Below, piece after piece: positions 1 through 64,000 of a stretch of 64,000 nucleotides of DNA. A program made the position numbers and the translations under genes. Each line of letters begins with the position of its first letter. Within the stretch, counting starts at the first letter, position 1. Where the stretch lies: positions 1 to 64,000 of the forward strand of contig JAIXOQ010000031.1 in NCBI GenBank assembly GCA_027486675.1, given 5' to 3'. The notes under the pieces are model-generated. The model saw only the letters and a program-made list of their open reading frames with translations, did not search any database and was not told the DNA's origin. The stretch comes from Pseudomonadota bacterium. Lineage in GTDB: Bacteria > Bdellovibrionota > UBA1018 > CAIMNF01.

Positions 1-1
1 C

Positions 2-73
2 GGACTCGAACAAAAGCTCGATCTCTTCTTTAAACTCTTAAAACAGGGAAAAAGCGGAAGGAAAGCGGCCTGA
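2..73 (+). CDS. 3' end of a truncated gene, product unknown
   Basis: Frame 2 is open from the left edge and closes at TGA, giving 23 residues ending GKSGRKAA with a basic tail. The other two plus frames stop early. This looks like the C-terminus of a gene that starts outside the window. The fragment is too short to assign a function, and it could be a chance open frame. Confidence 0.35.
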   Translation, partial: GLEQKLDLFFKLLKQGKSGRKAA

Positions 74-125
74 TTTAACGCCCTGCAGCTCGGTATCACT
101 CTTCAATGAGGTAATACGCAAATAG

Positions 126-153
126 TTGATTTAAACACTTTTTATGCTACAAT
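126..153 (+). promoter_or_regulatory. sigma70-type promoter for the ATP-grasp gene
   Basis: TTGATT and TACAAT are separated by 16 nt. Transcription should begin around 159-161, only a few bases before the ATG at 163. No Shine-Dalgarno sequence is possible in so short a leader, so the mRNA would be leaderless or nearly so. Confidence 0.5.
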
Positions 154-162
154 CCCGTCCGT

Positions 163-1518
163 ATGCGTCTAAAGGTCACAATATTGCTCTGGGCGGCCGT
201 TTTAGGGCCGCTTCATAGCCATGCAAGGTCGCTCTGTGACGCAGCAGAGGGCAAGCACGTCGCGATTGTGGATGCTATCTCTACAATGGCAGGCTTCCCC
301 GAACACCTGTTTAAGCGTGGGCTTGGGACTGTGCGTGTTTGGTCTGGACCGAGGGATGCACTTCCCGAATGGTTTGATGAGCCTGGTGCAGATGACCTCT
401 TTTTTGACGGCGATCTTAAGAAGTTAGCGGGTGCACTGAAGAATCGGGGCATCACCGGGGTCGTCTCGGGTTCCGATCAAGGCAATCCATTAGCGCAGGA
501 GTTAGCCGCAGCTCTAGGGCTGCCAGGAAATGATCCAAACATAGCCCGTCTTCTGCGGGACAAGTACGAGCAGATTCTACTTCTGAAAAAGGCGGGAGTG
601 CCAGTCGGTGATGCGATTAAAACTGCGGATGTGGACGAAGCAATCGCGTTTCAAAAGAGACTCAATCAATGGCCTGTTTTTGTGAAACCTACAAACACTT
701 CGGGTGGTCAGGGAGCGGGCCACTACTATAACAAAAGAGATTTACGTAAGGCTTTTAAGACTTGGATCGGCAAAGTCAATTCGGATGGGAATATAAACGA
801 CGCTCTGATCGTTATGGCCGATTTAAGTGCCACCCCTGGTTCGATTGAATACGTCTTAAATTTTACAAGTCAAAATGGAGTTCATATCCTGGAGAGTGCT
901 GCACGCTACACCAAGGTGCATGTAAAGAATCCTGGTGGTGGTTATTCCCCGGTTTATGAATCTAAGGATCTTTTAGAGCCTGCTAGTGTTCCGGCAGATT
1001 TGAAAAGCTATGGGTTGAATGTCCTCCACGCCTTTGGCCTGAAAGAGGGAGCCTCCCACCTAGAGATCTTTCGCAATCCGACCATCGATGGCCCAGGGAG
1101 AAATTTGTTGGTGGAGCTCAATCCTCGAATCGCGGGCGGGAAGTCCGCAGACTTGATTGAAATGGCGGCGGGTGAGAACTCGCTCGCAATATTGGCTGAA
1201 GCTCTGAGTCGGGATCCCTCATTCCGCACACGAGAAGGACGCATAGGGCCTAAACTCTTACCTGCGCGGAAGATCTGGCTCAGATATGATGTGGACGGAA
1301 CCGTGACCGAACATAAGTTTCTTGAGGAGTTGGCGAAGTTGCCCTCATTAAAGAAGTACTTCTTAACTCCTGTAAATGGTCGTGTGATTAAAACTTACGA
1401 TCTCGACGGCCACCCAGGATGGTTCTTTCTGGTGCACAAAGACTGGGCGCAGATCGAAAAGGATACGCAAGTGATCATGGATCTACAGCGGGAGGGCTTT
1501 TTTCGTCTTTCGCGTTAG
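163..1518 (+). CDS. Exported ATP-grasp family ligase-like protein
   Basis: A 451-residue protein with an apparent Sec signal peptide (basic MRLK, then a hydrophobic stretch to about residue 20). An ATP-grasp fold follows: the lid region KYEQILLLKKAGVPV near residues 133-147, the nucleotide-binding segment WPVFVKPTNTSGGQG near 168-182, and the metal/ATP-binding VELNPRIAGG about residue 318. ATP-grasp enzymes join a carboxylate to an amine or thiol using ATP, normally in the cytoplasm, so the signal peptide is odd. Either the N-terminus is a membrane anchor or short hydrophobic element, or the true start lies further in. Substrate unknown. A promoter sits directly upstream and a hairpin terminator downstream, so it is probably a single-gene transcript. 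Confidence 0.7.
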   Translation: MRLKVTILLWAAVLGPLHSHARSLCDAAEGKHVAIVDAISTMAGFPEHLFKRGLGTVRVWSGPRDALPEWFDEPGADDLFFDGDLKKLAGALKNRGITGVVSGSDQGNPLAQELAAALGLPGNDPNIARLLRDKYEQILLLKKAGVPVGDAIKTADVDEAIAFQKRLNQWPVFVKPTNTSGGQGAGHYYNKRDLRKAFKTWIGKVNSDGNINDALIVMADLSATPGSIEYVLNFTSQNGVHILESAARYTKVHVKNPGGGYSPVYESKDLLEPASVPADLKSYGLNVLHAFGLKEGASHLEIFRNPTIDGPGRNLLVELNPRIAGGKSADLIEMAAGENSLAILAEALSRDPSFRTREGRIGPKLLPARKIWLRYDVDGTVTEHKFLEELAKLPSLKKYFLTPVNGRVIKTYDLDGHPGWFFLVHKDWAQIEKDTQVIMDLQREGFFRLSR

Positions 1519-1562
1519 AGTTCCCATGATTCCTGGGGTGAGTCGTAGCAGTAGTGCTCACG

Positions 1563-1586
1563 AAAAACCCGGCCGGCAGGGTTTTT
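1563..1586 (+). terminator. Hairpin terminator after the ATP-grasp gene
   Basis: A perfect 8-bp stem (AAAAACCC with GGGTTTTT) encloses an 8-nt GC-rich loop. The T-run is part of the stem's 3' arm, as in many rho-independent terminators. It lies 45 nt after the ATP-grasp stop and before the next gene on the same strand. Confidence 0.7.
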
Positions 1587-1645
1587 ATCTTCTCTTAAAA
1601 TTTTTTATTGACGACTCTTAGGGTGAATACTTTTTTGAGTTTGAG

Positions 1646-2620
1646 ATGAATCAAAAAACATCCGATACCAGCCAAAAATATGATCATTTCCCGCTCAACG
1701 ATCGTGAACTCTTGCATGTGACCTTTGCACTATCCCGGATCGAGCGGCGTGCGACTGCGACACTGGTTGCTCATCTGGAAGAGGTAGATCGAAGAAAGGC
1801 TTACGCACTTTTGTCTTATCCTAGTCTGTTTGAATATGTGCTGAAGGAGCTTGGCTTTTCTGAATCCTCTGCCTATGAACGCATCAGTGCGATGCGGCTT
1901 GCCCAACAAAATGAAAAAGCAAAACAGCTGATCGCGGCAGGGAGCCTCACTTTGACCGGGGCCACTCAGATTCAAAGATTCCTAAAAGAAGAAAAATCGG
2001 CGGGAAATGAGCTGAGTCCGGAGAGTCAGAATGAGCTTCTGACTGCCATTGCGGGGGAATCAAAGAGAGAGACCGAGAAAATCTTGTTATCGAAGTCCTC
2101 AGCGCCTGAAACAACCGGCCTCAAAGAATCCACCCGAGTTGCGACGCTGACGCACACGGAGGTGAAATTTTTCCTAGATGTAGACGGAATGAATCTACTC
2201 AACCGAGCTCGCGAGTTGCTGAGAGCTGATTCGGCGGTAGATCTTTTTACCCAGGCGCTTCAGGTGCTGATCGAAAAGAAAGAGCGAAGTCTTGGGAAGA
2301 TGGAGCCAAACAAAACCCCGGCTCAAACAGAAAAATCCCGTCCAGACGGAAAAATATCCTCTAACTTACGGTTCATTCCGCTCCAATTCAAACGCCAGAT
2401 CCACGCTAGATCGGGTGGACAGTGCGAATACATCGCGCCACTGACAAAGAGGCGCTGCACTTCAAAGGCACATTTGCAGGTCGATCATCAGACGCCTCTT
2501 GCACTGGCTGGACAAACAGAACCCAAAAACCTACGTCATTTGTGTCAGGCACATAATTTAAAGGCCGCAATCGATCTGGGGCTACTGCCATTGAAGCAAA
2601 TAATCAGGGGTGACCTGTGA
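1646..2620 (+). CDS. HNH endonuclease family protein, paralogue 1
   Basis: 324 residues. The N-terminal helical half (about 15-170) holds the pattern RRKAYALLSYPSLFEYVLKE followed by a helix-turn-helix-like 'AYERI' region. A charged linker (about 205-235) follows. The C-terminal HNH nuclease fold (about 250-310) has CEY, a second Cys in RRC, the core HLQVDH, and HLCQAHN. These supply the ββα-metal residues and likely zinc ligands. A second gene at 44404-45438 has the same architecture and similar wording throughout. From general knowledge, this family occurs in several copies in Bdellovibrio-like genomes, and its biological role is not established. It might be a host-genome nuclease, a selfish homing-type gene or a defence protein. 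Confidence 0.85.
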   Translation: MNQKTSDTSQKYDHFPLNDRELLHVTFALSRIERRATATLVAHLEEVDRRKAYALLSYPSLFEYVLKELGFSESSAYERISAMRLAQQNEKAKQLIAAGSLTLTGATQIQRFLKEEKSAGNELSPESQNELLTAIAGESKRETEKILLSKSSAPETTGLKESTRVATLTHTEVKFFLDVDGMNLLNRARELLRADSAVDLFTQALQVLIEKKERSLGKMEPNKTPAQTEKSRPDGKISSNLRFIPLQFKRQIHARSGGQCEYIAPLTKRRCTSKAHLQVDHQTPLALAGQTEPKNLRHLCQAHNLKAAIDLGLLPLKQIIRGDL

Positions 2621-2648
2621 ATCTAGGGCACTAATCGTTTCGTCGCTG

Positions 2649-3770
2649 TCATTCCTTCACGATGTCATCGCAAGGAGGTGGCGGCAGTTCGGAGAGGAGC
2701 GGTACCTCAGGAGCTAGCGACGCTTGAGGACGTTCAAATTTTTGTGGTTCCATCCCGTATGCTTTGGGTAGGGCTGGTTTGGATTGCGTTAGGATCTTCA
2801 AACGTTGTTCCGGCTCTCGAGTTGTTTCTGCGCCATAAAGAATAAGGGGCACGTTGCTGTCCCATTTCTGGGTCGGCATCTGGTACGTCGCGATGCGAGG
2901 CGCTTCGGGGACGAAGGTGTCCAAGAAAGAAATTTGCTGCCTTCCAAAAATTGCCTCGATCAAAAAAATTCTAAAGACAGCTTGGGTCCCGGGGTAGTTT
3001 TCAATGATCCCGGTCTGTGCATCGCGAAGGTCAATGCCCTTGTATTTTAGGATGTCGTAACTGAGATCGTACTCACTCTCCCTCCTAAACTTTCGAACCC
3101 TCTTAATTTGAAGGCTGTAGAGAACGAGTTTCTTGAGCTCTTCGTTATAGGCCAAAATGAAAAACCCCTTTCCATCGGGCCTTGGAAGAGTGCGAATGAG
3201 CTGGGCCCCTTTGAGGTCCAGGAGTTTGGGCTCTCCCTTGAAAGGGCCATAAGAGACATGAAAGTACAAACTCCGTCTTCCATTCCAATCGATCACGGAG
3301 AATAGATTGATCCTATCGCTAATGAATGCTGCATCGAGGTAGTTGCCAGACAAGATCTTGAGCCGCCCCGATTTGAGTTCGTAATATTTCTTATCCTTCA
3401 GAAGGGCATCGATTCTAAAAACATTTGTTTCAGAGTCCACACTCGTTCGGATTAAGATCGCATTCTTTGCATGCAAGCCCAGCCACGCCGAAGGAACCGA
3501 CGCAACCGGTAGATAGACGTATCCCTCTTTTCTCAAGGGGATCGAAGTGTCACTGATTTCGGTCGGCACTAAGCGGAGTGGTGGAAATCCGTTTGGCCCA
3601 AAAGCGAGCGTGAAGAGCTCAGGCTTAGGGCCCTTCTTTTTACTGCCTGCGTACACGAAAACCTTCGCCGAGGACGAAGTAGGACAGAAGGTCTGCAGCA
3701 CTGTAGCTAGAACTAGGAAGAAAGGGAGGGTGAAGCCTACGTGTTTCACAGATTTTAAGGAACCTAACAT
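2649..3770 (-). CDS. Secreted protein of unknown function
   Basis: 373 residues with a clear signal peptide (hydrophobic FTLPFFLVLATVL, likely cleavage after SSSAKA-like residues near 35). The mature part is rich in beta-strand-type segments and contains repeated hydrophobic-charged patterns that could form a propeller, but I recognise no family. The C-terminus is Pro-rich and ends PPPPCDDIVKE. The gene is convergent with the HNH gene (28-nt gap) and divergent from a small ORF across a Fur-box-like palindrome, so it may be iron-regulated. Confidence 0.65.
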   Translation of the reverse strand: MLGSLKSVKHVGFTLPFFLVLATVLQTFCPTSSSAKVFVYAGSKKKGPKPELFTLAFGPNGFPPLRLVPTEISDTSIPLRKEGYVYLPVASVPSAWLGLHAKNAILIRTSVDSETNVFRIDALLKDKKYYELKSGRLKILSGNYLDAAFISDRINLFSVIDWNGRRSLYFHVSYGPFKGEPKLLDLKGAQLIRTLPRPDGKGFFILAYNEELKKLVLYSLQIKRVRKFRRESEYDLSYDILKYKGIDLRDAQTGIIENYPGTQAVFRIFLIEAIFGRQQISFLDTFVPEAPRIATYQMPTQKWDSNVPLILYGAETTREPEQRLKILTQSKPALPKAYGMEPQKFERPQASLAPEVPLLSELPPPPCDDIVKE

Positions 3771-3803
3771 GGACTTAGTGTTAAGTCTCTGCCGGTCGGG
3801 ATT

Positions 3804-3809
3804 TATAAT
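3804..3809 (+). promoter_or_regulatory. Consensus -10 element upstream of the 41-aa ORF
   Basis: A perfect TATAAT. The -35 position 17 nt upstream reads TTAAGT, a weak match. The predicted start of transcription, near 3816, falls at the edge of the Fur-like palindrome, where a repressor would block polymerase. Confidence 0.5.
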
Positions 3810-3816
3810 CCTCTAT

Positions 3817-3831
3817 TGAGAACGATTCTCA
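3817..3831. promoter_or_regulatory. Fur-box-like palindrome
   Basis: TGAGAACGATTCTCA has perfect outer arms (GAGAA/TTCTC). It agrees at 12 of 15 positions with the 7-1-7 Fur operator TGATAATGATTATCA. It lies between two divergent genes, a secreted protein on the minus strand and a 41-residue ORF on the plus strand, just after a consensus -10 for the latter. The match and placement are seen directly; binding by a Fur-family repressor is inferred. Confidence 0.55.
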
Positions 3832-3865
3832 TTAATTGTAAACTGATTTATAGGAGGAACATCCC

Positions 3866-3991
3866 ATGACGCGTTCTTTGAAGGTCTTGCCGAAAGAAAT
3901 ACCTGAGTTACCTAGAGAATGGACGGAAGAGGCTGTGGCGGCCTTCATCGCCGCAGTGGTGCGGGCTTCAGAAGGCATCCAGCAAGAGTAG
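3866..3991 (+). CDS. Small 41-residue protein, candidate iron-regulated
   Basis: Not in the supplied ORF track because of its length. It starts MTRSLKVLPKEIPELP and continues with a probable amphipathic helix rich in Ala and Val to the end at IQQE. Its start is well supported by a strong Shine-Dalgarno AGGAGG with an 8-nt gap to ATG, a consensus TATAAT upstream and a Fur-like operator between them. There is no signal peptide or Cys, and no recognised family. It is convergent with the PBP1b gene 17 nt away. Sequence context, not similarity, is the evidence that it is a gene. Confidence 0.6.
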   Translation: MTRSLKVLPKEIPELPREWTEEAVAAFIAAVVRASEGIQQE

Positions 3992-4008
3992 CAATCCCTC
4001 CCCCGATT

Positions 4009-6318
4009 CTACTTTGCCGCGGTTGCAGCATTCTCAAACGAATCGGCACAGGTCGCCTCAAAGCGGTCCTCCTGTGACGCGATGATTTTCTCGATCACAA
4101 CTTGGGATTCGGAACAGCCCGATTTTGCGCGTTGTCCTGTGTGGGCGTCTAACCTCGCTTCAATGAGATGTTCACTGACTTCAAATGGGAGGGGTGGTTC
4201 ATCTCGAAGTGATGTATTCATCGCGCGTATCCAAATGGGTAATGCTGCATTCGCGCCCGTCAGCTTAAGACTTTTTTTCGCAGCTGTTCCTTGGTCAAAG
4301 CCTATCCACAAAACAGTCAGTAACTGAGGCGTGTACCCCGCAAACCAAGCGTCTCGGTATTCATTGGTGGTCCCTGTTTTTCCTGCAGCTGGCCGATCAA
4401 AGCCCATCGAGCCTGCAGCCCTTGCTGTTCCGTCTTGAAACACATCTTGCATAAGATCAGTCATGAGATCCGCAACACCGGGTTCAATCCGTTCACGCGG
4501 ATCGAATTCCCGTGTGTAAAGGCTTTGTCCTGTGGGTTCAGTGATCGAAAGCACGACACTTAAAGAGTCACGTCTGCCATGGTTGGCGAGAGTTGTGTAT
4601 GCGCTTGCAACCTCGATCGGACTCAATTCCGCTGCGCCTAAAGAAAGTGAAGGAATCGGTTGTAGAGTTGATTTGATCCCTAAGTCATTCGCCGTGTCGA
4701 TCACACTTTGAATGCCTATGATCTTCGTCAGCTGGGCTGCAGTTGTATTGATCGATCGCGCTAGAGACTTTCTAAGCGGAATCCAACCCAAGCTTTCTTT
4801 GTCATAGTTTTTTGGCTTCCAGGCGGGCTTCTTTGGGTCGTACACCCAGCTCCAAGAGTGGTCTTCGATCGGATAGGCTGCTGTGATCAGGCGATTCTTT
4901 CCATCTCCCGGCGTTCGCAGTGCTGCCGCATACACAATCGGCTTAAAGACCGAACCCACTTGCCTCTTCATATTGAGCACTCGGTTGAAGTTGGTCTGGC
5001 TGTAGTTTCTGCCGCCGATTAAAGATCGAATCGTGCCTTGTTGCGGATCCACACTGACGAGTGCTGCCTGCAAGGGGGTAGATGCATCGATCGCGAATTT
5101 CTTTTCTAATTCAGCAAGTCCGTTCCCTATGATCTCTTGAGTCGAAGCGTTCGCCTCCAGATCCAAACTAGTGTAGATCCTAAACCCTGCGTGATCGATC
5201 TCCGATTCACTGAAAGTTCCCTCTAAAACTCGATGGACCTCAGCTCTCACAAAGTCTACGTAATAGGGAGCTCGATTACTGGCCTGAGGCGGCGGCGCCA
5301 ATCGTATCGGATCACGCAGGGCTTGGTCGTAGGCATTCTGTTCAATGCGCCCGGTCGCGAGCATCCTTTCTAAGACATATCTCTGCCTCGTCTTTGCGCG
5401 CTCAAGATATTTGTGTGGATTGTAAAAGGCAGGGCCCTTGATCAACGCAACCATGAGTGCGATTTCACCTTTATTTAGGTCCCGGACGGACTTTCCGAAA
5501 AAGTGTTTAGCGCCTTCGGCGACTCCTCGGACTTCCAGCGCACCGATCTGTCCCAAGTAAACTTCGTTCAGATAGCGCTCTAAGATCTGTCGCTTCGTAA
5601 ACTGGAGTTCTAAGATCGGCGCTAAGAAGAGCTCATTTACTTTAAGAAAAACATTTCGCCCTCGTCGATCGATGAGGTTTTTGACGAGTTGTTGGGTGAT
5701 CGTGCTGCCGCCTTGCGAAAAGCTCAATGTTCTCAAATTGACCCACATTGCTCGTAAAAAACCTCTGGGATCGATGCCAAAATGATCGTAAAAATGTTGA
5801 TCTTCAGCAGCGACAATCGCGTCTCCAATAAATTTAGGAACAGAAGAGAGAAGCACAGGTTCTCTGATCCTGGTGTCGGAAGCCTCCCCGGAAAGAGTGG
5901 CGACGAGTTCCGGTTCGAGGTATAGATCGGGCAATTGATCTAACTCGGTCTTGATTTCTGTGAGCTCTGCGTTTGATTCGGCGGATGAAAACAAAAGCTG
6001 AACGGTTTTTCCCATGGCGCCAAAGGTCGGGTGCTTTTCGGGAAGGAGTTCTTCCGGGTAGTCGAGCTCATGGAGTGTGATTTGAAGTGCCTGAGCATCC
6101 GGCTTGATGTCATAGCTCAGCGCTCTCAGCTTTCGCTCTACAGTGCTTCTGCTTTGGCCTGGGTGGAGGCGGGTCACACTTGCATAGACGCGAGTAGGCA
6201 GCTGATCCGGAATCGACTGGAAGGCCACGCTGACCTGCCGGTAGAGAATCACAAATATAGTGCCGAAGGCGAGCGCCAGGATCACTAAGCCAATCGCTAA
6301 CAGGCGGGATCTTTTCAT
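4009..6318 (-). CDS. mrcB: Bifunctional peptidoglycan synthase, PBP1b type
   Basis: 769 residues. It makes peptidoglycan from lipid II in the periplasm by polymerising glycan strands and cross-linking peptides. One N-terminal membrane anchor (about 6-27) is followed by a UB2H-like region (about 40-125) typical of PBP1b. The GT51 domain has the catalytic Glu172 in AAEDQHFYDH and the GGSTITQQ motif. The transpeptidase domain has SVFK with Ser456, SIN at 522-524 and KTG at 647-649. All catalytic motifs are intact. A UB2H domain usually docks the lipoprotein LpoB, which I do not see in the window. It is divergent from the barrel gene. The symbol is by family resemblance. Confidence 0.93.
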   Translation of the reverse strand: MKRSRLLAIGLVILALAFGTIFVILYRQVSVAFQSIPDQLPTRVYASVTRLHPGQSRSTVERKLRALSYDIKPDAQALQITLHELDYPEELLPEKHPTFGAMGKTVQLLFSSAESNAELTEIKTELDQLPDLYLEPELVATLSGEASDTRIREPVLLSSVPKFIGDAIVAAEDQHFYDHFGIDPRGFLRAMWVNLRTLSFSQGGSTITQQLVKNLIDRRGRNVFLKVNELFLAPILELQFTKRQILERYLNEVYLGQIGALEVRGVAEGAKHFFGKSVRDLNKGEIALMVALIKGPAFYNPHKYLERAKTRQRYVLERMLATGRIEQNAYDQALRDPIRLAPPPQASNRAPYYVDFVRAEVHRVLEGTFSESEIDHAGFRIYTSLDLEANASTQEIIGNGLAELEKKFAIDASTPLQAALVSVDPQQGTIRSLIGGRNYSQTNFNRVLNMKRQVGSVFKPIVYAAALRTPGDGKNRLITAAYPIEDHSWSWVYDPKKPAWKPKNYDKESLGWIPLRKSLARSINTTAAQLTKIIGIQSVIDTANDLGIKSTLQPIPSLSLGAAELSPIEVASAYTTLANHGRRDSLSVVLSITEPTGQSLYTREFDPRERIEPGVADLMTDLMQDVFQDGTARAAGSMGFDRPAAGKTGTTNEYRDAWFAGYTPQLLTVLWIGFDQGTAAKKSLKLTGANAALPIWIRAMNTSLRDEPPLPFEVSEHLIEARLDAHTGQRAKSGCSESQVVIEKIIASQEDRFEATCADSFENAATAAK

Positions 6319-6327
6319 GTTTTACCC

Positions 6328-6357
6328 TTGACTCTCACGTTATGCGCCTCGTACACC
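6328..6357 (+). promoter_or_regulatory. Possible promoter of the outer-membrane protein gene
   Basis: TTGACT (5 of 6 to consensus) is followed after 18 nt by TACACC, a weak -10. It lies in the 79-nt divergent gap between mrcB and the barrel gene. Only the -35 is convincing. Confidence 0.3.
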
Positions 6358-6397
6358 AAAACAAAGATCCTAGTCGGTCGAGAGAGGTTTTCCAAAA

Positions 6398-7888
6398 ATG
6401 ATTCAATGGTTTACGGTGCTTGCTGCTTTTTCTTCGATCTCTGCTCACGCTCTCGATTTGGACTGGCATGGACAGTTCCGAGCTGAGACGAACTGGCTCT
6501 ATGGTTATTCCCATGGTGCAGTTGGACAGCCTAACGCCGCGACCGACAACGGATATTTCATACCGAACAACGGAGAATCACCTGCCAGCTTTCAGAACTT
6601 ATTCTTTAAGCTCAATCCAGACGTCCTTGTGAACGACAACGTCACGATACATAGCGAGTTCTGGCTAGGTGCCCCTGACAGCAGCTTTTTCGGGAGCAAC
6701 GCTTCATCGCAATTTTCTGATCGGCAGTATACTTCGAGTCAGACCGGCAACGCGGTCATCAGTGCTCGTCGGTTTTGGGCCGATATCGTCACCGATTACG
6801 GTTTGTTTTCTGTAGGGCGTGCACCTCTTCACTGGGGAATGGGCCTGGTCTGGAATCAAGGAAACGGTGACTTTGATCGTTTTCCCTCCAGCGGGGATAC
6901 AGTACGTTTCATGACGAAGTTCGGCTCGTTTCGGTTTGTTCCGGCCTTCACCAAGTATCGCGTAGGGTCGAACTTGGGAGGGTCGTTTGACTCCACCAGT
7001 GGAAGCACAGTTTCGGGATCATCTGGGATGGCTGATTACTCCTTGCAGCTGACCTACGACAATATAGACGAACAACTCCAGCTGGGTGTTATGTTCCTGC
7101 GCCGTCTTGCCGGTCAGAATCAAGATTCAACCACAGGCAGCTTAAATCCACTGGGGACCACCTCGGGTCAAGTGGCTGGCATGAACTACAATATCTGGGA
7201 CTTCTATTTTAAGAAGACCGTGGGTTACGTCGATTTTGCAGTAGAGGCACCTCTCACAAGTGGAAAGATTGGTGGAGCCCAATACAGTTCGGTCGCGTTT
7301 GCGGGAGAGATGAAGGCGCGGCTTGGGGATCGTTGGATGACCAAGGTTCGGGCGGGTCAGGCAGACGGACAGGAAAATGTGCCTGCAGGCGGCACCGCTT
7401 CGAAGATCACGCTCTTTTCTTTTCACCCAGATTATCGACCAGGATTCTTGATGTTTAATTACAACCCGCGGGCATTTTCAAATGCGCTCGGGAGCACAGG
7501 CTTGTCTCCATACGACTCACCGGTGACGAATGCTCGGTTCTTAAACTTCGAAGGCTCTTATAGTGTGACGAAGTGGGAATACAAAACCATGTTCACGATT
7601 GCTCAAGCGATTAGCACAGCATCGGATGAGGGCGGGTCATCGTATTACAATAGCTTTACCCGCCAACTGGAGACGGTTGCAGCGGGTGCTAAAAAACAAG
7701 ACAGTTCCATGGGTTTTGAAGTCGACACGGGAGTCGGCTATCAATGGGATGAGGCAACACGGTTAAATTTTATGACTGGGCTTTATTTCCCGGGTGCGTT
7801 CTACAAGTTCTCCAACAATGCAGATGGATCAGAAAACGCGCTTAAGACGGTCTGGGGTACGAACTTCCAGCTGAGCGTCAAATTCTAA
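6398..7888 (+). CDS. Outer-membrane beta-barrel protein of unknown substrate
   Basis: 496 residues with a signal peptide ending near SAHA-LDLDW. Long runs of alternating polar and aromatic residues, Gly/Asn/Ser-rich turns, and a C-terminus NFQLSVKF ending in Phe are typical of barrels inserted by the Bam machinery. It is larger than a general trimeric porin. The family is not recognised; a specific channel or a monomeric porin is possible. It is convergent with fliL, with a 2-nt gap to the FliL stop. Confidence 0.75.
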   Translation: MIQWFTVLAAFSSISAHALDLDWHGQFRAETNWLYGYSHGAVGQPNAATDNGYFIPNNGESPASFQNLFFKLNPDVLVNDNVTIHSEFWLGAPDSSFFGSNASSQFSDRQYTSSQTGNAVISARRFWADIVTDYGLFSVGRAPLHWGMGLVWNQGNGDFDRFPSSGDTVRFMTKFGSFRFVPAFTKYRVGSNLGGSFDSTSGSTVSGSSGMADYSLQLTYDNIDEQLQLGVMFLRRLAGQNQDSTTGSLNPLGTTSGQVAGMNYNIWDFYFKKTVGYVDFAVEAPLTSGKIGGAQYSSVAFAGEMKARLGDRWMTKVRAGQADGQENVPAGGTASKITLFSFHPDYRPGFLMFNYNPRAFSNALGSTGLSPYDSPVTNARFLNFEGSYSVTKWEYKTMFTIAQAISTASDEGGSSYYNSFTRQLETVAAGAKKQDSSMGFEVDTGVGYQWDEATRLNFMTGLYFPGAFYKFSNNADGSENALKTVWGTNFQLSVKF

Positions 7889-7890
7889 GT

Positions 7891-8376
7891 CTACTGCAGC
7901 AGGAAGTCTGTGAAGTAGATATCGAGCACTATCGGTCCACCCAGGATCTCGTTGGTGGCATCGATGATCTGGGACCGAAAAATATATCGCCCTTGAACCT
8001 GATTCAGTTCATCAAACTTCTTTTTACTCAAAGTGGAGTTGATCTTATCCAAGATCACGGGCTTTAGGCGGTCGAAATTGTCCTTTTCCTTTTCATCCAC
8101 CAGTTCAAGGGTGAGACCCATTTGCACGTAGTGAGTTCGCTCCTTTCCCTTTTCGCTGTAAGGGTCAAGGTTTGCTGTGATCGGCTCTAAGGGCAGAAGA
8201 ATGCGTTTACCTTCGGTGGTCGCAGCCTTCTCTGAGGCAGCGACTAACTTTTCTCGCTCCTTATTCTCCACAATTTTTGGCCTCTTAAAAATCAAGGCTG
8301 TGAATATGAAAAGACCTAAGACCGCGAGGGTCACTACCGTGTTTAGAATCTTTATGATCTGGCCGAGCTTCCCCAT
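7891..8376 (-). CDS. fliL: Flagellar basal-body-associated protein FliL
   Basis: 161 residues: a short cytoplasmic tail, one membrane helix (about 13-30), then a periplasmic domain with the FliL pattern (HYVQMGLTLELVDEKE and the ending FTDFLLQ). FliL surrounds the stator units at the flagellar motor and influences torque. No other flagellar genes lie in the window, so this is a stand-alone copy; such isolated FliL homologues exist in other motile bacteria. The next gene upstream, ald, is on the same strand 12 nt away and could be cotranscribed. Confidence 0.85.
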   Translation of the reverse strand: MGKLGQIIKILNTVVTLAVLGLFIFTALIFKRPKIVENKEREKLVAASEKAATTEGKRILLPLEPITANLDPYSEKGKERTHYVQMGLTLELVDEKEKDNFDRLKPVILDKINSTLSKKKFDELNQVQGRYIFRSQIIDATNEILGGPIVLDIYFTDFLLQ

Positions 8377-8388
8377 GTCCTCTCAAGT

Positions 8389-9495
8389 CTAAAGCTTGAG
8401 TGGCTCGAACGGCAATCCGAGATCCTTTGCAACCTGAGCATAGACCAACTTTCCATTCGCGATGTTCACGCCCTTTCGGAGTGCTGTGTCCTTCGTTACG
8501 GCTTCTTTCCATCCCAAGTTGGCAATCATTTGAGCATACCGGAGAGTCACGTTGGTGAGCGCGTAGGTCGAGGTGCGTGGGACCGCTCCCGGCATGTTCG
8601 GGACAGCATAATGAATGATGTTATCGACCACGTAGGTTGGGTGTTCATGGGACGTTGGGTGGCAAGTTTCTACAGCACCGCCTTGATCCACTGCAACGTC
8701 GATGATTACGCCGCCGGGTTGCATGCGTGACACCATGTCTTTTGTCACTAATTTCGGCGCTTTTGCCCCTGGGACTAGAATTGCACTGATCACAAGGTCA
8801 GCGTTTACAACCGTACGTTCGATTTGCTCAGCATTGGAATACAGGGTTTGAATTGTGTTTCCAAAGATATCGCTGATGTATTCCAGTCGATCGAGGTTGA
8901 TGTCTAAAATCGATACGTTTGCGCCTAAGCCCACAGCGATCTTCGCCGCATGCATTCCGACCACTCCGGCCCCTAGGATCACAACGTTTGCGCGCTGCAC
9001 GCCAGTCACGCCGCCTAAAAGCATGCCTTTGCCGCCATTGTCTTTTTGCAGGTAAGTTGCGCCAATCTGGGTTGCCATCCGGCCGGCCACGGCACTCATC
9101 GGAGCTAAGAGGGGCAGAGAGCCGTCATCGGGCTGAATGGTTTCGTAGGCGATGCCAATGATCTTGCGATCTAAGAGGGCACGTGTGAGCTTTTCTTCCG
9201 CTGCAAGGTGCAGATACGTGTAAAGAATCTGGCCTTCTTTTAATAGGTCATACTCTTCAGGGAGGGGCTCTTTCACTTTGACGATCATCTCGCTCTTGGA
9301 ATAGACATCTTTTGCAGTGGCTACGATGTTCGCGCCTGAGGCTGCGTATTGTTGATCCGTGATCCCGGCCCCGATGCCTGCACCCGATTGTATGAGGACT
9401 TGGTGCCCACTTTGAGTCAGTGCGCGTACTCCTGCGATGACCATGCCGACGCGATTCTCTTTATTCTTAATTTCTTTAGGTACGCCGATAATCAT
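8389..9495 (-). CDS. ald: Alanine dehydrogenase
   Basis: 368 residues, full length. It interconverts L-alanine and pyruvate plus ammonia with NAD. The N-terminus MIIGVPKEIKNKENRV is diagnostic. The central Rossmann fold has the glycine motif GAGVVGMHAAK near 174-184 followed by SILDIN. The substrate-binding Lys and His positions (VKEP, YLHLA) are present. In an amino-acid-consuming organism it would feed alanine into central metabolism. It lies between fliL and a metallohydrolase on the same strand (9- and 12-nt gaps). Confidence 0.97.
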   Translation of the reverse strand: MIIGVPKEIKNKENRVGMVIAGVRALTQSGHQVLIQSGAGIGAGITDQQYAASGANIVATAKDVYSKSEMIVKVKEPLPEEYDLLKEGQILYTYLHLAAEEKLTRALLDRKIIGIAYETIQPDDGSLPLLAPMSAVAGRMATQIGATYLQKDNGGKGMLLGGVTGVQRANVVILGAGVVGMHAAKIAVGLGANVSILDINLDRLEYISDIFGNTIQTLYSNAEQIERTVVNADLVISAILVPGAKAPKLVTKDMVSRMQPGGVIIDVAVDQGGAVETCHPTSHEHPTYVVDNIIHYAVPNMPGAVPRTSTYALTNVTLRYAQMIANLGWKEAVTKDTALRKGVNIANGKLVYAQVAKDLGLPFEPLKL

Positions 9496-9504
9496 AAAAG
9501 TCCT

Positions 9505-10287
9505 CTATTTTGAACGAAGGGTTACTGTGAGCCCATCATACGCAAGGGCGATGTTTTTTGGGAGTAAACGCGATGCCTTCTTGAAGTCGAAATCATGACT
9601 GAGATGGGTGAAGACGGTCTTTTTGGCGTTGATTAAACGGGCGTAATCGAGTGCTTGGTCAAAAGTCAGGTGCGTGTCGTGGCTTTGAAAGCGCAAACAA
9701 TCGAGCACCAATAACGAAAGACCCTGGAGTTTTTCGAGGCTCTTTCCGGAAATATGGTTGCAGTCTGTGATGTAGGCCGCTTTCCCGAATCGAAAACCAG
9801 CTACACGCTGAGTGCCGTGGTCTACGGGGATGGGTTGGATGGTGATGCCCTGGGCTATGAATTCTGGCCCATCTAGATCAAAGGGAATGAGATCAAGCTG
9901 TGCGATTCCACCACCGACAAGGCGTGTATTTTTTTGAAAGAGATAGGGGTAGCGGTTCCGAAGTTCTCTCTCTGTCCATTCGTGCGCGTAGATGGGGATA
10001 TTCGATTTTTGCACGAAGTTAAAACTTCGTAAGTCATCAATCCCCGCCAGATGATCCGCGTGAGGATGCGTGTAGAGCACAAAGTCCACACGCTTAATGT
10101 TTTCCCGCAGAGACTGTTGCCTGAAATCAGGTGATGTGTCGATGAGAAAACTTTTGCCTTTCAGGCGCACCCATACCGAAGCACGCAGACGTTTATTTTT
10201 TTTATCCTTGGATCTACAGACCTGACATTTGCAGAGGACGAGTGGGACACCGGAAGATGTACCACAGCCCAAAATCGTCAATTGCAT
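9505..10287 (-). CDS. Metallo-beta-lactamase-fold hydrolase, PhnP-like
   Basis: 260 residues. MBL fold with the metal-binding signature THPHADHLAGIDD near 79-91, an Asp in ITDCNH, and a C-terminal FTHLSHDFDF histidine. The N-terminus ILGCGTSSGVP and the Cys-rich CKCQVC insertion match the PhnP branch, which hydrolyses cyclic phosphate diesters such as phosphoribosyl 1,2-cyclic phosphate. No other phn genes are nearby, so the true substrate is unsure; a general cyclic phosphodiesterase role is as likely. Its start at 10287 slightly overlaps the open frame of the divergent epimerase, but not the start chosen for that gene. Confidence 0.82.
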   Translation of the reverse strand: MQLTILGCGTSSGVPLVLCKCQVCRSKDKKNKRLRASVWVRLKGKSFLIDTSPDFRQQSLRENIKRVDFVLYTHPHADHLAGIDDLRSFNFVQKSNIPIYAHEWTERELRNRYPYLFQKNTRLVGGGIAQLDLIPFDLDGPEFIAQGITIQPIPVDHGTQRVAGFRFGKAAYITDCNHISGKSLEKLQGLSLLVLDCLRFQSHDTHLTFDQALDYARLINAKKTVFTHLSHDFDFKKASRLLPKNIALAYDGLTVTLRSK

Positions 10288-10320
10288 CTTGCCAGCATGT
10301 TACACTGCCTAGGGAGTTTC

Positions 10321-11328
10321 ATGAAAATCCTCGTGACTGGTGCCAGTGGTTTTATTGGTAGTGCTTTAGTCTCGAGTCTGGCGGGAGCCGGACATGAGGT
10401 GCGTGCGCTCATGCGGGGGAGTGCCTCCGATCGGTACTTAAAGGGCGTTGCTTTCGAACGAGTCACTGGTGATCTGCGGGACTTTCGTTCTCTTTCTGAG
10501 GCCTGTGCTGGGATTGACGTAGTCTTTCATCTTGCTGGGCTGACTCAAGCTCTTTCCCGTAAGGACTATTTCGCGTTTAACGCAGAGGGAACAAAAAACC
10601 TAGCCCTTGCCGCTCGCGACTCAGGAAAAATCCAGCGGTTCATCTACGTTTCTTCGCTTGCTGCAGCGGGTCCAAATTACTCTCTGATCCCTAAGATAGA
10701 GTCGGATCCAGATTTCCCTGTCTCCGCTTATGGCGAAAGTAAGCTGCGAGGTGAACTTTACCTTGATGAGCTAAAGGCGATGTTGCCTGTGACGATTGTC
10801 AGACCCCCAATTGTTTATGGCCCTCGTGACCCTGGATTACTGGTCTTTTTTCAGGCGATCTCCCATCTTATTTTTCCTGTTCTCAAGGGCGACACCAACA
10901 CAACGCATAAGTATTACAGCGCAATCTATGTCGATGACTTGGTCTCTCTCCTGATGCTCACCCTTTCTGAAGGGGCGCTCAAACTTCAAAGCGGTGAAAA
11001 ATTTTACGCATGTGATGGAAGTGTCTATACCTACGATCACTTGCTCACCACGATTGCAAAAATCATGAAAGTAGATCCAGTTGCAGTTCGAGTTCCGCGT
11101 TTTGTATTAAATCTAGTCGCACGGATTTTAGATATTGTTGCCAAAATTCTGGGGAAATCGATGCCCCTTTCGATGGATAAATTTGCAGAGCTCGATGCTG
11201 ACTATTGGCTCTGTTCTAATGAAAAAGCTCGCCGCTTGTTGGGGTATCAACCAAAAATGGCTTTGGAGGATGGTTTAGTGCAAGCGCTCAAGTGGTATCA
11301 AGAGCAAGACAAAATCACATTGTCGTAG
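10321..11328 (+). CDS. NAD-dependent epimerase/dehydratase (extended SDR)
   Basis: 335 residues from the ATG at 10321. The ORF track starts 13 codons earlier at 10282, but the family begins exactly at MKILVTGASGFIG, and AGGGAG lies just upstream. The Rossmann motif TGASGFIG and the catalytic YGESK (with Ser-rich VSSLAAAG before it) mark an atypical/extended short-chain dehydrogenase acting on a nucleotide sugar, sterol-like or flavonoid-like substrate. A hydrophobic segment (VLNLVARILDIVAKIL) near 260-280 may touch the membrane. The 3' end overlaps the bactofilin gene by 14 nt on the other strand. Confidence 0.88.
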   Translation: MKILVTGASGFIGSALVSSLAGAGHEVRALMRGSASDRYLKGVAFERVTGDLRDFRSLSEACAGIDVVFHLAGLTQALSRKDYFAFNAEGTKNLALAARDSGKIQRFIYVSSLAAAGPNYSLIPKIESDPDFPVSAYGESKLRGELYLDELKAMLPVTIVRPPIVYGPRDPGLLVFFQAISHLIFPVLKGDTNTTHKYYSAIYVDDLVSLLMLTLSEGALKLQSGEKFYACDGSVYTYDHLLTTIAKIMKVDPVAVRVPRFVLNLVARILDIVAKILGKSMPLSMDKFAELDADYWLCSNEKARRLLGYQPKMALEDGLVQALKWYQEQDKITLS

Positions 11329-11674
11329 ATTCGGCTGCAGATCTGCCTGCTGTACTGCTTCTTCCCTGAAGCAATGCTCCCGGGCGCACGACTAGGCGCG
11401 GCGATGAGATATCGCCTATGACCTTTCCGGTTGCCTCAATGATCACTCTGTTCTTTGCGTGAATATTACCCAGTACAGTTCCGGAGATGACCAAATCGCA
11501 GCCTTCAATCTCACCTTCGATCAGTCCTGACTCCTGAATGACAATGAGACTATCTGCAGCTCCAATGACCTTGCCTTGAATACGACCGTAGAGATGTGCT
11601 TCTCCCTCAATACGGAGCTTTCCGTCAATTTGGGTCTGCTCATCTATTGTCGTCATCCATACTTGTGTATTCAT
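11315..11674 (-). CDS. Bactofilin
   Basis: 119 residues: a right-handed beta-helix made of short hydrophobic repeats (IDGKLRIEGEAHLYGRIQG and on) flanked by short disordered ends. Bactofilins polymerise without nucleotide into membrane-associated filaments that position cell-wall enzymes and set curvature or stalks. Its start codon overlaps the stop of the upstream membrane protein gene (ATGA), a sign of translational coupling. Confidence 0.92.
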   Translation of the reverse strand: MNTQVWMTTIDEQTQIDGKLRIEGEAHLYGRIQGKVIGAADSLIVIQESGLIEGEIEGCDLVISGTVLGNIHAKNRVIIEATGKVIGDISSPRLVVRPGALLQGRSSTAGRSAAESTTM

Positions 11675-12465
11675 CTTGCGCCACTTGGGATTGGGAAGTT
11701 TTCAGTCAATATTAGATTTTTTTGAAGGTCAAAGAAGTAGACCTGAATCTCCCTGAGATCTCCAGGCGACTCGACAGGACCAAAGGTAGCCTTCAGTACG
11801 CGGAACCGTGAGACCGAGAAAAATTCACCCCGATCAACCTCTACGACCGCGCGTGTAGCATCAATGTTGAGTGCGCCCCTTGGATGGGCGAGCACACGAT
11901 CTTCTCCACGCGCGAGCGCGACGATGCGTCCTTGTTGGTTGCCTTCACCGGGGTTTCCAAAAAGTACGTTGAGCGTGAACTCGATGTACTTGCCGCGCAC
12001 AACAATTCGGGGTTGTTCCGTGCGAATGGTTGCTGCCGTATTGCTTCGGTTCGTAACACCGTCGGCTAAGCCATTCCAGAATCCTGGTTTTCCGCTGAGC
12101 GCTACAGACCCTAGTGGGGGTGCCGCTGGTTCATCGGTCGCTAAGCGATCGACGGACGTCGCGCTACCGGCGGGTGCACTTGAGGCCACATTATTGGGAA
12201 GGGCTGTTCCCTTTCGCTCAAGAGCGATACGTAACGCTTGGATTTCATCTTCCAGTTCCCTGAGCTTTTGTGGGGAGGCGTCCTGTACTAAAGCCCGCTC
12301 ACGTATGAGGAGCGCAGAGGTTGCAAGCGCAATGATGATTGCCACGGTAAAGATGATTGCACTGCGCTGAAACCACTGAACCGGGACCCTGAAGGTGCGC
12401 GGGCGCAGACCTTCAAAAGAAGTCGTGACCGTCAGCAGTTTGCCATTCTTGATTCCGTTACCCAC
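11671..12465 (-). CDS. Single-pass membrane protein paired with bactofilin
   Basis: 264 residues. A short cytoplasmic N-terminus contains RPRTFRVPVQWFQRS, then one membrane helix (about 34-53), a coiled coil (about 64-86), a Pro/Ala/Ser linker, and a C-terminal beta-rich domain (about 150-264). The N-terminal layout resembles that of M23 peptidases often encoded beside bactofilins, but I see no HxxxD or HxH metal motif, so no peptidase activity is expected. It could tether the bactofilin scaffold to periplasmic partners. Function inferred from linkage only. Confidence 0.7.
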   Translation of the reverse strand: MGNGIKNGKLLTVTTSFEGLRPRTFRVPVQWFQRSAIIFTVAIIIALATSALLIRERALVQDASPQKLRELEDEIQALRIALERKGTALPNNVASSAPAGSATSVDRLATDEPAAPPLGSVALSGKPGFWNGLADGVTNRSNTAATIRTEQPRIVVRGKYIEFTLNVLFGNPGEGNQQGRIVALARGEDRVLAHPRGALNIDATRAVVEVDRGEFFSVSRFRVLKATFGPVESPGDLREIQVYFFDLQKNLILTENFPIPSGAR

Positions 12466-12584
12466 TGTCCTCTAATTTACACGATTTCAGGGATCGGAAT
12501 CGCCAAAACTTTGTTTGTATCCTTTATGTTCAGACCCGAAAGTACCCTAAGATTTGTCTGTCCCAGTGCCGAGAAGTAGAAAGG

Positions 12585-13988
12585 ATGAAACTCCTTCTTC
12601 TTGAGCCGCAAGGTCCAGAGCACCACCCAACAGTAGAGGCCCTTCGAAAATCGGGTGTTGGAGCTCTTTATGCGCGCTCGACCAAGGATGCTGAATGGAT
12701 TCTTAAGACCCATGGCGACAGCTTGGATGCAATCGTGGTCCACGAAACTGCGCAAGAGTGGGTGGAAGCAAAAAGAGCGGACGGAAAACAATCCGCAATG
12801 GCATATATCCTTGCCTCACAGAAAATGACTCCGCGGGATTTCCTGAAGCATCAGAATGGAAAGAATGCAGCAAATGCTTACATTGCTGCCCCCATTCAAG
12901 CTGCTGAACTCCAGGGGAAACTAAAAAAAATCCTCAATTTCTCGGAGCCAGAACGTACGAATGTTCGTGCGACGACCTCCGCTTCGCCGAGGTCAAGTTC
13001 CGGTCTCGCGCTTGAGGAGGTTTCGGGGCAGCTCGCGCTGCCTGTGCTTCCGAAGTCGACCATTCAATTTGATGCCCCAGAGCAGACGCATGCCCGCGTG
13101 TATGAGGCTCCTCCAGATGAGGGCCGCACCAAGGTCATCCAGTTGACCCCGATTCTAGAACCCGCACCAGCAGCCGCTGAAGAAGGCACAAAGATTATCG
13201 ATCTGCACTCACAGGTCATTCAGCCACAACCTTTCGAGGATGTTACTTCTGCGTCGAACCCCGTGCCGGCTCCAAAAGAGCAAGAACTCGTGTTCGATGA
13301 TCTCAAGGAATTTAAGGTCGAAAACATCGTCCCCGATCAGCTCCTCGAGCCTATTGTCTTTAGCCAAGAAACGGCTTCTTCGCCGGATCAGGAAACATTA
13401 CGTAAGTACCTGAACCTCAGAGAGCAAGACATCTCGGTTATGACTGGAAAGCTTAAGGCTTACCAGGACCGGACCGGGAAGCTTGAAGCAGCATTGCAGG
13501 CGGAAAGAGCTAAGAACTTGGAGTTCCAGCAGTTGACCCGAATGCAGGAACAGCGACTAGAGACTTACGATAAAGAAAAAGAGATCGAAATTGCGATGGT
13601 CCTTCTACGCGCAGAGGATCTTGAGCGAGAGTTACGGCAGAAAAATGAAAAAGCGGGCGCACTCGACGCTCGATTACGCCAAGCAAAGAGCGAGATTGAG
13701 CGAGTAAAAGAGCGCATTCGCCTCGATATTCGACGCATCCGGGTGCGCGAGAAAGAACTCGAAAATCAGCTCGAAGTGCTAAAAAAAGACTCAGAACGTC
13801 TGATATCTGCGCGAGATGAAAAAGTTCTCGAACTCAAGCGAAAACTGGATGTGATGGAGTTTAATATGGAACTTCTCCAGGAGCAGCTCGCTGAAGAGAA
13901 GCATTCGGCCGAAAATCTTCGCCAAAAGCTAAAAGATGCGGCTCTTGCCATGCGCCAAGCAGGCGGTTTCCTTGAAGAGGCTTCGTAA
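12585..13988 (+). CDS. Coiled-coil protein with degenerate receiver-like N-terminus
   Basis: 467 residues. The first about 120 residues (MKLLLLEPQGPE onward, with VVHE, YILAS and AYIAAP segments) have the alternating pattern of a response-regulator receiver, but without a clear phosphoacceptor Asp triad. The middle (about 125-265) is Pro/Glu-rich and likely disordered. Residues about 275-455 form a long charged coiled coil. There is no signal peptide. It lies 19 nt before pyrG on the same strand, and its start is preceded by AGAAAGG with only a 0-1 nt gap. Similar architectures act as polarity or cytoskeletal scaffolds in predatory and gliding bacteria; the role here is unknown. Confidence 0.7.
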   Translation: MKLLLLEPQGPEHHPTVEALRKSGVGALYARSTKDAEWILKTHGDSLDAIVVHETAQEWVEAKRADGKQSAMAYILASQKMTPRDFLKHQNGKNAANAYIAAPIQAAELQGKLKKILNFSEPERTNVRATTSASPRSSSGLALEEVSGQLALPVLPKSTIQFDAPEQTHARVYEAPPDEGRTKVIQLTPILEPAPAAAEEGTKIIDLHSQVIQPQPFEDVTSASNPVPAPKEQELVFDDLKEFKVENIVPDQLLEPIVFSQETASSPDQETLRKYLNLREQDISVMTGKLKAYQDRTGKLEAALQAERAKNLEFQQLTRMQEQRLETYDKEKEIEIAMVLLRAEDLERELRQKNEKAGALDARLRQAKSEIERVKERIRLDIRRIRVREKELENQLEVLKKDSERLISARDEKVLELKRKLDVMEFNMELLQEQLAEEKHSAENLRQKLKDAALAMRQAGGFLEEAS

Positions 13989-14007
13989 CTTCGTTATCCT
14001 TTAAGGT

Positions 14008-15672
14008 GTGAAGCCTAAGCAAAAGAAGTTCATTTTTGTTACTGGTGGCGTTCTCTCTAGCATTGGCAAAGGGATTTGTGCCGCCTCTCTTGGGATGTTG
14101 CTCGAAGAGAGGGGGATCAAAGTCGCGATGGTCAAGATGGACCCGTACTTAAACGTCGATCCCGGCACCATGAGCCCTTTCCAACACGGCGAAGTTTTCG
14201 TATTGGATGATGGAACTGAAACCGATCTCGATCTTGGGCACTACTCCCGTTTTGTTCATACGGCGGTCTTTTCAAAGCGGAACAGTTTTACTGCCGGAAA
14301 AGTGTACGACGCTGTGATCCGACGGGAACGTCAAGGCGGCTACCTCGGGAAAACAGTTCAGGTGATTCCGCATATTACAGATGAAATCAAAGCCCGCGTT
14401 CATGAGGCAGTTGCTGATGTGGATCTTGGAATTATCGAAGTTGGCGGCACAGTCGGTGATATCGAAAGCCTTCCTTTCTTAGAAGCGATACGCCAGATTC
14501 GCCAGGAAGAGGGTGCTGCGAACGTTTTGTTTGCGCATCTCACTCTCGTGCCATTTATCGCAGCTGCAGGTGAACTAAAAACAAAGCCGACACAGCATAG
14601 TGTGAAGGAGCTTCGCGAGATTGGGATTCAGCCGGATCTTTTGGTTTGCCGTACCGATCGGCCTCTCGCACGTGAGATCAAGGATAAAATTGGCCTGTTT
14701 TGTAACGTCGCAGCCGATTGCGTGTTTAGCGCTGAGGATGCTGCTTCTATTTATGATGTGCCGCTGAACCTGGCCGCTGAGGGGTTAGACGACAAGGTTG
14801 TGGAGAAACTAGGCATATGGACGGGGCGCCCAGATCTTTCGAAGTGGCGCGCGATGGTGAACACCATTCACAATCCGAAATCCGAAGTCCGCATCGGAAT
14901 CGTCGGCAAGTACACGGACTGGCGGGATACTTATAAGTCGATCTCTGAGTCTTTGGTGCATGGTGGGGTGGCCAATCAAACCCGAGTTGTCCCTGTGTAC
15001 ATTGATAGCGAAAAAGTCGAAGCAGGTGATCTTTCTGAGATTGAAAAAGTCTCTGGCTTACTTGTGCCCGGCGGATTCGGTGAGCGTGGCATAGAAGGAA
15101 AGATTCGCGCCATCGAGTATGCCCGCACAGAGAATGTCCCATTTTTTGGCATTTGTTTGGGGATGCAGCTAGCCGTGATTGAGTTTGCTCGCCATGTCGC
15201 GGGTCTGGATCATGCGAACTCGGCCGAATTTAAGCCTGGGAATGATCAAAATGTGATCGACCTTATGGAGGCTCAGAAGGGAATTGAAGACCTAGGCGGA
15301 ACTATGCGACTTGGGGCCTATACGTGTCTTATCACAGCGAAGGTCATGGGCAAGGCCACCCACGCGTATGAAGCCTATAAGAAAGAAAAAATCTCAGAGC
15401 GGCACCGGCACAGATTTGAGGTTTCGAATCGGTTTCGGCCCATGCTTGAAGAAAAGGGCCTAGTCGTCGGTGGGGTCTATAGGGACGCCAAAACGACCAC
15501 GGAGCTCGTGGAGATGGTAGAACTGCCCACACACCCTTGGTTTTTAGGCTGTCAGTTCCACCCAGAGCTCCAGAGTAAGCCCCTTGACCCGCACCCACTC
15601 TTTACTCAGTTCATTAAGGCAGCTCTTTTAGCTGCGAAAGGCACTCAACAAAAGCTCAAGGGCATCTCATAA
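14008..15672 (+). CDS. pyrG: CTP synthase
   Basis: 554 residues, full length. It makes CTP from UTP, ATP and glutamine in the cytoplasm. The amidoligase domain starts [17 protein letters not shown]; the class I glutamine amidotransferase domain has the catalytic Cys in FGICLGMQ and the closing His-Glu in FHPEL. The start is GTG at 14008; no ATG is available before the conserved N-terminus. It is followed 7 nt later by kdsA. Confidence 0.98.
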
Positions 15673-15679
15673 TCCCTAG

Positions 15680-16528
15680 ATGATCGTAATCGCGGGTCCT
15701 TGTGTGATTGAGAGTGAGTCCCTTTGTCTTGAGGTTGCAAAGTCCTTAAAGGCACAGCTTTCTGGGCTACCTATTGAACTGATCTTTAAGGCGTCTTTTG
15801 ATAAGGCAAATCGGTCGGCCGGGTCGTCATTCCGCGGACCAGGGCTTGAGGCTGGCGTGGAAATCTTAAAGAGAGTTCGGGACGCATCAGGCCTCCCCGT
15901 GTTGACCGATGTTCACACTCCTGAGCAGTGTGAACCCGTAGCCAAGAAAATAGACTTTCTTCAGATCCCCGCGTTCCTCTGCAGGCAGACCGATTTAGTG
16001 GTTGCAGCTGCGGAGTCCGCAGCGCGCCATCAGCGAAGACTCAACATCAAAAAGGGCCAATTCATGGCGCCTTGGGATGCAAAAAACATAGTCGATAAAG
16101 TGCAGGCGGTTGCGCCAACTTTAGGTGATGATCGTTTGTTCATCACAGAGCGTGGAGTGACCCATGGTTACAATGCTCTCGTGGTGGATATGATTTCATT
16201 TATGGAGCTGCGTAAGAATCGAGCGGGCGTGATCTACGATGCGACGCACTCGATCCAGCAGCCGGGAGCTGCGTCCGGCGGCACAACGACGGGCGGGAAA
16301 AGAGAATATCTTGAAGTCCTTGCGCGGGCAGCTTTCGCAGCCGGAGCACAGCATCTTTTCTTGGAGTGTCACCCTGATCCAAAAGTTGCAAAAAGCGATG
16401 GTCCAAATGCCATGCCGCTTGAGCACGTGGGCGCTTTTATTCGGCAGATTCTCTCATTTCGGGATCTTTCAGAAAAACTTCCTTACCTTTTACCAGAAGC
16501 CCGCGCGAATCAGAGCCGCGCGACGTGA
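15680..16528 (+). CDS. kdsA: 3-deoxy-D-manno-octulosonate 8-phosphate synthase
   Basis: 282 residues. It condenses arabinose 5-phosphate and phosphoenolpyruvate to Kdo-8-phosphate, the committed step to the Kdo core of lipopolysaccharide. Signature segments are IAGPCVIES at the start, KASFDKANRSAGSSFRGPG, LTDVHTPEQ and QIPAFLCRQTDL. Its presence shows a Gram-negative envelope. The pyrG-kdsA pairing is common in proteobacteria, but here the usual downstream kdsC/lpt genes are replaced by peptidoglycan-synthesis genes. Confidence 0.97.
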   Translation: MIVIAGPCVIESESLCLEVAKSLKAQLSGLPIELIFKASFDKANRSAGSSFRGPGLEAGVEILKRVRDASGLPVLTDVHTPEQCEPVAKKIDFLQIPAFLCRQTDLVVAAAESAARHQRRLNIKKGQFMAPWDAKNIVDKVQAVAPTLGDDRLFITERGVTHGYNALVVDMISFMELRKNRAGVIYDATHSIQQPGAASGGTTTGGKREYLEVLARAAFAAGAQHLFLECHPDPKVAKSDGPNAMPLEHVGAFIRQILSFRDLSEKLPYLLPEARANQSRAT

Positions 16529-17316
16529 GGTTCTTGAAGTCTAGATCGTCAGCCGCCTTATTAATCTTGTGTGCTGCGGGCTGCACACCAGACTTGAAGC
16601 TCATGCGCACGCACTACGCCAAGGTTGTTTATTCTGGGCCAAAAAAGCCCTTTGACGTCGTTGTGACCAAGGACAGGCCTAAGGATTATGTTCCGATTGG
16701 TGGAATATCGCTGGCCATGCAAGGGGCTGTCATTGTTTCAGAAGACTGGACCTTCTATCAGCATGAGGGTTTTGATCCACATGAAATGAAAGAAGCCCTC
16801 AAAGACTCGATTGAAGAAGGGCATCTTACTCGCGGGGCATCCACAATCACGCAGCAGGTTGCTCGGAACGTCTATTTGAGCCAAGAGAAGAGCATCATTC
16901 GAAAGATTCGTGAACTCTGGATTGCCTCCAAGATGGAAAAGGTACTCACAAAAAAGAAGATCCTCGAGATCTATCTCAATATCGCAGAGATGGGTGAGGG
17001 GATCTTCGGCGTTGGGGCAGCAGCGAGGTACTATTTTGATAAGGCCCCGAGCGATCTTTTGCCCAAGGAGGCTGCATTTTTGGCCATGCTGCTCCCGAGT
17101 CCAAAAAAGTATTCCGTTAGTTTTCGGAAGAAACAGCTGACTCCCTTTGCCCGTAAGATCATCCGTTCGATCCTGACCAAGATGGAGAAAGCGGGTTACA
17201 TCACGGAGCTTCAGCATCAAATTGCGTCCGCCGAAAAATTGACGTTTGAGTCTCGCTCTTCTGTGCCAGATGCGTCTGACGACGCTGCTACACTGGAAGA
17301 CGAGGAACAGGATTGA
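16525..17316 (+). CDS. Monofunctional peptidoglycan glycosyltransferase (GT51), probable lipoprotein
   Basis: 263 residues from a GTG overlapping the kdsA stop (GTGA). GT51 motifs are intact: Glu in VSEDWTFYQHEGFD, RGASTITQQVARN, and KKKILEIYLNIAEMGEGIFG. It polymerises lipid II into glycan strands, as MtgA does. Unlike MtgA, the N-terminus ends in a lipobox-like LCAAGC (Cys20), so it may be a lipoprotein rather than having a transmembrane anchor. It overlaps the next gene, a transpeptidase, by 4 nt, so the two activities of a class A PBP appear here as two proteins. An acidic low-complexity tail closes the protein. Confidence 0.88.
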   Translation: MRFLKSRSSAALLILCAAGCTPDLKLMRTHYAKVVYSGPKKPFDVVVTKDRPKDYVPIGGISLAMQGAVIVSEDWTFYQHEGFDPHEMKEALKDSIEEGHLTRGASTITQQVARNVYLSQEKSIIRKIRELWIASKMEKVLTKKKILEIYLNIAEMGEGIFGVGAAARYYFDKAPSDLLPKEAAFLAMLLPSPKKYSVSFRKKQLTPFARKIIRSILTKMEKAGYITELQHQIASAEKLTFESRSSVPDASDDAATLEDEEQD

Positions 17317-18548
17317 AAACCAAGAAAAACAGCCGCAGATATTTGATTTTAGTAGGAAGCCTCTTCGTCGGAGTTTTCTCTTTTTGGATTGGCCAACAGG
17401 TTGAGAAGCATCGCTTCTTTACGAAAACCGAATTTCAAAAGCTGATCGGTCCGTCCGTGACCCGAGATCACCAGCAATTTCTGAGCAACCGCATCGCGCT
17501 TGCAGGGGATGAGGGTGAGCTCACTCTAGATTACTCGATTGATGCATCGCTTCAGTTGCTTGCGGAGCAGATGTTTGAAGGTTATCGCCCAGACTACGGT
17601 GCTTTGGTCGCTGTAGATGCAGAGACCGGTCGAGTGCTTGCGGCAGCGTCCTATGACCGTGCCTATCAGCTTGCGGGCAATCCAGTCTTAGATGCCACTT
17701 TGCCGGCGGCCTCCGTCTTTAAAGTCATCACAGCTGCGGCTGCCATCGAAGAAACCAAACTCAAGCCTGGTTCGACCATTGCGTTTTCTGGCCGGGATCA
17801 CACACTTTATCGCTCCAATGTCTTGAAAGAAGAAGTGCGAGGTTGGCGCCGTGTTTCTACTTTGAAAGATGCATTCGCGCGATCCATCAACACGGTCTTT
17901 GGTCGTTTAGGGGTATTTAATGTTGGGGAAGCTTCGATCATTTCGTACTCCAAACGTTTCGGATTTAATCAGTCAATTCCATCTGAGTTTGAGATCGAAC
18001 CTTCCAAGCTAGGTGAAGTGAAAGACCGTTGGGGCCTTGCCGAGGTCGCTTCAGGATTTACGAAGAACACGACACTGAGCCCCATTCACGGAGCCATGAT
18101 TGCGGCAAGTATCGTGAATGATGGAAAAATGATGGAGCCTTATTTCATTCAAAGTGCGATGCGCTCTGATGGTCGGATTGTTTACCGAGCTGAGCCCAAG
18201 ATGTTAGCCCAAGCTGTTTCTCCTGATACTGCGCGTGAACTTCGGGAACTCATGAATGAGACCATCGTTTCTGGAACCTCTAGAAAAAGTTTTCGGGGGT
18301 TCTTTAAAGGCACCTACCGGGAGCTTGATGTGGGCGGGAAAACGGGTTCGCTTACGTCTATGGCGCCACACGGTAAGGTGGATTGGTTTGTGGGATATGC
18401 CATGGCTCAGGGCCGCAAAATTGCGGTGTCTGTCATGACCGTGCACAAGAAATATTGGACCGTAAAATCGGCATATTTAGCGCGTAGAACCTTTGAAAAG
18501 GCCTTTGAAGAGCTCGTTCGCCGCAAACAGAAGCTCGACGCAACCTGA
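17313..18548 (+). CDS. Penicillin-binding transpeptidase lacking a glycosyltransferase domain
   Basis: 411 residues. Start is TTG overlapping the GT51 stop (TTGA). One membrane anchor (about 10-27) is followed after a short stalk by a penicillin-binding domain with Ser134-x-x-Lys137 (ASVFK), SIN at 191-193 and KTG at 343-345. It should cross-link peptidoglycan peptides. It is shorter than PBP2/PBP3 because it lacks their pedestal/dimerisation domain, so it looks like the C-terminal half of a class A PBP or a minimal transpeptidase. The overlap with the GT51 gene points to a joint complex. Confidence 0.88.
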   Translation: MKTKKNSRRYLILVGSLFVGVFSFWIGQQVEKHRFFTKTEFQKLIGPSVTRDHQQFLSNRIALAGDEGELTLDYSIDASLQLLAEQMFEGYRPDYGALVAVDAETGRVLAAASYDRAYQLAGNPVLDATLPAASVFKVITAAAAIEETKLKPGSTIAFSGRDHTLYRSNVLKEEVRGWRRVSTLKDAFARSINTVFGRLGVFNVGEASIISYSKRFGFNQSIPSEFEIEPSKLGEVKDRWGLAEVASGFTKNTTLSPIHGAMIAASIVNDGKMMEPYFIQSAMRSDGRIVYRAEPKMLAQAVSPDTARELRELMNETIVSGTSRKSFRGFFKGTYRELDVGGKTGSLTSMAPHGKVDWFVGYAMAQGRKIAVSVMTVHKKYWTVKSAYLARRTFEKAFEELVRRKQKLDAT

Positions 18549-18593
18549 TTTGCCGGAATCCTGCCAAAAAGGTATGATATGGGGGTAGTCGTC

Positions 18594-19793
18594 ATGTCAT
18601 CAACTCGTGCAATTTACCTCGATTCCCACGCCACAACCCCCCTCGATCCTCGAGTTTTTGAGGAGATGAAGCCGTGGTTTGTGGAGCGTTTTGGAAATCC
18701 ATCTTCAAAGCTCCATCCTTATGGGTGGGAAGCGCTCTCGGGTGTTGAGCTCGCGCGCCGAAAATTAGGTGCATCTTTGTTTGCACCAGCGGATGGGGTC
18801 CTTTTTACCGCTTCTGCCACGGAAGCTAATCACCTGGTACTTCTTGGCCTCCTTCCGGAATTGAAACGTCGGAATCGGACGAAGATCATTTCGATCGCGA
18901 TTGAGCACGCATCCGTTTTAGGTGCGCTCGATGAAGCAAAGGCACAGGGCGCTGAAGTGATCCTTGTGCCTGTTGATTCTGCTGGGCGCGTGAATCTGAA
19001 TGCCTTGGGTCAGATTTTGGATTCTACGGTGGGGCTCGTTTCGATTGCTTGGGCCAATCATGAGGTTGGGACTTTGCAGCCGATGCGGGAGATCGTAGAG
19101 CTGAGCCGTGCCCGTGGAGTCTTGGTGCATTCAGATGCAGTGCAGGCATTTGGAAAAGTTCCTGTTGAAATGAATTTACCAGGCTCGCCCGATTTTTTAA
19201 CATTAAGCGCCCATAAAGTTTACGGACCTAAAGGTGCCGGCAGTGTGGTGGCCAGGGACGCTGCGACGTTGAAACTCCTCACACCCCAAGTGCGTGGTGG
19301 ATCCCAAGAATTCGGGCTACGTGCAGGAACCCACAATGTGCCCGCGATCGTTGGATTCGCGGCCGCAGCTGAGTTCGCTTTGCAGGATCTCTCAAGGCAC
19401 TCGGCCCAGATGTCATCCCTTCGAGATCAGCTTTGGAATGATCTCCAGCAAAACTTACAAGGAGCCGTGAGAAGAAACGGCTGTGTGGAGTGTTCACTGC
19501 CTCATTCTTTAAACGTTAGTTTTTTAGGCATCGACGGTGCCGCACTGTTTAGTCGCACGCGTGGTATCGCCGTATCGAATGCCTCTGCATGTTTAAATGG
19601 GAAGCAAGATTACTCTCAGGTCCTTGTGGAGCTTGGGGCCACTGAAGCCGCTTCCCGCGCAAGCATGCGCATTGCTTTGTCACCGTGGACAACGCCGGAA
19701 GAAATAACGCAAGCAGGCAAAATTATTGTTCAGGCAGTAAAAGAACTACTCCATTTTGAAATGAGCTTAAACACACAGGGAGTCAGACCATGA
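18594..19793 (+). CDS. iscS: Cysteine desulfurase
   Basis: 399 residues from the ATG at 18594; an ATG five codons earlier (18579) is also possible, but homology begins at AIYLDSHATTPLD. A PLP enzyme that takes sulfur from cysteine for Fe-S clusters and thio-modified tRNA. The PLP lysine is in LSAHKVYGPKG, and the catalytic Cys is in SNASACLNG, a slightly unusual version of the IscS loop SSGSACTS. The stop overlaps the start of the iscA gene (ATGA). Its sulfur could also feed MnmA, encoded 27 kb away. Confidence 0.93.
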   Translation: MSSTRAIYLDSHATTPLDPRVFEEMKPWFVERFGNPSSKLHPYGWEALSGVELARRKLGASLFAPADGVLFTASATEANHLVLLGLLPELKRRNRTKIISIAIEHASVLGALDEAKAQGAEVILVPVDSAGRVNLNALGQILDSTVGLVSIAWANHEVGTLQPMREIVELSRARGVLVHSDAVQAFGKVPVEMNLPGSPDFLTLSAHKVYGPKGAGSVVARDAATLKLLTPQVRGGSQEFGLRAGTHNVPAIVGFAAAAEFALQDLSRHSAQMSSLRDQLWNDLQQNLQGAVRRNGCVECSLPHSLNVSFLGIDGAALFSRTRGIAVSNASACLNGKQDYSQVLVELGATEAASRASMRIALSPWTTPEEITQAGKIIVQAVKELLHFEMSLNTQGVRP

Positions 19794-20122
19794 TTCAACT
19801 TACAGACAAAGCAGTTTTAGAGATCCGCCGATTAAAAAGTGCAGAGGAAACGAAGAACGATCCTTCATTCCTCCGTGTTCAGGTGATTGGTGGGGGCTGT
19901 TCAGGCATGAGCTATAAGCTCGGCTTTGAAGCGGGCGCCCCCACGGATAAGGATAAAGTGTTCGAGCGCGACGGCGTGCAGCTCGTCATCGATTCCAAGA
20001 GCTATGTATTTTTATCGGGTACCGAGCTTGATTTTTCGGATGGACTAAACGGTAAGGGCTTTGTCTTTAACAATCCAAATGCAAAACGGACTTGTGGTTG
20101 TGGATCTAGCTTTTCAACTTGA
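19790..20122 (+). CDS. iscA: A-type Fe-S carrier (IscA/ErpA family)
   Basis: 110 residues with the three conserved cysteines of the HesB fold, one in GGGCSGMSY and two in KRTCGCGSSF. It binds and delivers Fe-S clusters to target enzymes. Translation is coupled to iscS by a 4-nt overlap. Distinguishing IscA from ErpA by sequence alone is uncertain. Confidence 0.92.
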   Translation: MIQLTDKAVLEIRRLKSAEETKNDPSFLRVQVIGGGCSGMSYKLGFEAGAPTDKDKVFERDGVQLVIDSKSYVFLSGTELDFSDGLNGKGFVFNNPNAKRTCGCGSSFST

Positions 20123-20136
20123 TTAGGATAGGACCC

Positions 20137-20433
20137 ATGGCAAAAGTCACATTTTTACCGAGCAACATCCAAGTGGACGCAAAATCTGGACGCAGTTTGT
20201 TAGACTTAGCGCTGGATGCGGGTGTCAGCATTCAGCACGCCTGCGGTGGGTTTTGTGCATGTACGACCTGTCATTGTGAAGTGGTGTCGGGGGGCGATTC
20301 TCTGGCCCGGCCCGAGGAAGACGAGTTGGATCGTCTAGAACTTTTGGATAAGACCCCTCAGTCGCGTCTGGCTTGCCAGACCAAAGTGCGTGGATCCGCT
20401 GACGTCGTCGTGAGAGTCGTAAATGATGATTGA
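20137..20433 (+). CDS. fdx: [2Fe-2S] ferredoxin, Isc type
   Basis: 98 residues from the ATG at 20137; the track start at 20119 (TTG) lacks support, whereas AGGATAGGA precedes 20137. Four ligands fit C36-x5-C42-x2-C45 and C80, in HACGGFCACTTCHC and RLACQ. Adrenodoxin-type ferredoxins donate electrons for cluster assembly. The iscS-iscA-fdx trio lacks the scaffold iscU and the chaperones hscA/hscB, which must be elsewhere or replaced. Confidence 0.92.
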   Translation: MAKVTFLPSNIQVDAKSGRSLLDLALDAGVSIQHACGGFCACTTCHCEVVSGGDSLARPEEDELDRLELLDKTPQSRLACQTKVRGSADVVVRVVNDD

Positions 20434-20460
20434 TAGACCATTTTCTCGGTAATATAAGGT

Positions 20461-20955
20461 GTGCTGTCGACACTCCTCCTTTTGCTTTCCATCCAGTTCA
20501 GTGGCTTAACTCAAAATACCTTTGCTCGAACGTCCGAGACATTCTCTGCCGATGTCACTTGGGTGCGATGTCATGACGGGGATACCTGCACTTTTCGTGT
20601 GTTTGGAAAAAGATTTAAGGCGAGGATCGCTGGAATTGATGCGCCGGAATTAAAGCAGCCTTACGGACCTGCCGCTAGAAATGCACTGAGTGACATTTTA
20701 TCCCGGGCGAAACAAATCAAACTAGAATGCCGGGGAAAGTCCTACGACCGCAAGGTGTGCGCGATTAAAGCTGATGGCCAGGATGTCGCGGCTATGCTGG
20801 TCGCACGCGGGCTCGCGCACGATGCCCCGCAGTATTCTAAAGGAAAATACAGAGATGCTGAAAGTTTAGGACGGCGCAAAAAGCTCGGGCTGTGGGCTTC
20901 AGGCACGCCGCAGAATCCGAAGTGCTTCAGGCATCCGGCGAGTCGGGGCTGTTAG
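20461..20955 (+). CDS. Secreted thermonuclease-family nuclease
   Basis: 164 residues starting at GTG, with a hydrophobic signal peptide (LLLLLSIQFSGL, cleavage near TFA-RT). The staphylococcal nuclease-like OB fold has DGDTCTFRVFGK, the Arg in RIAGIDAPE, and KSYDRKVC. These supply the Ca-binding Asp and catalytic Arg pair. It would degrade nucleic acid outside the cytoplasm, which suits a bacterium feeding on prey DNA, though that use is inference. Four cysteines in the mature part could form disulfides. Confidence 0.85.
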   Translation: MLSTLLLLLSIQFSGLTQNTFARTSETFSADVTWVRCHDGDTCTFRVFGKRFKARIAGIDAPELKQPYGPAARNALSDILSRAKQIKLECRGKSYDRKVCAIKADGQDVAAMLVARGLAHDAPQYSKGKYRDAESLGRRKKLGLWASGTPQNPKCFRHPASRGC

Positions 20956-20973
20956 GGAGCGGTGAGTCTGCAT

Positions 20974-21786
20974 TCATTTGGGCCAAAGTTGATTTTTTAG
21001 ATCCTTATGAATCGATTCGCTCAGTTCTAATTTAAAATAAGTCGAAAGAACGACCTTCAAGTCTTCTGAAGAAGAAATGATCTTCCTCTCTGAGCCTGAA
21101 CCACTGCGAATCACGAACTCGCAGTCATTGAGATAGTACCGTTCACCCTGTTTTCCAGCCCGTGCTGCTATGAGATTCAGAATGAACTTCGATGTCGGAT
21201 GCTGAGATGTCCACCAGTTTGCAAGCTCGAGATCGATGGGAAACTGTTCTTCTAGGGTGAAGGAATAGACATCCTTCCAGTGACCATCGATTTTGGCCTG
21301 CAGCATGAATTGCATTTGATCAGAGACGATTCGAACTGTTTCGTGAGGCGTGCGTTGAATCGCGCCTTCTTCTAATTTTACGGCCGCAGTGGGCGTTAGA
21401 GTTCCTAAGCCCACGTCTGCGATCCAATCTGAACCATCTAGGGCGACCTTTAAGATCATATGCGCTCTTGGTCGTGGAGAGCTCTTAGGGACATTCCATT
21501 GTAGTCTTGCGATCAAGGGTGTGACTTCAAAGCCGAGATGCTTCAGCACATGCATGAAGAGGATATCGTGTTCAAAGCAATACCCGCCCCTTCGCTGAAA
21601 GACTAACTTTTCCTGGAGTTCAGAGATGTTTAAGGGGATCTCCTTCCGGAGGTAGACATCCACTGCTTCGAAAGGGATAGAGGTTGGGTGCAGGAATTGA
21701 AGATCCTGAAGAACTGCCAAGGTTGCAGTGCGTGGCCCATCGTAGGAGATGCGTTTGAAATAGGCGTCAAGGTCCAGGCGATTCAT
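20974..21786 (-). CDS. nat: Arylamine N-acetyltransferase
   Basis: 270 residues. Transfers acetyl groups from acetyl-CoA to arylamines or hydrazines through a Cys-His-Asp triad: Cys70 in RRGGYCFEHD, His109 in RPRAHMIL and Asp124 in WIADVGLG. Spacing is as in known NAT enzymes. Physiological substrate unknown. It lies 3 nt downstream of a secreted unknown protein on the same strand. Confidence 0.92.
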   Translation of the reverse strand: MNRLDLDAYFKRISYDGPRTATLAVLQDLQFLHPTSIPFEAVDVYLRKEIPLNISELQEKLVFQRRGGYCFEHDILFMHVLKHLGFEVTPLIARLQWNVPKSSPRPRAHMILKVALDGSDWIADVGLGTLTPTAAVKLEEGAIQRTPHETVRIVSDQMQFMLQAKIDGHWKDVYSFTLEEQFPIDLELANWWTSQHPTSKFILNLIAARAGKQGERYYLNDCEFVIRSGSGSERKIISSSEDLKVVLSTYFKLELSESIHKDLKNQLWPK

Positions 21787-21789
21787 ATC

Positions 21790-23076
21790 TCAATCATTGA
21801 TCAGACTGACATAAGCCCGAGTACCGTCAGAGACTACGCGGACTTTCACCGTAAATTTGTGAAAGTCCGGAAGGGCGCGCCGACGAACTTCAAAATCAGG
21901 AATGAGAGCCGTGAGATCAATTCCGATATAGATTTCCGACTTTAGAAGATGAGGGTCTTGGCCGGACCCTGCCGAAGTGATGCGATCAAAGTTGCACTCA
22001 GAAAAAACCGCACTTACTTTTCGACTCATCAGCTCTAAATAAGTAGGATATGACTTCTGAAAAGAATTGTAGCGCGCCTCATTCGGGGGTAGGGCGACCC
22101 GTCCGGATCCTGGGGCTTGGTCCAAATACACATTGATTGAAAGGTCAAGCTCACGTCCCTCGGGCGGGGTAACCCCTCTCACATAGAGAGCCCTCACTTC
22201 ATTCTTAAGCCGCTTTCGTTTGAGCTTAAATGTCGCAAGTGATCGGTCCCTAGTGCGGTGGTATTGCAGGAAGTAGTCTTTTTCATCCAGTGTTTGAAAC
22301 TCAATAACGGGACAATGATTTGGGTCAAAGCGCGGAAGCGTCCTAATCTTTTCATAAAATGCGATGAGTCGCGGTAACTCCGCTAATTTTTGTGGGTCTA
22401 GCTCCTTGAGTGAGTGTTGAATGACCTTCCCCTCTTCAAAGATGATGTAACTGTTCATCTGGTGACCCCGTTCATTGCGATACGAAGTGAAGAGATGGTA
22501 TCGCCCCCGTACGGCGCTATCTTCTATCATACTCCGATTTACGCCGCCCAAGAGTTCCCAGTAAGAGTAGTCGGTGTTCTGCAGAACGTCGTCTACATTG
22601 AATCTCATGAGATCACTATAAATACGAATTCGACGGTCAGGCTGCCTCAGTATCTTTACGAATTCTTCGCTAGATCCAGTCTTCTTGTAAGTTTGCAATG
22701 CCTCTAAGAATTCGGTGAACGGCTCCTCATTTACAAAGTTAGACTCTTCATATTTTTTTTGATACCACGCATCAAATGTGGGGCTGTAAAAGAGACCCGC
22801 CGCCTCAAAGTACTCGCGTGCAAATTCACTGCGAATGATAAAAAGCTTTCCCGAATCCAAAGCCTCTTGAAGAGACGCGAACCGTTTTGGAACAAGAATC
22901 CCTTGAGACTCTACGTAAGCTGCGATTTCCTCCTTGGGTCTTACAGGGAGATTCTTTAAGTAATAATCATTTGTTTCGACCACTTTTTTGCAGTCGTGGA
23001 ATGGGTCTCTAATGTCATCTGCCGAATAAGCGGACGCTGATTGCAGCAGAAGGGCATATATCATTAAGCGGCGCAT
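21790..23076 (-). CDS. Secreted protein of unknown function
   Basis: 428 residues with a short signal peptide (MRRLMIYALLLQSASAYSA). The mature protein is rich in charged and aromatic residues, with two distant cysteines (HDCKK early, SECNF late) that could pair. I recognise no family. The downstream nat gene begins 3 nt after its stop, so the two are probably cotranscribed. Confidence 0.6.
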   Translation of the reverse strand: MRRLMIYALLLQSASAYSADDIRDPFHDCKKVVETNDYYLKNLPVRPKEEIAAYVESQGILVPKRFASLQEALDSGKLFIIRSEFAREYFEAAGLFYSPTFDAWYQKKYEESNFVNEEPFTEFLEALQTYKKTGSSEEFVKILRQPDRRIRIYSDLMRFNVDDVLQNTDYSYWELLGGVNRSMIEDSAVRGRYHLFTSYRNERGHQMNSYIIFEEGKVIQHSLKELDPQKLAELPRLIAFYEKIRTLPRFDPNHCPVIEFQTLDEKDYFLQYHRTRDRSLATFKLKRKRLKNEVRALYVRGVTPPEGRELDLSINVYLDQAPGSGRVALPPNEARYNSFQKSYPTYLELMSRKVSAVFSECNFDRITSAGSGQDPHLLKSEIYIGIDLTALIPDFEVRRRALPDFHKFTVKVRVVSDGTRAYVSLIND

Positions 23077-23159
23077 TTCTGTCGCAGCCTAGCAAAAGAC
23101 TCTGCAGAAGGCGATAAGTCAACACTTCTAGTGGTTCCGAAGATCGGCTGTAAGAAAAT

Positions 23160-23195
23160 AAAAAAACGCCCGCATCTCAGAGAGACACGGGCGTT
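23160..23195 (-). terminator. Rho-independent terminator of the DEAD-box gene
   Basis: Read on the minus strand, AACGCCCG and CGGGCGTT form a perfect 8-bp GC-rich stem around a 15-nt loop, followed directly by TTTTTTATTTT. It lies 33 nt after the helicase stop. Confidence 0.88.
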
Positions 23196-23227
23196 CCTTA
23201 AATTCTAATCAGATTTCTTTGGTTGGC

Positions 23228-24673
23228 TTAGTACGCGGCGCGTGGGGCTGCGATGATTTTTCCGCTACCGGAGGGTCGTATCACACGACCTGACGGAGCG
23301 CCGGTGCCGGCACTACTGCGCGATTGAAAACCTTCTCCGCCGTTTGAATTGCCGCCGCGATCACGGTTTCCACCGCGGTCGCCGCCACGATCACCCCGAG
23401 GGGCGCCGCGTGAACGGTTATCAAAATTTCCACCGCCACGATTGCCGGAGTCTCTTCTGTTTTCAGAAAAGCCGCCATCGCGGTTGCCGCCTGCCGAACG
23501 CATCACGCGTGGTGGAGGTGGTTCAACAGCGTCTGCTGCGTTTTCGGGAGTAGATACGTATTTCACGATCTCAGGAACCGGTGAACCCGATTTCTTAAGA
23601 ATGCGTGAAATTTGTCTCCATTCACCATTTTCCTCAGGTGTCAGGAGTGAAAGCGCCTGGCCTTCATTTCCTGCGCGACCCGTGCGGCCGATGCGGTGAA
23701 TGTAGTCTTCTGCTGCGCGCGGAAGATCGTAGTTGATCACGTGAGCAATCTTAGAAACATCGATACCGCGTGCTGCGATGTCGGTTGCGACCAAGATCTG
23801 TGTTGATCCTTTTTTGAAAGAATCTAGGGCGTAAGACCGTTGAGCCTGTGTGCGGCCACCGTGAATTCGACCACACTGAATCCCGCGTGAAGCCAGGTAA
23901 CGGGCCAATCGGTCTGTACGCATTTGCGTGCGAGTGAAAATCAGAACAGAACCTTCGCGTTGGCGAAGTTCGCTCATTAAGGTTTCGTTTTTCAGCTGTG
24001 ACGTTGTTGAAATGATCTTTTGATCGATCAAGTCGCTCGCGCGAGCTGTTGAACCGACAGAAACGCGCTCTGGGTTAGAGAGGTATTTCTGAGCAAGCTT
24101 ATCTAAGCTGCCATCCCAAGTTGCTGTGAACAGCATGGTTTGACGGGAAGCTGGAAGGAATTTTGCAATTTGCGCGAGCTGTGGAGCAAATCCCATGTCG
24201 AGCATGCGATCGGCTTCATCCAGCACTAGAAAGTGCGTCTGAGCCAACATGATCGTGCGTTGTTCGATGTGATCGTTCAAACGTCCTGGGGTTGCGATGA
24301 TCAAACGTGGGCGTTGCTTCAGCGCGCGTGTTTGTTGTGAGAATGAAAGACCACCGATCAAACAGGCTGAACGAAGATCTGGAGTGAAGCGTGTGAGCTG
24401 TTTCCAGAAATCTTCGATCTGAACTGCGAGTTCGCGGGTTGGGGTTAATACCAGCGCGATGTCTGTTGGTTTTCCGCTGAGCAGTTTTGCTGCGAGCGGA
24501 ATACAGAACGCGCCTGTTTTACCTGTACCGGTTTGTGCGCATGCGATTACATCGCGACCTTCAAGGCCGAATGGGATTGCTTGCTCCTGAACCGGAGTAG
24601 GTGACTGAAATTGAAGGGCTTCCAAAGCGCGCATGAGTGCGCCTGGTAATTTAAAATCCTGAAATGAACTCAC
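23228..24673 (-). CDS. DEAD-box RNA helicase with RGG-rich tail
   Basis: 481 residues. The core holds the Q-motif (FQDFKLP, TPVQEQAIP), motif I AQTGTGKT, motif II DEAD, motif III as TAT, and motif VI HRIGRTGRAG. After residue about 395 comes a Gly/Arg/Asp/Asn-rich tail with many RGG-like steps, which binds RNA non-specifically. Resembles RhlE-type helicases that act in RNA decay and ribosome assembly, often under cold stress. infA lies 19 nt upstream on the same strand, so the two translation-linked genes likely share a transcript ending at the terminator. Confidence 0.95.
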   Translation of the reverse strand: MSSFQDFKLPGALMRALEALQFQSPTPVQEQAIPFGLEGRDVIACAQTGTGKTGAFCIPLAAKLLSGKPTDIALVLTPTRELAVQIEDFWKQLTRFTPDLRSACLIGGLSFSQQTRALKQRPRLIIATPGRLNDHIEQRTIMLAQTHFLVLDEADRMLDMGFAPQLAQIAKFLPASRQTMLFTATWDGSLDKLAQKYLSNPERVSVGSTARASDLIDQKIISTTSQLKNETLMSELRQREGSVLIFTRTQMRTDRLARYLASRGIQCGRIHGGRTQAQRSYALDSFKKGSTQILVATDIAARGIDVSKIAHVINYDLPRAAEDYIHRIGRTGRAGNEGQALSLLTPEENGEWRQISRILKKSGSPVPEIVKYVSTPENAADAVEPPPPRVMRSAGGNRDGGFSENRRDSGNRGGGNFDNRSRGAPRGDRGGDRGGNRDRGGNSNGGEGFQSRSSAGTGAPSGRVIRPSGSGKIIAAPRAAY

Positions 24674-24692
24674 TTGATTCTCCTGCCGCTGT

Positions 24693-24917
24693 CTAGGCGA
24701 CTCTTTGTCGATGGGTGATCAGCCCGTGTGTTGGGTCGTAGGGCGATACACTGACCGCCACCTGGTCACCGACCAGGACCCTGATCTTGAATTTCTTCAT
24801 TTTCCCTGACAGCCGGGCAGTGACCGTGATTCCACTCTCCAATACAACGACATAAGTACCACCACCGGTGGTTTCTGTGACTTTTCCGTCTAATCGAATG
24901 AGATCGTCTCGAGACAT
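24693..24917 (-). CDS. infA: Translation initiation factor IF-1
   Basis: 74 residues, an S1-type OB fold: VTETTGGGTYVVVLESG, ARLSGKMKKFKIRVLVGDQV and the closing HGLITHRQR are all diagnostic. It occupies the ribosomal A site during initiation. It precedes the DEAD-box helicase. Confidence 0.95.
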   Translation of the reverse strand: MSRDDLIRLDGKVTETTGGGTYVVVLESGITVTARLSGKMKKFKIRVLVGDQVAVSVSPYDPTHGLITHRQRVA

Positions 24918-24964
24918 GCTTTGCTAAAATTACCCTTCAGTCGGAGTGCACCTACTGAGTAAAT

Positions 24965-24981
24965 GGGTCTTTTGAAGACCC
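24965..24981 (-). promoter_or_regulatory. Stem-loop in the infA leader
   Basis: A perfect 7-bp stem (GGGTCTT/AAGACCC) with a 3-nt loop, 48 nt before the infA ATG and downstream of the predicted promoter. It has no following T-run in either direction, so it is not a simple terminator. A role in mRNA stability or translation control is possible. Confidence 0.4.
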
Positions 24982-25017
24982 GCAAGCTCGATAGACGCGA
25001 AGATAGACATAGAAATT

Positions 25018-25046
25018 AGTCTAAACTGAACGAGATGTCTAGTAAA
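25018..25046 (-). promoter_or_regulatory. Probable promoter of infA
   Basis: On the minus strand, TTTACT and TAGACT are 17 nt apart, each 4 of 6 to consensus. The start of transcription would be about 90 nt upstream of infA. Confidence 0.4.
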
Positions 25047-25069
25047 ATCTTGATTCATTCTGTCGATGT

Positions 25070-26191
25070 TTAAGGGCTGACACTGAATCCAGGTGGGATC
25101 ATGCCCCGCCAAGTGACTAGCGCCTCGCACCAGCCGTCTTGAAGGGGCCTAAGGCGGGCATTTTCAACCCCATTTGCCTCTTGTTCCACACGGATCTTCT
25201 GAAACGCCTTGCTGATGACCTCGGGGAGGATATTCATGAGGAGGTTGAAGTCGTGGTCGAAAGTCTGCGTCGTCACTTGGATTAAAGCCGCATGTGTCTT
25301 TTCGAAGTCGACGGGATCTACGAGCAGTGCATGAGGGTTAGCCTGTTGCTCTTCTATGGTCATCACAACCGGGATATTGAGTTTTTTAGATTCAGCCAGA
25401 ATCGCATTCTTGAGCCGCTCTCGTATGGGCCGGTGACAGTACTCAAGATTCCGCATCGCTTCAGGGTACAAAGTCTCGTTGGAGACTTCTCCCGCAACGC
25501 AGCGTGTGATGTACACGCTACTTGCTGCCTCCTTTAAAATGAATGAGAAAACACGCTCGCCACTGGTACGAACCAGTGAGAATGCTTGTCGAAGATCGTA
25601 TTCATTGTATGAGATGTATGGTCCTAGGTCTTTGAGATCAAGGTCCATTCCGTTTGGATCCGCGGATAGAATCGCTTGTGGTTCCTCAAAAAGAGAGACC
25701 GATGCAAAAGATAGTGGTGCCTGCGAGGATTGTCGGTGAATGAGGACGACTCCTCGACGCTTGATATGCTGAGCAGACGAAGATTTGCTTGCGATAGATA
25801 AAACACGGATTGGATTCCCATGGATTCTACGGCTCACAGTCTTTGTGAGCCGAATGATATCTTCACCTTTGATTTTTCCAACTTCTTGAAACGCTCCAGA
25901 CGAATCGACAGCGTAGATGGTGTCGTCGATTCCAAGAAATGTAACCTTGTGTTTTTCCGTAGTTGAAATCATGAAAGAGTGAGGGCTCACCGAGCCTTTG
26001 CTCTGACTCTCAAAGAACCTCACTGGTCCTTTCAATAACAGACGAGTGGCGCCTTCAGGATCAGCGTATTCTACCCACTGATGCGAGAAATTAAGTTTTG
26101 CACCAGTTTTAAACTCATAAACGGGTTCTTCCGCCGCGTGAGCTAACGAAGGAGAAAAAATTGAAAGCAAGACAGTGAACCAACAAAGCAT
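25070..26191 (-). CDS. Secreted protein of unknown function
   Basis: 373 residues from the ATG at 26191. The track start at 26311 would overlap the permease gene and places 40 unlikely residues before a clean signal peptide, MLCWFTVLLSIFSPSLAHA, so the internal start is preferred; GGTGAG precedes it. The mature protein has no recognised domain. Two pairs of Cys (ITRC/EYCHR, DGWCEA) lie in the C-terminal half. It follows the oligopeptide permease genes after a 52-nt gap and may be the last gene of the long minus-strand run. Confidence 0.6.
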   Translation of the reverse strand: MLCWFTVLLSIFSPSLAHAAEEPVYEFKTGAKLNFSHQWVEYADPEGATRLLLKGPVRFFESQSKGSVSPHSFMISTTEKHKVTFLGIDDTIYAVDSSGAFQEVGKIKGEDIIRLTKTVSRRIHGNPIRVLSIASKSSSAQHIKRRGVVLIHRQSSQAPLSFASVSLFEEPQAILSADPNGMDLDLKDLGPYISYNEYDLRQAFSLVRTSGERVFSFILKEAASSVYITRCVAGEVSNETLYPEAMRNLEYCHRPIRERLKNAILAESKKLNIPVVMTIEEQQANPHALLVDPVDFEKTHAALIQVTTQTFDHDFNLLMNILPEVISKAFQKIRVEQEANGVENARLRPLQDGWCEALVTWRGMIPPGFSVSP

Positions 26192-26243
26192 CTCACCATG
26201 TAGCTTAGAGTTACTTACTAAATCAACTACTCTACGGCTTTCG

Positions 26244-27077
26244 TTATTCGATTGAACGAATGAATTTGGATGTATCTGTTGTCTGATCGACCAAAGAGTC
26301 CCCCAAGACATTGAGCGCCAACATCGTTAAAAACAGCGCTAATCCCGGAAAAATCACGAGGTGGGGATAGGCTTGGATGTTCCGAAAACCTTCGCTGGCT
26401 AAGGTTCCCCAGCTGGTATCCGGCGGCTGAACTCCTAGGCCGATGAAGCTTAAGAAGCTCTCAGTCATGATGTTGTTCGGAATCTGAAATGTCAGAGAAA
26501 CCAGAATGGGGCCTGTGAGGTTCGGGAGCAGGTGCCGGAACAGGATACGCGGCGTACCAGCGCCGACGGCGCGGGCCGACTCGATGTAGGGCATTTCCCT
26601 TGCCTGGAGTACCAAGCCGCGGATCATCTTCGCTTGTGTCACCCAAGTGGTCAGGCCAATCGACATAAAGATCCCCAAAAATCCACGTCCGAAAAACAGG
26701 GTCAGCAACACTGCCAGTAACAAGGAAGGAAAAGTGAGGATCATGTCAGAGAACGCCATGAGAGCGCGATCTGTGCGGCCGCCTCGGTAACCTGCAATCA
26801 TCCCAGTGATTGTCCCAAGGATAAGCGCAAAAGCTGCCGTGGATAGACCAACAGCAAGCGATAGTCTTGCTCCCTGCAAGATTCGACTCAGAAGATCACG
26901 ACCCAGAGCGTCCGTTCCCATCCAGTGCACCGAGGTTGGGCCAAGCAAAGGTTCCCCAGCGCCGACAGCTTCGGGATCAAACGGACAGAGCCAATGAGCG
27001 AAGAGGGCACACAGTGAAACAATGATCAGGAATACGATCGGCACCCAGAGTCTTGGGCTCATCGGCTGGGATTTCAT
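26244..27077 (-). CDS. ABC transporter permease, DppC/OppC type
   Basis: 277 residues with about six membrane helices and the inner-membrane ABC importer loop, here around ESARAVGAGTPRILFRHLLPN near residues 162-181, which contacts the ATPase. Typical of peptide/nickel importers. It forms a pair with the OppB-like gene (4-nt overlap). No binding protein or ATPase is adjacent, so these must be encoded elsewhere or shared with the second permease pair at 40-42 kb. Confidence 0.9.
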   Translation of the reverse strand: MKSQPMSPRLWVPIVFLIIVSLCALFAHWLCPFDPEAVGAGEPLLGPTSVHWMGTDALGRDLLSRILQGARLSLAVGLSTAAFALILGTITGMIAGYRGGRTDRALMAFSDMILTFPSLLLAVLLTLFFGRGFLGIFMSIGLTTWVTQAKMIRGLVLQAREMPYIESARAVGAGTPRILFRHLLPNLTGPILVSLTFQIPNNIMTESFLSFIGLGVQPPDTSWGTLASEGFRNIQAYPHLVIFPGLALFLTMLALNVLGDSLVDQTTDTSKFIRSIE

Positions 27078-28000
27078 CGCTCAGCCTCTACACGAATGCG
27101 TGGATCTGCCCACACGTACAGGGCGTCGACAAATAAATTAGAGACCACCAGAACGGTTCCGTAAGTCAGAGTTAGACCCAAAACTAATGGATAATCGCGG
27201 TTAATCACGGAAGAGACAAAATGCTGGGCCAGACCCGGGATCTGAAAGACGAGTTCGACGACGTAACTTCCTGTGACGATGTTTGCGGCAAGCGGGCCAA
27301 TGAGACCAATGACTGGCATGAGTGAATTTCTTAAGACATGGACCCACACCGTTCGTTGGCGGGTCACTCCTTTGCTGAGCGCAGTTCGAACAAAGTCTTT
27401 TCCCATATTTTCAATCATCGAAGAGCGAGTCAGTCTTGCAATCATTGCGATCGGACGCAGGGCTAATGCAACAATCGGCAAAACATAGGAACCAGGTTCG
27501 GAGAGTAAAGCGGGTGGCAGCCAGCCTAGGATCGTAGAGAACAGAAGAATAAGTAGGGTCGCGACCAAGTAGGCCGGCAGCGTTACTCCTGCGACTGCTA
27601 AAAACATCGCAGAGAAATCGAGGAAGGTTCCTTTGTGACTTGCTGCCACAGCACCTAGCAATATTCCAAAAAAGAGCGCGATCACCAACGCAAACCCACC
27701 TAAAATTGCGCTTGGGCCGATTGCTCCGCCGATCATTTCAGATACTGGAATACCGATATAATGAAACGATTCCCCAAAATTTCCGTGCAACAGATTCGAC
27801 ACCCATGTACCAAATTGCGCGAATAGAGAGTCATGTAGCCCATACTGAGTTTCAATCAACGCTTGAACATCCGGCGGCCATGCTTTGTCAGAGTCAAAAG
27901 GACTGCCCGGGGCGAATCTGAGTAAGAAGAAAGTGATACACACCAGAGCAAACAACGAAGTAAGTGAGAATGTAAGACGTCTGAGCAGATAGAGCGTCAT
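27074..28000 (-). CDS. ABC transporter permease, DppB/OppB type
   Basis: 308 residues: MTLYLLRRLTFSLTSLF opening, a periplasmic loop with QYGLHDSLFAQFGTW, then membrane helices and the coupling loop DFVRTALSKGV. Classic OppB-type importer subunit for oligopeptides or related substrates. It overlaps the DUF429 gene upstream and the OppC-type gene downstream by 4 nt each. Confidence 0.9.
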   Translation of the reverse strand: MTLYLLRRLTFSLTSLFALVCITFFLLRFAPGSPFDSDKAWPPDVQALIETQYGLHDSLFAQFGTWVSNLLHGNFGESFHYIGIPVSEMIGGAIGPSAILGGFALVIALFFGILLGAVAASHKGTFLDFSAMFLAVAGVTLPAYLVATLLILLFSTILGWLPPALLSEPGSYVLPIVALALRPIAMIARLTRSSMIENMGKDFVRTALSKGVTRQRTVWVHVLRNSLMPVIGLIGPLAANIVTGSYVVELVFQIPGLAQHFVSSVINRDYPLVLGLTLTYGTVLVVSNLFVDALYVWADPRIRVEAER

Positions 28001-28833
28001 GGTTCGCGTGCTGCCCCAAGTTTTGGGATCGTCACCCAGCCAGAAGCAATGGGGAAACCTTTTGGAGGTTTGATCTCGCCACGTTCACTGCTCATCCATG
28101 CACTTGCCGCACAGATGAAAGCATCAAACGAGTTCAAGTGCTCTGCTATTTTTTTTCGATCCCGCTCATAAACAAAGAGACTCAGCTTCTCCATGAGTTG
28201 GTGTAAAAGATCTTCCCTTGCTTGAGAGCCATCTTCGACGCTTCTGTAGCGTGCAAGCACACGTGGTGGAATCTTAAACTCAAGGCCAAGAAGCATCGCG
28301 CTGAGTTTAGAGTGGCACTCTTGGAGCTCAAAACGGTCCTCTAAACTTCTTTTTAAGAAATGCATGCGAGCTGAAAGTGGCGCACGGTTGCCACCCATGG
28401 TTTCATCGATCTCAAAACAAAGTCGGTCGGGGAGATGTGTAGAGATCCATTCCTTGAGAAAAAGCTCCACCGGCCGCTGGGTATACGGAGTAGCCGCATT
28501 CGAGACCTTGTTGTTTTTAGCAAAAGTGCGCATCCATTTCACTTCGGGTCCGGCACACTCTTTTACGCATGTTTTTTTTGTGCACTGAATGCAGGGCGGA
28601 AGTGTGAGTGCAGCATTGACGGATAGGATTGGTCTTTCGTGATTTTCAGCGTGTTCAATCAAAGTCTCAATCAGGACTGCGTCTCCGGAATGGTCCTTGT
28701 CTGGACCGATCCCACTTTGAACGTCTAGGACAAATAACTTCTTTTCACGGGGAAAATACTCCAAAACTGCGAGTGTCGTTTTTGCATTTTTTGCACCCGT
28801 CAGATCTAGTCCTATGAAACGTTTTGGTACCAT
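27997..28833 (-). CDS. DUF429-like protein (predicted RNase H-fold)
   Basis: 278 residues. The start FIGLDLTGAKNAKTTLAV and the C-terminal SFDAFICAASAWM match the DUF429 pattern, a family predicted to have an RNase H-like nuclease fold but without known activity. It carries a cysteine cluster (PPCIQCTKKTCVKEC) near residues 76-91 that could bind zinc or a metal cluster, a feature I do not associate with the usual family. It sits between the GHMP kinase (10-nt gap) and the permeases (4-nt overlap). Confidence 0.6.
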   Translation of the reverse strand: MVPKRFIGLDLTGAKNAKTTLAVLEYFPREKKLFVLDVQSGIGPDKDHSGDAVLIETLIEHAENHERPILSVNAALTLPPCIQCTKKTCVKECAGPEVKWMRTFAKNNKVSNAATPYTQRPVELFLKEWISTHLPDRLCFEIDETMGGNRAPLSARMHFLKRSLEDRFELQECHSKLSAMLLGLEFKIPPRVLARYRSVEDGSQAREDLLHQLMEKLSLFVYERDRKKIAEHLNSFDAFICAASAWMSSERGEIKPPKGFPIASGWVTIPKLGAAREP

Positions 28834-28843
28834 ATATTCGCAC

Positions 28844-29926
28844 TTAACCTGTTACAACGAGGCCATGCAAAGAAGGTTGAAAGGGCAGTTCCTGGATTGC
28901 TTTCCCGCCAGCAAGGACTGCCGTCCTCACTGCACTTCTTCGGGCTGGGTCAGCATCCGGTAGGAGTACAAAAAAGCAGCCCCCACCACCCGCACCACAG
29001 ACCTTAAACGCAACTTCAGATTTTTTCTTTGCTTCAGCAAGCGCCTGGTCCATCTCTGGAGTGCTAATTCCGGTAGCAAGCTTACGTCTTGCATTCCATT
29101 CCGCGTTCACGCCTTGAAGCAGTCCGCTCGCGTTTTTTTCTTTGAGTGAGATGACGACGGTCTCTGTAGCACTACAAATTTGGAGAAACCGTTCATGGAC
29201 TTCGGGGCTTTTGTTAATCAGACCCTGAAAAAGCTGCCAATTGTTGATTCCGGAGTTTCTAGATTGTCCGGAATAAAAAAGTAAAGTTCGATCAGCGATG
29301 AAACGGAGGGTGTCTTCATCGAGGCGAGTGCGCTCATTTTGCGCGAGTTTCCATTCGAGGACCTGCAAGCCACCGTACGCCGCGCCATAATAATCTTGCA
29401 GACCAGCCGGGCCATACAGGACTTGGCTTTCTACGTCGCGGGTGAGCGCGATGAGATGTTCACCGTGTTTATTGAGATCCAGTGGAGTTGACTCGGGATT
29501 AGCCCAGGAAAATAGCGCACCAATGAGTGAAATGCTGAGTGCTGAAGAGCCCCCGAGCCCAGCGCCCGATGGGCTTTTTGCGGTTGTTGTTAGGATGATC
29601 GCTTGGTTTTTCGCTTGTGGGACTTGTGCAGCAAAGTAGCGCAAAAGTTTTAAGGGAAGAGCGAGCCGCGTCGTTGGTTCCTGATCCGAGAGAATTTCAT
29701 CCCATTTCCAGTTTTCCTCGATGCCAAGATCGCGGCTGACCAATCGTACTCCTGGATTCTTTGATGCATTGATTTCAAGTTTTGTTTCCGCAAAGAGATC
29801 AATTCCGTAATTCACCGTCTTTGGATGCGGCAACAACAAATAGAGAGGCCAAATATCGACAGTCCCACCGGAAACATCAATGCGTACAGGCGCCTGAGAA
29901 ACAATGTGTCTAGAATCGCTCGCCAT
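28844..29926 (-). CDS. GHMP-family sugar/heptose kinase-like protein
   Basis: 360 residues. The ATP-binding motif SPSGAGLGGSSALSISL near 124-140, the N-terminal APVRIDVSGGTVDIWPL, and the C-terminal KVCGAGGGGCFFVLLP place it in the GHMP superfamily, closest in wording to sugar-1-kinases such as the heptose-7-phosphate or fucose/galactose kinases. Substrate not determined; a cell-envelope sugar is plausible. The start overlaps the hpt stop by one base (TAATG). Confidence 0.85.
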   Translation of the reverse strand: MASDSRHIVSQAPVRIDVSGGTVDIWPLYLLLPHPKTVNYGIDLFAETKLEINASKNPGVRLVSRDLGIEENWKWDEILSDQEPTTRLALPLKLLRYFAAQVPQAKNQAIILTTTAKSPSGAGLGGSSALSISLIGALFSWANPESTPLDLNKHGEHLIALTRDVESQVLYGPAGLQDYYGAAYGGLQVLEWKLAQNERTRLDEDTLRFIADRTLLFYSGQSRNSGINNWQLFQGLINKSPEVHERFLQICSATETVVISLKEKNASGLLQGVNAEWNARRKLATGISTPEMDQALAEAKKKSEVAFKVCGAGGGGCFFVLLPDADPARRSAVRTAVLAGGKAIQELPFQPSLHGLVVTG

Positions 29927-30441
29927 TAGTCTAAAACTCCGATGTACGGGAGGTTACGGTACAGCTCCTGGTAATCCAGCCCATAGCCGACTACAAAACG
30001 ATTTGGGATTTCAAAGCCGACATAGTCCACTTTTAGATCGGATTGGAGTGCCTCCCTTTTTAGCAAAAAACTTGCACACCGGAGCGACGCGGGTTGCCGC
30101 AGTTTCAGCGCATTGAGGATGTATTGCAGTGTCAGTCCTGTGTCTACGATGTCTTCCACAACAAGGACATGACACCCTTCGATCGGTTCCTTCATGTCGA
30201 GGGTGACTTTCACTTCGCCTGAGGAGGTCTTTCCGCCGTGGTAGGACGATAGGCCCATGAACTCGCACTTGACGGGGAGGTGGATTGCCCTGATCAAGTC
30301 TGCGCAAAAAATGAAGCTGCCTTTTAAGATGCAGATCACCGTCAGTTCGTGGCCAGCCAGGTCGGCTTCGATGCTGCGTGCGATCTCTTGTACGCGGGCT
30401 TGGACTCGAGCGGTGTCAATGAGGACGGGTGGATTAGACAT
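29926..30441 (-). CDS. hpt: Hypoxanthine phosphoribosyltransferase
   Basis: 171 residues from the ATG at 30441, which overlaps the upp stop (ATGTCTAA); the longer track start at 30486 would sit well inside upp. It converts hypoxanthine or guanine and PRPP to IMP/GMP. The PRPP loop VLVVEDIVDTGLTL and the FMGLSSYHGG segment are conserved. Part of a purine and pyrimidine salvage run with upp and tdk. Confidence 0.95.
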   Translation of the reverse strand: MSNPPVLIDTARVQARVQEIARSIEADLAGHELTVICILKGSFIFCADLIRAIHLPVKCEFMGLSSYHGGKTSSGEVKVTLDMKEPIEGCHVLVVEDIVDTGLTLQYILNALKLRQPASLRCASFLLKREALQSDLKVDYVGFEIPNRFVVGYGLDYQELYRNLPYIGVLD

Positions 30442-31276
30442 AGGCATTATTGAGGATCTCACCAAATCCTCCTCCGCCGGGGACAATATAATCCTGATTG
30501 TTTAGTCCTCTTTCTTCGGACCAACGGGTGCCCGGCATGGTCTGAAGAACTGCGGCACTGGAAAGTCCGCGATCCAGACGGATGGCATAGACGATCAGTT
30601 CAGGATGGGCAGAAGTGACGCGCTTTAAGTATTCGGGCGTCACGATACAATGCATGGCGATGAGCTTTCGTGGCCGGCCACGGGTTTTGTACAGGTCGAT
30701 CGCTTCGATGATGGTGCTACCCGTAGCTCCCATGGGGTCCGGGAAAAGCACCACTGATTCCTCGATGCCGCCCCCGATTTTATGCCCACTCACCTCACTG
30801 CCAGAAACGTGCTGATTCTTCGCGAGCGTCCTTGCGATGGATACATGGTCCTGTCTCACTCCTTTGGGCTGCATAAAATAGTTGAGCGCGTTGTAACAGA
30901 CATGGGAAGGCAGTGTTCCCGCTCGAGCAAGATTCACGCAAACGACCGGGACCGTGGGATCGATCGCCGGACTATCAAAGATAGCCTCAGGATGTTGCGT
31001 GGCCATCCGGGTTTGTGTCGTGGTGGTGATGACAGGGAATTCAACATTGACGATCGTTTTGAGGAGGTTTGAATAGAGCGTCTGAATCAATTCATTGATG
31101 ACAGGTTGCTCGGTCCCTTCCGCGCAGAGCCTCAGCAGGTGGGTATGGAGAAACGGGTCTTCGAGCAGGTGTACATTTTTGCCGTAGGCGTGCTCGCGTT
31201 CGGAAAGAGTAAAGTCAGAGGTCTTAAACTGATGATCCTGAAGAGGTTTCGGCTGGCCGGGAGAGTTCGGGTTCAT
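30434..31276 (-). CDS. upp: Uracil phosphoribosyltransferase-like protein
   Basis: 280 residues from the ATG at 31276. The track start at 31459 lies deep in tdk and gives an implausible leader. Even so the chosen start overlaps the end of tdk by 53 nt. The PRPP loop [13 protein letters not shown] and the C-terminal uracil-binding [11 protein letters not shown] are present. It makes UMP from uracil and PRPP. It is longer than E. coli Upp (208 residues), with about 50 extra N-terminal residues and an insert, and several segments recall the eukaryotic UPRT type. Confidence 0.85.
30670..30681. repeat. 12-bp palindrome GTGGCCGGCCAC, copy 1
   Basis: An exact copy inside upp, where it encodes part of Arg-Gly-Arg-Pro-Arg on the minus strand. 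See the finding on this motif. Confidence 0.6.
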
Positions 31277-31877
31277 CCTTCTTAATGTTCGCGAAGAGGC
31301 CGGGTTGATCAACGACGATTGCGTGGGGCTCATGGCACATTCTACAACGAGCTTCGTAGAATTCAGTTGCGCCGACGAGAACCTGCACTTCTTTCGCATC
31401 CGTTTGGTCGGCGACTTCGCTCTGCACCAAGCGCTGAGTCCGTGTGGCAGGCTGCCCACAGATCATGCAAATTGCTGAAAGTTTCGTCACTTGTTCAGCA
31501 AGCGCAAGTAAGGCAGGCATGGGCCCAAAAGGCTGGGCTTTAAAATCAAGATCTAACCCCGCACAGATCACACGAACTCCGCGGTACGCCAAGTTCTGCA
31601 CAACATCGACGATGCCTACATCAAAAAATTGCGCTTCATCGATACCTACTACTCGGGTGTTGAGATCTACGCGGTCCAGGATCTCTGCAGAATGATGCAC
31701 TGGAATCGAGGGCACCCGGCTCGCATCGTGGCTTTGCACATGATCCACGCTGTAGCGTTGATCAATCACGGGCTTAAAAACCTGCACTTTTTGTTTAGCG
31801 AAACGCGCTCGTTTTAAACGGCGAACGAGTTCCTCGGTTTTACCACTGAACATACTGCCGCAGATGACTTCGATCAT
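31224..31877 (-). CDS. tdk: Thymidine kinase
   Basis: 217 residues. The P-loop [14 protein letters not shown] is near the start, the lid GIDEAQFF follows at about 98-105, and two Cys pairs ([13 protein letters not shown]) bind structural zinc as in type II thymidine kinases. It salvages thymidine to dTMP. Overlaps metG by 4 nt (ATGA). The C-terminal tail beyond the zinc site overlaps the start of upp. Confidence 0.96.
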
Positions 31878-33358
31878 GATGCTGCTACCTCGAGTCTTGG
31901 AAAGAGTGCCGGTGGATCACTGAGTACGAAGTCCCGCGGTTCCAAGGTCAGCACGCCCGGGGTATGGCCCAGGCTACTTAACGCGATCTTCGCGGCTTCG
32001 GGGATGTACGCTGTCAGAATCTGGGACACTACGTCAAGCCCGTAGAGTGCATTTGCAATCACTGCTTTGAATTTCTGTTCATCCTCTTTGATCGCCCATG
32101 GTGCTTGGTCGTTCACGTAGGCGTTCACACGGTTCACCTCTTGCCAGATGCGATCTAAAGCACGGTGGTGCTCGCGGGCATCCATGAAGGCCGTAACCTC
32201 CGAAACAGTACCTTTGAAGTCAAAAGCGAGTTCTACACCTTTGCAGGAAACAGTATCGCCGATTCTCTTTCTGGCGAGCTTCACGATACGCATCAACATG
32301 TTTCCGTAATCATTCCCCAATTCAGATTGTCGTCTCTTGAGAAGGTCGGAAAGGATGAACGCTCCATTTGATCCAGCAGGGATTGCGCGCAAAAGATAGT
32401 AGCGGAAGGAGTCGCAGCTCACTTGGGCTAATACTTCTTTTGGTTCAAGCCCATTGCCCAGGCTCTTAGACATCTTTTTGCCGTCCGCAGCAAGGATCAT
32501 CCCGTGGACATAGATCTGCTTGGGAAGTGGAAGATCCGCACAATGCAGCATGATCGGCCAAATGACAGCATGAAACCAAAGAATATCGCGCCCAATGACA
32601 TGTACGTCTGCGGGCCAAAGGCCTTCGCGACCTTTCGGTGTTTGCGTCACCGTGTAGTAATTGATGAGCGCATCAAACCACGTGTACATCACATGTTCCC
32701 CGTTCTCAGGAACGGTAATGCCCCAGCCTTTGTTCGGCCTTGAAATCGAGAGATCTTTCATCGGCTCTGCCTCAAGGCGGCTTAAGATTTCCGTCCTGGC
32801 AGCATTGGGTACTACGAATGTTGGATTTTTCCTAATGTGCTCGATGATGAAGGATTGAAACTGAGAGGTCTTTAGGAAGTATCCTTCTTCCTCTACACGC
32901 TCAAGCTTCTTGCCGTGCTCGGGGCACACGCCGTCGGGCGCTAAAAGATCTGTGTAAAAAGCTTCGCAAGAAATGCAGTAATTGCCGGAGTATTTATCAA
33001 ACGAGATAAATCCCTTCTTCTGTAGCGTCTTCCAAAAATCTTTTGCGACCTGGTGGTGGCGGGCTTCAGTTGTACGGATGAAGTCATCGTATTTCGCGTT
33101 CAGATCGTCACAGAGTTTTTTGAAGTGGGCTACATTTTGATCTACAAACTGGAGGGTCTCTTTTCCTTCAGCTTCTGCGCTCTTCACTAGCTTCTGGCCG
33201 TTCTCATCTGTTCCCGTCAAAAAGAAGGCTTCATGGCCTAACAGACGTTCAAAACGTGTGTAGGTGTCGGTCACTACCTTTTCAAGTGCATGGCCCAGGT
33301 GTGGCGTCCCGTTGGGGTAGTCGATTGCGGTGGTGATGTAGAAAGGTTTTTTCCTCAA
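31874..33358 (-). CDS. metG: Methionyl-tRNA synthetase
   Basis: 494 residues from a TTG at 33358 that overlaps the previous gene's stop (TTGA) and is preceded by AAAGGA. The track start at 33430 adds 24 residues that do not fit the family. Class I motifs are PHLGHALEK (the HIGH box) and [10 protein letters not shown] (KMSKS). A zinc-binding CISCEAF...CPEHGK insert is present. It lacks the C-terminal dimerisation domain found in some orthologues. Charges tRNA-Met in the cytoplasm. Confidence 0.96.
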
Positions 33359-34032
33359 TGGGTCATTCCTTTGATCGCGGCGAATAGGCCCCCTACTGCT
33401 CCACCACAGCAACAGCACAGCAGGGTCCAAAGAATAAACTGAGGAAGAATAAAGACAGCAATGGCTCTTCCGCTTCTAAGGTCAAAGTACTTAGCGACCG
33501 CGTAGACCGCAACCGTTTGGGCTGTGATCCAACCGACGAAAGTGCCTAGGGGTAGGGAAATAAAACTAAAAAAGCCGCCGATGCAGAGAGAGAAGTAAGC
33601 AAACCCAAGCAGTCGCGTGACTTCTGCATATTTAGGCCGGTGGCGGGAAAGAATCTGTAGTCCGAAGGTCAAAAAGAGGGCTGCTGAGAAAACCCCAATT
33701 ATGGCCTGAATCGGGGCCCAAGCTAAGCTGCCTAGGGACAAAATCCACGGCTGGGCTGAAGGTAAGCCCGAAGAGAAACGATCGAACATCACGCTTAAAT
33801 CAAGCCCTTTTACCTGGGAAAGCTCTTTCAGAATTGCAGTCATCGCCTCAGATTGTTGTGCAGCGGCTCCAGGCGATAAAAAGGTGTGAATGCTGCGAAG
33901 AAGCTCGGCTAAGAGTGCGCCGATGGACGCTGCGGCAAGTCCATCAGATGCCGTTGTTTCGCGAATTCCTAAAGAATAAAATTCTGCTGGTTCCCGGATG
34001 CTGAGCCAAATTCGATCAAAGAGAGATTTCAT
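33355..34032 (-). CDS. YIP1-like membrane protein
   Basis: 225 residues. An N-terminal amphipathic stretch (MKSLFDRIWLSIREPAEFYSL) precedes about five membrane helices, matching the bacterial YIP1-domain layout. A run of cysteines (LLCCCCGGAVGG) near the end is unusual. Function unknown. Overlaps DUF4340 upstream (4 nt) and metG downstream (4 nt). Confidence 0.65.
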   Translation of the reverse strand: MKSLFDRIWLSIREPAEFYSLGIRETTASDGLAAASIGALLAELLRSIHTFLSPGAAAQQSEAMTAILKELSQVKGLDLSVMFDRFSSGLPSAQPWILSLGSLAWAPIQAIIGVFSAALFLTFGLQILSRHRPKYAEVTRLLGFAYFSLCIGGFFSFISLPLGTFVGWITAQTVAVYAVAKYFDLRSGRAIAVFILPQFILWTLLCCCCGGAVGGLFAAIKGMTH

Positions 34033-35453
34033 TTTTTAGAATTCACTTTCCAGTCTTCTGCACCCAATGGGAGCAAAGACTTCAGTTCGTCGTTGAGCCA
34101 AAGGCTCTCAGTGACTTTGCTCTTTAAGTTTTGGGCGTACAGAATTTTGGAGTGAATCCAGAATGCATATTGGATTTCGTCCGCCGGTGTTGCGCCATCA
34201 AAGGTGATTGTGATTGCCTTGTCGCGTCCAGGCATCACTGAGTCTTTGTACTCCTTAATCTGGGACTGGCTGAATTCATTGATCAACCCTTCGATCTTCG
34301 AGGCGTCCTTCGATGCGTCCGCAGAGGTCCACGCCTTTCCGTTTAGACTAAAGACCCACGGCTCTCCTATCGATTTTCCGCTAATAGTGACCTTTGTAAT
34401 CTTGGTTTTTGCCGCAACTGGAATCAAACGTGGCACCCGCAAGTCCGACATATATTTATCGATAATCGTCTTGCTTCCTGTTTCCACCTCCACTACCTCT
34501 TGCAGACCACTTGCTTGAATGAAGTTTTGGCGAGTCTCCAGTTTATCGTCTTTTGTTTTACGCGAAGCACTCTCAAACCAAGTGAGTTTGAATGGAGTTT
34601 TCTGCTCATTCAACTCGGCCACAATGGTCAGGACTGGTGTGACTCCAGCCGGAGGCGTCACTTTTCCAGTAAAGCCTTTCGCCTTCAGATTTGCGACCAT
34701 TTGCAACCAGTTTCCAACCCGCTCTGAGTCCGCTTCGACCGATAGCGAGGTGCCCTGACGTCTGAGCTGCCAGCCGCCTTCTTTGAGTTCCGCCGAAAAG
34801 GATCCCCGTCTGCTTTGAAGATTGAATTTCTTGACCTTGAAGCGGTCCCAAGAAAATAAGTCCTTGTTACGCCAGTAAGTGAGATCCTTTGCAATTTGCG
34901 CCAGGAAGAATTTTCCAATCGCAAGAACACGCGAGGTATCCGCAGATCCATTCACCTCAGTCAGTGTGAAGTACTTGTCACCGATCGGATGAGGCTGACC
35001 AAAAGTGAGACGGGTAGTCTTGGCCCCTTCTTGCTCCACTTCGATGTATTGACTGCTCTTTAAAGCGCGCTCGGCAGGAGATAGTCCATATTCCTGAAGC
35101 AATGCGGCGCGTTTTTCTTCTGGGTCATCTTTGAGGTCAATCGTATCGACCGAGGACAAAGTGCTGATAGAGCTAATCAGCGTCTTGATGTTTCCATCGT
35201 CGCCCGGAAAAGCCTGAGGAGATATGATCATCCACTTGGTTCCGGATTTTTTGAATTGAAACTCTCCGCCTTGTCCGCGAATGCGCACAGCGGTGACCTT
35301 CGTTTCGTCTTCAATCGCAAAAGGTTTTCGTTTTGCCGTGTCGGCAGCCTCTTGCTGTGGTCTCTTTTTGTATTCTAACCAATAGGCGGCAGTGCCGAGA
35401 ACCGCTAAAGACACGGATAGAATGAGCGGTGTTTTCCAGCTGGGCTGTCTCAT
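34029..35453 (-). CDS. DUF4340 protein, partner of the Gld-type exporter
   Basis: 474 residues with one N-terminal membrane helix (about 9-26) and a large extracytoplasmic domain of repeated DUF4340-type modules (VTAVRIRGQGGEFQFKKSG..., then VKKFNLQSRRG... and ITKVTISGK...). This family regularly accompanies GldF/GldG-type ABC proteins, as here (4-nt overlap with gldG-like gene). Its periplasmic part may bind the transported or displaced ligand, but no function is established. Confidence 0.85.
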   Translation of the reverse strand: MRQPSWKTPLILSVSLAVLGTAAYWLEYKKRPQQEAADTAKRKPFAIEDETKVTAVRIRGQGGEFQFKKSGTKWMIISPQAFPGDDGNIKTLISSISTLSSVDTIDLKDDPEEKRAALLQEYGLSPAERALKSSQYIEVEQEGAKTTRLTFGQPHPIGDKYFTLTEVNGSADTSRVLAIGKFFLAQIAKDLTYWRNKDLFSWDRFKVKKFNLQSRRGSFSAELKEGGWQLRRQGTSLSVEADSERVGNWLQMVANLKAKGFTGKVTPPAGVTPVLTIVAELNEQKTPFKLTWFESASRKTKDDKLETRQNFIQASGLQEVVEVETGSKTIIDKYMSDLRVPRLIPVAAKTKITKVTISGKSIGEPWVFSLNGKAWTSADASKDASKIEGLINEFSQSQIKEYKDSVMPGRDKAITITFDGATPADEIQYAFWIHSKILYAQNLKSKVTESLWLNDELKSLLPLGAEDWKVNSKK

Positions 35454-36826
35454 AATTTTTTACGTCTTACCCAGATGACAATACCTGCAAGCGCTACCAG
35501 GAATGGAATAATGATGATCGTAGCCCACCGGATCACTGCCTCTTGGTTGGCGTCGATATCAAACTTGGATTCTTCGTCTTCTTTTGCCCGAATCGATATC
35601 GAACTTTCGTCTTCAGCAGCCCAAGCCACTGAATTGAGAAGCAGGTCCAAGTTGACCCCGTATCTGGAGAACTGATTGTTCGCAAATTGGCCGGAGCCGA
35701 TCGCAACAATCCGTGTTTCCTTGGATGCGGTGGATCCCGCTCGTTTGCCGGCGGCGTACGCGCCGACTGATATTGGCCCCTTTACATCAGCACCTCGGTC
35801 AAAGCGGACAGAACCCTTAGCGACTCCTTGGAGGTCTGTTTCAGCCCAACTATCCGCGTGAGACTTGAGCAACCAACCGTTCCGCATGCCCTCGATCGGT
35901 GGACTGATCGCGTCGATGGGGCGCACTACAGGGAGATATGCGGGTTCTTGCGCAAAATCCTTGGTGATCGCGACGTCCTTACTAAAGATTGGAACGATTG
36001 CCAAAGATGCGATCTGAGAGAGCGGATCAATGACGATCCCTTTGCCAATCGAAATTCCCCAAGCTTTCAGCAATTCATGGAGTGCGATCATCGGGTCGTT
36101 CTCTGCAATCGACGATTCAATTCCGAGCACAAGACGTCCGCCACCCGTAAGGTAAGTGTCTAGGGCCTTGATTTCTTCCTTAAAAAACGCTTTGAGCGGG
36201 CTCACCGTCATCACGACTGTACATTCAGCAGGGACCGCGGGAGCTTGAGTGAGATTGACGTCCTTCCACTCGTAACTTTGGGCTTCGAGGCCCTTTTTAA
36301 ATGCATTGAGACCTTCGGCAGCTGTGTCCGCAAGAGATCGCTCACCGTGCCCTTGAAGAGCACACACGAGAGTGCGCCCATTCTTCGTCAGCTTGATTAC
36401 TTGGTTCGTGAGTTTTTCTTCTGTAACATCTTCAATGCTCGCGGACTTACCGTCGTAGTTGATCTGAAGCGTGTTTGCCTTACGTATACCAGCTGCTCGA
36501 ACTCGAGCAGGTTCTTTATCTGGATTGACCCACTCGAGCTTCACCTTTGGGTTTAGGTCTTTGTAATTGTCCAAGATGGGTTTGAACTTTTCTTTACCCC
36601 CAAAATCAGAATACAAGGTGAGCGTCAGTTCCTTGTTTAACCCCTGAATTGTCTTTCTTGTTTGGTCGGAGAGGGTATGCACTTGGTTGCGCGTAAGATC
36701 GAACTTCTTAGGGTAACGCGCAGCTAAGAAGTTGAGCACTACGATGATCGCGATCACTAAGATCGTTATGAATACGGAGTTCGCACCAAAAGCTAAAGAA
36801 CGATTTTTCATTTTAAGATCACTCAT
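35450..36826 (-). CDS. GldG-like ABC transporter auxiliary protein
   Basis: 458 residues: a membrane helix near 17-34 (ITILVIAIIVVLNFLAAR), a large periplasmic domain opening FDLTRNQVHTLSDQTRKT (a hallmark of the family), and a second membrane helix near the C-terminus (about 430-452). GldG supports gliding in Bacteroidetes together with GldA and GldF, but related sets occur widely in non-gliding bacteria with unknown substrate. The stop overlaps the DUF4340 start. Confidence 0.88.
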   Translation of the reverse strand: MSDLKMKNRSLAFGANSVFITILVIAIIVVLNFLAARYPKKFDLTRNQVHTLSDQTRKTIQGLNKELTLTLYSDFGGKEKFKPILDNYKDLNPKVKLEWVNPDKEPARVRAAGIRKANTLQINYDGKSASIEDVTEEKLTNQVIKLTKNGRTLVCALQGHGERSLADTAAEGLNAFKKGLEAQSYEWKDVNLTQAPAVPAECTVVMTVSPLKAFFKEEIKALDTYLTGGGRLVLGIESSIAENDPMIALHELLKAWGISIGKGIVIDPLSQIASLAIVPIFSKDVAITKDFAQEPAYLPVVRPIDAISPPIEGMRNGWLLKSHADSWAETDLQGVAKGSVRFDRGADVKGPISVGAYAAGKRAGSTASKETRIVAIGSGQFANNQFSRYGVNLDLLLNSVAWAAEDESSISIRAKEDEESKFDIDANQEAVIRWATIIIIPFLVALAGIVIWVRRKKL

Positions 36827-36829
36827 GGG

Positions 36830-37585
36830 TTATCTCCAGCGATAGGAATCTAAGACTCTTTGGGACAGGAACAAAAAGACTCCTGTGAAAGATAGGCAGT
36901 AGAAGACGTCACTGCTGTCAATCAAGCCCTGGCTAAAGTTGTTGTAATGATTAATGAGCGAAAGATATTCCAGTATGTCGCTCCACACTGGCCCAGCACT
37001 TTGAGCGGCCCAGCTGATGAGCCAGAAGAAGAGACCGGAGATCAAAGTGAGAACTCCAGAAACGATCTGATTCTCTGTGAGCGCCGAGAAGAATACGCCG
37101 ATCGACACATAACACATCGATAGGAGGAAGGTTCCTAGGTAACTCGTGACTATGGTCCCGATCTCTGGATTTGCGTAGGCGATGAGGAAGGCTGGATAGG
37201 CCAACGTGAATCCCAGCATGAAAAGCACAAAAAACACGGCTGAAAGAAACTTCCCAAGCACCATATCAGTCACAGTGAGAGGAGCAGTAAAGAGGAGCTG
37301 AATGGTTTGGAGTTTTTTCTCCTCAGAAAAGAGCTTCATTGTAATAAATGGGATCAAAAACAAGAGAATCACATTCATATTCCCGTAAACCGGTCTTAAG
37401 ATGCCTTCTGCAATGCTGGTCGCCTTTCCCATGTTAAAACCCATGGACCTGAGCAGGAATGCCTTCACATTGAAGAAGAACATCCAGCCCATAATAAAGA
37501 GAAAGAATGAACAGACGATGTAGGCGATCGGACTGTAAAAGTAGGTTCTGAAATCTTTGCCTGCAATAGTGAGTGCTTTTTTCAT
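36830..37585 (-). CDS. ABC-2 type permease, GldF-like
   Basis: 251 residues with six predicted membrane helices, beginning MKKALTIAGKDFRTYFYSPIAYI, the usual GldF/NosY opening. It should pair with the ATPase upstream (12-nt gap) and the GldG-like protein downstream (3-nt gap). Confidence 0.88.
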   Translation of the reverse strand: MKKALTIAGKDFRTYFYSPIAYIVCSFFLFIMGWMFFFNVKAFLLRSMGFNMGKATSIAEGILRPVYGNMNVILLFLIPFITMKLFSEEKKLQTIQLLFTAPLTVTDMVLGKFLSAVFFVLFMLGFTLAYPAFLIAYANPEIGTIVTSYLGTFLLSMCYVSIGVFFSALTENQIVSGVLTLISGLFFWLISWAAQSAGPVWSDILEYLSLINHYNNFSQGLIDSSDVFYCLSFTGVFLFLSQRVLDSYRWR

Positions 37586-37597
37586 GGATGTATTCCT

Positions 37598-38521
37598 TTA
37601 CTGTTGCTTCGTGAGCTGGAGGAAAACGTCTTCCAAACTCATCTTTTCAGGACTAAATTCCAGCACGCCCATTTTTGAAGCGACTGCATTTTCAATGAGC
37701 CGGTCACGCGAGTCACTTTGAGTTGGGTCGATCTCGATAGAGATTTTGGAACCATCCACTTTGACCGCTTTCACCATAGAGAGACTTCGGAGACTTGCGA
37801 TTCCAGCGTCGCTTGGATTCTTCACCAGCAAGTCATAAATGATCGCACCGTGCTGCATGCGGCTGGTCAGTCGATCAATCGTGTCTTCAGCGACGATCTG
37901 CCCCTTGTTGATCACGATGATGCGTTCGCAAGTTGCGGTAACTTCTGGGAGGATATGCGAACTTAAGATCACAGTGTGGTTGCCTGCTAAACTTTTGATC
38001 AGCTCCCGAATCTCGATGATCTGCACAGGATCTAGACCGACAGTCGGTTCATCTAAGATCAGAACCTTAGGGTCATGCACTAATGCCTGTGCGATCCCAA
38101 CGCGTTGTTTGTAGCCTTTGGATAGATTACCAATCAGGCGTTTGCGGACATGTGACAAGCCGGTGCGCTCGATCGCTGAGGTGACCGACTTCTTCAGCGA
38201 GGATTTTGGCACATCGTGCAACCTTGCTGCGTAGGTCACGAAGTCTTCGACCACCATGTCTAAATAAAGTGGAGGTGTTTCAGGCAAATACCCGACCGAC
38301 CGTTTAACTTGAATCGGGTCGTCGAAAACATCGACGCCGTTCACCTTCACGCTGCCATCGGTTGCGGGCATGTAGCCCGTGATGATGCGCATTGTTGTGC
38401 TTTTTCCGGCGCCGTTTGGCCCTAAGAATCCGACAATTTCGCCAGCACTGACGCTGAAATTCAGATTCTGAATTGCCGCCCTTGGGCCATAGAACTTAGT
38501 GAGTCCTGAGACTTCGATCAT
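37598..38521 (-). CDS. ABC transporter ATPase, GldA-like
   Basis: 307 residues. Walker A GPNGAGKST, signature LSKGYKQRVGIAQAL, Walker B KVLILDEPTVGLD, and the H-loop in ILSSHILPEV are all present. It powers the exporter formed with the next genes. First gene of the long minus-strand run; its promoter must lie in the 105-nt divergent gap with the peptide-binding protein. Confidence 0.93.
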   Translation of the reverse strand: MIEVSGLTKFYGPRAAIQNLNFSVSAGEIVGFLGPNGAGKSTTMRIITGYMPATDGSVKVNGVDVFDDPIQVKRSVGYLPETPPLYLDMVVEDFVTYAARLHDVPKSSLKKSVTSAIERTGLSHVRKRLIGNLSKGYKQRVGIAQALVHDPKVLILDEPTVGLDPVQIIEIRELIKSLAGNHTVILSSHILPEVTATCERIIVINKGQIVAEDTIDRLTSRMQHGAIIYDLLVKNPSDAGIASLRSLSMVKAVKVDGSKISIEIDPTQSDSRDRLIENAVASKMGVLEFSPEKMSLEDVFLQLTKQQ

Positions 38522-38626
38522 GACAGCTTCCCCTCACGGTGTTGAATCATGAGTATGGGGCGAGTCACCTTTGAAATTCAAGGGGGTGGCGATCCTTGGG
38601 TGAGCCGCACTATGATGGTAGAAGAG

Positions 38627-40330
38627 ATGACAAAAATTCTGATCATGTTGCTTGGGTTTGGGTTCCTCAATAACGCTTTTGCGGTAGGCCTTGTCTCTGA
38701 GAACGCTGGGAAAGTCTATGAAGGGTTCAAGGCATCAAAAAAGGGCGGAAAGCTCGTGCTTGTGAATGGCGCAAATTTCGCAACGCTGAGTCCACTGATC
38801 AACAACGACTTTCATACTCGGCGCTATCTTCCACTGATCTTTGCCTACCTCGCTGAGACTGATCACGAAACTGGGGACTACATTCCTTTGCTGGCAGAGA
38901 AAATAGAGTCCTCCGCAGACCACAAGGTACACACATTCACATTGAGGGAGGGCGCTTCGTGGTCGGATGGCACATTGATTACAACAGAAGATGCTCAGTT
39001 TACGTTTGATCGCCTGATGGATGAGAAGGTGGATGCAGCACCCACCCGGGCTTTCTTCCCTGGCTATACATTTCAAAAGCTGAGCGACAGGAAGTTTTCG
39101 ATCACAGTTCCACAACCGAACATCACGGTGCTGCCTGAAATCATAGAGAACTTTGGCATCATCCAGAAAAAGCAGTACGACGGTGAGCCCAACTTCAACA
39201 AAGCAAAGGCCATCATCAGCCCTGTCAGCAGTGGGCCATATGTCATTAAATCTTATTCTAGGGACCAGAAGCTAGAGCTTTCGCTCCGCAAAGATTGGTG
39301 GGGATTTAAGCTTAAGAAGATCAAAAATTTATATAACCCTGAAGAGATCGTCATCCGTATCATTCCCGATCTTGCTTTGGGTTATGAAACTTGGGTGAAA
39401 GGGGATTTGGACGTCTATGAAATGGACAACGAGATCTTCGGCACAAGGGTTCTTGGGTCAGATCGTGATCGCATTGGCACAGGGCCCGACACCCGTAAGG
39501 GGATTTGGGCTAAGGATTTTAAGACCAAGGGCCCGGGTGCGTTCACATTCATCGGCTGGAATATGGCAAAGCCAATTTTTTCCAGCCGCGCGACACGCCA
39601 GGCTTTAGCGCAGTTGATCAACTACAAACAGATCAACGAGACGATCTATCACGGCCTTTATGACAGATCTTTCAGTGCATTTGGTAGTGCCACGGCGAAT
39701 ACGGATCCTAGCTTGCGCAAGCCAGGTGGACATTTTGATTATGATTTAAAAAAGGGGCTAGCCGCGCTTAAGGCGGATGGTTGGGCTGATTCAGACGGCG
39801 ATGGTGTTCTTGATCGAGTGATTAGTGGGAAGAGGGTACGGTTCGAGTTCTCGCTTAAATTCAATTCGACCAACATGATGCGATCGAAGATTGCCCAGCT
39901 CGTGAAAGAAGATTTCAAACGCGCTGGAATTCAGGTCAACGTTCAGTCTGTCGAGTGGACCTCCCTGATCAAGCAACTCGATGACAAAGAGTTCGATGCT
40001 GTTGTGATGGGTTGGGCTGGCGGTGGCATTATTCCGCAAGCACATCAACTTTGGGCGACTTCCAGCATTAAAAATGGAGGCTCAAATTGGTGTAGCTACA
40101 GTAACCCAAAGGTGGATGCTTTGATTGAAGAAGCAAAGGTTCTATTTGATATGAAAATGCGGGAAAAAGTTTTTCAACAAATGAGCCGCTTAATCTATGA
40201 CGATCAGCCCTACGCTTTCCTAGCAGAGAGAGTTGGATTCTACGCAGGTATCGGCACTCGAGTGAAATCTCCTTCTTGGGCTTTGAGGTATGATGATTTT
40301 CCGCCGATTTATCTGTATTCCGCGTATTGA
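38627..40330 (+). CDS. Periplasmic oligopeptide-binding protein (YejA-like)
   Basis: 567 residues from the ATG at 38627, where a signal peptide begins (MTKILIMLLGFGFLNNAFA); the track start at 38549 adds 26 residues before it. SBP family 5 motifs include YLPLIFAYLAETD, FTLREGASWSDGTLITTEDAQFTFDRL-type sequence, and the late YDDQPYAFL. It captures peptides or similar ligands for the downstream permeases (20-nt gap). No lipobox. Confidence 0.9.
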   Translation: MTKILIMLLGFGFLNNAFAVGLVSENAGKVYEGFKASKKGGKLVLVNGANFATLSPLINNDFHTRRYLPLIFAYLAETDHETGDYIPLLAEKIESSADHKVHTFTLREGASWSDGTLITTEDAQFTFDRLMDEKVDAAPTRAFFPGYTFQKLSDRKFSITVPQPNITVLPEIIENFGIIQKKQYDGEPNFNKAKAIISPVSSGPYVIKSYSRDQKLELSLRKDWWGFKLKKIKNLYNPEEIVIRIIPDLALGYETWVKGDLDVYEMDNEIFGTRVLGSDRDRIGTGPDTRKGIWAKDFKTKGPGAFTFIGWNMAKPIFSSRATRQALAQLINYKQINETIYHGLYDRSFSAFGSATANTDPSLRKPGGHFDYDLKKGLAALKADGWADSDGDGVLDRVISGKRVRFEFSLKFNSTNMMRSKIAQLVKEDFKRAGIQVNVQSVEWTSLIKQLDDKEFDAVVMGWAGGGIIPQAHQLWATSSIKNGGSNWCSYSNPKVDALIEEAKVLFDMKMREKVFQQMSRLIYDDQPYAFLAERVGFYAGIGTRVKSPSWALRYDDFPPIYLYSAY

Positions 40331-40350
40331 GAGGGAGATTCTAAAAGCTG

Positions 40351-41376
40351 ATGGCCTCATATCTCCTTCGCCGTGTTTTGACTATGGTGCCGATGTTTCT
40401 ATTGATGACGGCGGTCTATTTCATGGTTCAGAACTATCTACCTGGCGGACCTGTGCAAGAGGTCTTAAGCCGCATCCAGTTTGGGGGAGAAGGTGGCGGT
40501 TCGACGTCTTTGGGTAGCGGTAATCTTGAGCAGCTGAAGGCTGATCTTGAGCGCCAGTACGGACTAGATAAGCCGGTACCAGTGCGTTATTTGAACTGGC
40601 TCAAGAAGATTCTTGTTTTAGATTTTGGGGATTCATCCACAACGCGCACGCCCGCGATTGAAACAATCTTAGAGCGCGTACCGATCTCATTGGGGTTTGG
40701 GATTCCTGGCTTTTTTTTGACCTATCTCGTATGCATCGCGCTCGGGATGGCAAAAGCTTTGCGGGATGGTGGCAAGTTCGATGTCATTTCAAGTGTGACG
40801 CTTTTTATAGCGTACTCCATCCCACCTCTTGTGGTTTCTGTGGTTCTTTTGCTTGTCTTTTGTACAGACCGAGTTTTGCCGGGGGGAGCCTGGTTCCCGC
40901 TCGGCGGCGCATTTTCAGATTCCGTGGATACAATGACGGGGTCGCAAAAGTTTTTTGATTACTGCAAACATATGTTTCTTCCGGTTTGCGCTTCACTGTT
41001 GGGTGGCTTCACCTTTTTAACAATGATGATGAAAAATAGTCTGCTTGACGTTTTGAGTAGCGACTTCATTCGTACCGCGCGCGCGAAGGGTTTGGGCGAA
41101 AAAACTGTGATAATGAAGCACGCTTTGCGGAATGCTGTTTTGCCTTTAATGGTCGGAGTCGGAGGATTCTTGTCCGCGTTTGTGGCTGGCAGCATCGTGA
41201 TCGAAACTGTATTTGGGTTGCCTGGAATGGGCCGGTTGCTGATCGAGAGTCTAAGCTCTAGGGACTACAACGTCATGATGGGGGTCGCCGTTCTGCAGTC
41301 GCTCATCGTTATGATTGGGCAGCTTATTTCTGATGTGGCTTATGTCTTTGTCGATCCAAGGATTGATTTCAAATGA
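40351..41376 (+). CDS. yejB: Peptide ABC transporter permease, YejB-like
   Basis: 341 residues. YejB-type opening MASYLLRRVLTMVPMFLLM with the NYLPGGPVQEVLSR signature and a longer first periplasmic loop than OppB. The coupling loop SDFIRTARAKGL is conserved. In enterobacteria YejABEF imports peptides such as microcin C. The stop overlaps yejE by 4 nt. Confidence 0.88.
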   Translation: MASYLLRRVLTMVPMFLLMTAVYFMVQNYLPGGPVQEVLSRIQFGGEGGGSTSLGSGNLEQLKADLERQYGLDKPVPVRYLNWLKKILVLDFGDSSTTRTPAIETILERVPISLGFGIPGFFLTYLVCIALGMAKALRDGGKFDVISSVTLFIAYSIPPLVVSVVLLLVFCTDRVLPGGAWFPLGGAFSDSVDTMTGSQKFFDYCKHMFLPVCASLLGGFTFLTMMMKNSLLDVLSSDFIRTARAKGLGEKTVIMKHALRNAVLPLMVGVGGFLSAFVAGSIVIETVFGLPGMGRLLIESLSSRDYNVMMGVAVLQSLIVMIGQLISDVAYVFVDPRIDFK

Positions 41377-42386
41377 TACTTACACCTCTTGGTCGTCGGA
41401 GATGGAATTCGTTCTTTCGTCAGAAGCGTGCGTGGGTTGGATTGGTTTCCTTTGGTTTAGTCTTTTTGCTTTCGTCCACAGCTGAGCTTTGGTCCAACTC
41501 CAAGCCACTTGTATTAAAACGGGATGGTCAAACCTACTTTCCGGCATTCGTTCGCTATGCGCCGGAGCTCTTCGGGATTACGGATACTTTTGTCGTCGAC
41601 TTTAGGGAGTTGGTTGCAAGGGATATTGCCGCCGGGAAAGAAACCTTTTCTATATTCCCACTGAATGAATGGGATCCGTACGAGCAAACCCAGGATGTGA
41701 TGGTGCGGCCATCCGCAAAGCATTGGCTTGGGACTGACAGTCTTGGCCGGGATGTAGTTGCTCGCTTGCTCTATGGGATTCGAGTCTCCTTGGTCTATGG
41801 GGTTCTCTTCTACTTGATGACCTTTGCGCTCGGAGTCGTCATTGGTTCTATTCAAGGCTATTTCGGCGGAAAGACTGATTTTGTGACGGAGCGGGGGAAG
41901 GAACTCATCGAGATTCTGCCATTCTTGTCCGTTGTCATTCTGGTGAATGGCCTGCTGAAGTCCGATTCGTTTTGGGTCACCTTGAGTGTTGTCGTGGTGT
42001 TGTCTTGGGTATCAGTTGCGTCCCAGATGCGGGCGCAGTTTTTGAGTTTAAGACGTCGAGAGTTTTGTGATGCTGCGCGCGCCGCTGGTGCGAGTGACGC
42101 TCGGATTATTTTTAAGCATATTCTGCCCAATGCGCTGACGCCAATATTGACGCTGACCCCATTTACGATTGCGGCTGGAATTTCGACGCTGACAGTTTTG
42201 GATTATCTTGGATTTGGTCTGTCTCCACCGACCCCAAGTGTGGGTGAGTTATTGCAGCAGGGACGATCGTACATTCAGAACGCAGCGTGGCTTTTGATCG
42301 CACCGACAGCGGTGTTGTGCGTGACGTTGATTTCAATCAACCTAATTGGTGAGTCGCTGCGAGAAGCCTTTGATCCTAGAAAGTAG
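41373..42386 (+). CDS. yejE: Peptide ABC transporter permease, YejE-like
   Basis: 337 residues, matching YejE by the opening RRRWNSFFRQKRAW and the periplasmic SKPLVLKRDGQTYFPAF, followed by the usual importer helices and coupling loop (CDAARAAGASDARIIFKH). The ATPase yejF is missing downstream; the next gene is on the other strand and overlaps tail-to-tail by 11 nt. Confidence 0.88.
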   Translation: MILTPLGRRRWNSFFRQKRAWVGLVSFGLVFLLSSTAELWSNSKPLVLKRDGQTYFPAFVRYAPELFGITDTFVVDFRELVARDIAAGKETFSIFPLNEWDPYEQTQDVMVRPSAKHWLGTDSLGRDVVARLLYGIRVSLVYGVLFYLMTFALGVVIGSIQGYFGGKTDFVTERGKELIEILPFLSVVILVNGLLKSDSFWVTLSVVVVLSWVSVASQMRAQFLSLRRREFCDAARAAGASDARIIFKHILPNALTPILTLTPFTIAAGISTLTVLDYLGFGLSPPTPSVGELLQQGRSYIQNAAWLLIAPTAVLCVTLISINLIGESLREAFDPRK

Positions 42387-43545
42387 CTTCTTTGATCCAT
42401 TGCAGGATGAGAACTTTGCGTTCATCAAAGCTTTTTAGGTCCATTTGCTCAGCATCAGTGTGGATTCCAGTCCCGTAGGGGCCTGCACCAACGATTACGC
42501 TAAGGCCCGGGACCTGAGCGAGGTGGTTTGAGTCAGCAATGTAGCCAACATGGGTAGACTTGACTGGGATGCTGAGTTTTTTGCCGATGGCTTTGAGTTC
42601 GGCGAGCCTTTGTTTTGTTTTTTCTTGGCCAAGGCTTGGAATCAATACGGAAATGTCGACCTCGCCTTTGAAGCCATTGGGAAGAGTGGCTAACATCTTT
42701 CGAGCTGTTTTGAGCCATTGGTCTGCATGAGTTTTTTCAATAAACCGGACGTCAAACTTGGCGCTGGCGTGTTCGCATACTGTATTTGCCGTTGTGCCGC
42801 CCTGGATGACGCCTGCGTTTACAGTGAAGTATTTTTTGTAGTCAGTTTTTTGCGATAGGGCAGGGATCAGTTTTGCGAGTTCGACGCATGCGTTCTTGCC
42901 GAGTTGGTGGGATAGGCCAGCATGAGCGGCTTTGCCGTGGATTTTTATTTCTGACCATAAAACGCCTGATTGCGAGTGTACGAATTCGCCTTGTGGGGTA
43001 CCGGGCTCAAAGATGATAGCGGTGTGCAATCCTTTTACCCTTTGGTCTAGCATTGCGCTCGAACTCTTGGATCCGGTCTCTTCGTCCTCGTTGATGAGGA
43101 CTTTGATCCTCTTCCATTGCCCAGGAGCAGAATTCTTGAGGTCGTTGAGTACCTCGATCATCAGTGCTAGCCCGCCCTTCATGTCGATTACGCCGGGGCC
43201 CTTGAGATGGGTAGGGGAGGCTAGGAGTTGATTGAACGTTGAGTCCTTTGGGAAAACGGTGTCGATGTGACCGATGAAAGCGATCTTGGCCTCGTCGGCT
43301 GTTCCCGTAGTTGCCTCAATGATGTAGCGAGTTGGGTCCACGTCAGATTGAATCTCTTTGGCTTGAAGGCCAGCAGATTCTAGGGCCTTGATGAGCTTCT
43401 TTCGCATTGAAGAAATGCCTTCAGGATTACTGGTGCTGGAGTTGGTTTCGACCCAGTCTTTGAGCTGGGGAAGCCAGGGGGTTGAACCTGAGGCGAAGCA
43501 GTGTAGGGGAAGTAATGTACTGTAGAGAAGGGCTAGAGTAGTCAT
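42376..43545 (-). CDS. Exported M20-family metallopeptidase (carboxypeptidase G2-like)
   Basis: 389 residues with a signal peptide (MTTLALLYSTLLPLHCFASG). M20 metal ligands are seen in FIGHIDTVFP (His-Asp), GVIDMKGG (Asp), NEDEETGS (catalytic Glu pair), and IHTDAEQ (final His). It would trim a C-terminal residue such as glutamate from peptides or folates in the periplasm. With the convergent peptide importer it fits peptide scavenging. Overlaps the GNAT gene upstream by 4 nt (ATGA). Confidence 0.9.
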   Translation of the reverse strand: MTTLALLYSTLLPLHCFASGSTPWLPQLKDWVETNSSTSNPEGISSMRKKLIKALESAGLQAKEIQSDVDPTRYIIEATTGTADEAKIAFIGHIDTVFPKDSTFNQLLASPTHLKGPGVIDMKGGLALMIEVLNDLKNSAPGQWKRIKVLINEDEETGSKSSSAMLDQRVKGLHTAIIFEPGTPQGEFVHSQSGVLWSEIKIHGKAAHAGLSHQLGKNACVELAKLIPALSQKTDYKKYFTVNAGVIQGGTTANTVCEHASAKFDVRFIEKTHADQWLKTARKMLATLPNGFKGEVDISVLIPSLGQEKTKQRLAELKAIGKKLSIPVKSTHVGYIADSNHLAQVPGLSVIVGAGPYGTGIHTDAEQMDLKSFDERKVLILQWIKEATF

Positions 43546-44213
43546 TTTTGAGGTTTTGTCCTTTGCAGAGAATCGATTAGTCGTAGTTGCTCTCGAAAGA
43601 GCTGGAAATAATGGTATCGGTCCATTGGTACGGAGAATTCGTTTTGGTCTGGGGAATAGAGTTTAAAGTGCCTCCGCCGGTACAGATTCGTTGCGTCTGG
43701 TAGCTCGTGATGATTGACCAGCCAGATGCGGTTGACACCAGTATTAAAGGCCTGTTCTATCAGGTAGTCAAGCCATGGGCCGCCAAGTCGCCTTCCTCGA
43801 ATTTCTTTTGAAAAATAGAACTTTCGCAGCTCAACGCTATCCTTGCTTGTGCGAAAAAATCCTCCGGAACCAAGTATCTTGCCGTTTTTGTCTTCAATAA
43901 TATAAAGCCGGCTACTTTCGCGATCATAGGTTTCATCGATAAACATAAGATCGTGATCGAATGTTCCTTCGAGAAACTCGTAGTCCTTGATAAACTCTTT
44001 TCGAACTTCGTTAATCAATTTCTGCAGTTCCGCATGATCTCCGCTGTTTGCAAATCTGAAAGTAAGTTCTTCGGTACTGAGAGCCGCTTCAACAATGCTA
44101 CGGCATGAAGTGCTGCCAGAATAAATATCGATGAGAGGAAGCGCACTCGAAGAAAGCGGAGCGCTAAGTAAAAAAAGTGATAGAAAGAAGGGGCATGCTA
44201 AGTCCCGAAACAC
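43542..44213 (-). CDS. GNAT-family N-acetyltransferase with signal peptide
   Basis: 223 residues. A strong signal peptide (FFLSLFLLSAPLSSSA) precedes a GNAT domain: FRFANSGDHAEL, LGSGGFFR, the KFYFSKEIRGRRLGGPWL acetyl-CoA loop (a variant of Q/RxxGxG/A), and ATNLYRRRHFK. GNATs use acetyl-CoA, which is not found in the periplasm, so an exported copy is hard to explain. It is translationally coupled to the exported M20 peptidase. Confidence 0.78.
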   Translation of the reverse strand: MFRDLACPFFLSLFLLSAPLSSSALPLIDIYSGSTSCRSIVEAALSTEELTFRFANSGDHAELQKLINEVRKEFIKDYEFLEGTFDHDLMFIDETYDRESSRLYIIEDKNGKILGSGGFFRTSKDSVELRKFYFSKEIRGRRLGGPWLDYLIEQAFNTGVNRIWLVNHHELPDATNLYRRRHFKLYSPDQNEFSVPMDRYHYFQLFREQLRLIDSLQRTKPQK

Positions 44214-44403
44214 ACAAACTCCTTGTTTGCCGTCAGGGACCCAAATCTTCGCTGTAGAAAATTACAGTGGGAAATTCAGAATCCAGGGGTTTCATTTCGA
44301 AACTCTCTGGCGCGCTTTAGCGTGTTAAGCCCGCAAGCGGCGTCAAATCGGCTTGACCGGAAGGTAGCGCAGATTTCTTCCCCTGGCAAGAGCTTGCATG
44401 CGG

Positions 44404-45438
44404 TTAATTCTTTATGTTGACTCCCAGGCCCGCGCGCTCTGCTTCCATTCGGTTATGCGTTCCACATAAATGTCTCAGGTTCTGAAGGGTGGTTTTCCCT
44501 CCCAAGGCTAGTGGCCATTTATGGTCTATTTGGAGGTGAGAGCGGGAGGCACATCTACGCATTGTGAGAGGGTCTATGAACTCACATCTGCTCCCAGATC
44601 TTTTTGCGATTTCAGTCTTGTACTTGGCCGGAACGTAGCGCGAAGTAAGCTGCTTTGTTCTCCGTTCGGATTGTTCCGAGCTTACTTTCTTTTTAGGCTC
44701 ATGTTCCTCCTCTGCTCCGTGGCCGGCCACGGGATCTGGGCCCATCACTTTGGCTGGACTCGCCGAAGATCCGCGCACGTATAATTCTTGGTCCGAACTG
44801 CTATCGTATTTTCTCTTCTTCTCTTCAACAGCAATCAGCGCGTCCAAAGCAAGATCAAAGAGCTCCTCTAACGTTGGTGCGTCCACCAGCTCCCTAACTC
44901 GCTTGATTTTTGCCTCCGTGGTGACAGCGATCTCAAATTGCACTCCGGTTCTTGTAGCCGATCTGTGTGTGAGTTTTTCACGCACTGCGGCTCTAGATTC
45001 CGGATTCGTAAGGATTACTTCAAGTTTGCCTTGGAACTCGCGTTTCGTAGCACCAGATGCTGCCTCTACGAGCGCCGCCTTAAACTCATTTGTTACTTCC
45101 TCTCCAAGAGCTCGTTTTTCAGCTTCTATGGCTCGATTGAGCTGAGCTGCATTGGTCAAAGAAATCTCTCCAGAGCGGATCAGGTCGCGCACCTCTGGTA
45201 CCTTTCTCATTGCCGCTACTGCGCGTGTACGTTCGTAGCTCTGAGCATCCGTGAATCCGAGTTCCTTCACTCCAAACTCATGAAGACTTGAGTACGCCAG
45301 TGGCGCATATAATTTTCGGAGTTCAACCTCATATAGATATTCTAAAAGATCTGCTATCAAGGTCCTCTCTTGCCCAGCCAATGCTCTTACACACGTCAGA
45401 ATTTCGTAGCCCTCAAGCTTTGAGTACTTTCTTTGCAT
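44404..45438 (-). CDS. HNH endonuclease family protein, paralogue 2
   Basis: 344 residues from ATG at 45438, chosen because its paralogue at 1646 starts at the matching point; the track start at 45477 is a TTG. Same order as paralogue 1: helical RKLYAPLAYSSLHEFGVKELG, a long charged linker, then the HNH fold with CEFIDPLTMRRC, HLQIDHKWPLALGG and HLCGTHN. The linker carries a Pro-Ala-Gly-His insert coded by the GTGGCCGGCCAC palindrome. Surrounding intergenic regions (190 and about 175 nt) are larger than usual here, which would suit a mobile or recently acquired gene. Confidence 0.85.
   Translation of the reverse strand: MQRKYSKLEGYEILTCVRALAGQERTLIADLLEYLYEVELRKLYAPLAYSSLHEFGVKELGFTDAQSYERTRAVAAMRKVPEVRDLIRSGEISLTNAAQLNRAIEAEKRALGEEVTNEFKAALVEAASGATKREFQGKLEVILTNPESRAAVREKLTHRSATRTGVQFEIAVTTEAKIKRVRELVDAPTLEELFDLALDALIAVEEKKRKYDSSSDQELYVRGSSASPAKVMGPDPVAGHGAEEEHEPKKKVSSEQSERRTKQLTSRYVPAKYKTEIAKRSGSRCEFIDPLTMRRCASRSHLQIDHKWPLALGGKTTLQNLRHLCGTHNRMEAERAGLGVNIKN
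44719..44730. repeat. 12-bp palindrome GTGGCCGGCCAC, copy 2
   Basis: An exact copy in the linker of HNH paralogue 2, coding Val-Ala-Gly-His on the minus strand. Confidence 0.6.
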
Positions 45439-45612
45439 TCTGAGGCAGACTGCAAACATTAGGCCAGACACGCGCAATATACTTCGTGCTTATCAATTGC
45501 CACTCACCCTGATTTCCGCTTCAGTCAACCTTCCGGCACATTGACAGGCAAAGATTTCCTCTCGTGGCCGGCCTGTTGCAGTCCGATCTGTGAGGTGATG
45601 AGGAAATCTACC

Positions 45613-46812
45613 ATGAAGGTTCGATTCACCCTGTTCGTAATGTCGATAGCAATATCTGCCACATATCCGTATGCACTTGCGGCCCAGAGTAACGATCTCT
45701 GGATGGAAAAGCTGGCATCGGAAATACAAAAGACGCGGGAGACGTTTAAGGCCAGCCAAAACCAGGCAGCGAGTACGGTACACATTCAAACAGCTGCGGT
45801 GAGATGGGATCTCTTGGAAGAGTTTCAGACGAATCTTTTCCGGTCTATGGCGCTTGATCCCGGTCCGGGCACAGCACCGCCCTCAGAGGTCCCAAGCCAC
45901 CTTTTTGCAGCGGCCCTCAATGAGCAGCTTCAAAAACAGTTCGAGCAACTTCGCCAATCAGACTTGGCCACGACGCTTGGAGTACAAAAAGAATTTGAAG
46001 CCTATATGGAGCCCGCAAGCCAAGTTATTGCATTGCGCAATGATCGAAAGTTCCCAGAGGCGCGCAATATTGCTAAGCGGGGAATCCTTGAATCAGCATA
46101 TAATGCTTTTACTGCGGCGCTTAGGGCCAAACGAAGCTCAATTCAAACAGCCACCGATTTTTCGACTCAGCAAAACAGCCTAAGGCTGGCCGAACAACTG
46201 GCAAAGGTAGACATTTTGCTCAGCGATTCTAGCCAAAAATCACCATTCGCGGGTGGAAGCAGATTCACTGGTTTTGCTCTCTGCTTGGCTATTGGATTTG
46301 CAATCGGGGATGCCGTGCGCCGTAAGTTGCTACTGCAAAAGAAAGAGAAGGGCGCAGTCCCAAGCGAACTTCTTAATCCGGAAGCTGCCGCTACCTTTGA
46401 CTACGCGAATTGGCTTTTAGAGTTCGAAGTGGTCTTAGCTCGAGTGCGTAATTCACAACAAGGATTGGATCGTCGCGCGGCTGAACTACAGACTAATTCT
46501 GAGCGTCTATCTCAGCTCGCACTTGCGCTATATGCCAGCCCTCGAACTCAGGAAGACCCTGAACTTGAATATCGAGTTTCTAATATACTGCGCGAGGCAC
46601 AGAAGACTCTAGAGGCAGCGAAAAAAGTCGCGACTCACGAGAAAATCCCAGTTCAAGATGTTGTTCTTCACAGTCTCAAGATTTGCGACTATATGGAGTC
46701 AATCTACACAGTGGATCAAGCTGATGTCGCCCCGTCCGGGCCAGCCACCAGCGCATCCAGTCCGTTGCCGGCCACGGCCAAAACGGCCACGGCTCCAGCA
46801 ATTCACTCCTAA
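45613..46812 (+). CDS. Membrane protein with coiled-coil cytoplasmic part, unknown function
   Basis: 399 residues from the ATG at 45613; AGGA with an 8-nt gap supports it over the track start at 45541 and an ATG at 45598. Signal sequence (FTLFVMSIAISATYPYALA), a periplasmic helical domain (about 30-215), one membrane helix near 220-236 (FTGFALCLAIGFAIGD), and a cytoplasmic helical part with likely coiled coil (about 260-375). The tail is Pro/Ala/Thr-rich. No recognised family; the layout resembles a sensor or scaffold. Confidence 0.6.
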   Translation: MKVRFTLFVMSIAISATYPYALAAQSNDLWMEKLASEIQKTRETFKASQNQAASTVHIQTAAVRWDLLEEFQTNLFRSMALDPGPGTAPPSEVPSHLFAAALNEQLQKQFEQLRQSDLATTLGVQKEFEAYMEPASQVIALRNDRKFPEARNIAKRGILESAYNAFTAALRAKRSSIQTATDFSTQQNSLRLAEQLAKVDILLSDSSQKSPFAGGSRFTGFALCLAIGFAIGDAVRRKLLLQKKEKGAVPSELLNPEAAATFDYANWLLEFEVVLARVRNSQQGLDRRAAELQTNSERLSQLALALYASPRTQEDPELEYRVSNILREAQKTLEAAKKVATHEKIPVQDVVLHSLKICDYMESIYTVDQADVAPSGPATSASSPLPATAKTATAPAIHS

Positions 46813-46851
46813 GTCGTACAAAAAGGCTCTGATTTTGATAGCATCGCCGAC

Positions 46852-47943
46852 ATGGCGAAAGTAGTTGTGGGTATGTCCGGAGGAGTCGATAGCTCTGTTG
46901 CTGCGCACCTCTTAATTGAACAAGGTCACGAAGTGATTGGCCTGTTCATGAAGAATTGGGACGAAAAGGATCCGGACGGCCGCTGCCCGGCAGACGAAGA
47001 CTTTCAGGACGTTCTTTCGGTCTGCGATCGGCTACAGATGCCTTGCTACTCCATCGAATTTATCGACGAGTACCGCGAACATGTCTTTGCCGAGTTCTTA
47101 AGAGAATATGAGGCTGGCCGCACACCGAACCCAGATGTGCTCTGCAACCGTGAAATAAAATTCGATCTGTTTCTAAAAAAAGCTGAAGAGTTTGGCGCTG
47201 AATTTCTGGCCACCGGCCACTATGCTCGCGTCGCACAATCGCCGAAGGGCCCAACACTTTTGCGTGGCCGAGACCCCAATAAAGACCAAACCTATTTTTT
47301 AACAGCAGTGCCGAGGGACCGGTTTGCAAGAGTCCTATTTCCGATCGGAGACATCGAAAAATCTGAGGTTCGTTCGATTGCTCGAAAGATCGGCCTCTCT
47401 ACCTCGGAAAAGAAGGACTCGACTGGCATTTGTTTTATCGGAGAGCGCAAGTTTCGGGAATTCTTAGGTAAATATGTTCATACGAAGCCGGGCCGCATCA
47501 TTGACCTGGATGGCCACGAGATTGGAGAGCATAACGGCATTGCATTTTTCACGCTTGGCCAACGCAAAGGGCTCGGCCTTGGGGGCGAAGGGGAGCCCTG
47601 GTTTGTGGTTGAAAAAAACTTGCAGCGCAATGAACTCGTTGTCGTACGGGGTGAAGAGCATCCGGCACTCTATGCCAAAAGGCTTATCGCAAATCAGGTA
47701 AACTGGCTGATAGAGGCCCCTTCCGCTGGGGATCAGATTTCCTGCACCGCAAAAACACGCTATCGGCAGAACGATCAGGCATGTGTTGCGAGTATCGGCG
47801 AATCAGGCCAAATGACTGTGCAATTTAATGAACCGCAACGCGCCATGACGCCCGGGCAATACGTAGTTCTTTATCAGGGAGATGTGTGCATTGGTGGTGG
47901 GGTTATTCATAAGATCGAGGAGCCACAGTATGTCCGGCCGTAA
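46852..47943 (+). CDS. mnmA: tRNA-specific 2-thiouridylase
   Basis: 363 residues. It places sulfur on U34 of tRNAs for Lys, Glu and Gln. PP-loop GMSGGVDSSVAA, first catalytic Cys in NPDVLCNREIKF, and second Cys in STGICFIGERKF are all in place. Sulfur would come from IscS (encoded at 18.6 kb) through a relay not seen here. NIF3 gene overlaps its end by 14 nt. Confidence 0.97.
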   Translation: MAKVVVGMSGGVDSSVAAHLLIEQGHEVIGLFMKNWDEKDPDGRCPADEDFQDVLSVCDRLQMPCYSIEFIDEYREHVFAEFLREYEAGRTPNPDVLCNREIKFDLFLKKAEEFGAEFLATGHYARVAQSPKGPTLLRGRDPNKDQTYFLTAVPRDRFARVLFPIGDIEKSEVRSIARKIGLSTSEKKDSTGICFIGERKFREFLGKYVHTKPGRIIDLDGHEIGEHNGIAFFTLGQRKGLGLGGEGEPWFVVEKNLQRNELVVVRGEEHPALYAKRLIANQVNWLIEAPSAGDQISCTAKTRYRQNDQACVASIGESGQMTVQFNEPQRAMTPGQYVVLYQGDVCIGGGVIHKIEEPQYVRP

Positions 47944-49120
47944 ATCGACTGCGCCAAAAAGTTCCAAATCCTCAAAATTAAATACAATGACCCTGCGCGA
48001 GTGGGTGCACAGCATCGAATCCCTCACCCCTACGAGTGCTTCTGAGTCATGGGATAACGTCGGTCTTTTTGTAGGGGATTTAAATCAGCCCGTACACGGA
48101 ATCGTTGCTGCGATTGACCTCACCTTAGAGGTGTTGGAGCTCGCTCGAAAAAAGAAGGTAAACGGCATTGTGCTGCATCATCCGCCACTGTTTCCAAAAG
48201 GACGCGGCCTTGCTCGCCTAGTTAAGGCTGGCCCAAACGAGCTCTCAACCTTGCTTCTTCGGTGTTTTGAGGAAGATATCTTCGTTTATGCAACTCACAC
48301 CAACTTTGATCGGTGTGCTTTAGACGCAATGCTCGACTTGGCTGAGGCGATGAATCTTTATCCGGAAAGCCGACTAGTGCCACGCCCTAATAAGGATGGC
48401 CACAGACCATTCAGAAAGCTCGTCGTGACCATTCCAGAGCCCGTGGCCGGCCACGTAAAAGAGGCCCTATTCGCTGCCGGTGCCGGACAGATCGGAAACT
48501 ACGACTCTTGCGGGTTCTCATTGCTGGGCGAAGGCACCTTCCGTGGCCAGCCTGGCTCAAGCCCAGCCATAGGCGCACCCGGCATAACCGAAGTGCTTCC
48601 AGAAATCCGCTTTGAAACCATTTATCCTGTCGCGCTCGAAGATCAGATCCTCAGAGCATTAAAATCGGCTCACCCATACGAAGAGGTTGCATATGACCTC
48701 TACGATGTACACCAGGAGGCTTCCCCAAAAGGCTTTGTTTACGGCATCGGCTATGGCGTGGCCGGCCACCTGAAGTCGCCAGTCTCGCCCCAGGTTTTTC
48801 TTAAACAGACTCAGTCCGCTTTTCAAACATCCTCAGCACCAAAGGTCCACGGTTCGCTGCCTAAAGCCATCCGCAGTATGGCGTTCTCGCCTGGCAAAGG
48901 CTCGGCCATGATCTCGGCCGCCATTAGCGCAAAAGTAGACGTGTTTGTTACAGGCGAAGTGGATTACCACGAAGCTCTCACCGCAACTCGCCAGGGCTTA
49001 GTCGTTATTGAAATGGGCCATCCTGAAAGCGAACATTTTTTCCCGCGCACTATCGCAGCATGGAATCGTGAGTGGGGCGTGCCCGCCCATATCGGACCGC
49101 CCGCGCACTCTGGGATCTGA
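47930..49120 (+). CDS. NIF3-like dinuclear metal protein
   Basis: 396 residues from the ATG at 47930, preceded by GAGGAG with a 7-nt gap and overlapping mnmA by 14 nt; the track start at 47882 lies deeper in mnmA. NIF3/YbgI features: ESWDNVGLFVGD, VLHHPPLF, THTNFDRC, AGAGQIGNYDSCGFS, and the C-terminal EVDYHEAL and EMGHPESEH metal ligands. It has a full central insert domain. The family binds two metal ions; biochemical role uncertain. Confidence 0.93.
   Translation: MSGRKSTAPKSSKSSKLNTMTLREWVHSIESLTPTSASESWDNVGLFVGDLNQPVHGIVAAIDLTLEVLELARKKKVNGIVLHHPPLFPKGRGLARLVKAGPNELSTLLLRCFEEDIFVYATHTNFDRCALDAMLDLAEAMNLYPESRLVPRPNKDGHRPFRKLVVTIPEPVAGHVKEALFAAGAGQIGNYDSCGFSLLGEGTFRGQPGSSPAIGAPGITEVLPEIRFETIYPVALEDQILRALKSAHPYEEVAYDLYDVHQEASPKGFVYGIGYGVAGHLKSPVSPQVFLKQTQSAFQTSSAPKVHGSLPKAIRSMAFSPGKGSAMISAAISAKVDVFVTGEVDYHEALTATRQGLVVIEMGHPESEHFFPRTIAAWNREWGVPAHIGPPAHSGI
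48443..48454. repeat. 12-bp palindrome GTGGCCGGCCAC, copy 3
   Basis: Exact copy in the NIF3 gene, coding Val-Ala-Gly-His. Confidence 0.6.
48758..48769. repeat. 12-bp palindrome GTGGCCGGCCAC, copy 4
   Basis: Second exact copy in the NIF3 gene, in the same reading phase (Val-Ala-Gly-His), 315 nt after copy 3. Confidence 0.6.
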
Positions 49121-49177
49121 ACTGTAGGTTGCCGTCCTTCTCGAATACGGCGCAGCAATTGCATATAGTCTATTCGC

Positions 49178-49705
49178 ATGCAGAACCTTCTTTTCAGGTG
49201 CTCTTTCTTTTTCCTAGCCATCATTCATGGCAGCGGCTGCTCCAAGGATACCGATGATGCGGACATCCTGCATATCGATCGGACTTTTATATTCCCGTCC
49301 GGATTCCCTCCGGATCCAGGTGATGCAGGTAAGAAAACTTTGCAAGGAATCGATTCGGATCATGATGGTGTTAGAGATGACCTGCAGCGCTGGATCTATG
49401 CTCGATACCCTAAAGATGAGCAAAAACGGAAAGCGCTTTCTCAGATGGCGGTGGCTTATCAAGAACATATGAAGAAGGACTTAGACGAGACGGAGCTAAT
49501 GGCTGTTGTTGATAGGAGCGAAAAATCTATTGTGTGCCTTTATCAAACATTTAATGGGGTTAGAGCAGATGTTGAGTGTGGCTATGTAAAAGCAAAGGCT
49601 TTCAATACGGCAGAAAGGACGAAGCAATTTCTCAGATTTGACGCGAGGCTGGATGGTCGCGTGCTTGAATCAAAACACCCACTCAACATTGCCGCGTGTG
49701 AATAA
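49178..49705 (+). CDS. Probable lipoprotein with a calcium-type DxDxDG motif
   Basis: 175 residues. The N-terminus (LLFRCSFFFLAIIHGSGC) ends in a lipobox-like GSGC, so Cys21 is probably lipidated. Residues about 58-70 (GIDSDHDGVRDDLQ) match the DxDxDG calcium-binding loop of thrombospondin type 3/EF-hand-like repeats. The rest is helical with two further Cys. The stop overlaps the next gene by one base (TAATG), which implies a shared role with the secreted hydrolase. Confidence 0.65.
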   Translation: MQNLLFRCSFFFLAIIHGSGCSKDTDDADILHIDRTFIFPSGFPPDPGDAGKKTLQGIDSDHDGVRDDLQRWIYARYPKDEQKRKALSQMAVAYQEHMKKDLDETELMAVVDRSEKSIVCLYQTFNGVRADVECGYVKAKAFNTAERTKQFLRFDARLDGRVLESKHPLNIAACE

Positions 49706-50982
49706 TGATTTCTTTTCTATTCTTTTGCTTATTCCCTATTATTCCTGGTAGTTTCGCCGCTTCTTGCGCGGGTAGTGGAACCGTCGTGTTATTCGGCAAT
49801 GGGATGTTCAATTCCCGGGATGAAGCAACAAGTAGTAAGATAGCCCTTGAGGAGGCCCTACTTCCGTGGTGGCCGACTCTCAATAGCAAACTTCGTTTTG
49901 ATGTCTCCTATAAGCGAAGCGAACCATTGCTTGAACAGCTTGTAAATGTTGCCGTTCAAAAAGGCGTATCTGACTTTGAAAACTTCTGGACATGGTTGTC
50001 CTCTCTTTCGGTGGCGCCGAGATGGTTTAAGGATGCGATCGAGGAACGCGTTGTAACTTTGTTTGGCAGGGGAACGACGTTCCCCAACTTGAAAGAGCAT
50101 TTTGAGTCCTATGCACGGTATATAAGAACTGGCTATAACGTCATTTTAGTTTCTCATTCGCAGGGGAATTTTTATGCGAATCAGGCAATGAGAAATCTCT
50201 CAGCATATCCGGACGGTAGTCTTACGGGTTCGATCGAAAAGAAGCAGAGAACGAATTCTTTGTTTCCAAAGTTTTCCAATTTATTCGCAAACGTTCAGGT
50301 CGCGACTCCGGTTTCTGCAACTGTAGATACTTCACCTTGGACAACATTCAAGGATGACTTCGTGATGGCAACACTCCGAAAGAAAGTGAGCGTCCTGCCC
50401 GGAAACGTCGAAAGTCTTGGAATAGGATCGCCTCCGGAAGGGGATTTCTTAGGTCATAGTTTCACAAAAGCGTATTTACGAAATGCAGAGAGCAAACAGA
50501 AGATTCTAAGAGATATTCAATCTGCATATATAAAACTCAAGTTTCCTATCGCCTACTATCAACCTGCGGTAATGCTAGAGCAGGAGCAAATCGAAGTCCC
50601 TGCAGGCCAAAGCGCAGAGCTGCACCCTAAAATTCATGCAATAAAAGATGGCGGTGATCTTCAACTCAGAAAGGAAGAGCGCCTTCCGTCTGGGAAGGTG
50701 TCTTACAAAGATTTCGTGACCTGTTTTGAGTTGCCTCCGGGTGACACGAAGATCACAGCACGGACATTCTTAGACGGACCCAAACTACAGGAGTTTCGTC
50801 TCTTGGCCTGGCCCGAAGGCAAGGTGAATCCAGACAAAGAGAAGCCAGTAGAACTCAAAATGCTTGTAAAGGGCCGAGGCTGGAGGACGTGGGACATCGG
50901 GGTGATTCTTGCGAAAGCGGGGCAGGGCAGGGAGCCGCTAAACGTGCAGGTCGAGGCCTACCGGGAGCCAAGATTGAGGTAG
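49705..50982 (+). CDS. Secreted alpha/beta-hydrolase-like protein
   Basis: 425 residues with a signal peptide (ISFLFFCLFPIIPGSFAAS). The segment GYNVILVSHSQGNFYANQ holds a nucleophile elbow of the form SHSQG with a following Asn, as in lipase-like or acyltransferase hydrolases. The motif FGNGMFN near residue 30 could form the oxyanion hole. Candidate acid and His positions exist (LGHSFTKAYL) but are not proven. The last about 130 residues look like a beta-sandwich. An envelope lipase or esterase is plausible, and the coupled lipoprotein may anchor or assist it. Confidence 0.65.
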   Translation: MISFLFFCLFPIIPGSFAASCAGSGTVVLFGNGMFNSRDEATSSKIALEEALLPWWPTLNSKLRFDVSYKRSEPLLEQLVNVAVQKGVSDFENFWTWLSSLSVAPRWFKDAIEERVVTLFGRGTTFPNLKEHFESYARYIRTGYNVILVSHSQGNFYANQAMRNLSAYPDGSLTGSIEKKQRTNSLFPKFSNLFANVQVATPVSATVDTSPWTTFKDDFVMATLRKKVSVLPGNVESLGIGSPPEGDFLGHSFTKAYLRNAESKQKILRDIQSAYIKLKFPIAYYQPAVMLEQEQIEVPAGQSAELHPKIHAIKDGGDLQLRKEERLPSGKVSYKDFVTCFELPPGDTKITARTFLDGPKLQEFRLLAWPEGKVNPDKEKPVELKMLVKGRGWRTWDIGVILAKAGQGREPLNVQVEAYREPRLR

Positions 50983-51046
50983 TTCCTCATGTGTGGCGGC
51001 GAAAGTTATATTTAAGCCGGCTGACTTGTGAGGACTAGGTTGGCAA

Positions 51047-51709
51047 CTAGCCTATATTGTTCGTTTTCTTCGAGTCCCGCTTGGATACAGGTGTCTCAAT
51101 CCCACGAATGACCTTCACTGAATATCCTGGGTATTCGCCTTCTTTGATCTGCGTCACGAGCTCTGTTCTACTCAAGGAAGCTCTCTTGTTGAGATCATAA
51201 AATTGTTGGTTACGACCCGAGGGAGACTTTGCCAATGAAATGATTGGTCTTGAAATTCGTTTTGGTACTTCCGAAATTCCTGCGTACTTCCGAGAATCGT
51301 TAAGATTCAGAATCAGCTCGCCCCGCTTCATTGCTTCGTGAATCAGCTTGAGCAAGCGTTTCCGACCCTTGGTCGTCTTGCCGTATTTTCTTCCAACTTT
51401 ATTATTCCAAAGATCCATGTTTCGAGATTTTGGACTAACTGAATTTGAATAGAGCGCTTCAGGGGCATACTCGACAAGTAGACCAAGAATCTCAGCAGCC
51501 TTTTCACCAAACTCTTGCGTGAAGGCACCGCTAACATAGGCATGACGAAATGCATCCACATCATTGTCGTCGAAACCAGGGCTGAGAAGATTAAAGTCGC
51601 CGTCTTTGTTGCGGGGAAGTCGACGAATATGCGTATCAAAGTAGATGTAAGCCTCCCTTCGTGCTTCCTCTTTCAGTGGAAACAAAACATCGCTAATCAA
51701 GTGGATCAC
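51047..51709 (-). CDS. DUF6973-like protein (pattern shared with polymorphic toxin domains)
   Basis: 220 residues with no signal peptide. The core DAFRHAYVSGAFTQEFG and NMDLWNNKVGRKYG fit a pattern I associate with a DUF6973-type domain found alone and at the C-terminus of some polymorphic toxins. His, Asp and Asn in these motifs could form an active site. The C-terminal 60 residues are basic. Its start overlaps the upstream membrane-protein gene by 17 nt. Toxin-like by resemblance only. Confidence 0.5.
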   Translation of the reverse strand: MIHLISDVLFPLKEEARREAYIYFDTHIRRLPRNKDGDFNLLSPGFDDNDVDAFRHAYVSGAFTQEFGEKAAEILGLLVEYAPEALYSNSVSPKSRNMDLWNNKVGRKYGKTTKGRKRLLKLIHEAMKRGELILNLNDSRKYAGISEVPKRISRPIISLAKSPSGRNQQFYDLNKRASLSRTELVTQIKEGEYPGYSVKVIRGIETPVSKRDSKKTNNIG

Positions 51710-52106
51710 CTCTGAGGACCTGAATCAGAATCGCAAGGAGCCATGCCACCACCGCGTATCCTATAAGAATATGGCAGTTTCCCCAGATCTGATACGCACC
51801 GTAAATCGTAGGCAGAAGCAGAAGAGCAACCAGATAGCGAAGTTTCCCCCGCATATTGAGTGCCACCAGCCACAGTCCTGCATTCAACACCACTGCCCAA
51901 AACACACCTTTCGAGAACCGGACGCGCCAGGGTAAATATTCGTCCATCGTAAAGATGGTCCAGAAACCGAGGAGCGTTGAAAGGGCCGAGAAGACAACGA
52001 AAGCCCGCCTGTTCCGAAATAGACGAAAAAACTTCGCCGGAATAAACAGACGGTTCTTCCGCAGAAAAAATCTTGTACGCGCCAGGCTACCATTGCCATT
52101 TAGCAT
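51693..52106 (-). CDS. Small membrane protein, unknown function
   Basis: 137 residues with a basic N-terminus (ARTRFFLRKNRLF) and about four membrane helices (approximately 35-52, 68-85, 90-105, 112-130). No recognised family. Upstream of, and overlapping, the DUF6973-like gene, so the two are translated together. It could be an immunity protein, a transport partner or unrelated. Confidence 0.6.
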   Translation of the reverse strand: MLNGNGSLARTRFFLRKNRLFIPAKFFRLFRNRRAFVVFSALSTLLGFWTIFTMDEYLPWRVRFSKGVFWAVVLNAGLWLVALNMRGKLRYLVALLLLPTIYGAYQIWGNCHILIGYAVVAWLLAILIQVLRGDPLD

Positions 52107-52292
52107 GTCTAAATTCTTCCAGAGCCAAGGGATTGGAAGAAGTGAAAAAACTAAAGCAGTCCGAAGTCAGCCCGCCCGTCGCCATTCCCGGCCAGCCACA
52201 AAACGGTCTTCAGGCTGGCCAAACCACCACCCCCGCCGTGGCCGGCCACGGATCCCAGCCCGGCCGGCCAAAAGCATCCGCCGCACCCACAG
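52107..52292. other. GC-rich intergenic stretch with a palindrome and CCGGCC runs
   Basis: 186 nt between two minus-strand genes. It holds copy 5 of GTGGCCGGCCAC, a second GGCCGGCC at 52262, and several TGGCC/GGCCA steps. A plus-strand frame (GTG at 52142) would give a Pro/Ala-rich peptide, but it runs into the DHH gene and is not called. No terminator hairpin with T-run is visible. Confidence 0.4.
52238..52249. repeat. 12-bp palindrome GTGGCCGGCCAC, copy 5
   Basis: The only exact copy outside a called gene. Confidence 0.6.
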
Positions 52293-53372
52293 CTACTTCC
52301 GCGCCAACGCCTCTAGTCGCGAAGTCACAATCTTCACCACCTGATCCATCGGCGCACGTAAGGCCAGCCCAGCCGCGTAATCATGCCCGCCGCCGCCCAG
52401 TTCCATGGCCAGTCTGTTAACTACAACTCGGCCCTTCGACCGGATCGAAACCCGGACGGTCTCTTTGTCGTCCTCCTCACGAAAGAGACAAACGACTTCC
52501 GACGATCGCAACAACAACAGCAGATTCAAAAATGACATCGTATCGTCCGCCGTCGCTTTATGAATCTTCCTGCGGCCCAAAGGAATCTCCATCCACGCCA
52601 CTCGCTGCGACTTCGTCACTTGCGTTTGCGTCAGAATTTCGCCCAGCAAACGAAGATGAGATAACTCTTTCGAAGAAAATATCGTCTGATAGACCTCTTC
52701 AGGGTTTACGCCCAAAGAAATCATCTCTGCGGCTATCCTATGCGCCTCGGGTGTAGTGCGTGCGTACCGAAAGCTATTGGTGTCCGTCATCACGGATACA
52801 TAAAGCCCCAGCGCCACGCCTGGATTGATCTTCGCAATCTTCAGTTCTTGAAACAGTGCATGTAATAGCTCGCCGATTGAACTCGACGACACATCACACA
52901 CGACACTCGCGTGATCGGGGTAGGGGAACGACTCCATAGTTTCCCCATCCGGCCGCAGAGTGTCGGGATGATGATCTAAAAACACGACATTTTTTGCCCG
53001 AACTGCAAGCTCACTCCAAAGCTTGCCTAAACGCCTTGGATCATTGGTATCCACGATGATCCATAGATCAAACGTCTTCCAGCGCGCTCCCTCATCTGGG
53101 CCATGTAAAAACGCGGCCTTAGGATCTAAGAATCGATACCGCGACGGCAGTGGATCAGGATTATAGATGCGCACCGACTTGCCGGCGGCTTTTAGATAAT
53201 GAAACAACGCGACTTCCGCACCGATGCCGTCGCCATCCGGATGAGCGTGTGTCGTAACCAACACCCGTTTTGCAGCACTGAGTTGTTTTCTAAACCGCAC
53301 AAACTCAGGCGTCCGCACTAAAGCACTCCGCCGACTGCGTCCGATAAGACTCTGTTGTTTTTTGTTACTCAA
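52293..53372 (-). CDS. DHH/DHHA1 phosphoesterase, NrnA-like oligoribonuclease
   Basis: 359 residues from a TTG at 53372, with AGGTGG upstream. The track start at 53474 would overlap the divergent gene at 53409. Motifs: THAHPDGDGIGAEVAL (DHH motif I), IIVDTND, FLDHHPD (the DHH triplet), and the DHHA1-type GGGGHDYAAG near the end. The family degrades short oligoribonucleotides or dephosphorylates pAp. Function by family; whether it prefers nanoRNA, pAp or c-di-AMP products cannot be told. Confidence 0.9.
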   Translation of the reverse strand: MSNKKQQSLIGRSRRSALVRTPEFVRFRKQLSAAKRVLVTTHAHPDGDGIGAEVALFHYLKAAGKSVRIYNPDPLPSRYRFLDPKAAFLHGPDEGARWKTFDLWIIVDTNDPRRLGKLWSELAVRAKNVVFLDHHPDTLRPDGETMESFPYPDHASVVCDVSSSSIGELLHALFQELKIAKINPGVALGLYVSVMTDTNSFRYARTTPEAHRIAAEMISLGVNPEEVYQTIFSSKELSHLRLLGEILTQTQVTKSQRVAWMEIPLGRRKIHKATADDTMSFLNLLLLLRSSEVVCLFREEDDKETVRVSIRSKGRVVVNRLAMELGGGGHDYAAGLALRAPMDQVVKIVTSRLEALARK

Positions 53373-53408
53373 GCTTCCACCTTTCGTCGCCGAACTGTGG
53401 TGGAGACT

Positions 53409-53720
53409 ATGCTCACCCAACAATCCCCTGACCTTTTGTACACCATCTTCGAACAGCAGCTTTTCGACTTTCAAGACGAGAATGAAGACCAGCCGACCTT
53501 CATCACCCGTACCGTGGATCGGTACGTGTCAGAAGTCAGACGCCTCGGTTTGATCATCCCGTCCGAGTGGGAAAAAGCGGTTAAAGAGGAAATCTATCAT
53601 CTTGTTCAGCAGATGCTGCTAAAGAAGATGTACGGATGCCTCTCCATAAACGAGTTCAGACAGAAGCAGGTTCAGCCCAAAAAACGAAGGGCCAAGTCGC
53701 GCTCGTCCATGACTGGTTAA
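53409..53720 (+). CDS. Small conserved-looking protein upstream of a glycosyltransferase
   Basis: 103 residues from the ATG at 53409; the track start at 53355 begins inside the divergent DHH gene's leader. It opens MLTQQSPDLLYTIFEQQ, is acidic first and basic at the end (KKRRAKSRS), and has no signal peptide. No family recognised. It overlaps the glycosyltransferase start by 85 nt in another frame, so one of the two starts may be wrong. Confidence 0.5.
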   Translation: MLTQQSPDLLYTIFEQQLFDFQDENEDQPTFITRTVDRYVSEVRRLGLIIPSEWEKAVKEEIYHLVQQMLLKKMYGCLSINEFRQKQVQPKKRRAKSRSSMTG

Positions 53721-54802
53721 ACGGCATGCGCGGCGGCGAGGCCGTCTTTGAAGCACTGTTAGACCTTTATCCCGATGCCGATGTCTTTACGCTGATTTAC
53801 GAGCCCAGCAAGCTTTCCTCAGCCTTACAAAAAAAGCTCGAGCGTACCCGCGTCTACACTCCTCTGATCGCTCGCATATCCCTCTTCCGTGCGCACTACC
53901 GCGTTTTCCTTCCACTTCTTCCAGTGCTTGCGACCCTGATGCCGACCACGAAGTACCGCCTGATCGTTTCTTCGTCGCACTGCGTCGCGAAAAACGTTCG
54001 CAAGGGCAAGGACGCAAAACACCTCTGTTATATCCATGCGCCCATGCGCTACATGTGGACGCGTTTCCACGATTATTTCGGCGAAGGTCGAGCGTCCCTC
54101 CCTGTACGACTCGGTGCAGCATTATTTCGCCCCATTCTTCAATGGTGGGATCGTCACACCGCACAGACCGTAGATCGTTTTGTGGCCAACAGTGCTTTCA
54201 TTGCGTCCCAGGTAAAAGACTTTTACGGCCGCGATGCTGCAGTTGTGCATCCCTTTGCAGATTTATCGCGATTCAAAAGTAAGCCGCGCCACGAGCGCGA
54301 AAATTTCTATCTCATGGTGGGTGCGCTCGCCCCTTATAAAAGAGCGGATCTTGCCGTGGAGGCATTCGGGGAGATGCGGTTGCCCCTTAAAATAGTGGGC
54401 GGAGGGCAAGATCAAAGGCGACTTTTTCGCTCTGCGCAAGAAAGACAATATAAAACGGTCGAGTTTTTGGGGCCATGTACAAATGAAGAGATCGAAGAAC
54501 TGTATTCGAAGGCGCGGGCATTTGTATTTCCAGGGGTCGAAGATTTCGGAATCACGCCTCTTGAAGCGCTTGCATCAGGCACTCCTGTGATTGCAGTCGG
54601 TATGGGCGGCGCGTGCGAAACAGTACAAAAAGACGTGGGAATTCTATATTTTCCGCAAACAGTGCAAGCGCTACAAGATGCAGTTCTTGCGATGGAGGCG
54701 GGACAATTTAATTTTAGTTCAAGCCGATGCATCGAGTCTGTTCAGCCATTCACTCGGGACCAATTCTTACAAAAAATGCAAGACCAACTGAGTTCCCTAT
54801 AA
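53636..54802 (+). CDS. GT4-family glycosyltransferase
   Basis: 388 residues. GT-B fold with VALVHDWLNGMRGGEAVFEAL near the N-terminus, YIHAPMRYMW, FVANSAFIASQV, MVGALAPYKRADLAVEAF, and the C-terminal nucleotide-sugar site FPGVEDFGITPLEALASGTPV. This is a retaining glycosyltransferase, likely for a surface polysaccharide or glycolipid. Family members begin close to VALVHDW, so the ATG at 53636 may be one of several possible starts. Confidence 0.9.
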   Translation: MPLHKRVQTEAGSAQKTKGQVALVHDWLNGMRGGEAVFEALLDLYPDADVFTLIYEPSKLSSALQKKLERTRVYTPLIARISLFRAHYRVFLPLLPVLATLMPTTKYRLIVSSSHCVAKNVRKGKDAKHLCYIHAPMRYMWTRFHDYFGEGRASLPVRLGAALFRPILQWWDRHTAQTVDRFVANSAFIASQVKDFYGRDAAVVHPFADLSRFKSKPRHERENFYLMVGALAPYKRADLAVEAFGEMRLPLKIVGGGQDQRRLFRSAQERQYKTVEFLGPCTNEEIEELYSKARAFVFPGVEDFGITPLEALASGTPVIAVGMGGACETVQKDVGILYFPQTVQALQDAVLAMEAGQFNFSSSRCIESVQPFTRDQFLQKMQDQLSSL

Positions 54803-54892
54803 AAATTTTTTGGAATGTTTAACGCATGAAGTCGTTTGACATTATAAAAATCGTCAACGAACCTGAGGTCTAATGTAAAAGTTTTGCCGAGT

Positions 54893-54911
54893 CCCTCGCA
54901 ATGGTGCGGGG
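54893..54911 (+). promoter_or_regulatory. Stem-loop in the porin-like gene leader
   Basis: CCCTCGCA and TGCGGGG pair (one G-U) around a 4-nt loop, about 45 nt before the start codon. No T-run follows. Stable 5' hairpins protect abundant outer-membrane-protein mRNAs in other bacteria. A TTGACA lies at 54836, but I find no good -10 at the proper distance. Confidence 0.4.
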
Positions 54912-54956
54912 CGCCTTAGCAGTAACCGGAACAAAACTCATAAGGAGTCTTTGGTA

Positions 54957-56150
54957 ATGATGAAATCTATCGCACTTGTAGTTGGCTTGATGATCGTGTC
55001 ATCACCAGCTTTCGCAACCCGTGCACGTCTCGAAGCTTTGGGCGAAGATAAAAACGGTTCTTTCTATGTGAAAGACAACCGCAATATTTTCTTGAATCCA
55101 GCTCAAATTAACTACTTTAAAAAACAAATCACCTTGGAATTCGGTGGCGACACCAGCGGAACAGAATCTGCTGCTGCTAGCAAAGGCCAAGGCGGTTTCT
55201 CAAACACAGCCGGTGATTTCACTTACGGTTTGTACCTAGGGAACGAAAGCGACAAAACCGCTTCGACTCTAGCGATCGCTAACGCGACCTTCGGAGCTTT
55301 GGGTACACCAGTAGTGGTTGCTCCAGACAAGACGGTTGACTTCTTCTTCGGCGGCGACGCTGGCGTGAAGTGGGGTGCAAACGTGTTCTACGCTGGTTCT
55401 GAAAACCAAGTAGCAGCTGCAACAGATGCAGCTCCAACACAAACATCCAGCCAGTTCGGCGCACGTTTGGGTGCTGAACTCGACAACTTGGCAGCATTCG
55501 CTACCGTTGCAATTAGCACAAAAGCAAAAGCAACAGGCGATGTGGATCAAAGTGAAGCTAAAGGCAAAATCGGAATCAACTCCGGTATCACCTACGGCTT
55601 GGGCGATTTCACCGTATTCGGTAAATTCAACACCCGTGGTATCGATGTAAGCACCGGCACAATCGGTGGTTCATTGACGAAAATTGCTGAAGTCAGCGTA
55701 CAAGAGTACGGCCTAGGCTTCGGATATCAAAAAGAAGTAGCAAAAGGCGTATCGATGTTTGCCCGTTCTGGTGTTGAGCTCAGCACAACAACAGCTAAAA
55801 ACGGATCAGGCACCGAAACTTCTAAAACCAGCCAATGGAACGTTCCAGTGGTGATCGGTGCAGAAGCAGAAGCCCTCAGCTGGTTGATGCTACGCGGTTC
55901 GGTTTCCCAATCTTTGATTGGTCAAAACATGAGCGGCAACAGCAGCCGTGACAACTTCATCAACACACGCACCGTATCTGCAGGTACAACCTTCAAATTC
56001 GGTCCAGTGAACGTTGACGCAGTAGTTGCAGGTGCAGCAGCTCCAACCACCAACAACAACCCAGGCACAGCTGGCAGCCCAAGCACCGATGGAACATTCG
56101 GCTTCGGCAACAGCATGCTGTACCGCGTTGCAACGACCTACAACTTCTAA
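54957..56150 (+). CDS. Major outer-membrane porin-like protein
   Basis: 397 residues from ATG at 54957; AAGGAG with a 9-nt gap supports it, and the track start at 54951 (TTG) is six bases earlier. Signal peptide KSIALVVGLMIVSSPAFA. The mature N-terminus carries KDNRNIFLNPAQI, a motif I associate with porin-like proteins of Bdellovibrio relatives. Alternating strands, Gly/Ser/Thr-rich turns and a terminal Phe (ATTYNF) indicate a beta-barrel. Codon choice is strongly biased and unlike its neighbours, as expected of a very highly expressed gene. Confidence 0.82.
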   Translation: MMKSIALVVGLMIVSSPAFATRARLEALGEDKNGSFYVKDNRNIFLNPAQINYFKKQITLEFGGDTSGTESAAASKGQGGFSNTAGDFTYGLYLGNESDKTASTLAIANATFGALGTPVVVAPDKTVDFFFGGDAGVKWGANVFYAGSENQVAAATDAAPTQTSSQFGARLGAELDNLAAFATVAISTKAKATGDVDQSEAKGKIGINSGITYGLGDFTVFGKFNTRGIDVSTGTIGGSLTKIAEVSVQEYGLGFGYQKEVAKGVSMFARSGVELSTTTAKNGSGTETSKTSQWNVPVVIGAEAEALSWLMLRGSVSQSLIGQNMSGNSSRDNFINTRTVSAGTTFKFGPVNVDAVVAGAAAPTTNNNPGTAGSPSTDGTFGFGNSMLYRVATTYNF

Positions 56151-56177
56151 GCTTCGCTTAGTTTAAAGAATGAAAGG

Positions 56178-56209
56178 CCCTCGGACGGGAAACTGTCCGG
56201 GGGTTTTTT
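56178..56209 (+). terminator. Rho-independent terminator of the porin-like gene
   Basis: CCCTCGGAC and GTCCGGGGG form a 9-bp stem with one G-U pair and an 8-nt loop, followed by six T. It lies 27 nt past the stop codon. Confidence 0.92.
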
Positions 56210-56302
56210 ATTGGGTGCAGGTCAAGGGGGGGTGGTGAAGGGGTTAGGCGGCTTTTCGGAGGAGCGCTGTATAAAAGGTTCAATGCTACCATTGGAAATA
56301 TC

Positions 56303-59300
56303 ATGCTCAGGTTCAAGTCATCATCTCAGATTCATTTACACGCAAGCTCCATTGTTGAGATTCTGAGTGAGCGGGGTAAGAGGCAAAGTGATCGACTTGC
56401 TCTGCGGTTTTTGGCTGATGGAGAAGTAGAGACTGCCACCAAGACTTATGGTGAGCTTGACGCTAGCGCCAGAAAAATTGCTGCACGACTCAGTATGTTA
56501 TCCAAGCCTGGTGATAGGGCGCTGCTCGTCTTTCACTCTGGTGTTGAATTCATAGAGGCTTTTGTCGGATGTCTCTATGCACAGGTCATTGCGGTCCCCG
56601 TTTACCCACCTAAGGCGAATCGCAATCTGGCTAGATTCACGGCGATCCTTGAAAACTCGTCGCCGAGTGTGTTGATAACAACATCTAGCATCCTGCTCTC
56701 ACTAAGAAGTGCGTCAGAGGTTAGCGTTGAGAACTTTAAGGATGCGATTCTGGTCCTTGATGGAGCAGATTCTGAGTCACCTCCAGATTGGGAACTGAAG
56801 CAACCGAGTGAGGATCAAGTTGCATTTTTACAGTACTCTTCTGGGTCGACGGGAAACCCAAAAGGGGTCCAGCTTACACACAAGAATCTCATGGCTAATC
56901 TCGCGATGATTTCGAAGGCTATGCAGACGAGCCCTGAATCTGTTGGTGCAACCTGGTTGCCTTTCTTTCACGACATGGGTTTGATTGGATGCATACTTCA
57001 GCCGTTCTATATTGGCTGTCCTACCATCCTATTTCCTTCTGCAGCGTTCTTAGAGCGACCAATCCGGTGGTTAAACATTATTTCAAAGTACGGAGTGACT
57101 ATCACCGGGGGGCCAAATTTTTCGTTTGATTTGTGTGTGAGAAGAATAAAGACCGAACAGATGCAATCTCTTGATCTCTCTTCTCTCAAGGTGATGTTCA
57201 ACGGTGCTGAACCGATCCGTCCTGAAACCATTCAAGAGTTTAGCGCCAAGTTTTCTCGGATTGGCTTTAGTCTAAAGGCTTTCTTCCCATGTTTTGGCCT
57301 CGCGGAAGCTACGCTTTTTGTGAGTGGCGGCCCGATTCTTCAGGGGACTCAAACAATTTCTGTGGATAAGGAGCAACTTGAGACGGGTAGTATCCTTCAA
57401 GTTGCGCAAGACAATCCAAACGCGCGACAACTCGTTAGTTCAGGTGAGATCTCTGAAGGGCAGACGTTGAGAATTGTTGATTCCTTAACCTTTCGCGAGT
57501 GTGAAGAGGGGTCAGTTGGGAGTATTTGGATCGCAGGTGCGCATGTTGGAGCCGGTTACTGGAGACAGGAGGAATTAACCCGGCAGCATTTCTTTGGGAA
57601 GTTGAGCGGTAAGCCAAAGATGACTTTCTTAGATACAGGTGATCTCGGTTTTATCCGTGATGGACATCTTTTCGTCACTGGGCGGATCAAGGATGTCATC
57701 ATCATTGCCGGAAAAAATCACTACCCACAAGACATTGAATACACAGTAGAAAGGAATCGAGGTCGATTGCAAGACATTTCTTGTGCAGCATTTTCTATTG
57801 ATATGACAGGGAGAGAATGTCTTGCCTTAGCCGTTGAAGTTCATCGTTCGAATATTTCCGAGGATTTTAACTCAATTTCAGAAAATATATCTCAGGCTAT
57901 CAGCCAGGATCATGATCTGAGGGTAGCTCTCATCGTATATCTGAAGCCTGGCCGATTACCTAAGACCTCAAGCGGGAAAGTGCAGCGCCAGTTAACTCGT
58001 GAATTGTTAAAAAAAGGTGAACTACAAAGTATTTTCCAGTGGGATACAAGAAAGATGAAAGAAATTAAAGTGAATGCCACAGACAAAGCCGCAAATGAAC
58101 TTTCGGGACCGCTTTCATCTAACGCTTTAGAAACTCTTGCTTGGCTTCGTGATTACGCAGGGAGACGAATAAATTCACAACTCATCGATGAGCGGCGAAC
58201 GATCCCTCCGTACATTGCCCTCGATATGGGGAATAGAGGACTGCTTGGGATGCTTGTGCCTAAAGTATATGGCGGAAGTGCGCATACTCATGCTGATCTT
58301 GCGGCAATCACAGAGCAGCTCGGAGCAATTGACTTGTCGCTTGGGATTTTCGTAGGTCTCAATAACGCTCTGGGAATTCATCCGATTCTCAATTGCGGAA
58401 CGAAGGCGCTCAAGGACCGCATTCTCCCGTCACTGGCCACTGGTAGGGAACTAGCTGCGTTCGCCCTGACTGAAAGAGGTGCCGGCTCCAATCCTCAAGC
58501 AATTTCTTCAAAAGCACTTCAGACGTCAAACGCAACCTGGAAACTCTTTGGGGAAAAGATCTGGAGTGGTAGCGCCAGTTGGGCAGGTTATATCAGTGTT
58601 TTTGCGAAGGAGCGAACACAGGACGACTCAATTGTTGGAATTTCTGGGTTTGTTGTGAAGCAAGGACTGCCTGGACTCACGCATGGGCCCGAGGCAATGA
58701 CGATGGGGCTTCGCGGGATGGTCCAGAATTCGTTCATCTTAAATGGGGTAGAAGTGGACCGGGAGTGTCTTCTGGGGGCTTCTGGTAATGGAATGGAGGC
58801 CGCAAGTTCTGCAATGAATTACACGCGATTCGGGATTGCAGCGCTTTCAATAGGCGCAATGAAGAGATGTTTGCAGATCATGACTCGTTACTCACAACAC
58901 AGGCTAGTGAATACTGGGTCCTTAATTAGAAGTCATGTGATCCTTCAGTGGATTTACCGAAGCGAGATGCAAATTACTTCCCTCTCAGCCCTTGTCAACG
59001 CTATAGCTCAGTATCTCGATCGCTCAACTGCGGTGCCTTTAGAACTATACATGGTGTGTAAGATTTCTGGGCCTGAGTTTCTCGGTGACACCATCGACCG
59101 AACAATGCAAAGTCTCGGCGGTCGAGGTTATATGGAACCCAATATCATTCCCCAAATGTATCGAGATGCCCGCGCTCTACGAATCTTCGAAGGCCCGACA
59201 GAAACACTCGAGTCCTATTTAGGGGCGCTTTTAATCAAAGGCGTAGGTCTCCAAGATAATATTTTTGAAACTCTGAGTGCACCGAAGGATGTTATATCGA

Positions 59301-60073
59301 AGATCGCAAAGGACATTGAAACGCTAAGAGGTATCATTCGCGCCGATGATCTGAATCCTGATTTTCAAGCGACAGTTCGCTTTGCCCTCAATTCCGCAGT
59401 CGGGAAGATAGGAAATCTGGCTATTCTTGCAAGTGTTTTACGGAGGTATGCGCCATTAAATAGTGAGACGAAGAGTGCGATCGAATGGCTAAACGAGGAA
59501 TATGTTTTCGCGATGGCCAAAGTGGCTGCGGACCTACGGAGAGTTCAGCGGATTGATCCGCACAAGCTTCTATCTACAGTAACTTCATTCGCGAGCGACA
59601 TAGGTTATATTGAGGAAACCGCACCGGGTGGAGATTTTGAGATGGATATTCTACTTCAGGGAACTGGTGCGAACGAAGTTGCTACCAAAGCACCAAAATG
59701 GAATACGTTAAAAGAGACTAAAGAGACTAAAGAGACTAAAGAGACTAAAGAGACTAAAGAGACTAAAGAGACTAAAGAGATTAAAATGCCAGTAGCAACG
59801 GAAGCGGTATTCAGTGGCAAAGCATCTGAAGCACAAGAAGAAGTACGGATAAAGTTGCTCAATTGGTTTAGCGCGATTGTTGGGATACCTGCCGACAGAA
59901 TAGACACGCAAAAGCCACTAACAGCCTATGGTCTTGACTCATTACAGGCATTTGAGCTCGTTAGTGAAATCGAAGATGGACTCAGAATGAAAATCTCCTA
60001 CACAGTCTTCTGGGACTACCCAAGCCTCGATGCGATCGCCATTTATCTGACGAAAAAGACCTTAGAAAGGTGA
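56303..60073 (+). CDS. Fused fatty acyl-AMP ligase, acyl-CoA dehydrogenase and acyl carrier protein
   Basis: 1256 residues. Residues about 15-590 are an adenylating enzyme of the FAAL type: core YSSGSTGNPKG (178-188), WLPFFHDMGLIG, YGDL-equivalent FLDTGDLGFI, and the C-terminal Lys in TSSGKVQRQ. Residues about 620-985 are an acyl-CoA dehydrogenase with FALTERGAGSN for FAD/substrate, LRGMVQNSF, and Glu963 in RIFEGPTE as the probable catalytic base. Residues 1137-1160 are a (Lys-Glu-Thr)7-Lys-Glu-Ile linker. Residues about 1175-1256 are an acyl carrier protein with the phosphopantetheine Ser1213 in GLDSLQAFEL. I infer activation of a fatty acid, loading on the carrier, and introduction of an alpha-beta double bond. 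There is no ketosynthase or condensation domain. No phosphopantetheinyl transferase lies nearby. Confidence 0.92.
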   Translation: MLRFKSSSQIHLHASSIVEILSERGKRQSDRLALRFLADGEVETATKTYGELDASARKIAARLSMLSKPGDRALLVFHSGVEFIEAFVGCLYAQVIAVPVYPPKANRNLARFTAILENSSPSVLITTSSILLSLRSASEVSVENFKDAILVLDGADSESPPDWELKQPSEDQVAFLQYSSGSTGNPKGVQLTHKNLMANLAMISKAMQTSPESVGATWLPFFHDMGLIGCILQPFYIGCPTILFPSAAFLERPIRWLNIISKYGVTITGGPNFSFDLCVRRIKTEQMQSLDLSSLKVMFNGAEPIRPETIQEFSAKFSRIGFSLKAFFPCFGLAEATLFVSGGPILQGTQTISVDKEQLETGSILQVAQDNPNARQLVSSGEISEGQTLRIVDSLTFRECEEGSVGSIWIAGAHVGAGYWRQEELTRQHFFGKLSGKPKMTFLDTGDLGFIRDGHLFVTGRIKDVIIIAGKNHYPQDIEYTVERNRGRLQDISCAAFSIDMTGRECLALAVEVHRSNISEDFNSISENISQAISQDHDLRVALIVYLKPGRLPKTSSGKVQRQLTRELLKKGELQSIFQWDTRKMKEIKVNATDKAANELSGPLSSNALETLAWLRDYAGRRINSQLIDERRTIPPYIALDMGNRGLLGMLVPKVYGGSAHTHADLAAITEQLGAIDLSLGIFVGLNNALGIHPILNCGTKALKDRILPSLATGRELAAFALTERGAGSNPQAISSKALQTSNATWKLFGEKIWSGSASWAGYISVFAKERTQDDSIVGISGFVVKQGLPGLTHGPEAMTMGLRGMVQNSFILNGVEVDRECLLGASGNGMEAASSAMNYTRFGIAALSIGAMKRCLQIMTRYSQHRLVNTGSLIRSHVILQWIYRSEMQITSLSALVNAIAQYLDRSTAVPLELYMVCKISGPEFLGDTIDRTMQSLGGRGYMEPNIIPQMYRDARALRIFEGPTETLESYLGALLIKGVGLQDNIFETLSAPKDVISKIAKDIETLRGIIRADDLNPDFQATVRFALNSAVGKIGNLAILASVLRRYAPLNSETKSAIEWLNEEYVFAMAKVAADLRRVQRIDPHKLLSTVTSFASDIGYIEETAPGGDFEMDILLQGTGANEVATKAPKWNTLKETKETKETKETKETKETKETKEIKMPVATEAVFSGKASEAQEEVRIKLLNWFSAIVGIPADRIDTQKPLTAYGLDSLQAFELVSEIEDGLRMKISYTVFWDYPSLDAIAIYLTKKTLER
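59711..59782 (+). repeat. 9-nt tandem repeat coding the Lys-Glu-Thr linker
   Basis: AAAGAGACT is repeated seven times exactly, followed by one copy ending in T (AAAGAGATT). It lies in phase with the gene, so gain or loss of units changes linker length without a frameshift. The antisense reading gives Val-Ser-Leu repeats in a shadow ORF that is not called. Confidence 0.97.
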
Positions 60074-60163
60074 TAAAGAGCTGGCTTTAGGGTCTTGCTT
60101 TGTCTGAATTTAATCAATAATTCCCTCAAAAGTCCGAGAAGGAGTTGTGGGACTGGGTAAAAT

Positions 60164-60169
60164 TATAAT
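60164..60169 (+). promoter_or_regulatory. Possible -10 element before the 191-aa gene
   Basis: A perfect TATAAT, 30 nt before the ATG at 60200, but without a recognisable -35 at 16-18 nt. It may give the downstream genes their own transcript in the 126-nt gap after the fusion gene. Confidence 0.35.
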
Positions 60170-60199
60170 CTACGCAAATAGATCAGGGGGGCACCTCCA

Positions 60200-60775
60200 A
60201 TGCGTAAATTGAGGCTACTCAAAGATCGCATCCAAAGCATAACCCCAAGGTCTGATCTTAGAGGTCTTGGGAACCTTGAGGAGATCAATAACAGTTTTCC
60301 TCGTGCTGTGATCTATTTGTCTCAAGATCTTAAGGCCCAGGAAACGGCCGCGCTATTGGAGTCTTTCAAGATTCAAAAATTTTCTAACAATAACTGGTGT
60401 AAAGATCCGCACGCTTTCGCAGTCAAGTACCACGCCGAAGGAACTCACAAACTGGATTGTGTTCGGCTGTTTATTTTTGCATTGCGCGTACTCTTGGATC
60501 AGCCATATCTTTCTGCCACGCTCGAAATTGTAAATCCATTGGGACCAATCATCTCGGGTCAAACAAGGGCGAATTCAAAAAGCTCTACAGTTTTGAGTGG
60601 TGCATTGAGTGTGGGACAGGAGATAAAGGATATCTTACTTCAAGCTGGATTTGATCGAACTTACCTTAAGCCTGCGATTAACATATTGGTGCATGACGAT
60701 TTGATAGATATCTGGAAGACGCTCGTCGATCAGAATCTTATAGGCACAGACGCGGAGCTTAAGAAGTATGGTTAA
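60200..60775 (+). CDS. Protein of unknown function between the acyl fusion gene and the beta-helix protein
   Basis: 191 residues. Basic N-terminus, then mixed alpha/beta pattern with a possible hydrophobic core (VRLFIFALRVLLDQPYLSA). No signal peptide and no recognised family. Its stop overlaps the next gene's start by 8 nt, so it is coupled to the beta-helix membrane protein and probably acts with it. The start is preceded only by a G-run, not a clear Shine-Dalgarno. Confidence 0.6.
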   Translation: MRKLRLLKDRIQSITPRSDLRGLGNLEEINNSFPRAVIYLSQDLKAQETAALLESFKIQKFSNNNWCKDPHAFAVKYHAEGTHKLDCVRLFIFALRVLLDQPYLSATLEIVNPLGPIISGQTRANSKSSTVLSGALSVGQEIKDILLQAGFDRTYLKPAINILVHDDLIDIWKTLVDQNLIGTDAELKKYG

Positions 60776-61697
60776 ACTTCTTCTACCAATATTTGCGCTG
60801 ATTTTCGTAACTATCCCATTCGTACTTGCTTCGCTACCAGTGATTCTTTCCGTAACAGTCGGCGAGAAGTTGATCGGTGCTGCCTCATTTCCTATAATTT
60901 TTCTTTTTCAGTTTCTACTCATTACCGGACTCTTTAGCCTTCCATTTCATAAGAGCATAAAGAATGGCAAGTTCCCGCGTGACCTGAGTGATTCGACATA
61001 TGGCAGCCGGCGATTGTATGGACTCTGTTGGACCTGGGTATTCTATTCCGGTCCGATCTATTTTATCTGTCTTACATTCAAGCCACTTAAATGGATATTG
61101 CTTCGCTCATTTGGTTACAAAGGAAGCTTAGACTTTACTATATACCCTGACACATGGATCCGAGACTGGCCCATTTTGGACTTTGGACAGGGCGCATACG
61201 TTGCGAATAAATCTTCATTGGGTTCAAATCTTTGCCTCAGTAACGGTCAGATATTGGTCGAAGGTATTCGTATGGGCGAAGGAGCAATGTTAGGACATCT
61301 GGGTATCCTAGGGCCTGGCGTTCAAATAGGCTCATTTGCAGAACTTGGCACAAGTGTAGTTGCTGGGATCCGCGTACGAGTTGAAGCAAAGGCAAAGGTT
61401 GGAAGCTGTAGCGCGTTGAATCATGGCGCGGTAATTGGTGCAGGTGCTGAAATTGGTGCTAATTCCTACATTGGTTTAAAAGCTTATGTTGCAAATGGCA
61501 TCAAAATCCCTAGCGGGTCCAACATTCCAGCTGGGATGGAAGTCACTACACAAGAGCAAGCTGGGAGCATCTATAGCTCTGAGACAGAAAGTCTAAACGA
61601 ACTGAGGCGCTCGCTTTCCGCCGGACTGGCGTCGGGTCAGCTGCCAGGGTTGAAGGTCGCAAGTGGCTCAGATGATTCACATACCGGCGCTATTTAA
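60768..61697 (+). CDS. Membrane protein with left-handed beta-helix (hexapeptide) domain
   Basis: 309 residues. Membrane helices at about 4-26 and 39-60, possibly another near 85-105, are followed from about residue 125 by imperfect hexapeptide repeats (VANKSSLGSN, MGEGAMLGHLGILGPGVQIGS, AVIGAGAEIGANSYIG). This resembles the terminal domain seen in some NRPS-like enzymes and other acyltransferases of the LbH class. A role in transferring the acyl chain made by the fusion protein to an envelope target is inference. Overlaps both neighbours. Confidence 0.72.
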   Translation: MVKLLLPIFALIFVTIPFVLASLPVILSVTVGEKLIGAASFPIIFLFQFLLITGLFSLPFHKSIKNGKFPRDLSDSTYGSRRLYGLCWTWVFYSGPIYFICLTFKPLKWILLRSFGYKGSLDFTIYPDTWIRDWPILDFGQGAYVANKSSLGSNLCLSNGQILVEGIRMGEGAMLGHLGILGPGVQIGSFAELGTSVVAGIRVRVEAKAKVGSCSALNHGAVIGAGAEIGANSYIGLKAYVANGIKIPSGSNIPAGMEVTTQEQAGSIYSSETESLNELRRSLSAGLASGQLPGLKVASGSDDSHTGAI

Positions 61698-63093
61698 GAA
61701 AATCTTCGGTGCAACCTTTGACCCTTCGCTACGCGCAGAGGTCCGAAAGGAAATGCTAAGACAGGCAGTTGAAAGGACAGTATTGCTCTCAAATATTTTA
61801 GCAGTAGTTTTTGCCTCCTATGGAATCAGTAGTTTCGATTTCATAAATAGATTCGATCCTTCTGTTTCGCTTTGGAGCAATTTTTGGCCACGCTTGCTGT
61901 TTCAGTCGCTCCCGTTCTTGCTTCTTGGTAGGTTTTTGAAGGGCCTAAAGATCAGTGATGAAAGTCGTATTTTACTATGGACTGTTTCGTTTGCCGTGTT
62001 GATGCAGATTGCTGGATGGATATATGTATGGAAATTAGCTCTGAACGGCAATCCTGAGATTATATTGTATGTAAGTTCTGGAAATGCAGCATTGTTCGTT
62101 GCGGTATATCCCTTTATAACTCCACCACCAAAGATCCTTCTGTGGTCAATAAGCGCCCTTTTGGCAATTTTTGTAGTCCCGCTTTATTGGGTAACAATTA
62201 AATCTGGGGACCCAATCGTCGCAAAGTTCGTGATCATGGATGCACTTCTGCTTTTGCTATCAGTCTTTTTTTTCTCCCTATTTATGCACAATCTGAGGGC
62301 AAAAATTGTGCTAAATGAAATCGAAAATACGCAGAATGCAAAGAAGTTTCTCTCTCCAATTGTTGCGGAGGCTATTTACGAAAAGAAGAAACACCTTCTA
62401 GAATCTCAAAAGAAGAAGGCATTTATTATGTCAATTGATATTCGGGATTCAACTGAACTTCAGAAGATGGACCATAAGAGATTTTTAGAGTTTAGAAAGG
62501 AATTCTTTGACCTCGTGAGCGAATGCTCAAGAAGAAACAATGGAAGTATTCAGAAGACTGTAGGTGATGGACACGTGCTCAATTTTGGTTTGTATGACAA
62601 TACTCCGGACCTTTCTGACATCCCAGGGCTCGGAATGGATGTGGCGATGGCAGATGATAGGAGATTGGCCAATGCAAGCAAGACCATCTTCGCATTTTCT
62701 GATCAACTATTTGAGGGATTTCATCAGCTTGCCTACCGCCACTATCCCGAGATCTCAGTGCGCATAGGGGCTGGTATCGACAAAGGCCTTGTAGAGAGAC
62801 GAATTCAGAGCGTAGGTGCTTCGCTTGAACTTGATGTTAATGGCGATCCCGTGAATTGTAGCAATCGTTTGCAGGAGTTCACAAAGCAGGTAAGAACAAG
62901 GTTTGACGCGGATGCCTCATTGTTAGTTGTCTCTCCGTTTGCGTCTGACTACCTAAAAGACTTAACTGCGTTTTCACGAGTTCAGACGATTGAAAGAGAT
63001 CTCCAAGTCCGTAATTATTCGTTAATCAAATGGGTTCTTGTTAGGGAGTATCCGTCGCTCCATTCCGCGCATCGCAAATCAAAAGCTGCTTAG
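61663..63093 (+). CDS. Membrane-bound class III adenylate/guanylate cyclase
   Basis: 476 residues from the GTG at 61663 (AAGG 6 nt upstream); an ATG at 61672 is the alternative. Both overlap the previous gene. About six membrane helices (residues 35-215) are followed by a catalytic domain: metal Asp in MSIDIRDSTELQ, second metal Asp in KTVGDGHVLNFG, and the Asn/Arg pair in GDPVNCSNRLQ. All residues for catalysis are present. A cAMP or cGMP signal could report on membrane state. Overlap with the beta-helix gene suggests shared regulation. Confidence 0.88.
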   Translation: MAQMIHIPALFKKIFGATFDPSLRAEVRKEMLRQAVERTVLLSNILAVVFASYGISSFDFINRFDPSVSLWSNFWPRLLFQSLPFLLLGRFLKGLKISDESRILLWTVSFAVLMQIAGWIYVWKLALNGNPEIILYVSSGNAALFVAVYPFITPPPKILLWSISALLAIFVVPLYWVTIKSGDPIVAKFVIMDALLLLLSVFFFSLFMHNLRAKIVLNEIENTQNAKKFLSPIVAEAIYEKKKHLLESQKKKAFIMSIDIRDSTELQKMDHKRFLEFRKEFFDLVSECSRRNNGSIQKTVGDGHVLNFGLYDNTPDLSDIPGLGMDVAMADDRRLANASKTIFAFSDQLFEGFHQLAYRHYPEISVRIGAGIDKGLVERRIQSVGASLELDVNGDPVNCSNRLQEFTKQVRTRFDADASLLVVSPFASDYLKDLTAFSRVQTIERDLQVRNYSLIKWVLVREYPSLHSAHRKSKAA

Positions 63094-63223
63094 GGGCATC
63101 CGATTGCGAAAGGTTTCAGAAAGGCACATCCAGTATTTCGGGCAGCGCGAGTATCATAACTTCTTCTCTCTGAGCGCATGGTAAGGGATTGATTTTGATT
63201 CATTCTTTCCTTTCGTACGGGCG

Positions 63224-63748
63224 GTGCATGATCTCGCAAAACCATTTGCGGTTGCCGCCGATGATCGAGCACTTCAGCATCAGAATGTTACGGACTTGCT
63301 TCGTAAGCTGATGTTGCCTTTAGGTTTTTCACAGCAAGAAATTGAACTCACAGAAGCAGTTTTTATTAACAATATATTCGGCCACTTATTGCATGAATAT
63401 CCTGCCGTATCGCCTGGGACCGATAACATCCGGCCGCTACTTGCGGCAGATGGGCTGCGATTGACTGCCGCGCGCCTGGGCATGGATGTTATGGACTACG
63501 CAGCACTTCAGGAATTCTTCTATATCTGTGACAACAGTTCGTATCTCTTCTTGCGCGAAAGAATCTTTCATCCACGGAACTACTCCGTGTCGGCGCGCCT
63601 TGAGCTCAGCAGCTCGAGGATTGGGACCATGCGGGGACTTCTGAATCGGGAGTATAATCCTCAAGAGGGCCAATCCTTGGAAGTAAGGCAGGACAAGTGG
63701 CAAATAGCTACCTCAGAGTCAGTAGACCCACGCTGCACAGCAGCATGA
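63224..63748 (+). CDS. Hypothetical protein, start uncertain
   Basis: 174 residues from a GTG without a Shine-Dalgarno sequence; an in-frame stop at 63182 limits extension. Helical pattern, no signal peptide and no recognised family. It overlaps the convergent DoxX-like gene by 41 nt, which is unusually long, so the true end or reality of this gene is open. Confidence 0.4.
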   Translation: MHDLAKPFAVAADDRALQHQNVTDLLRKLMLPLGFSQQEIELTEAVFINNIFGHLLHEYPAVSPGTDNIRPLLAADGLRLTAARLGMDVMDYAALQEFFYICDNSSYLFLRERIFHPRNYSVSARLELSSSRIGTMRGLLNREYNPQEGQSLEVRQDKWQIATSESVDPRCTAA

Positions 63749-64000
63749 TCAAAGCTGGAATCAACTTCTTCAGTGGGTCCTGGATTTTTAGATGCATGGC
63801 GATTGCACCGATCATGAGGCCAGCGATGACAAGCGCAGCAGGTTCAATCCAAGCGGGAATAAAAAAGCCAACAATTAGGCACAGGGCCGAACCGACCTTT
63901 AAGGCCCCAATAACATTGGTCGACCAGTGAGGGAGCCCATAGGCTGCGAATTCATCGCGCATTGATTTAGCGGATCCCCCTCGGTAAGGGGTGGCTTTGC
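63708..64000 (-). CDS. DoxX-like membrane protein, 5' end beyond the window
   Basis: The track gives 84 residues from an internal ATG at 63962, but the frame remains open to the right edge (upstream residues include ATPYRGGSAKS), so the gene almost certainly starts outside the window. The visible part has FAAYGLPHWSTNVIGALKVGSAL and three hydrophobic helices, as in DoxX-like families. Function unknown. Confidence 0.7.
   Translation of the reverse strand, partial: KATPYRGGSAKSMRDEFAAYGLPHWSTNVIGALKVGSALCLIVGFFIPAWIEPAALVIAGLMIGAIAMHLKIQDPLKKLIPALIMLLCSVGLLTLR

Follow-up and report, generated by a model that had tools for sequence, protein, structure and literature searches.

Which gene is served by the palindrome that lies over a promoter at positions 3815–3833 of the window, the window being the whole stretch of 64,000 nucleotides that was analysed? 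The site has a small open reading frame (ORF) on one side and the gene for a secreted protein, read in the opposite direction, on the other. The preferred reading, held at a probability of roughly 0.6, is an iron-repressed micro-gene: an operator for the ferric uptake regulator (Fur) placed over the promoter of a 41-aa peptide, a tiny protein that the bacterium probably makes when iron is short. The features involved are as follows.

3781–3809, plus strand: promoter-like pair read directly, a weak -35 TTAAGT, 17 nt and the -10 hexamer TATAAT
3815–3833, no strand assigned: candidate Fur operator ATTGAGAACGATTCTCATT across the expected start of transcription, from matrix and mismatch scans
3816–3844, plus strand: alternative promoter TTGAGA-17-TAAACT overlapping the operator, from a consensus scan (9/12)
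3852–3857, plus strand: Shine-Dalgarno sequence (SD) AGGAGG, with an 8-nt spacer to the ATG
3866–3991, plus strand, stop included: 41-codon ORF, probable small protein, judged by SD, codon usage and chance estimate
2649–3770, minus strand: divergent orphan gene for 373 aa with a signal-peptide-like N-terminus, possible second target of the operator
3802–3807, minus strand: -10-like hexamer TATAAA of the divergent gene, read directly on the reverse strand

Direct reading of the plus strand finds TATAAT, the palindrome, AGGAGG and an ATG-initiated 41-codon ORF all present and in the order that an earlier note on this DNA had claimed. The -10 hexamer occupies 3804–3809; its -35 partner matches the consensus at only 3/6 positions, yet the 17-nt spacing is correct. 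The palindrome begins after a gap of 5 nt, with the predicted start of transcription beneath it, and its core has a 7-1-7 layout (TGAGAAC-G-ATTCTCA, 3817–3831) with one mismatch between the arms. The consensus scan prefers the alternative promoter, which begins within the operator and finishes 11 nt past it. With two candidate plus-strand promoters, the start of transcription is uncertain, and the operator overlaps the promoter region of either. The ORF runs from the ATG at 3866 to a TAG at 3989–3991 and its 41-aa product is MTRSLKVLPKEIPELPREWTEEAVAAFIAAVVRASEGIQQE.

The identity of the operator was approached through iron genes in related genomes. A search for FeoB across 55 genomes from the order supplied the upstream regions, which were scanned for the palindrome. 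The same palindrome stands at feoA in all ten same-family loci with an intact upstream region, with 1–4 mismatches where shuffled sequence gives about 7; in 10/10 it lies across the feoA start region, and in 9/10 its distance from FeoB is almost the same. Outside the family it was found at feoA in 0/19 loci of order-mates, where the closest sequences had 6 or more mismatches. In the feoAB loci of the family (L160–L170, L174) the Fur box and the start codon of feoA overlap, a layout that none of the examined order-mates has.

A weight matrix built from the feoA sites of ten relatives, with the window's own genome held out, gives the window site 28.1 bits, within the range of the training sites (23.7–31.8), and the runner-up in the 64-kb window 10.0 bits. 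In the 64 kb there is a single occurrence of the core pattern TGANAANNNTTNTCA, against 0.09 expected. Within two mismatches of AATGAGAATNATTCTCATT, the window site stands alone in the 2.7 Mb genome (reversed control, 0), and the remaining own-genome sites within three mismatches lie within coding sequence or upon a start codon. Outside the window, the own genome was covered by pattern scans and, on selected stretches, by the matrix; among the own-genome sites scored in this way, the window site appears to be the best-scoring Fur operator.

The own genome also carries a degenerate version of the palindrome, CTTGAGAATGTCTCTCAAC, at feoA, and a box, ATTGAGAATCAATATCAAT, of 25.2 bits by the feoA matrix that ends 4 nt upstream of a reading frame encoding 713 aa. 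The product, a TonB-dependent receptor, has a TonB-receptor plug domain:

L052:177–2341 (own genome, G000:C28, about 18323–20487): TonB-dependent receptor, 713 aa, with the Fur-like box directly upstream

In the relative G010, a palindrome site lies upstream of tonB. The earlier note had called the palindrome Fur-like and had proposed a scan for further copies; copies at relatives' feoA, at tonB in G010 and at the own-genome receptor back the name, and the assignment of 3815–3833 as a Fur operator is well supported by these comparisons of sequence.

Several other palindromes were recorded. One, GTTGATAATAATTATCAAC, at 1916–1934 of L059 (G000:C15), lies about 18 nt 5′ of the ATG that probably starts an orphan protein (L059:191–1936, minus strand); the protein has about 570 aa, resembles a signal peptide at its start and has no Pfam match. 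In G006, a cysS-like gene has a Fur-like box ATAGAGAATAATTCTCATT (L066:1501–1519, 21.4 bits by the feoA matrix) at its start. At L062, L064, L065, L068 and L072 a near-identical palindrome, which reads (A)TGAGAACGATTCTCATT or, in G008, ATGAGATTCATTCTCATT, lies on the start codon (MRTILIL or MRFILIL) of a secreted-protein gene adjoining a subtilase-like gene; it may owe its form to coding coincidence or be a Fur operator that covers a start codon as at feoA. Matches to ATGAGAACGATTCTCATT in G001, G003, G009 and G012 lie on MRTILIL start codons, a possible coding coincidence, and were excluded from the evidence for the operator.

Fur-family boxes resemble one another, and the operator might instead answer to a different member of that family, a metal or redox regulator such as Zur or PerR. 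The own assembly contains one Fur-family gene that could be found (G000:C33:4354–4710), and by sequence its product is nearest to the ferric uptake regulators; because the assembly is 95% complete, a further family member could be absent from it, which leaves room for another regulator. The genes marked by the box, feoAB, tonB and a TonB receptor, speak against Zur and PerR, and this assignment is very improbable.

Comparison with published sites points the same way. The Escherichia coli Fur box has the consensus GATAATGATAATCATTATC (PMC4506495), and a survey of delta-proteobacteria gives the feoAB dFUR box as WTGAAAATNATTTTCAW in a 17-bp frame (PMC545781). The window box is like these published boxes in its 17–19 bp palindrome frame and its promoter position (PMC4506495, PMC545781), and the class of targets in the window's family (feoAB, tonB, TonB receptor) is the same as that given there. 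The family variant WTGAGAATNATTCTCAW, a predicted site, departs from known Fur boxes in having G/C at one position per arm.

A second question is whether the 41-codon ORF is a gene. The window has 493 ATG ORFs of 30–100 aa, and this is the sole one with an SD match of at least 6 nt, a feature found in 2/51 large genes when these are judged at the start of the longest ORF. Its codon score of 0.129 equals the gene median (genes 0.117 ± 0.098; off-frame ORFs −0.114 ± 0.125, of which 5/124 reach its score). By first-order Markov simulation, the chance of an ORF of at least 41 aa in the interval is 0.038, and of one with the SD as well 0.0017. The unique six-base SD, the gene-like codon usage and this low joint chance make the ORF probably real and protein-coding.

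The proposal of the earlier note that it encodes a protein thus gains from the SD and codon statistics, and finds no homologue to stand on in 369 phylum genomes. The set searched held the own genome as the sole representative of its genus, and neither the 57 other class members, the 368 other phylum members (369 genomes with the own), nor plasmids or phages yielded a homologue. Searches of Pfam, NCBIfam and PHROGs returned nothing above chance, the one Pfam match at E ≤ 0.1 being a sub-threshold SAM_PNT. A 45-codon open frame in G036 that matches the ORF was rejected, as it is antisense to a dut-like gene. The product is acidic, with 5 K/R and 7 E in 41 residues, and a single-sequence AlphaFold model predicts, with fair confidence, a helix at 21–40 behind a proline-containing N-terminal half.

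These data bear on three other accounts of the ORF. It might be what decay has left of a gene for a class IV aminotransferase, since weak matches to such proteins occur in four genomes (E 0.001–0.006 per genome). All four belong to one distant family and, being mutual orthologues, count as one, against about 3.7 matches expected by chance in 369 genomes at E ≤ 0.01; the ATG, SD and stop, all intact, are also unlike decay, and this origin is highly improbable.

Alternatively, the plus-strand transcript could act as a regulatory RNA, either a RyhB-like iron-sparing sRNA or an antisense to the convergent PBP gene, with the ORF incidental. Fur-repressed sRNAs are a well-known class, and the plus strand has no terminator near the ORF, the first terminator-like site being at 5660, so that transcription could run on into RNA antisense to the PBP gene. 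The missing terminator also counts against a discrete sRNA; the transcript region has no Rfam match and folds no better than shuffles (z = 0.39), so that neither a family match nor a structured RNA with terminator was found, and a strong SD with gene-like codon usage would be unexpected of an RNA. An RNA function is less likely, and as the whole explanation of the locus it is improbable.

Finally, palindrome and ORF together could be products of chance. The window palindrome is a single site, and coding coincidence also generates palindromes, as the MRTILIL starts of relatives illustrate. Against this, the site's 28.1 bits compare with 19.4 for the top score in 30 simulated windows, the operator is intergenic and placed at a TATAAT, and the ORF with its SD has the low joint chance given above; coincidence is scarcely credible as an explanation.

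The most direct competitor for the operator is the gene on its other side. The TATAAA of this gene and the plus-strand TATAAT have an AT core in common, and the operator occupies the -35 position of the minus-strand hexamer, so that its promoter overlaps the operator. One Fur-bound site could therefore silence both genes, and it is plausible, from this layout, that the operator also controls the divergent secreted protein. The gene has no good -35 on direct reading and no clear SD in the scan. Its product has no match in Pfam, NCBIfam or PHROGs, neither relatives nor named genomes yielded a homologue, and its AlphaFold model (pLDDT 41) is unusable.

It has to be considered that the 373-aa protein is the true target and the 41-codon ORF an untranslated or unimportant coincidence. 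Envelope or secreted proteins are frequent Fur targets, and the operator centre is about equidistant from the two gene starts (54 and 42 nt). To these points are added the position of the operator at the -35 of TATAAA and the want of small-ORF homologues in the searched genomes. The plus strand nevertheless has a consensus TATAAT and an exceptional SD where the minus-strand gene has neither a clear SD nor a -35, and the overlap of operator and plus-strand start repeats the arrangement at relatives' feoA. Exclusive control of the secreted protein is unlikely, though it deserves serious consideration, and the two targets are not mutually exclusive.

On the downstream side, the convergent PBP gene is present throughout the relatives, its best named match being a Bdellovibrionales MAG at 37% identity; at the three relatives' loci inspected, no sequence like the small ORF lies beside the PBP orthologue. 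Further along, 6398–7888 on the plus strand encodes an outer-membrane-like protein with a weak relation to TIGR04551 (E 1e-16, below cut-off).

If the micro-gene reading is right, its product would join small proteins of known Fur regulons. HemP proteins are small Fur-regulated haem-uptake proteins, and the 41-aa protein has small size in common with them, its own Fur regulation being predicted; the ORF has no match at E ≤ 0.1 to PF10636, the HemP family in Pfam, and no haem-uptake genes adjoin it. FbpA, FbpB and FbpC of Bacillus subtilis are small, basic, directly Fur-repressed and proposed to be RNA chaperones (PMC12871923). The 41-aa protein is likewise small, with Fur repression predicted. 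In composition it is acidic, in contrast with the basic FbpABC, and it has no family-level match. In delta-proteobacteria such as Desulfovibrio, an orphan hypothetical gene may bear the strongest Fur box of the genome, and such genes can be without orthologues or conserved regulation, according to an excerpt of that survey (PMC545781). Those cases concern other genes and lineages, and the excerpt describes none of 41 residues (PMC545781). Fur-repressed small proteins being already known, an iron-repressed orphan small gene of 41 aa would probably be an additional one.

The preferred reading of a Fur-repressed micro-gene suggests the following sequence of events. With iron available, Fe(II)-Fur would occupy 3815–3833 and bar RNA polymerase from the plus-strand promoter, and the divergent promoter would probably be blocked by the same bound protein. 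On iron limitation, Fur would be released, and the 41-aa peptide would be efficiently translated from a short mRNA whose leader measures about 50 nt. More speculatively, the peptide could serve as an accessory or adaptor of the iron-starvation response that works by binding a partner, co-induced with feoAB and the TonB-dependent receptor, and probably with the divergent secreted protein as well. The modelled proline-containing half followed by a helix would, again as speculation, fit an adaptor-like peptide. That this lineage-specific protein is both a principal Fur target and a new kind of iron-starvation effector peptide, perhaps coupled to the divergent protein, is a tentative proposal and a rather doubtful one.

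From the comparison comes a model of the family's Fur box (TGAGAATNATTCTCA, over feoAB) that is usable for mapping the family's iron regulon. If the micro-gene reading is true, a main iron-responsive promoter of a poorly studied lineage would serve a gene below the size of routine annotation.
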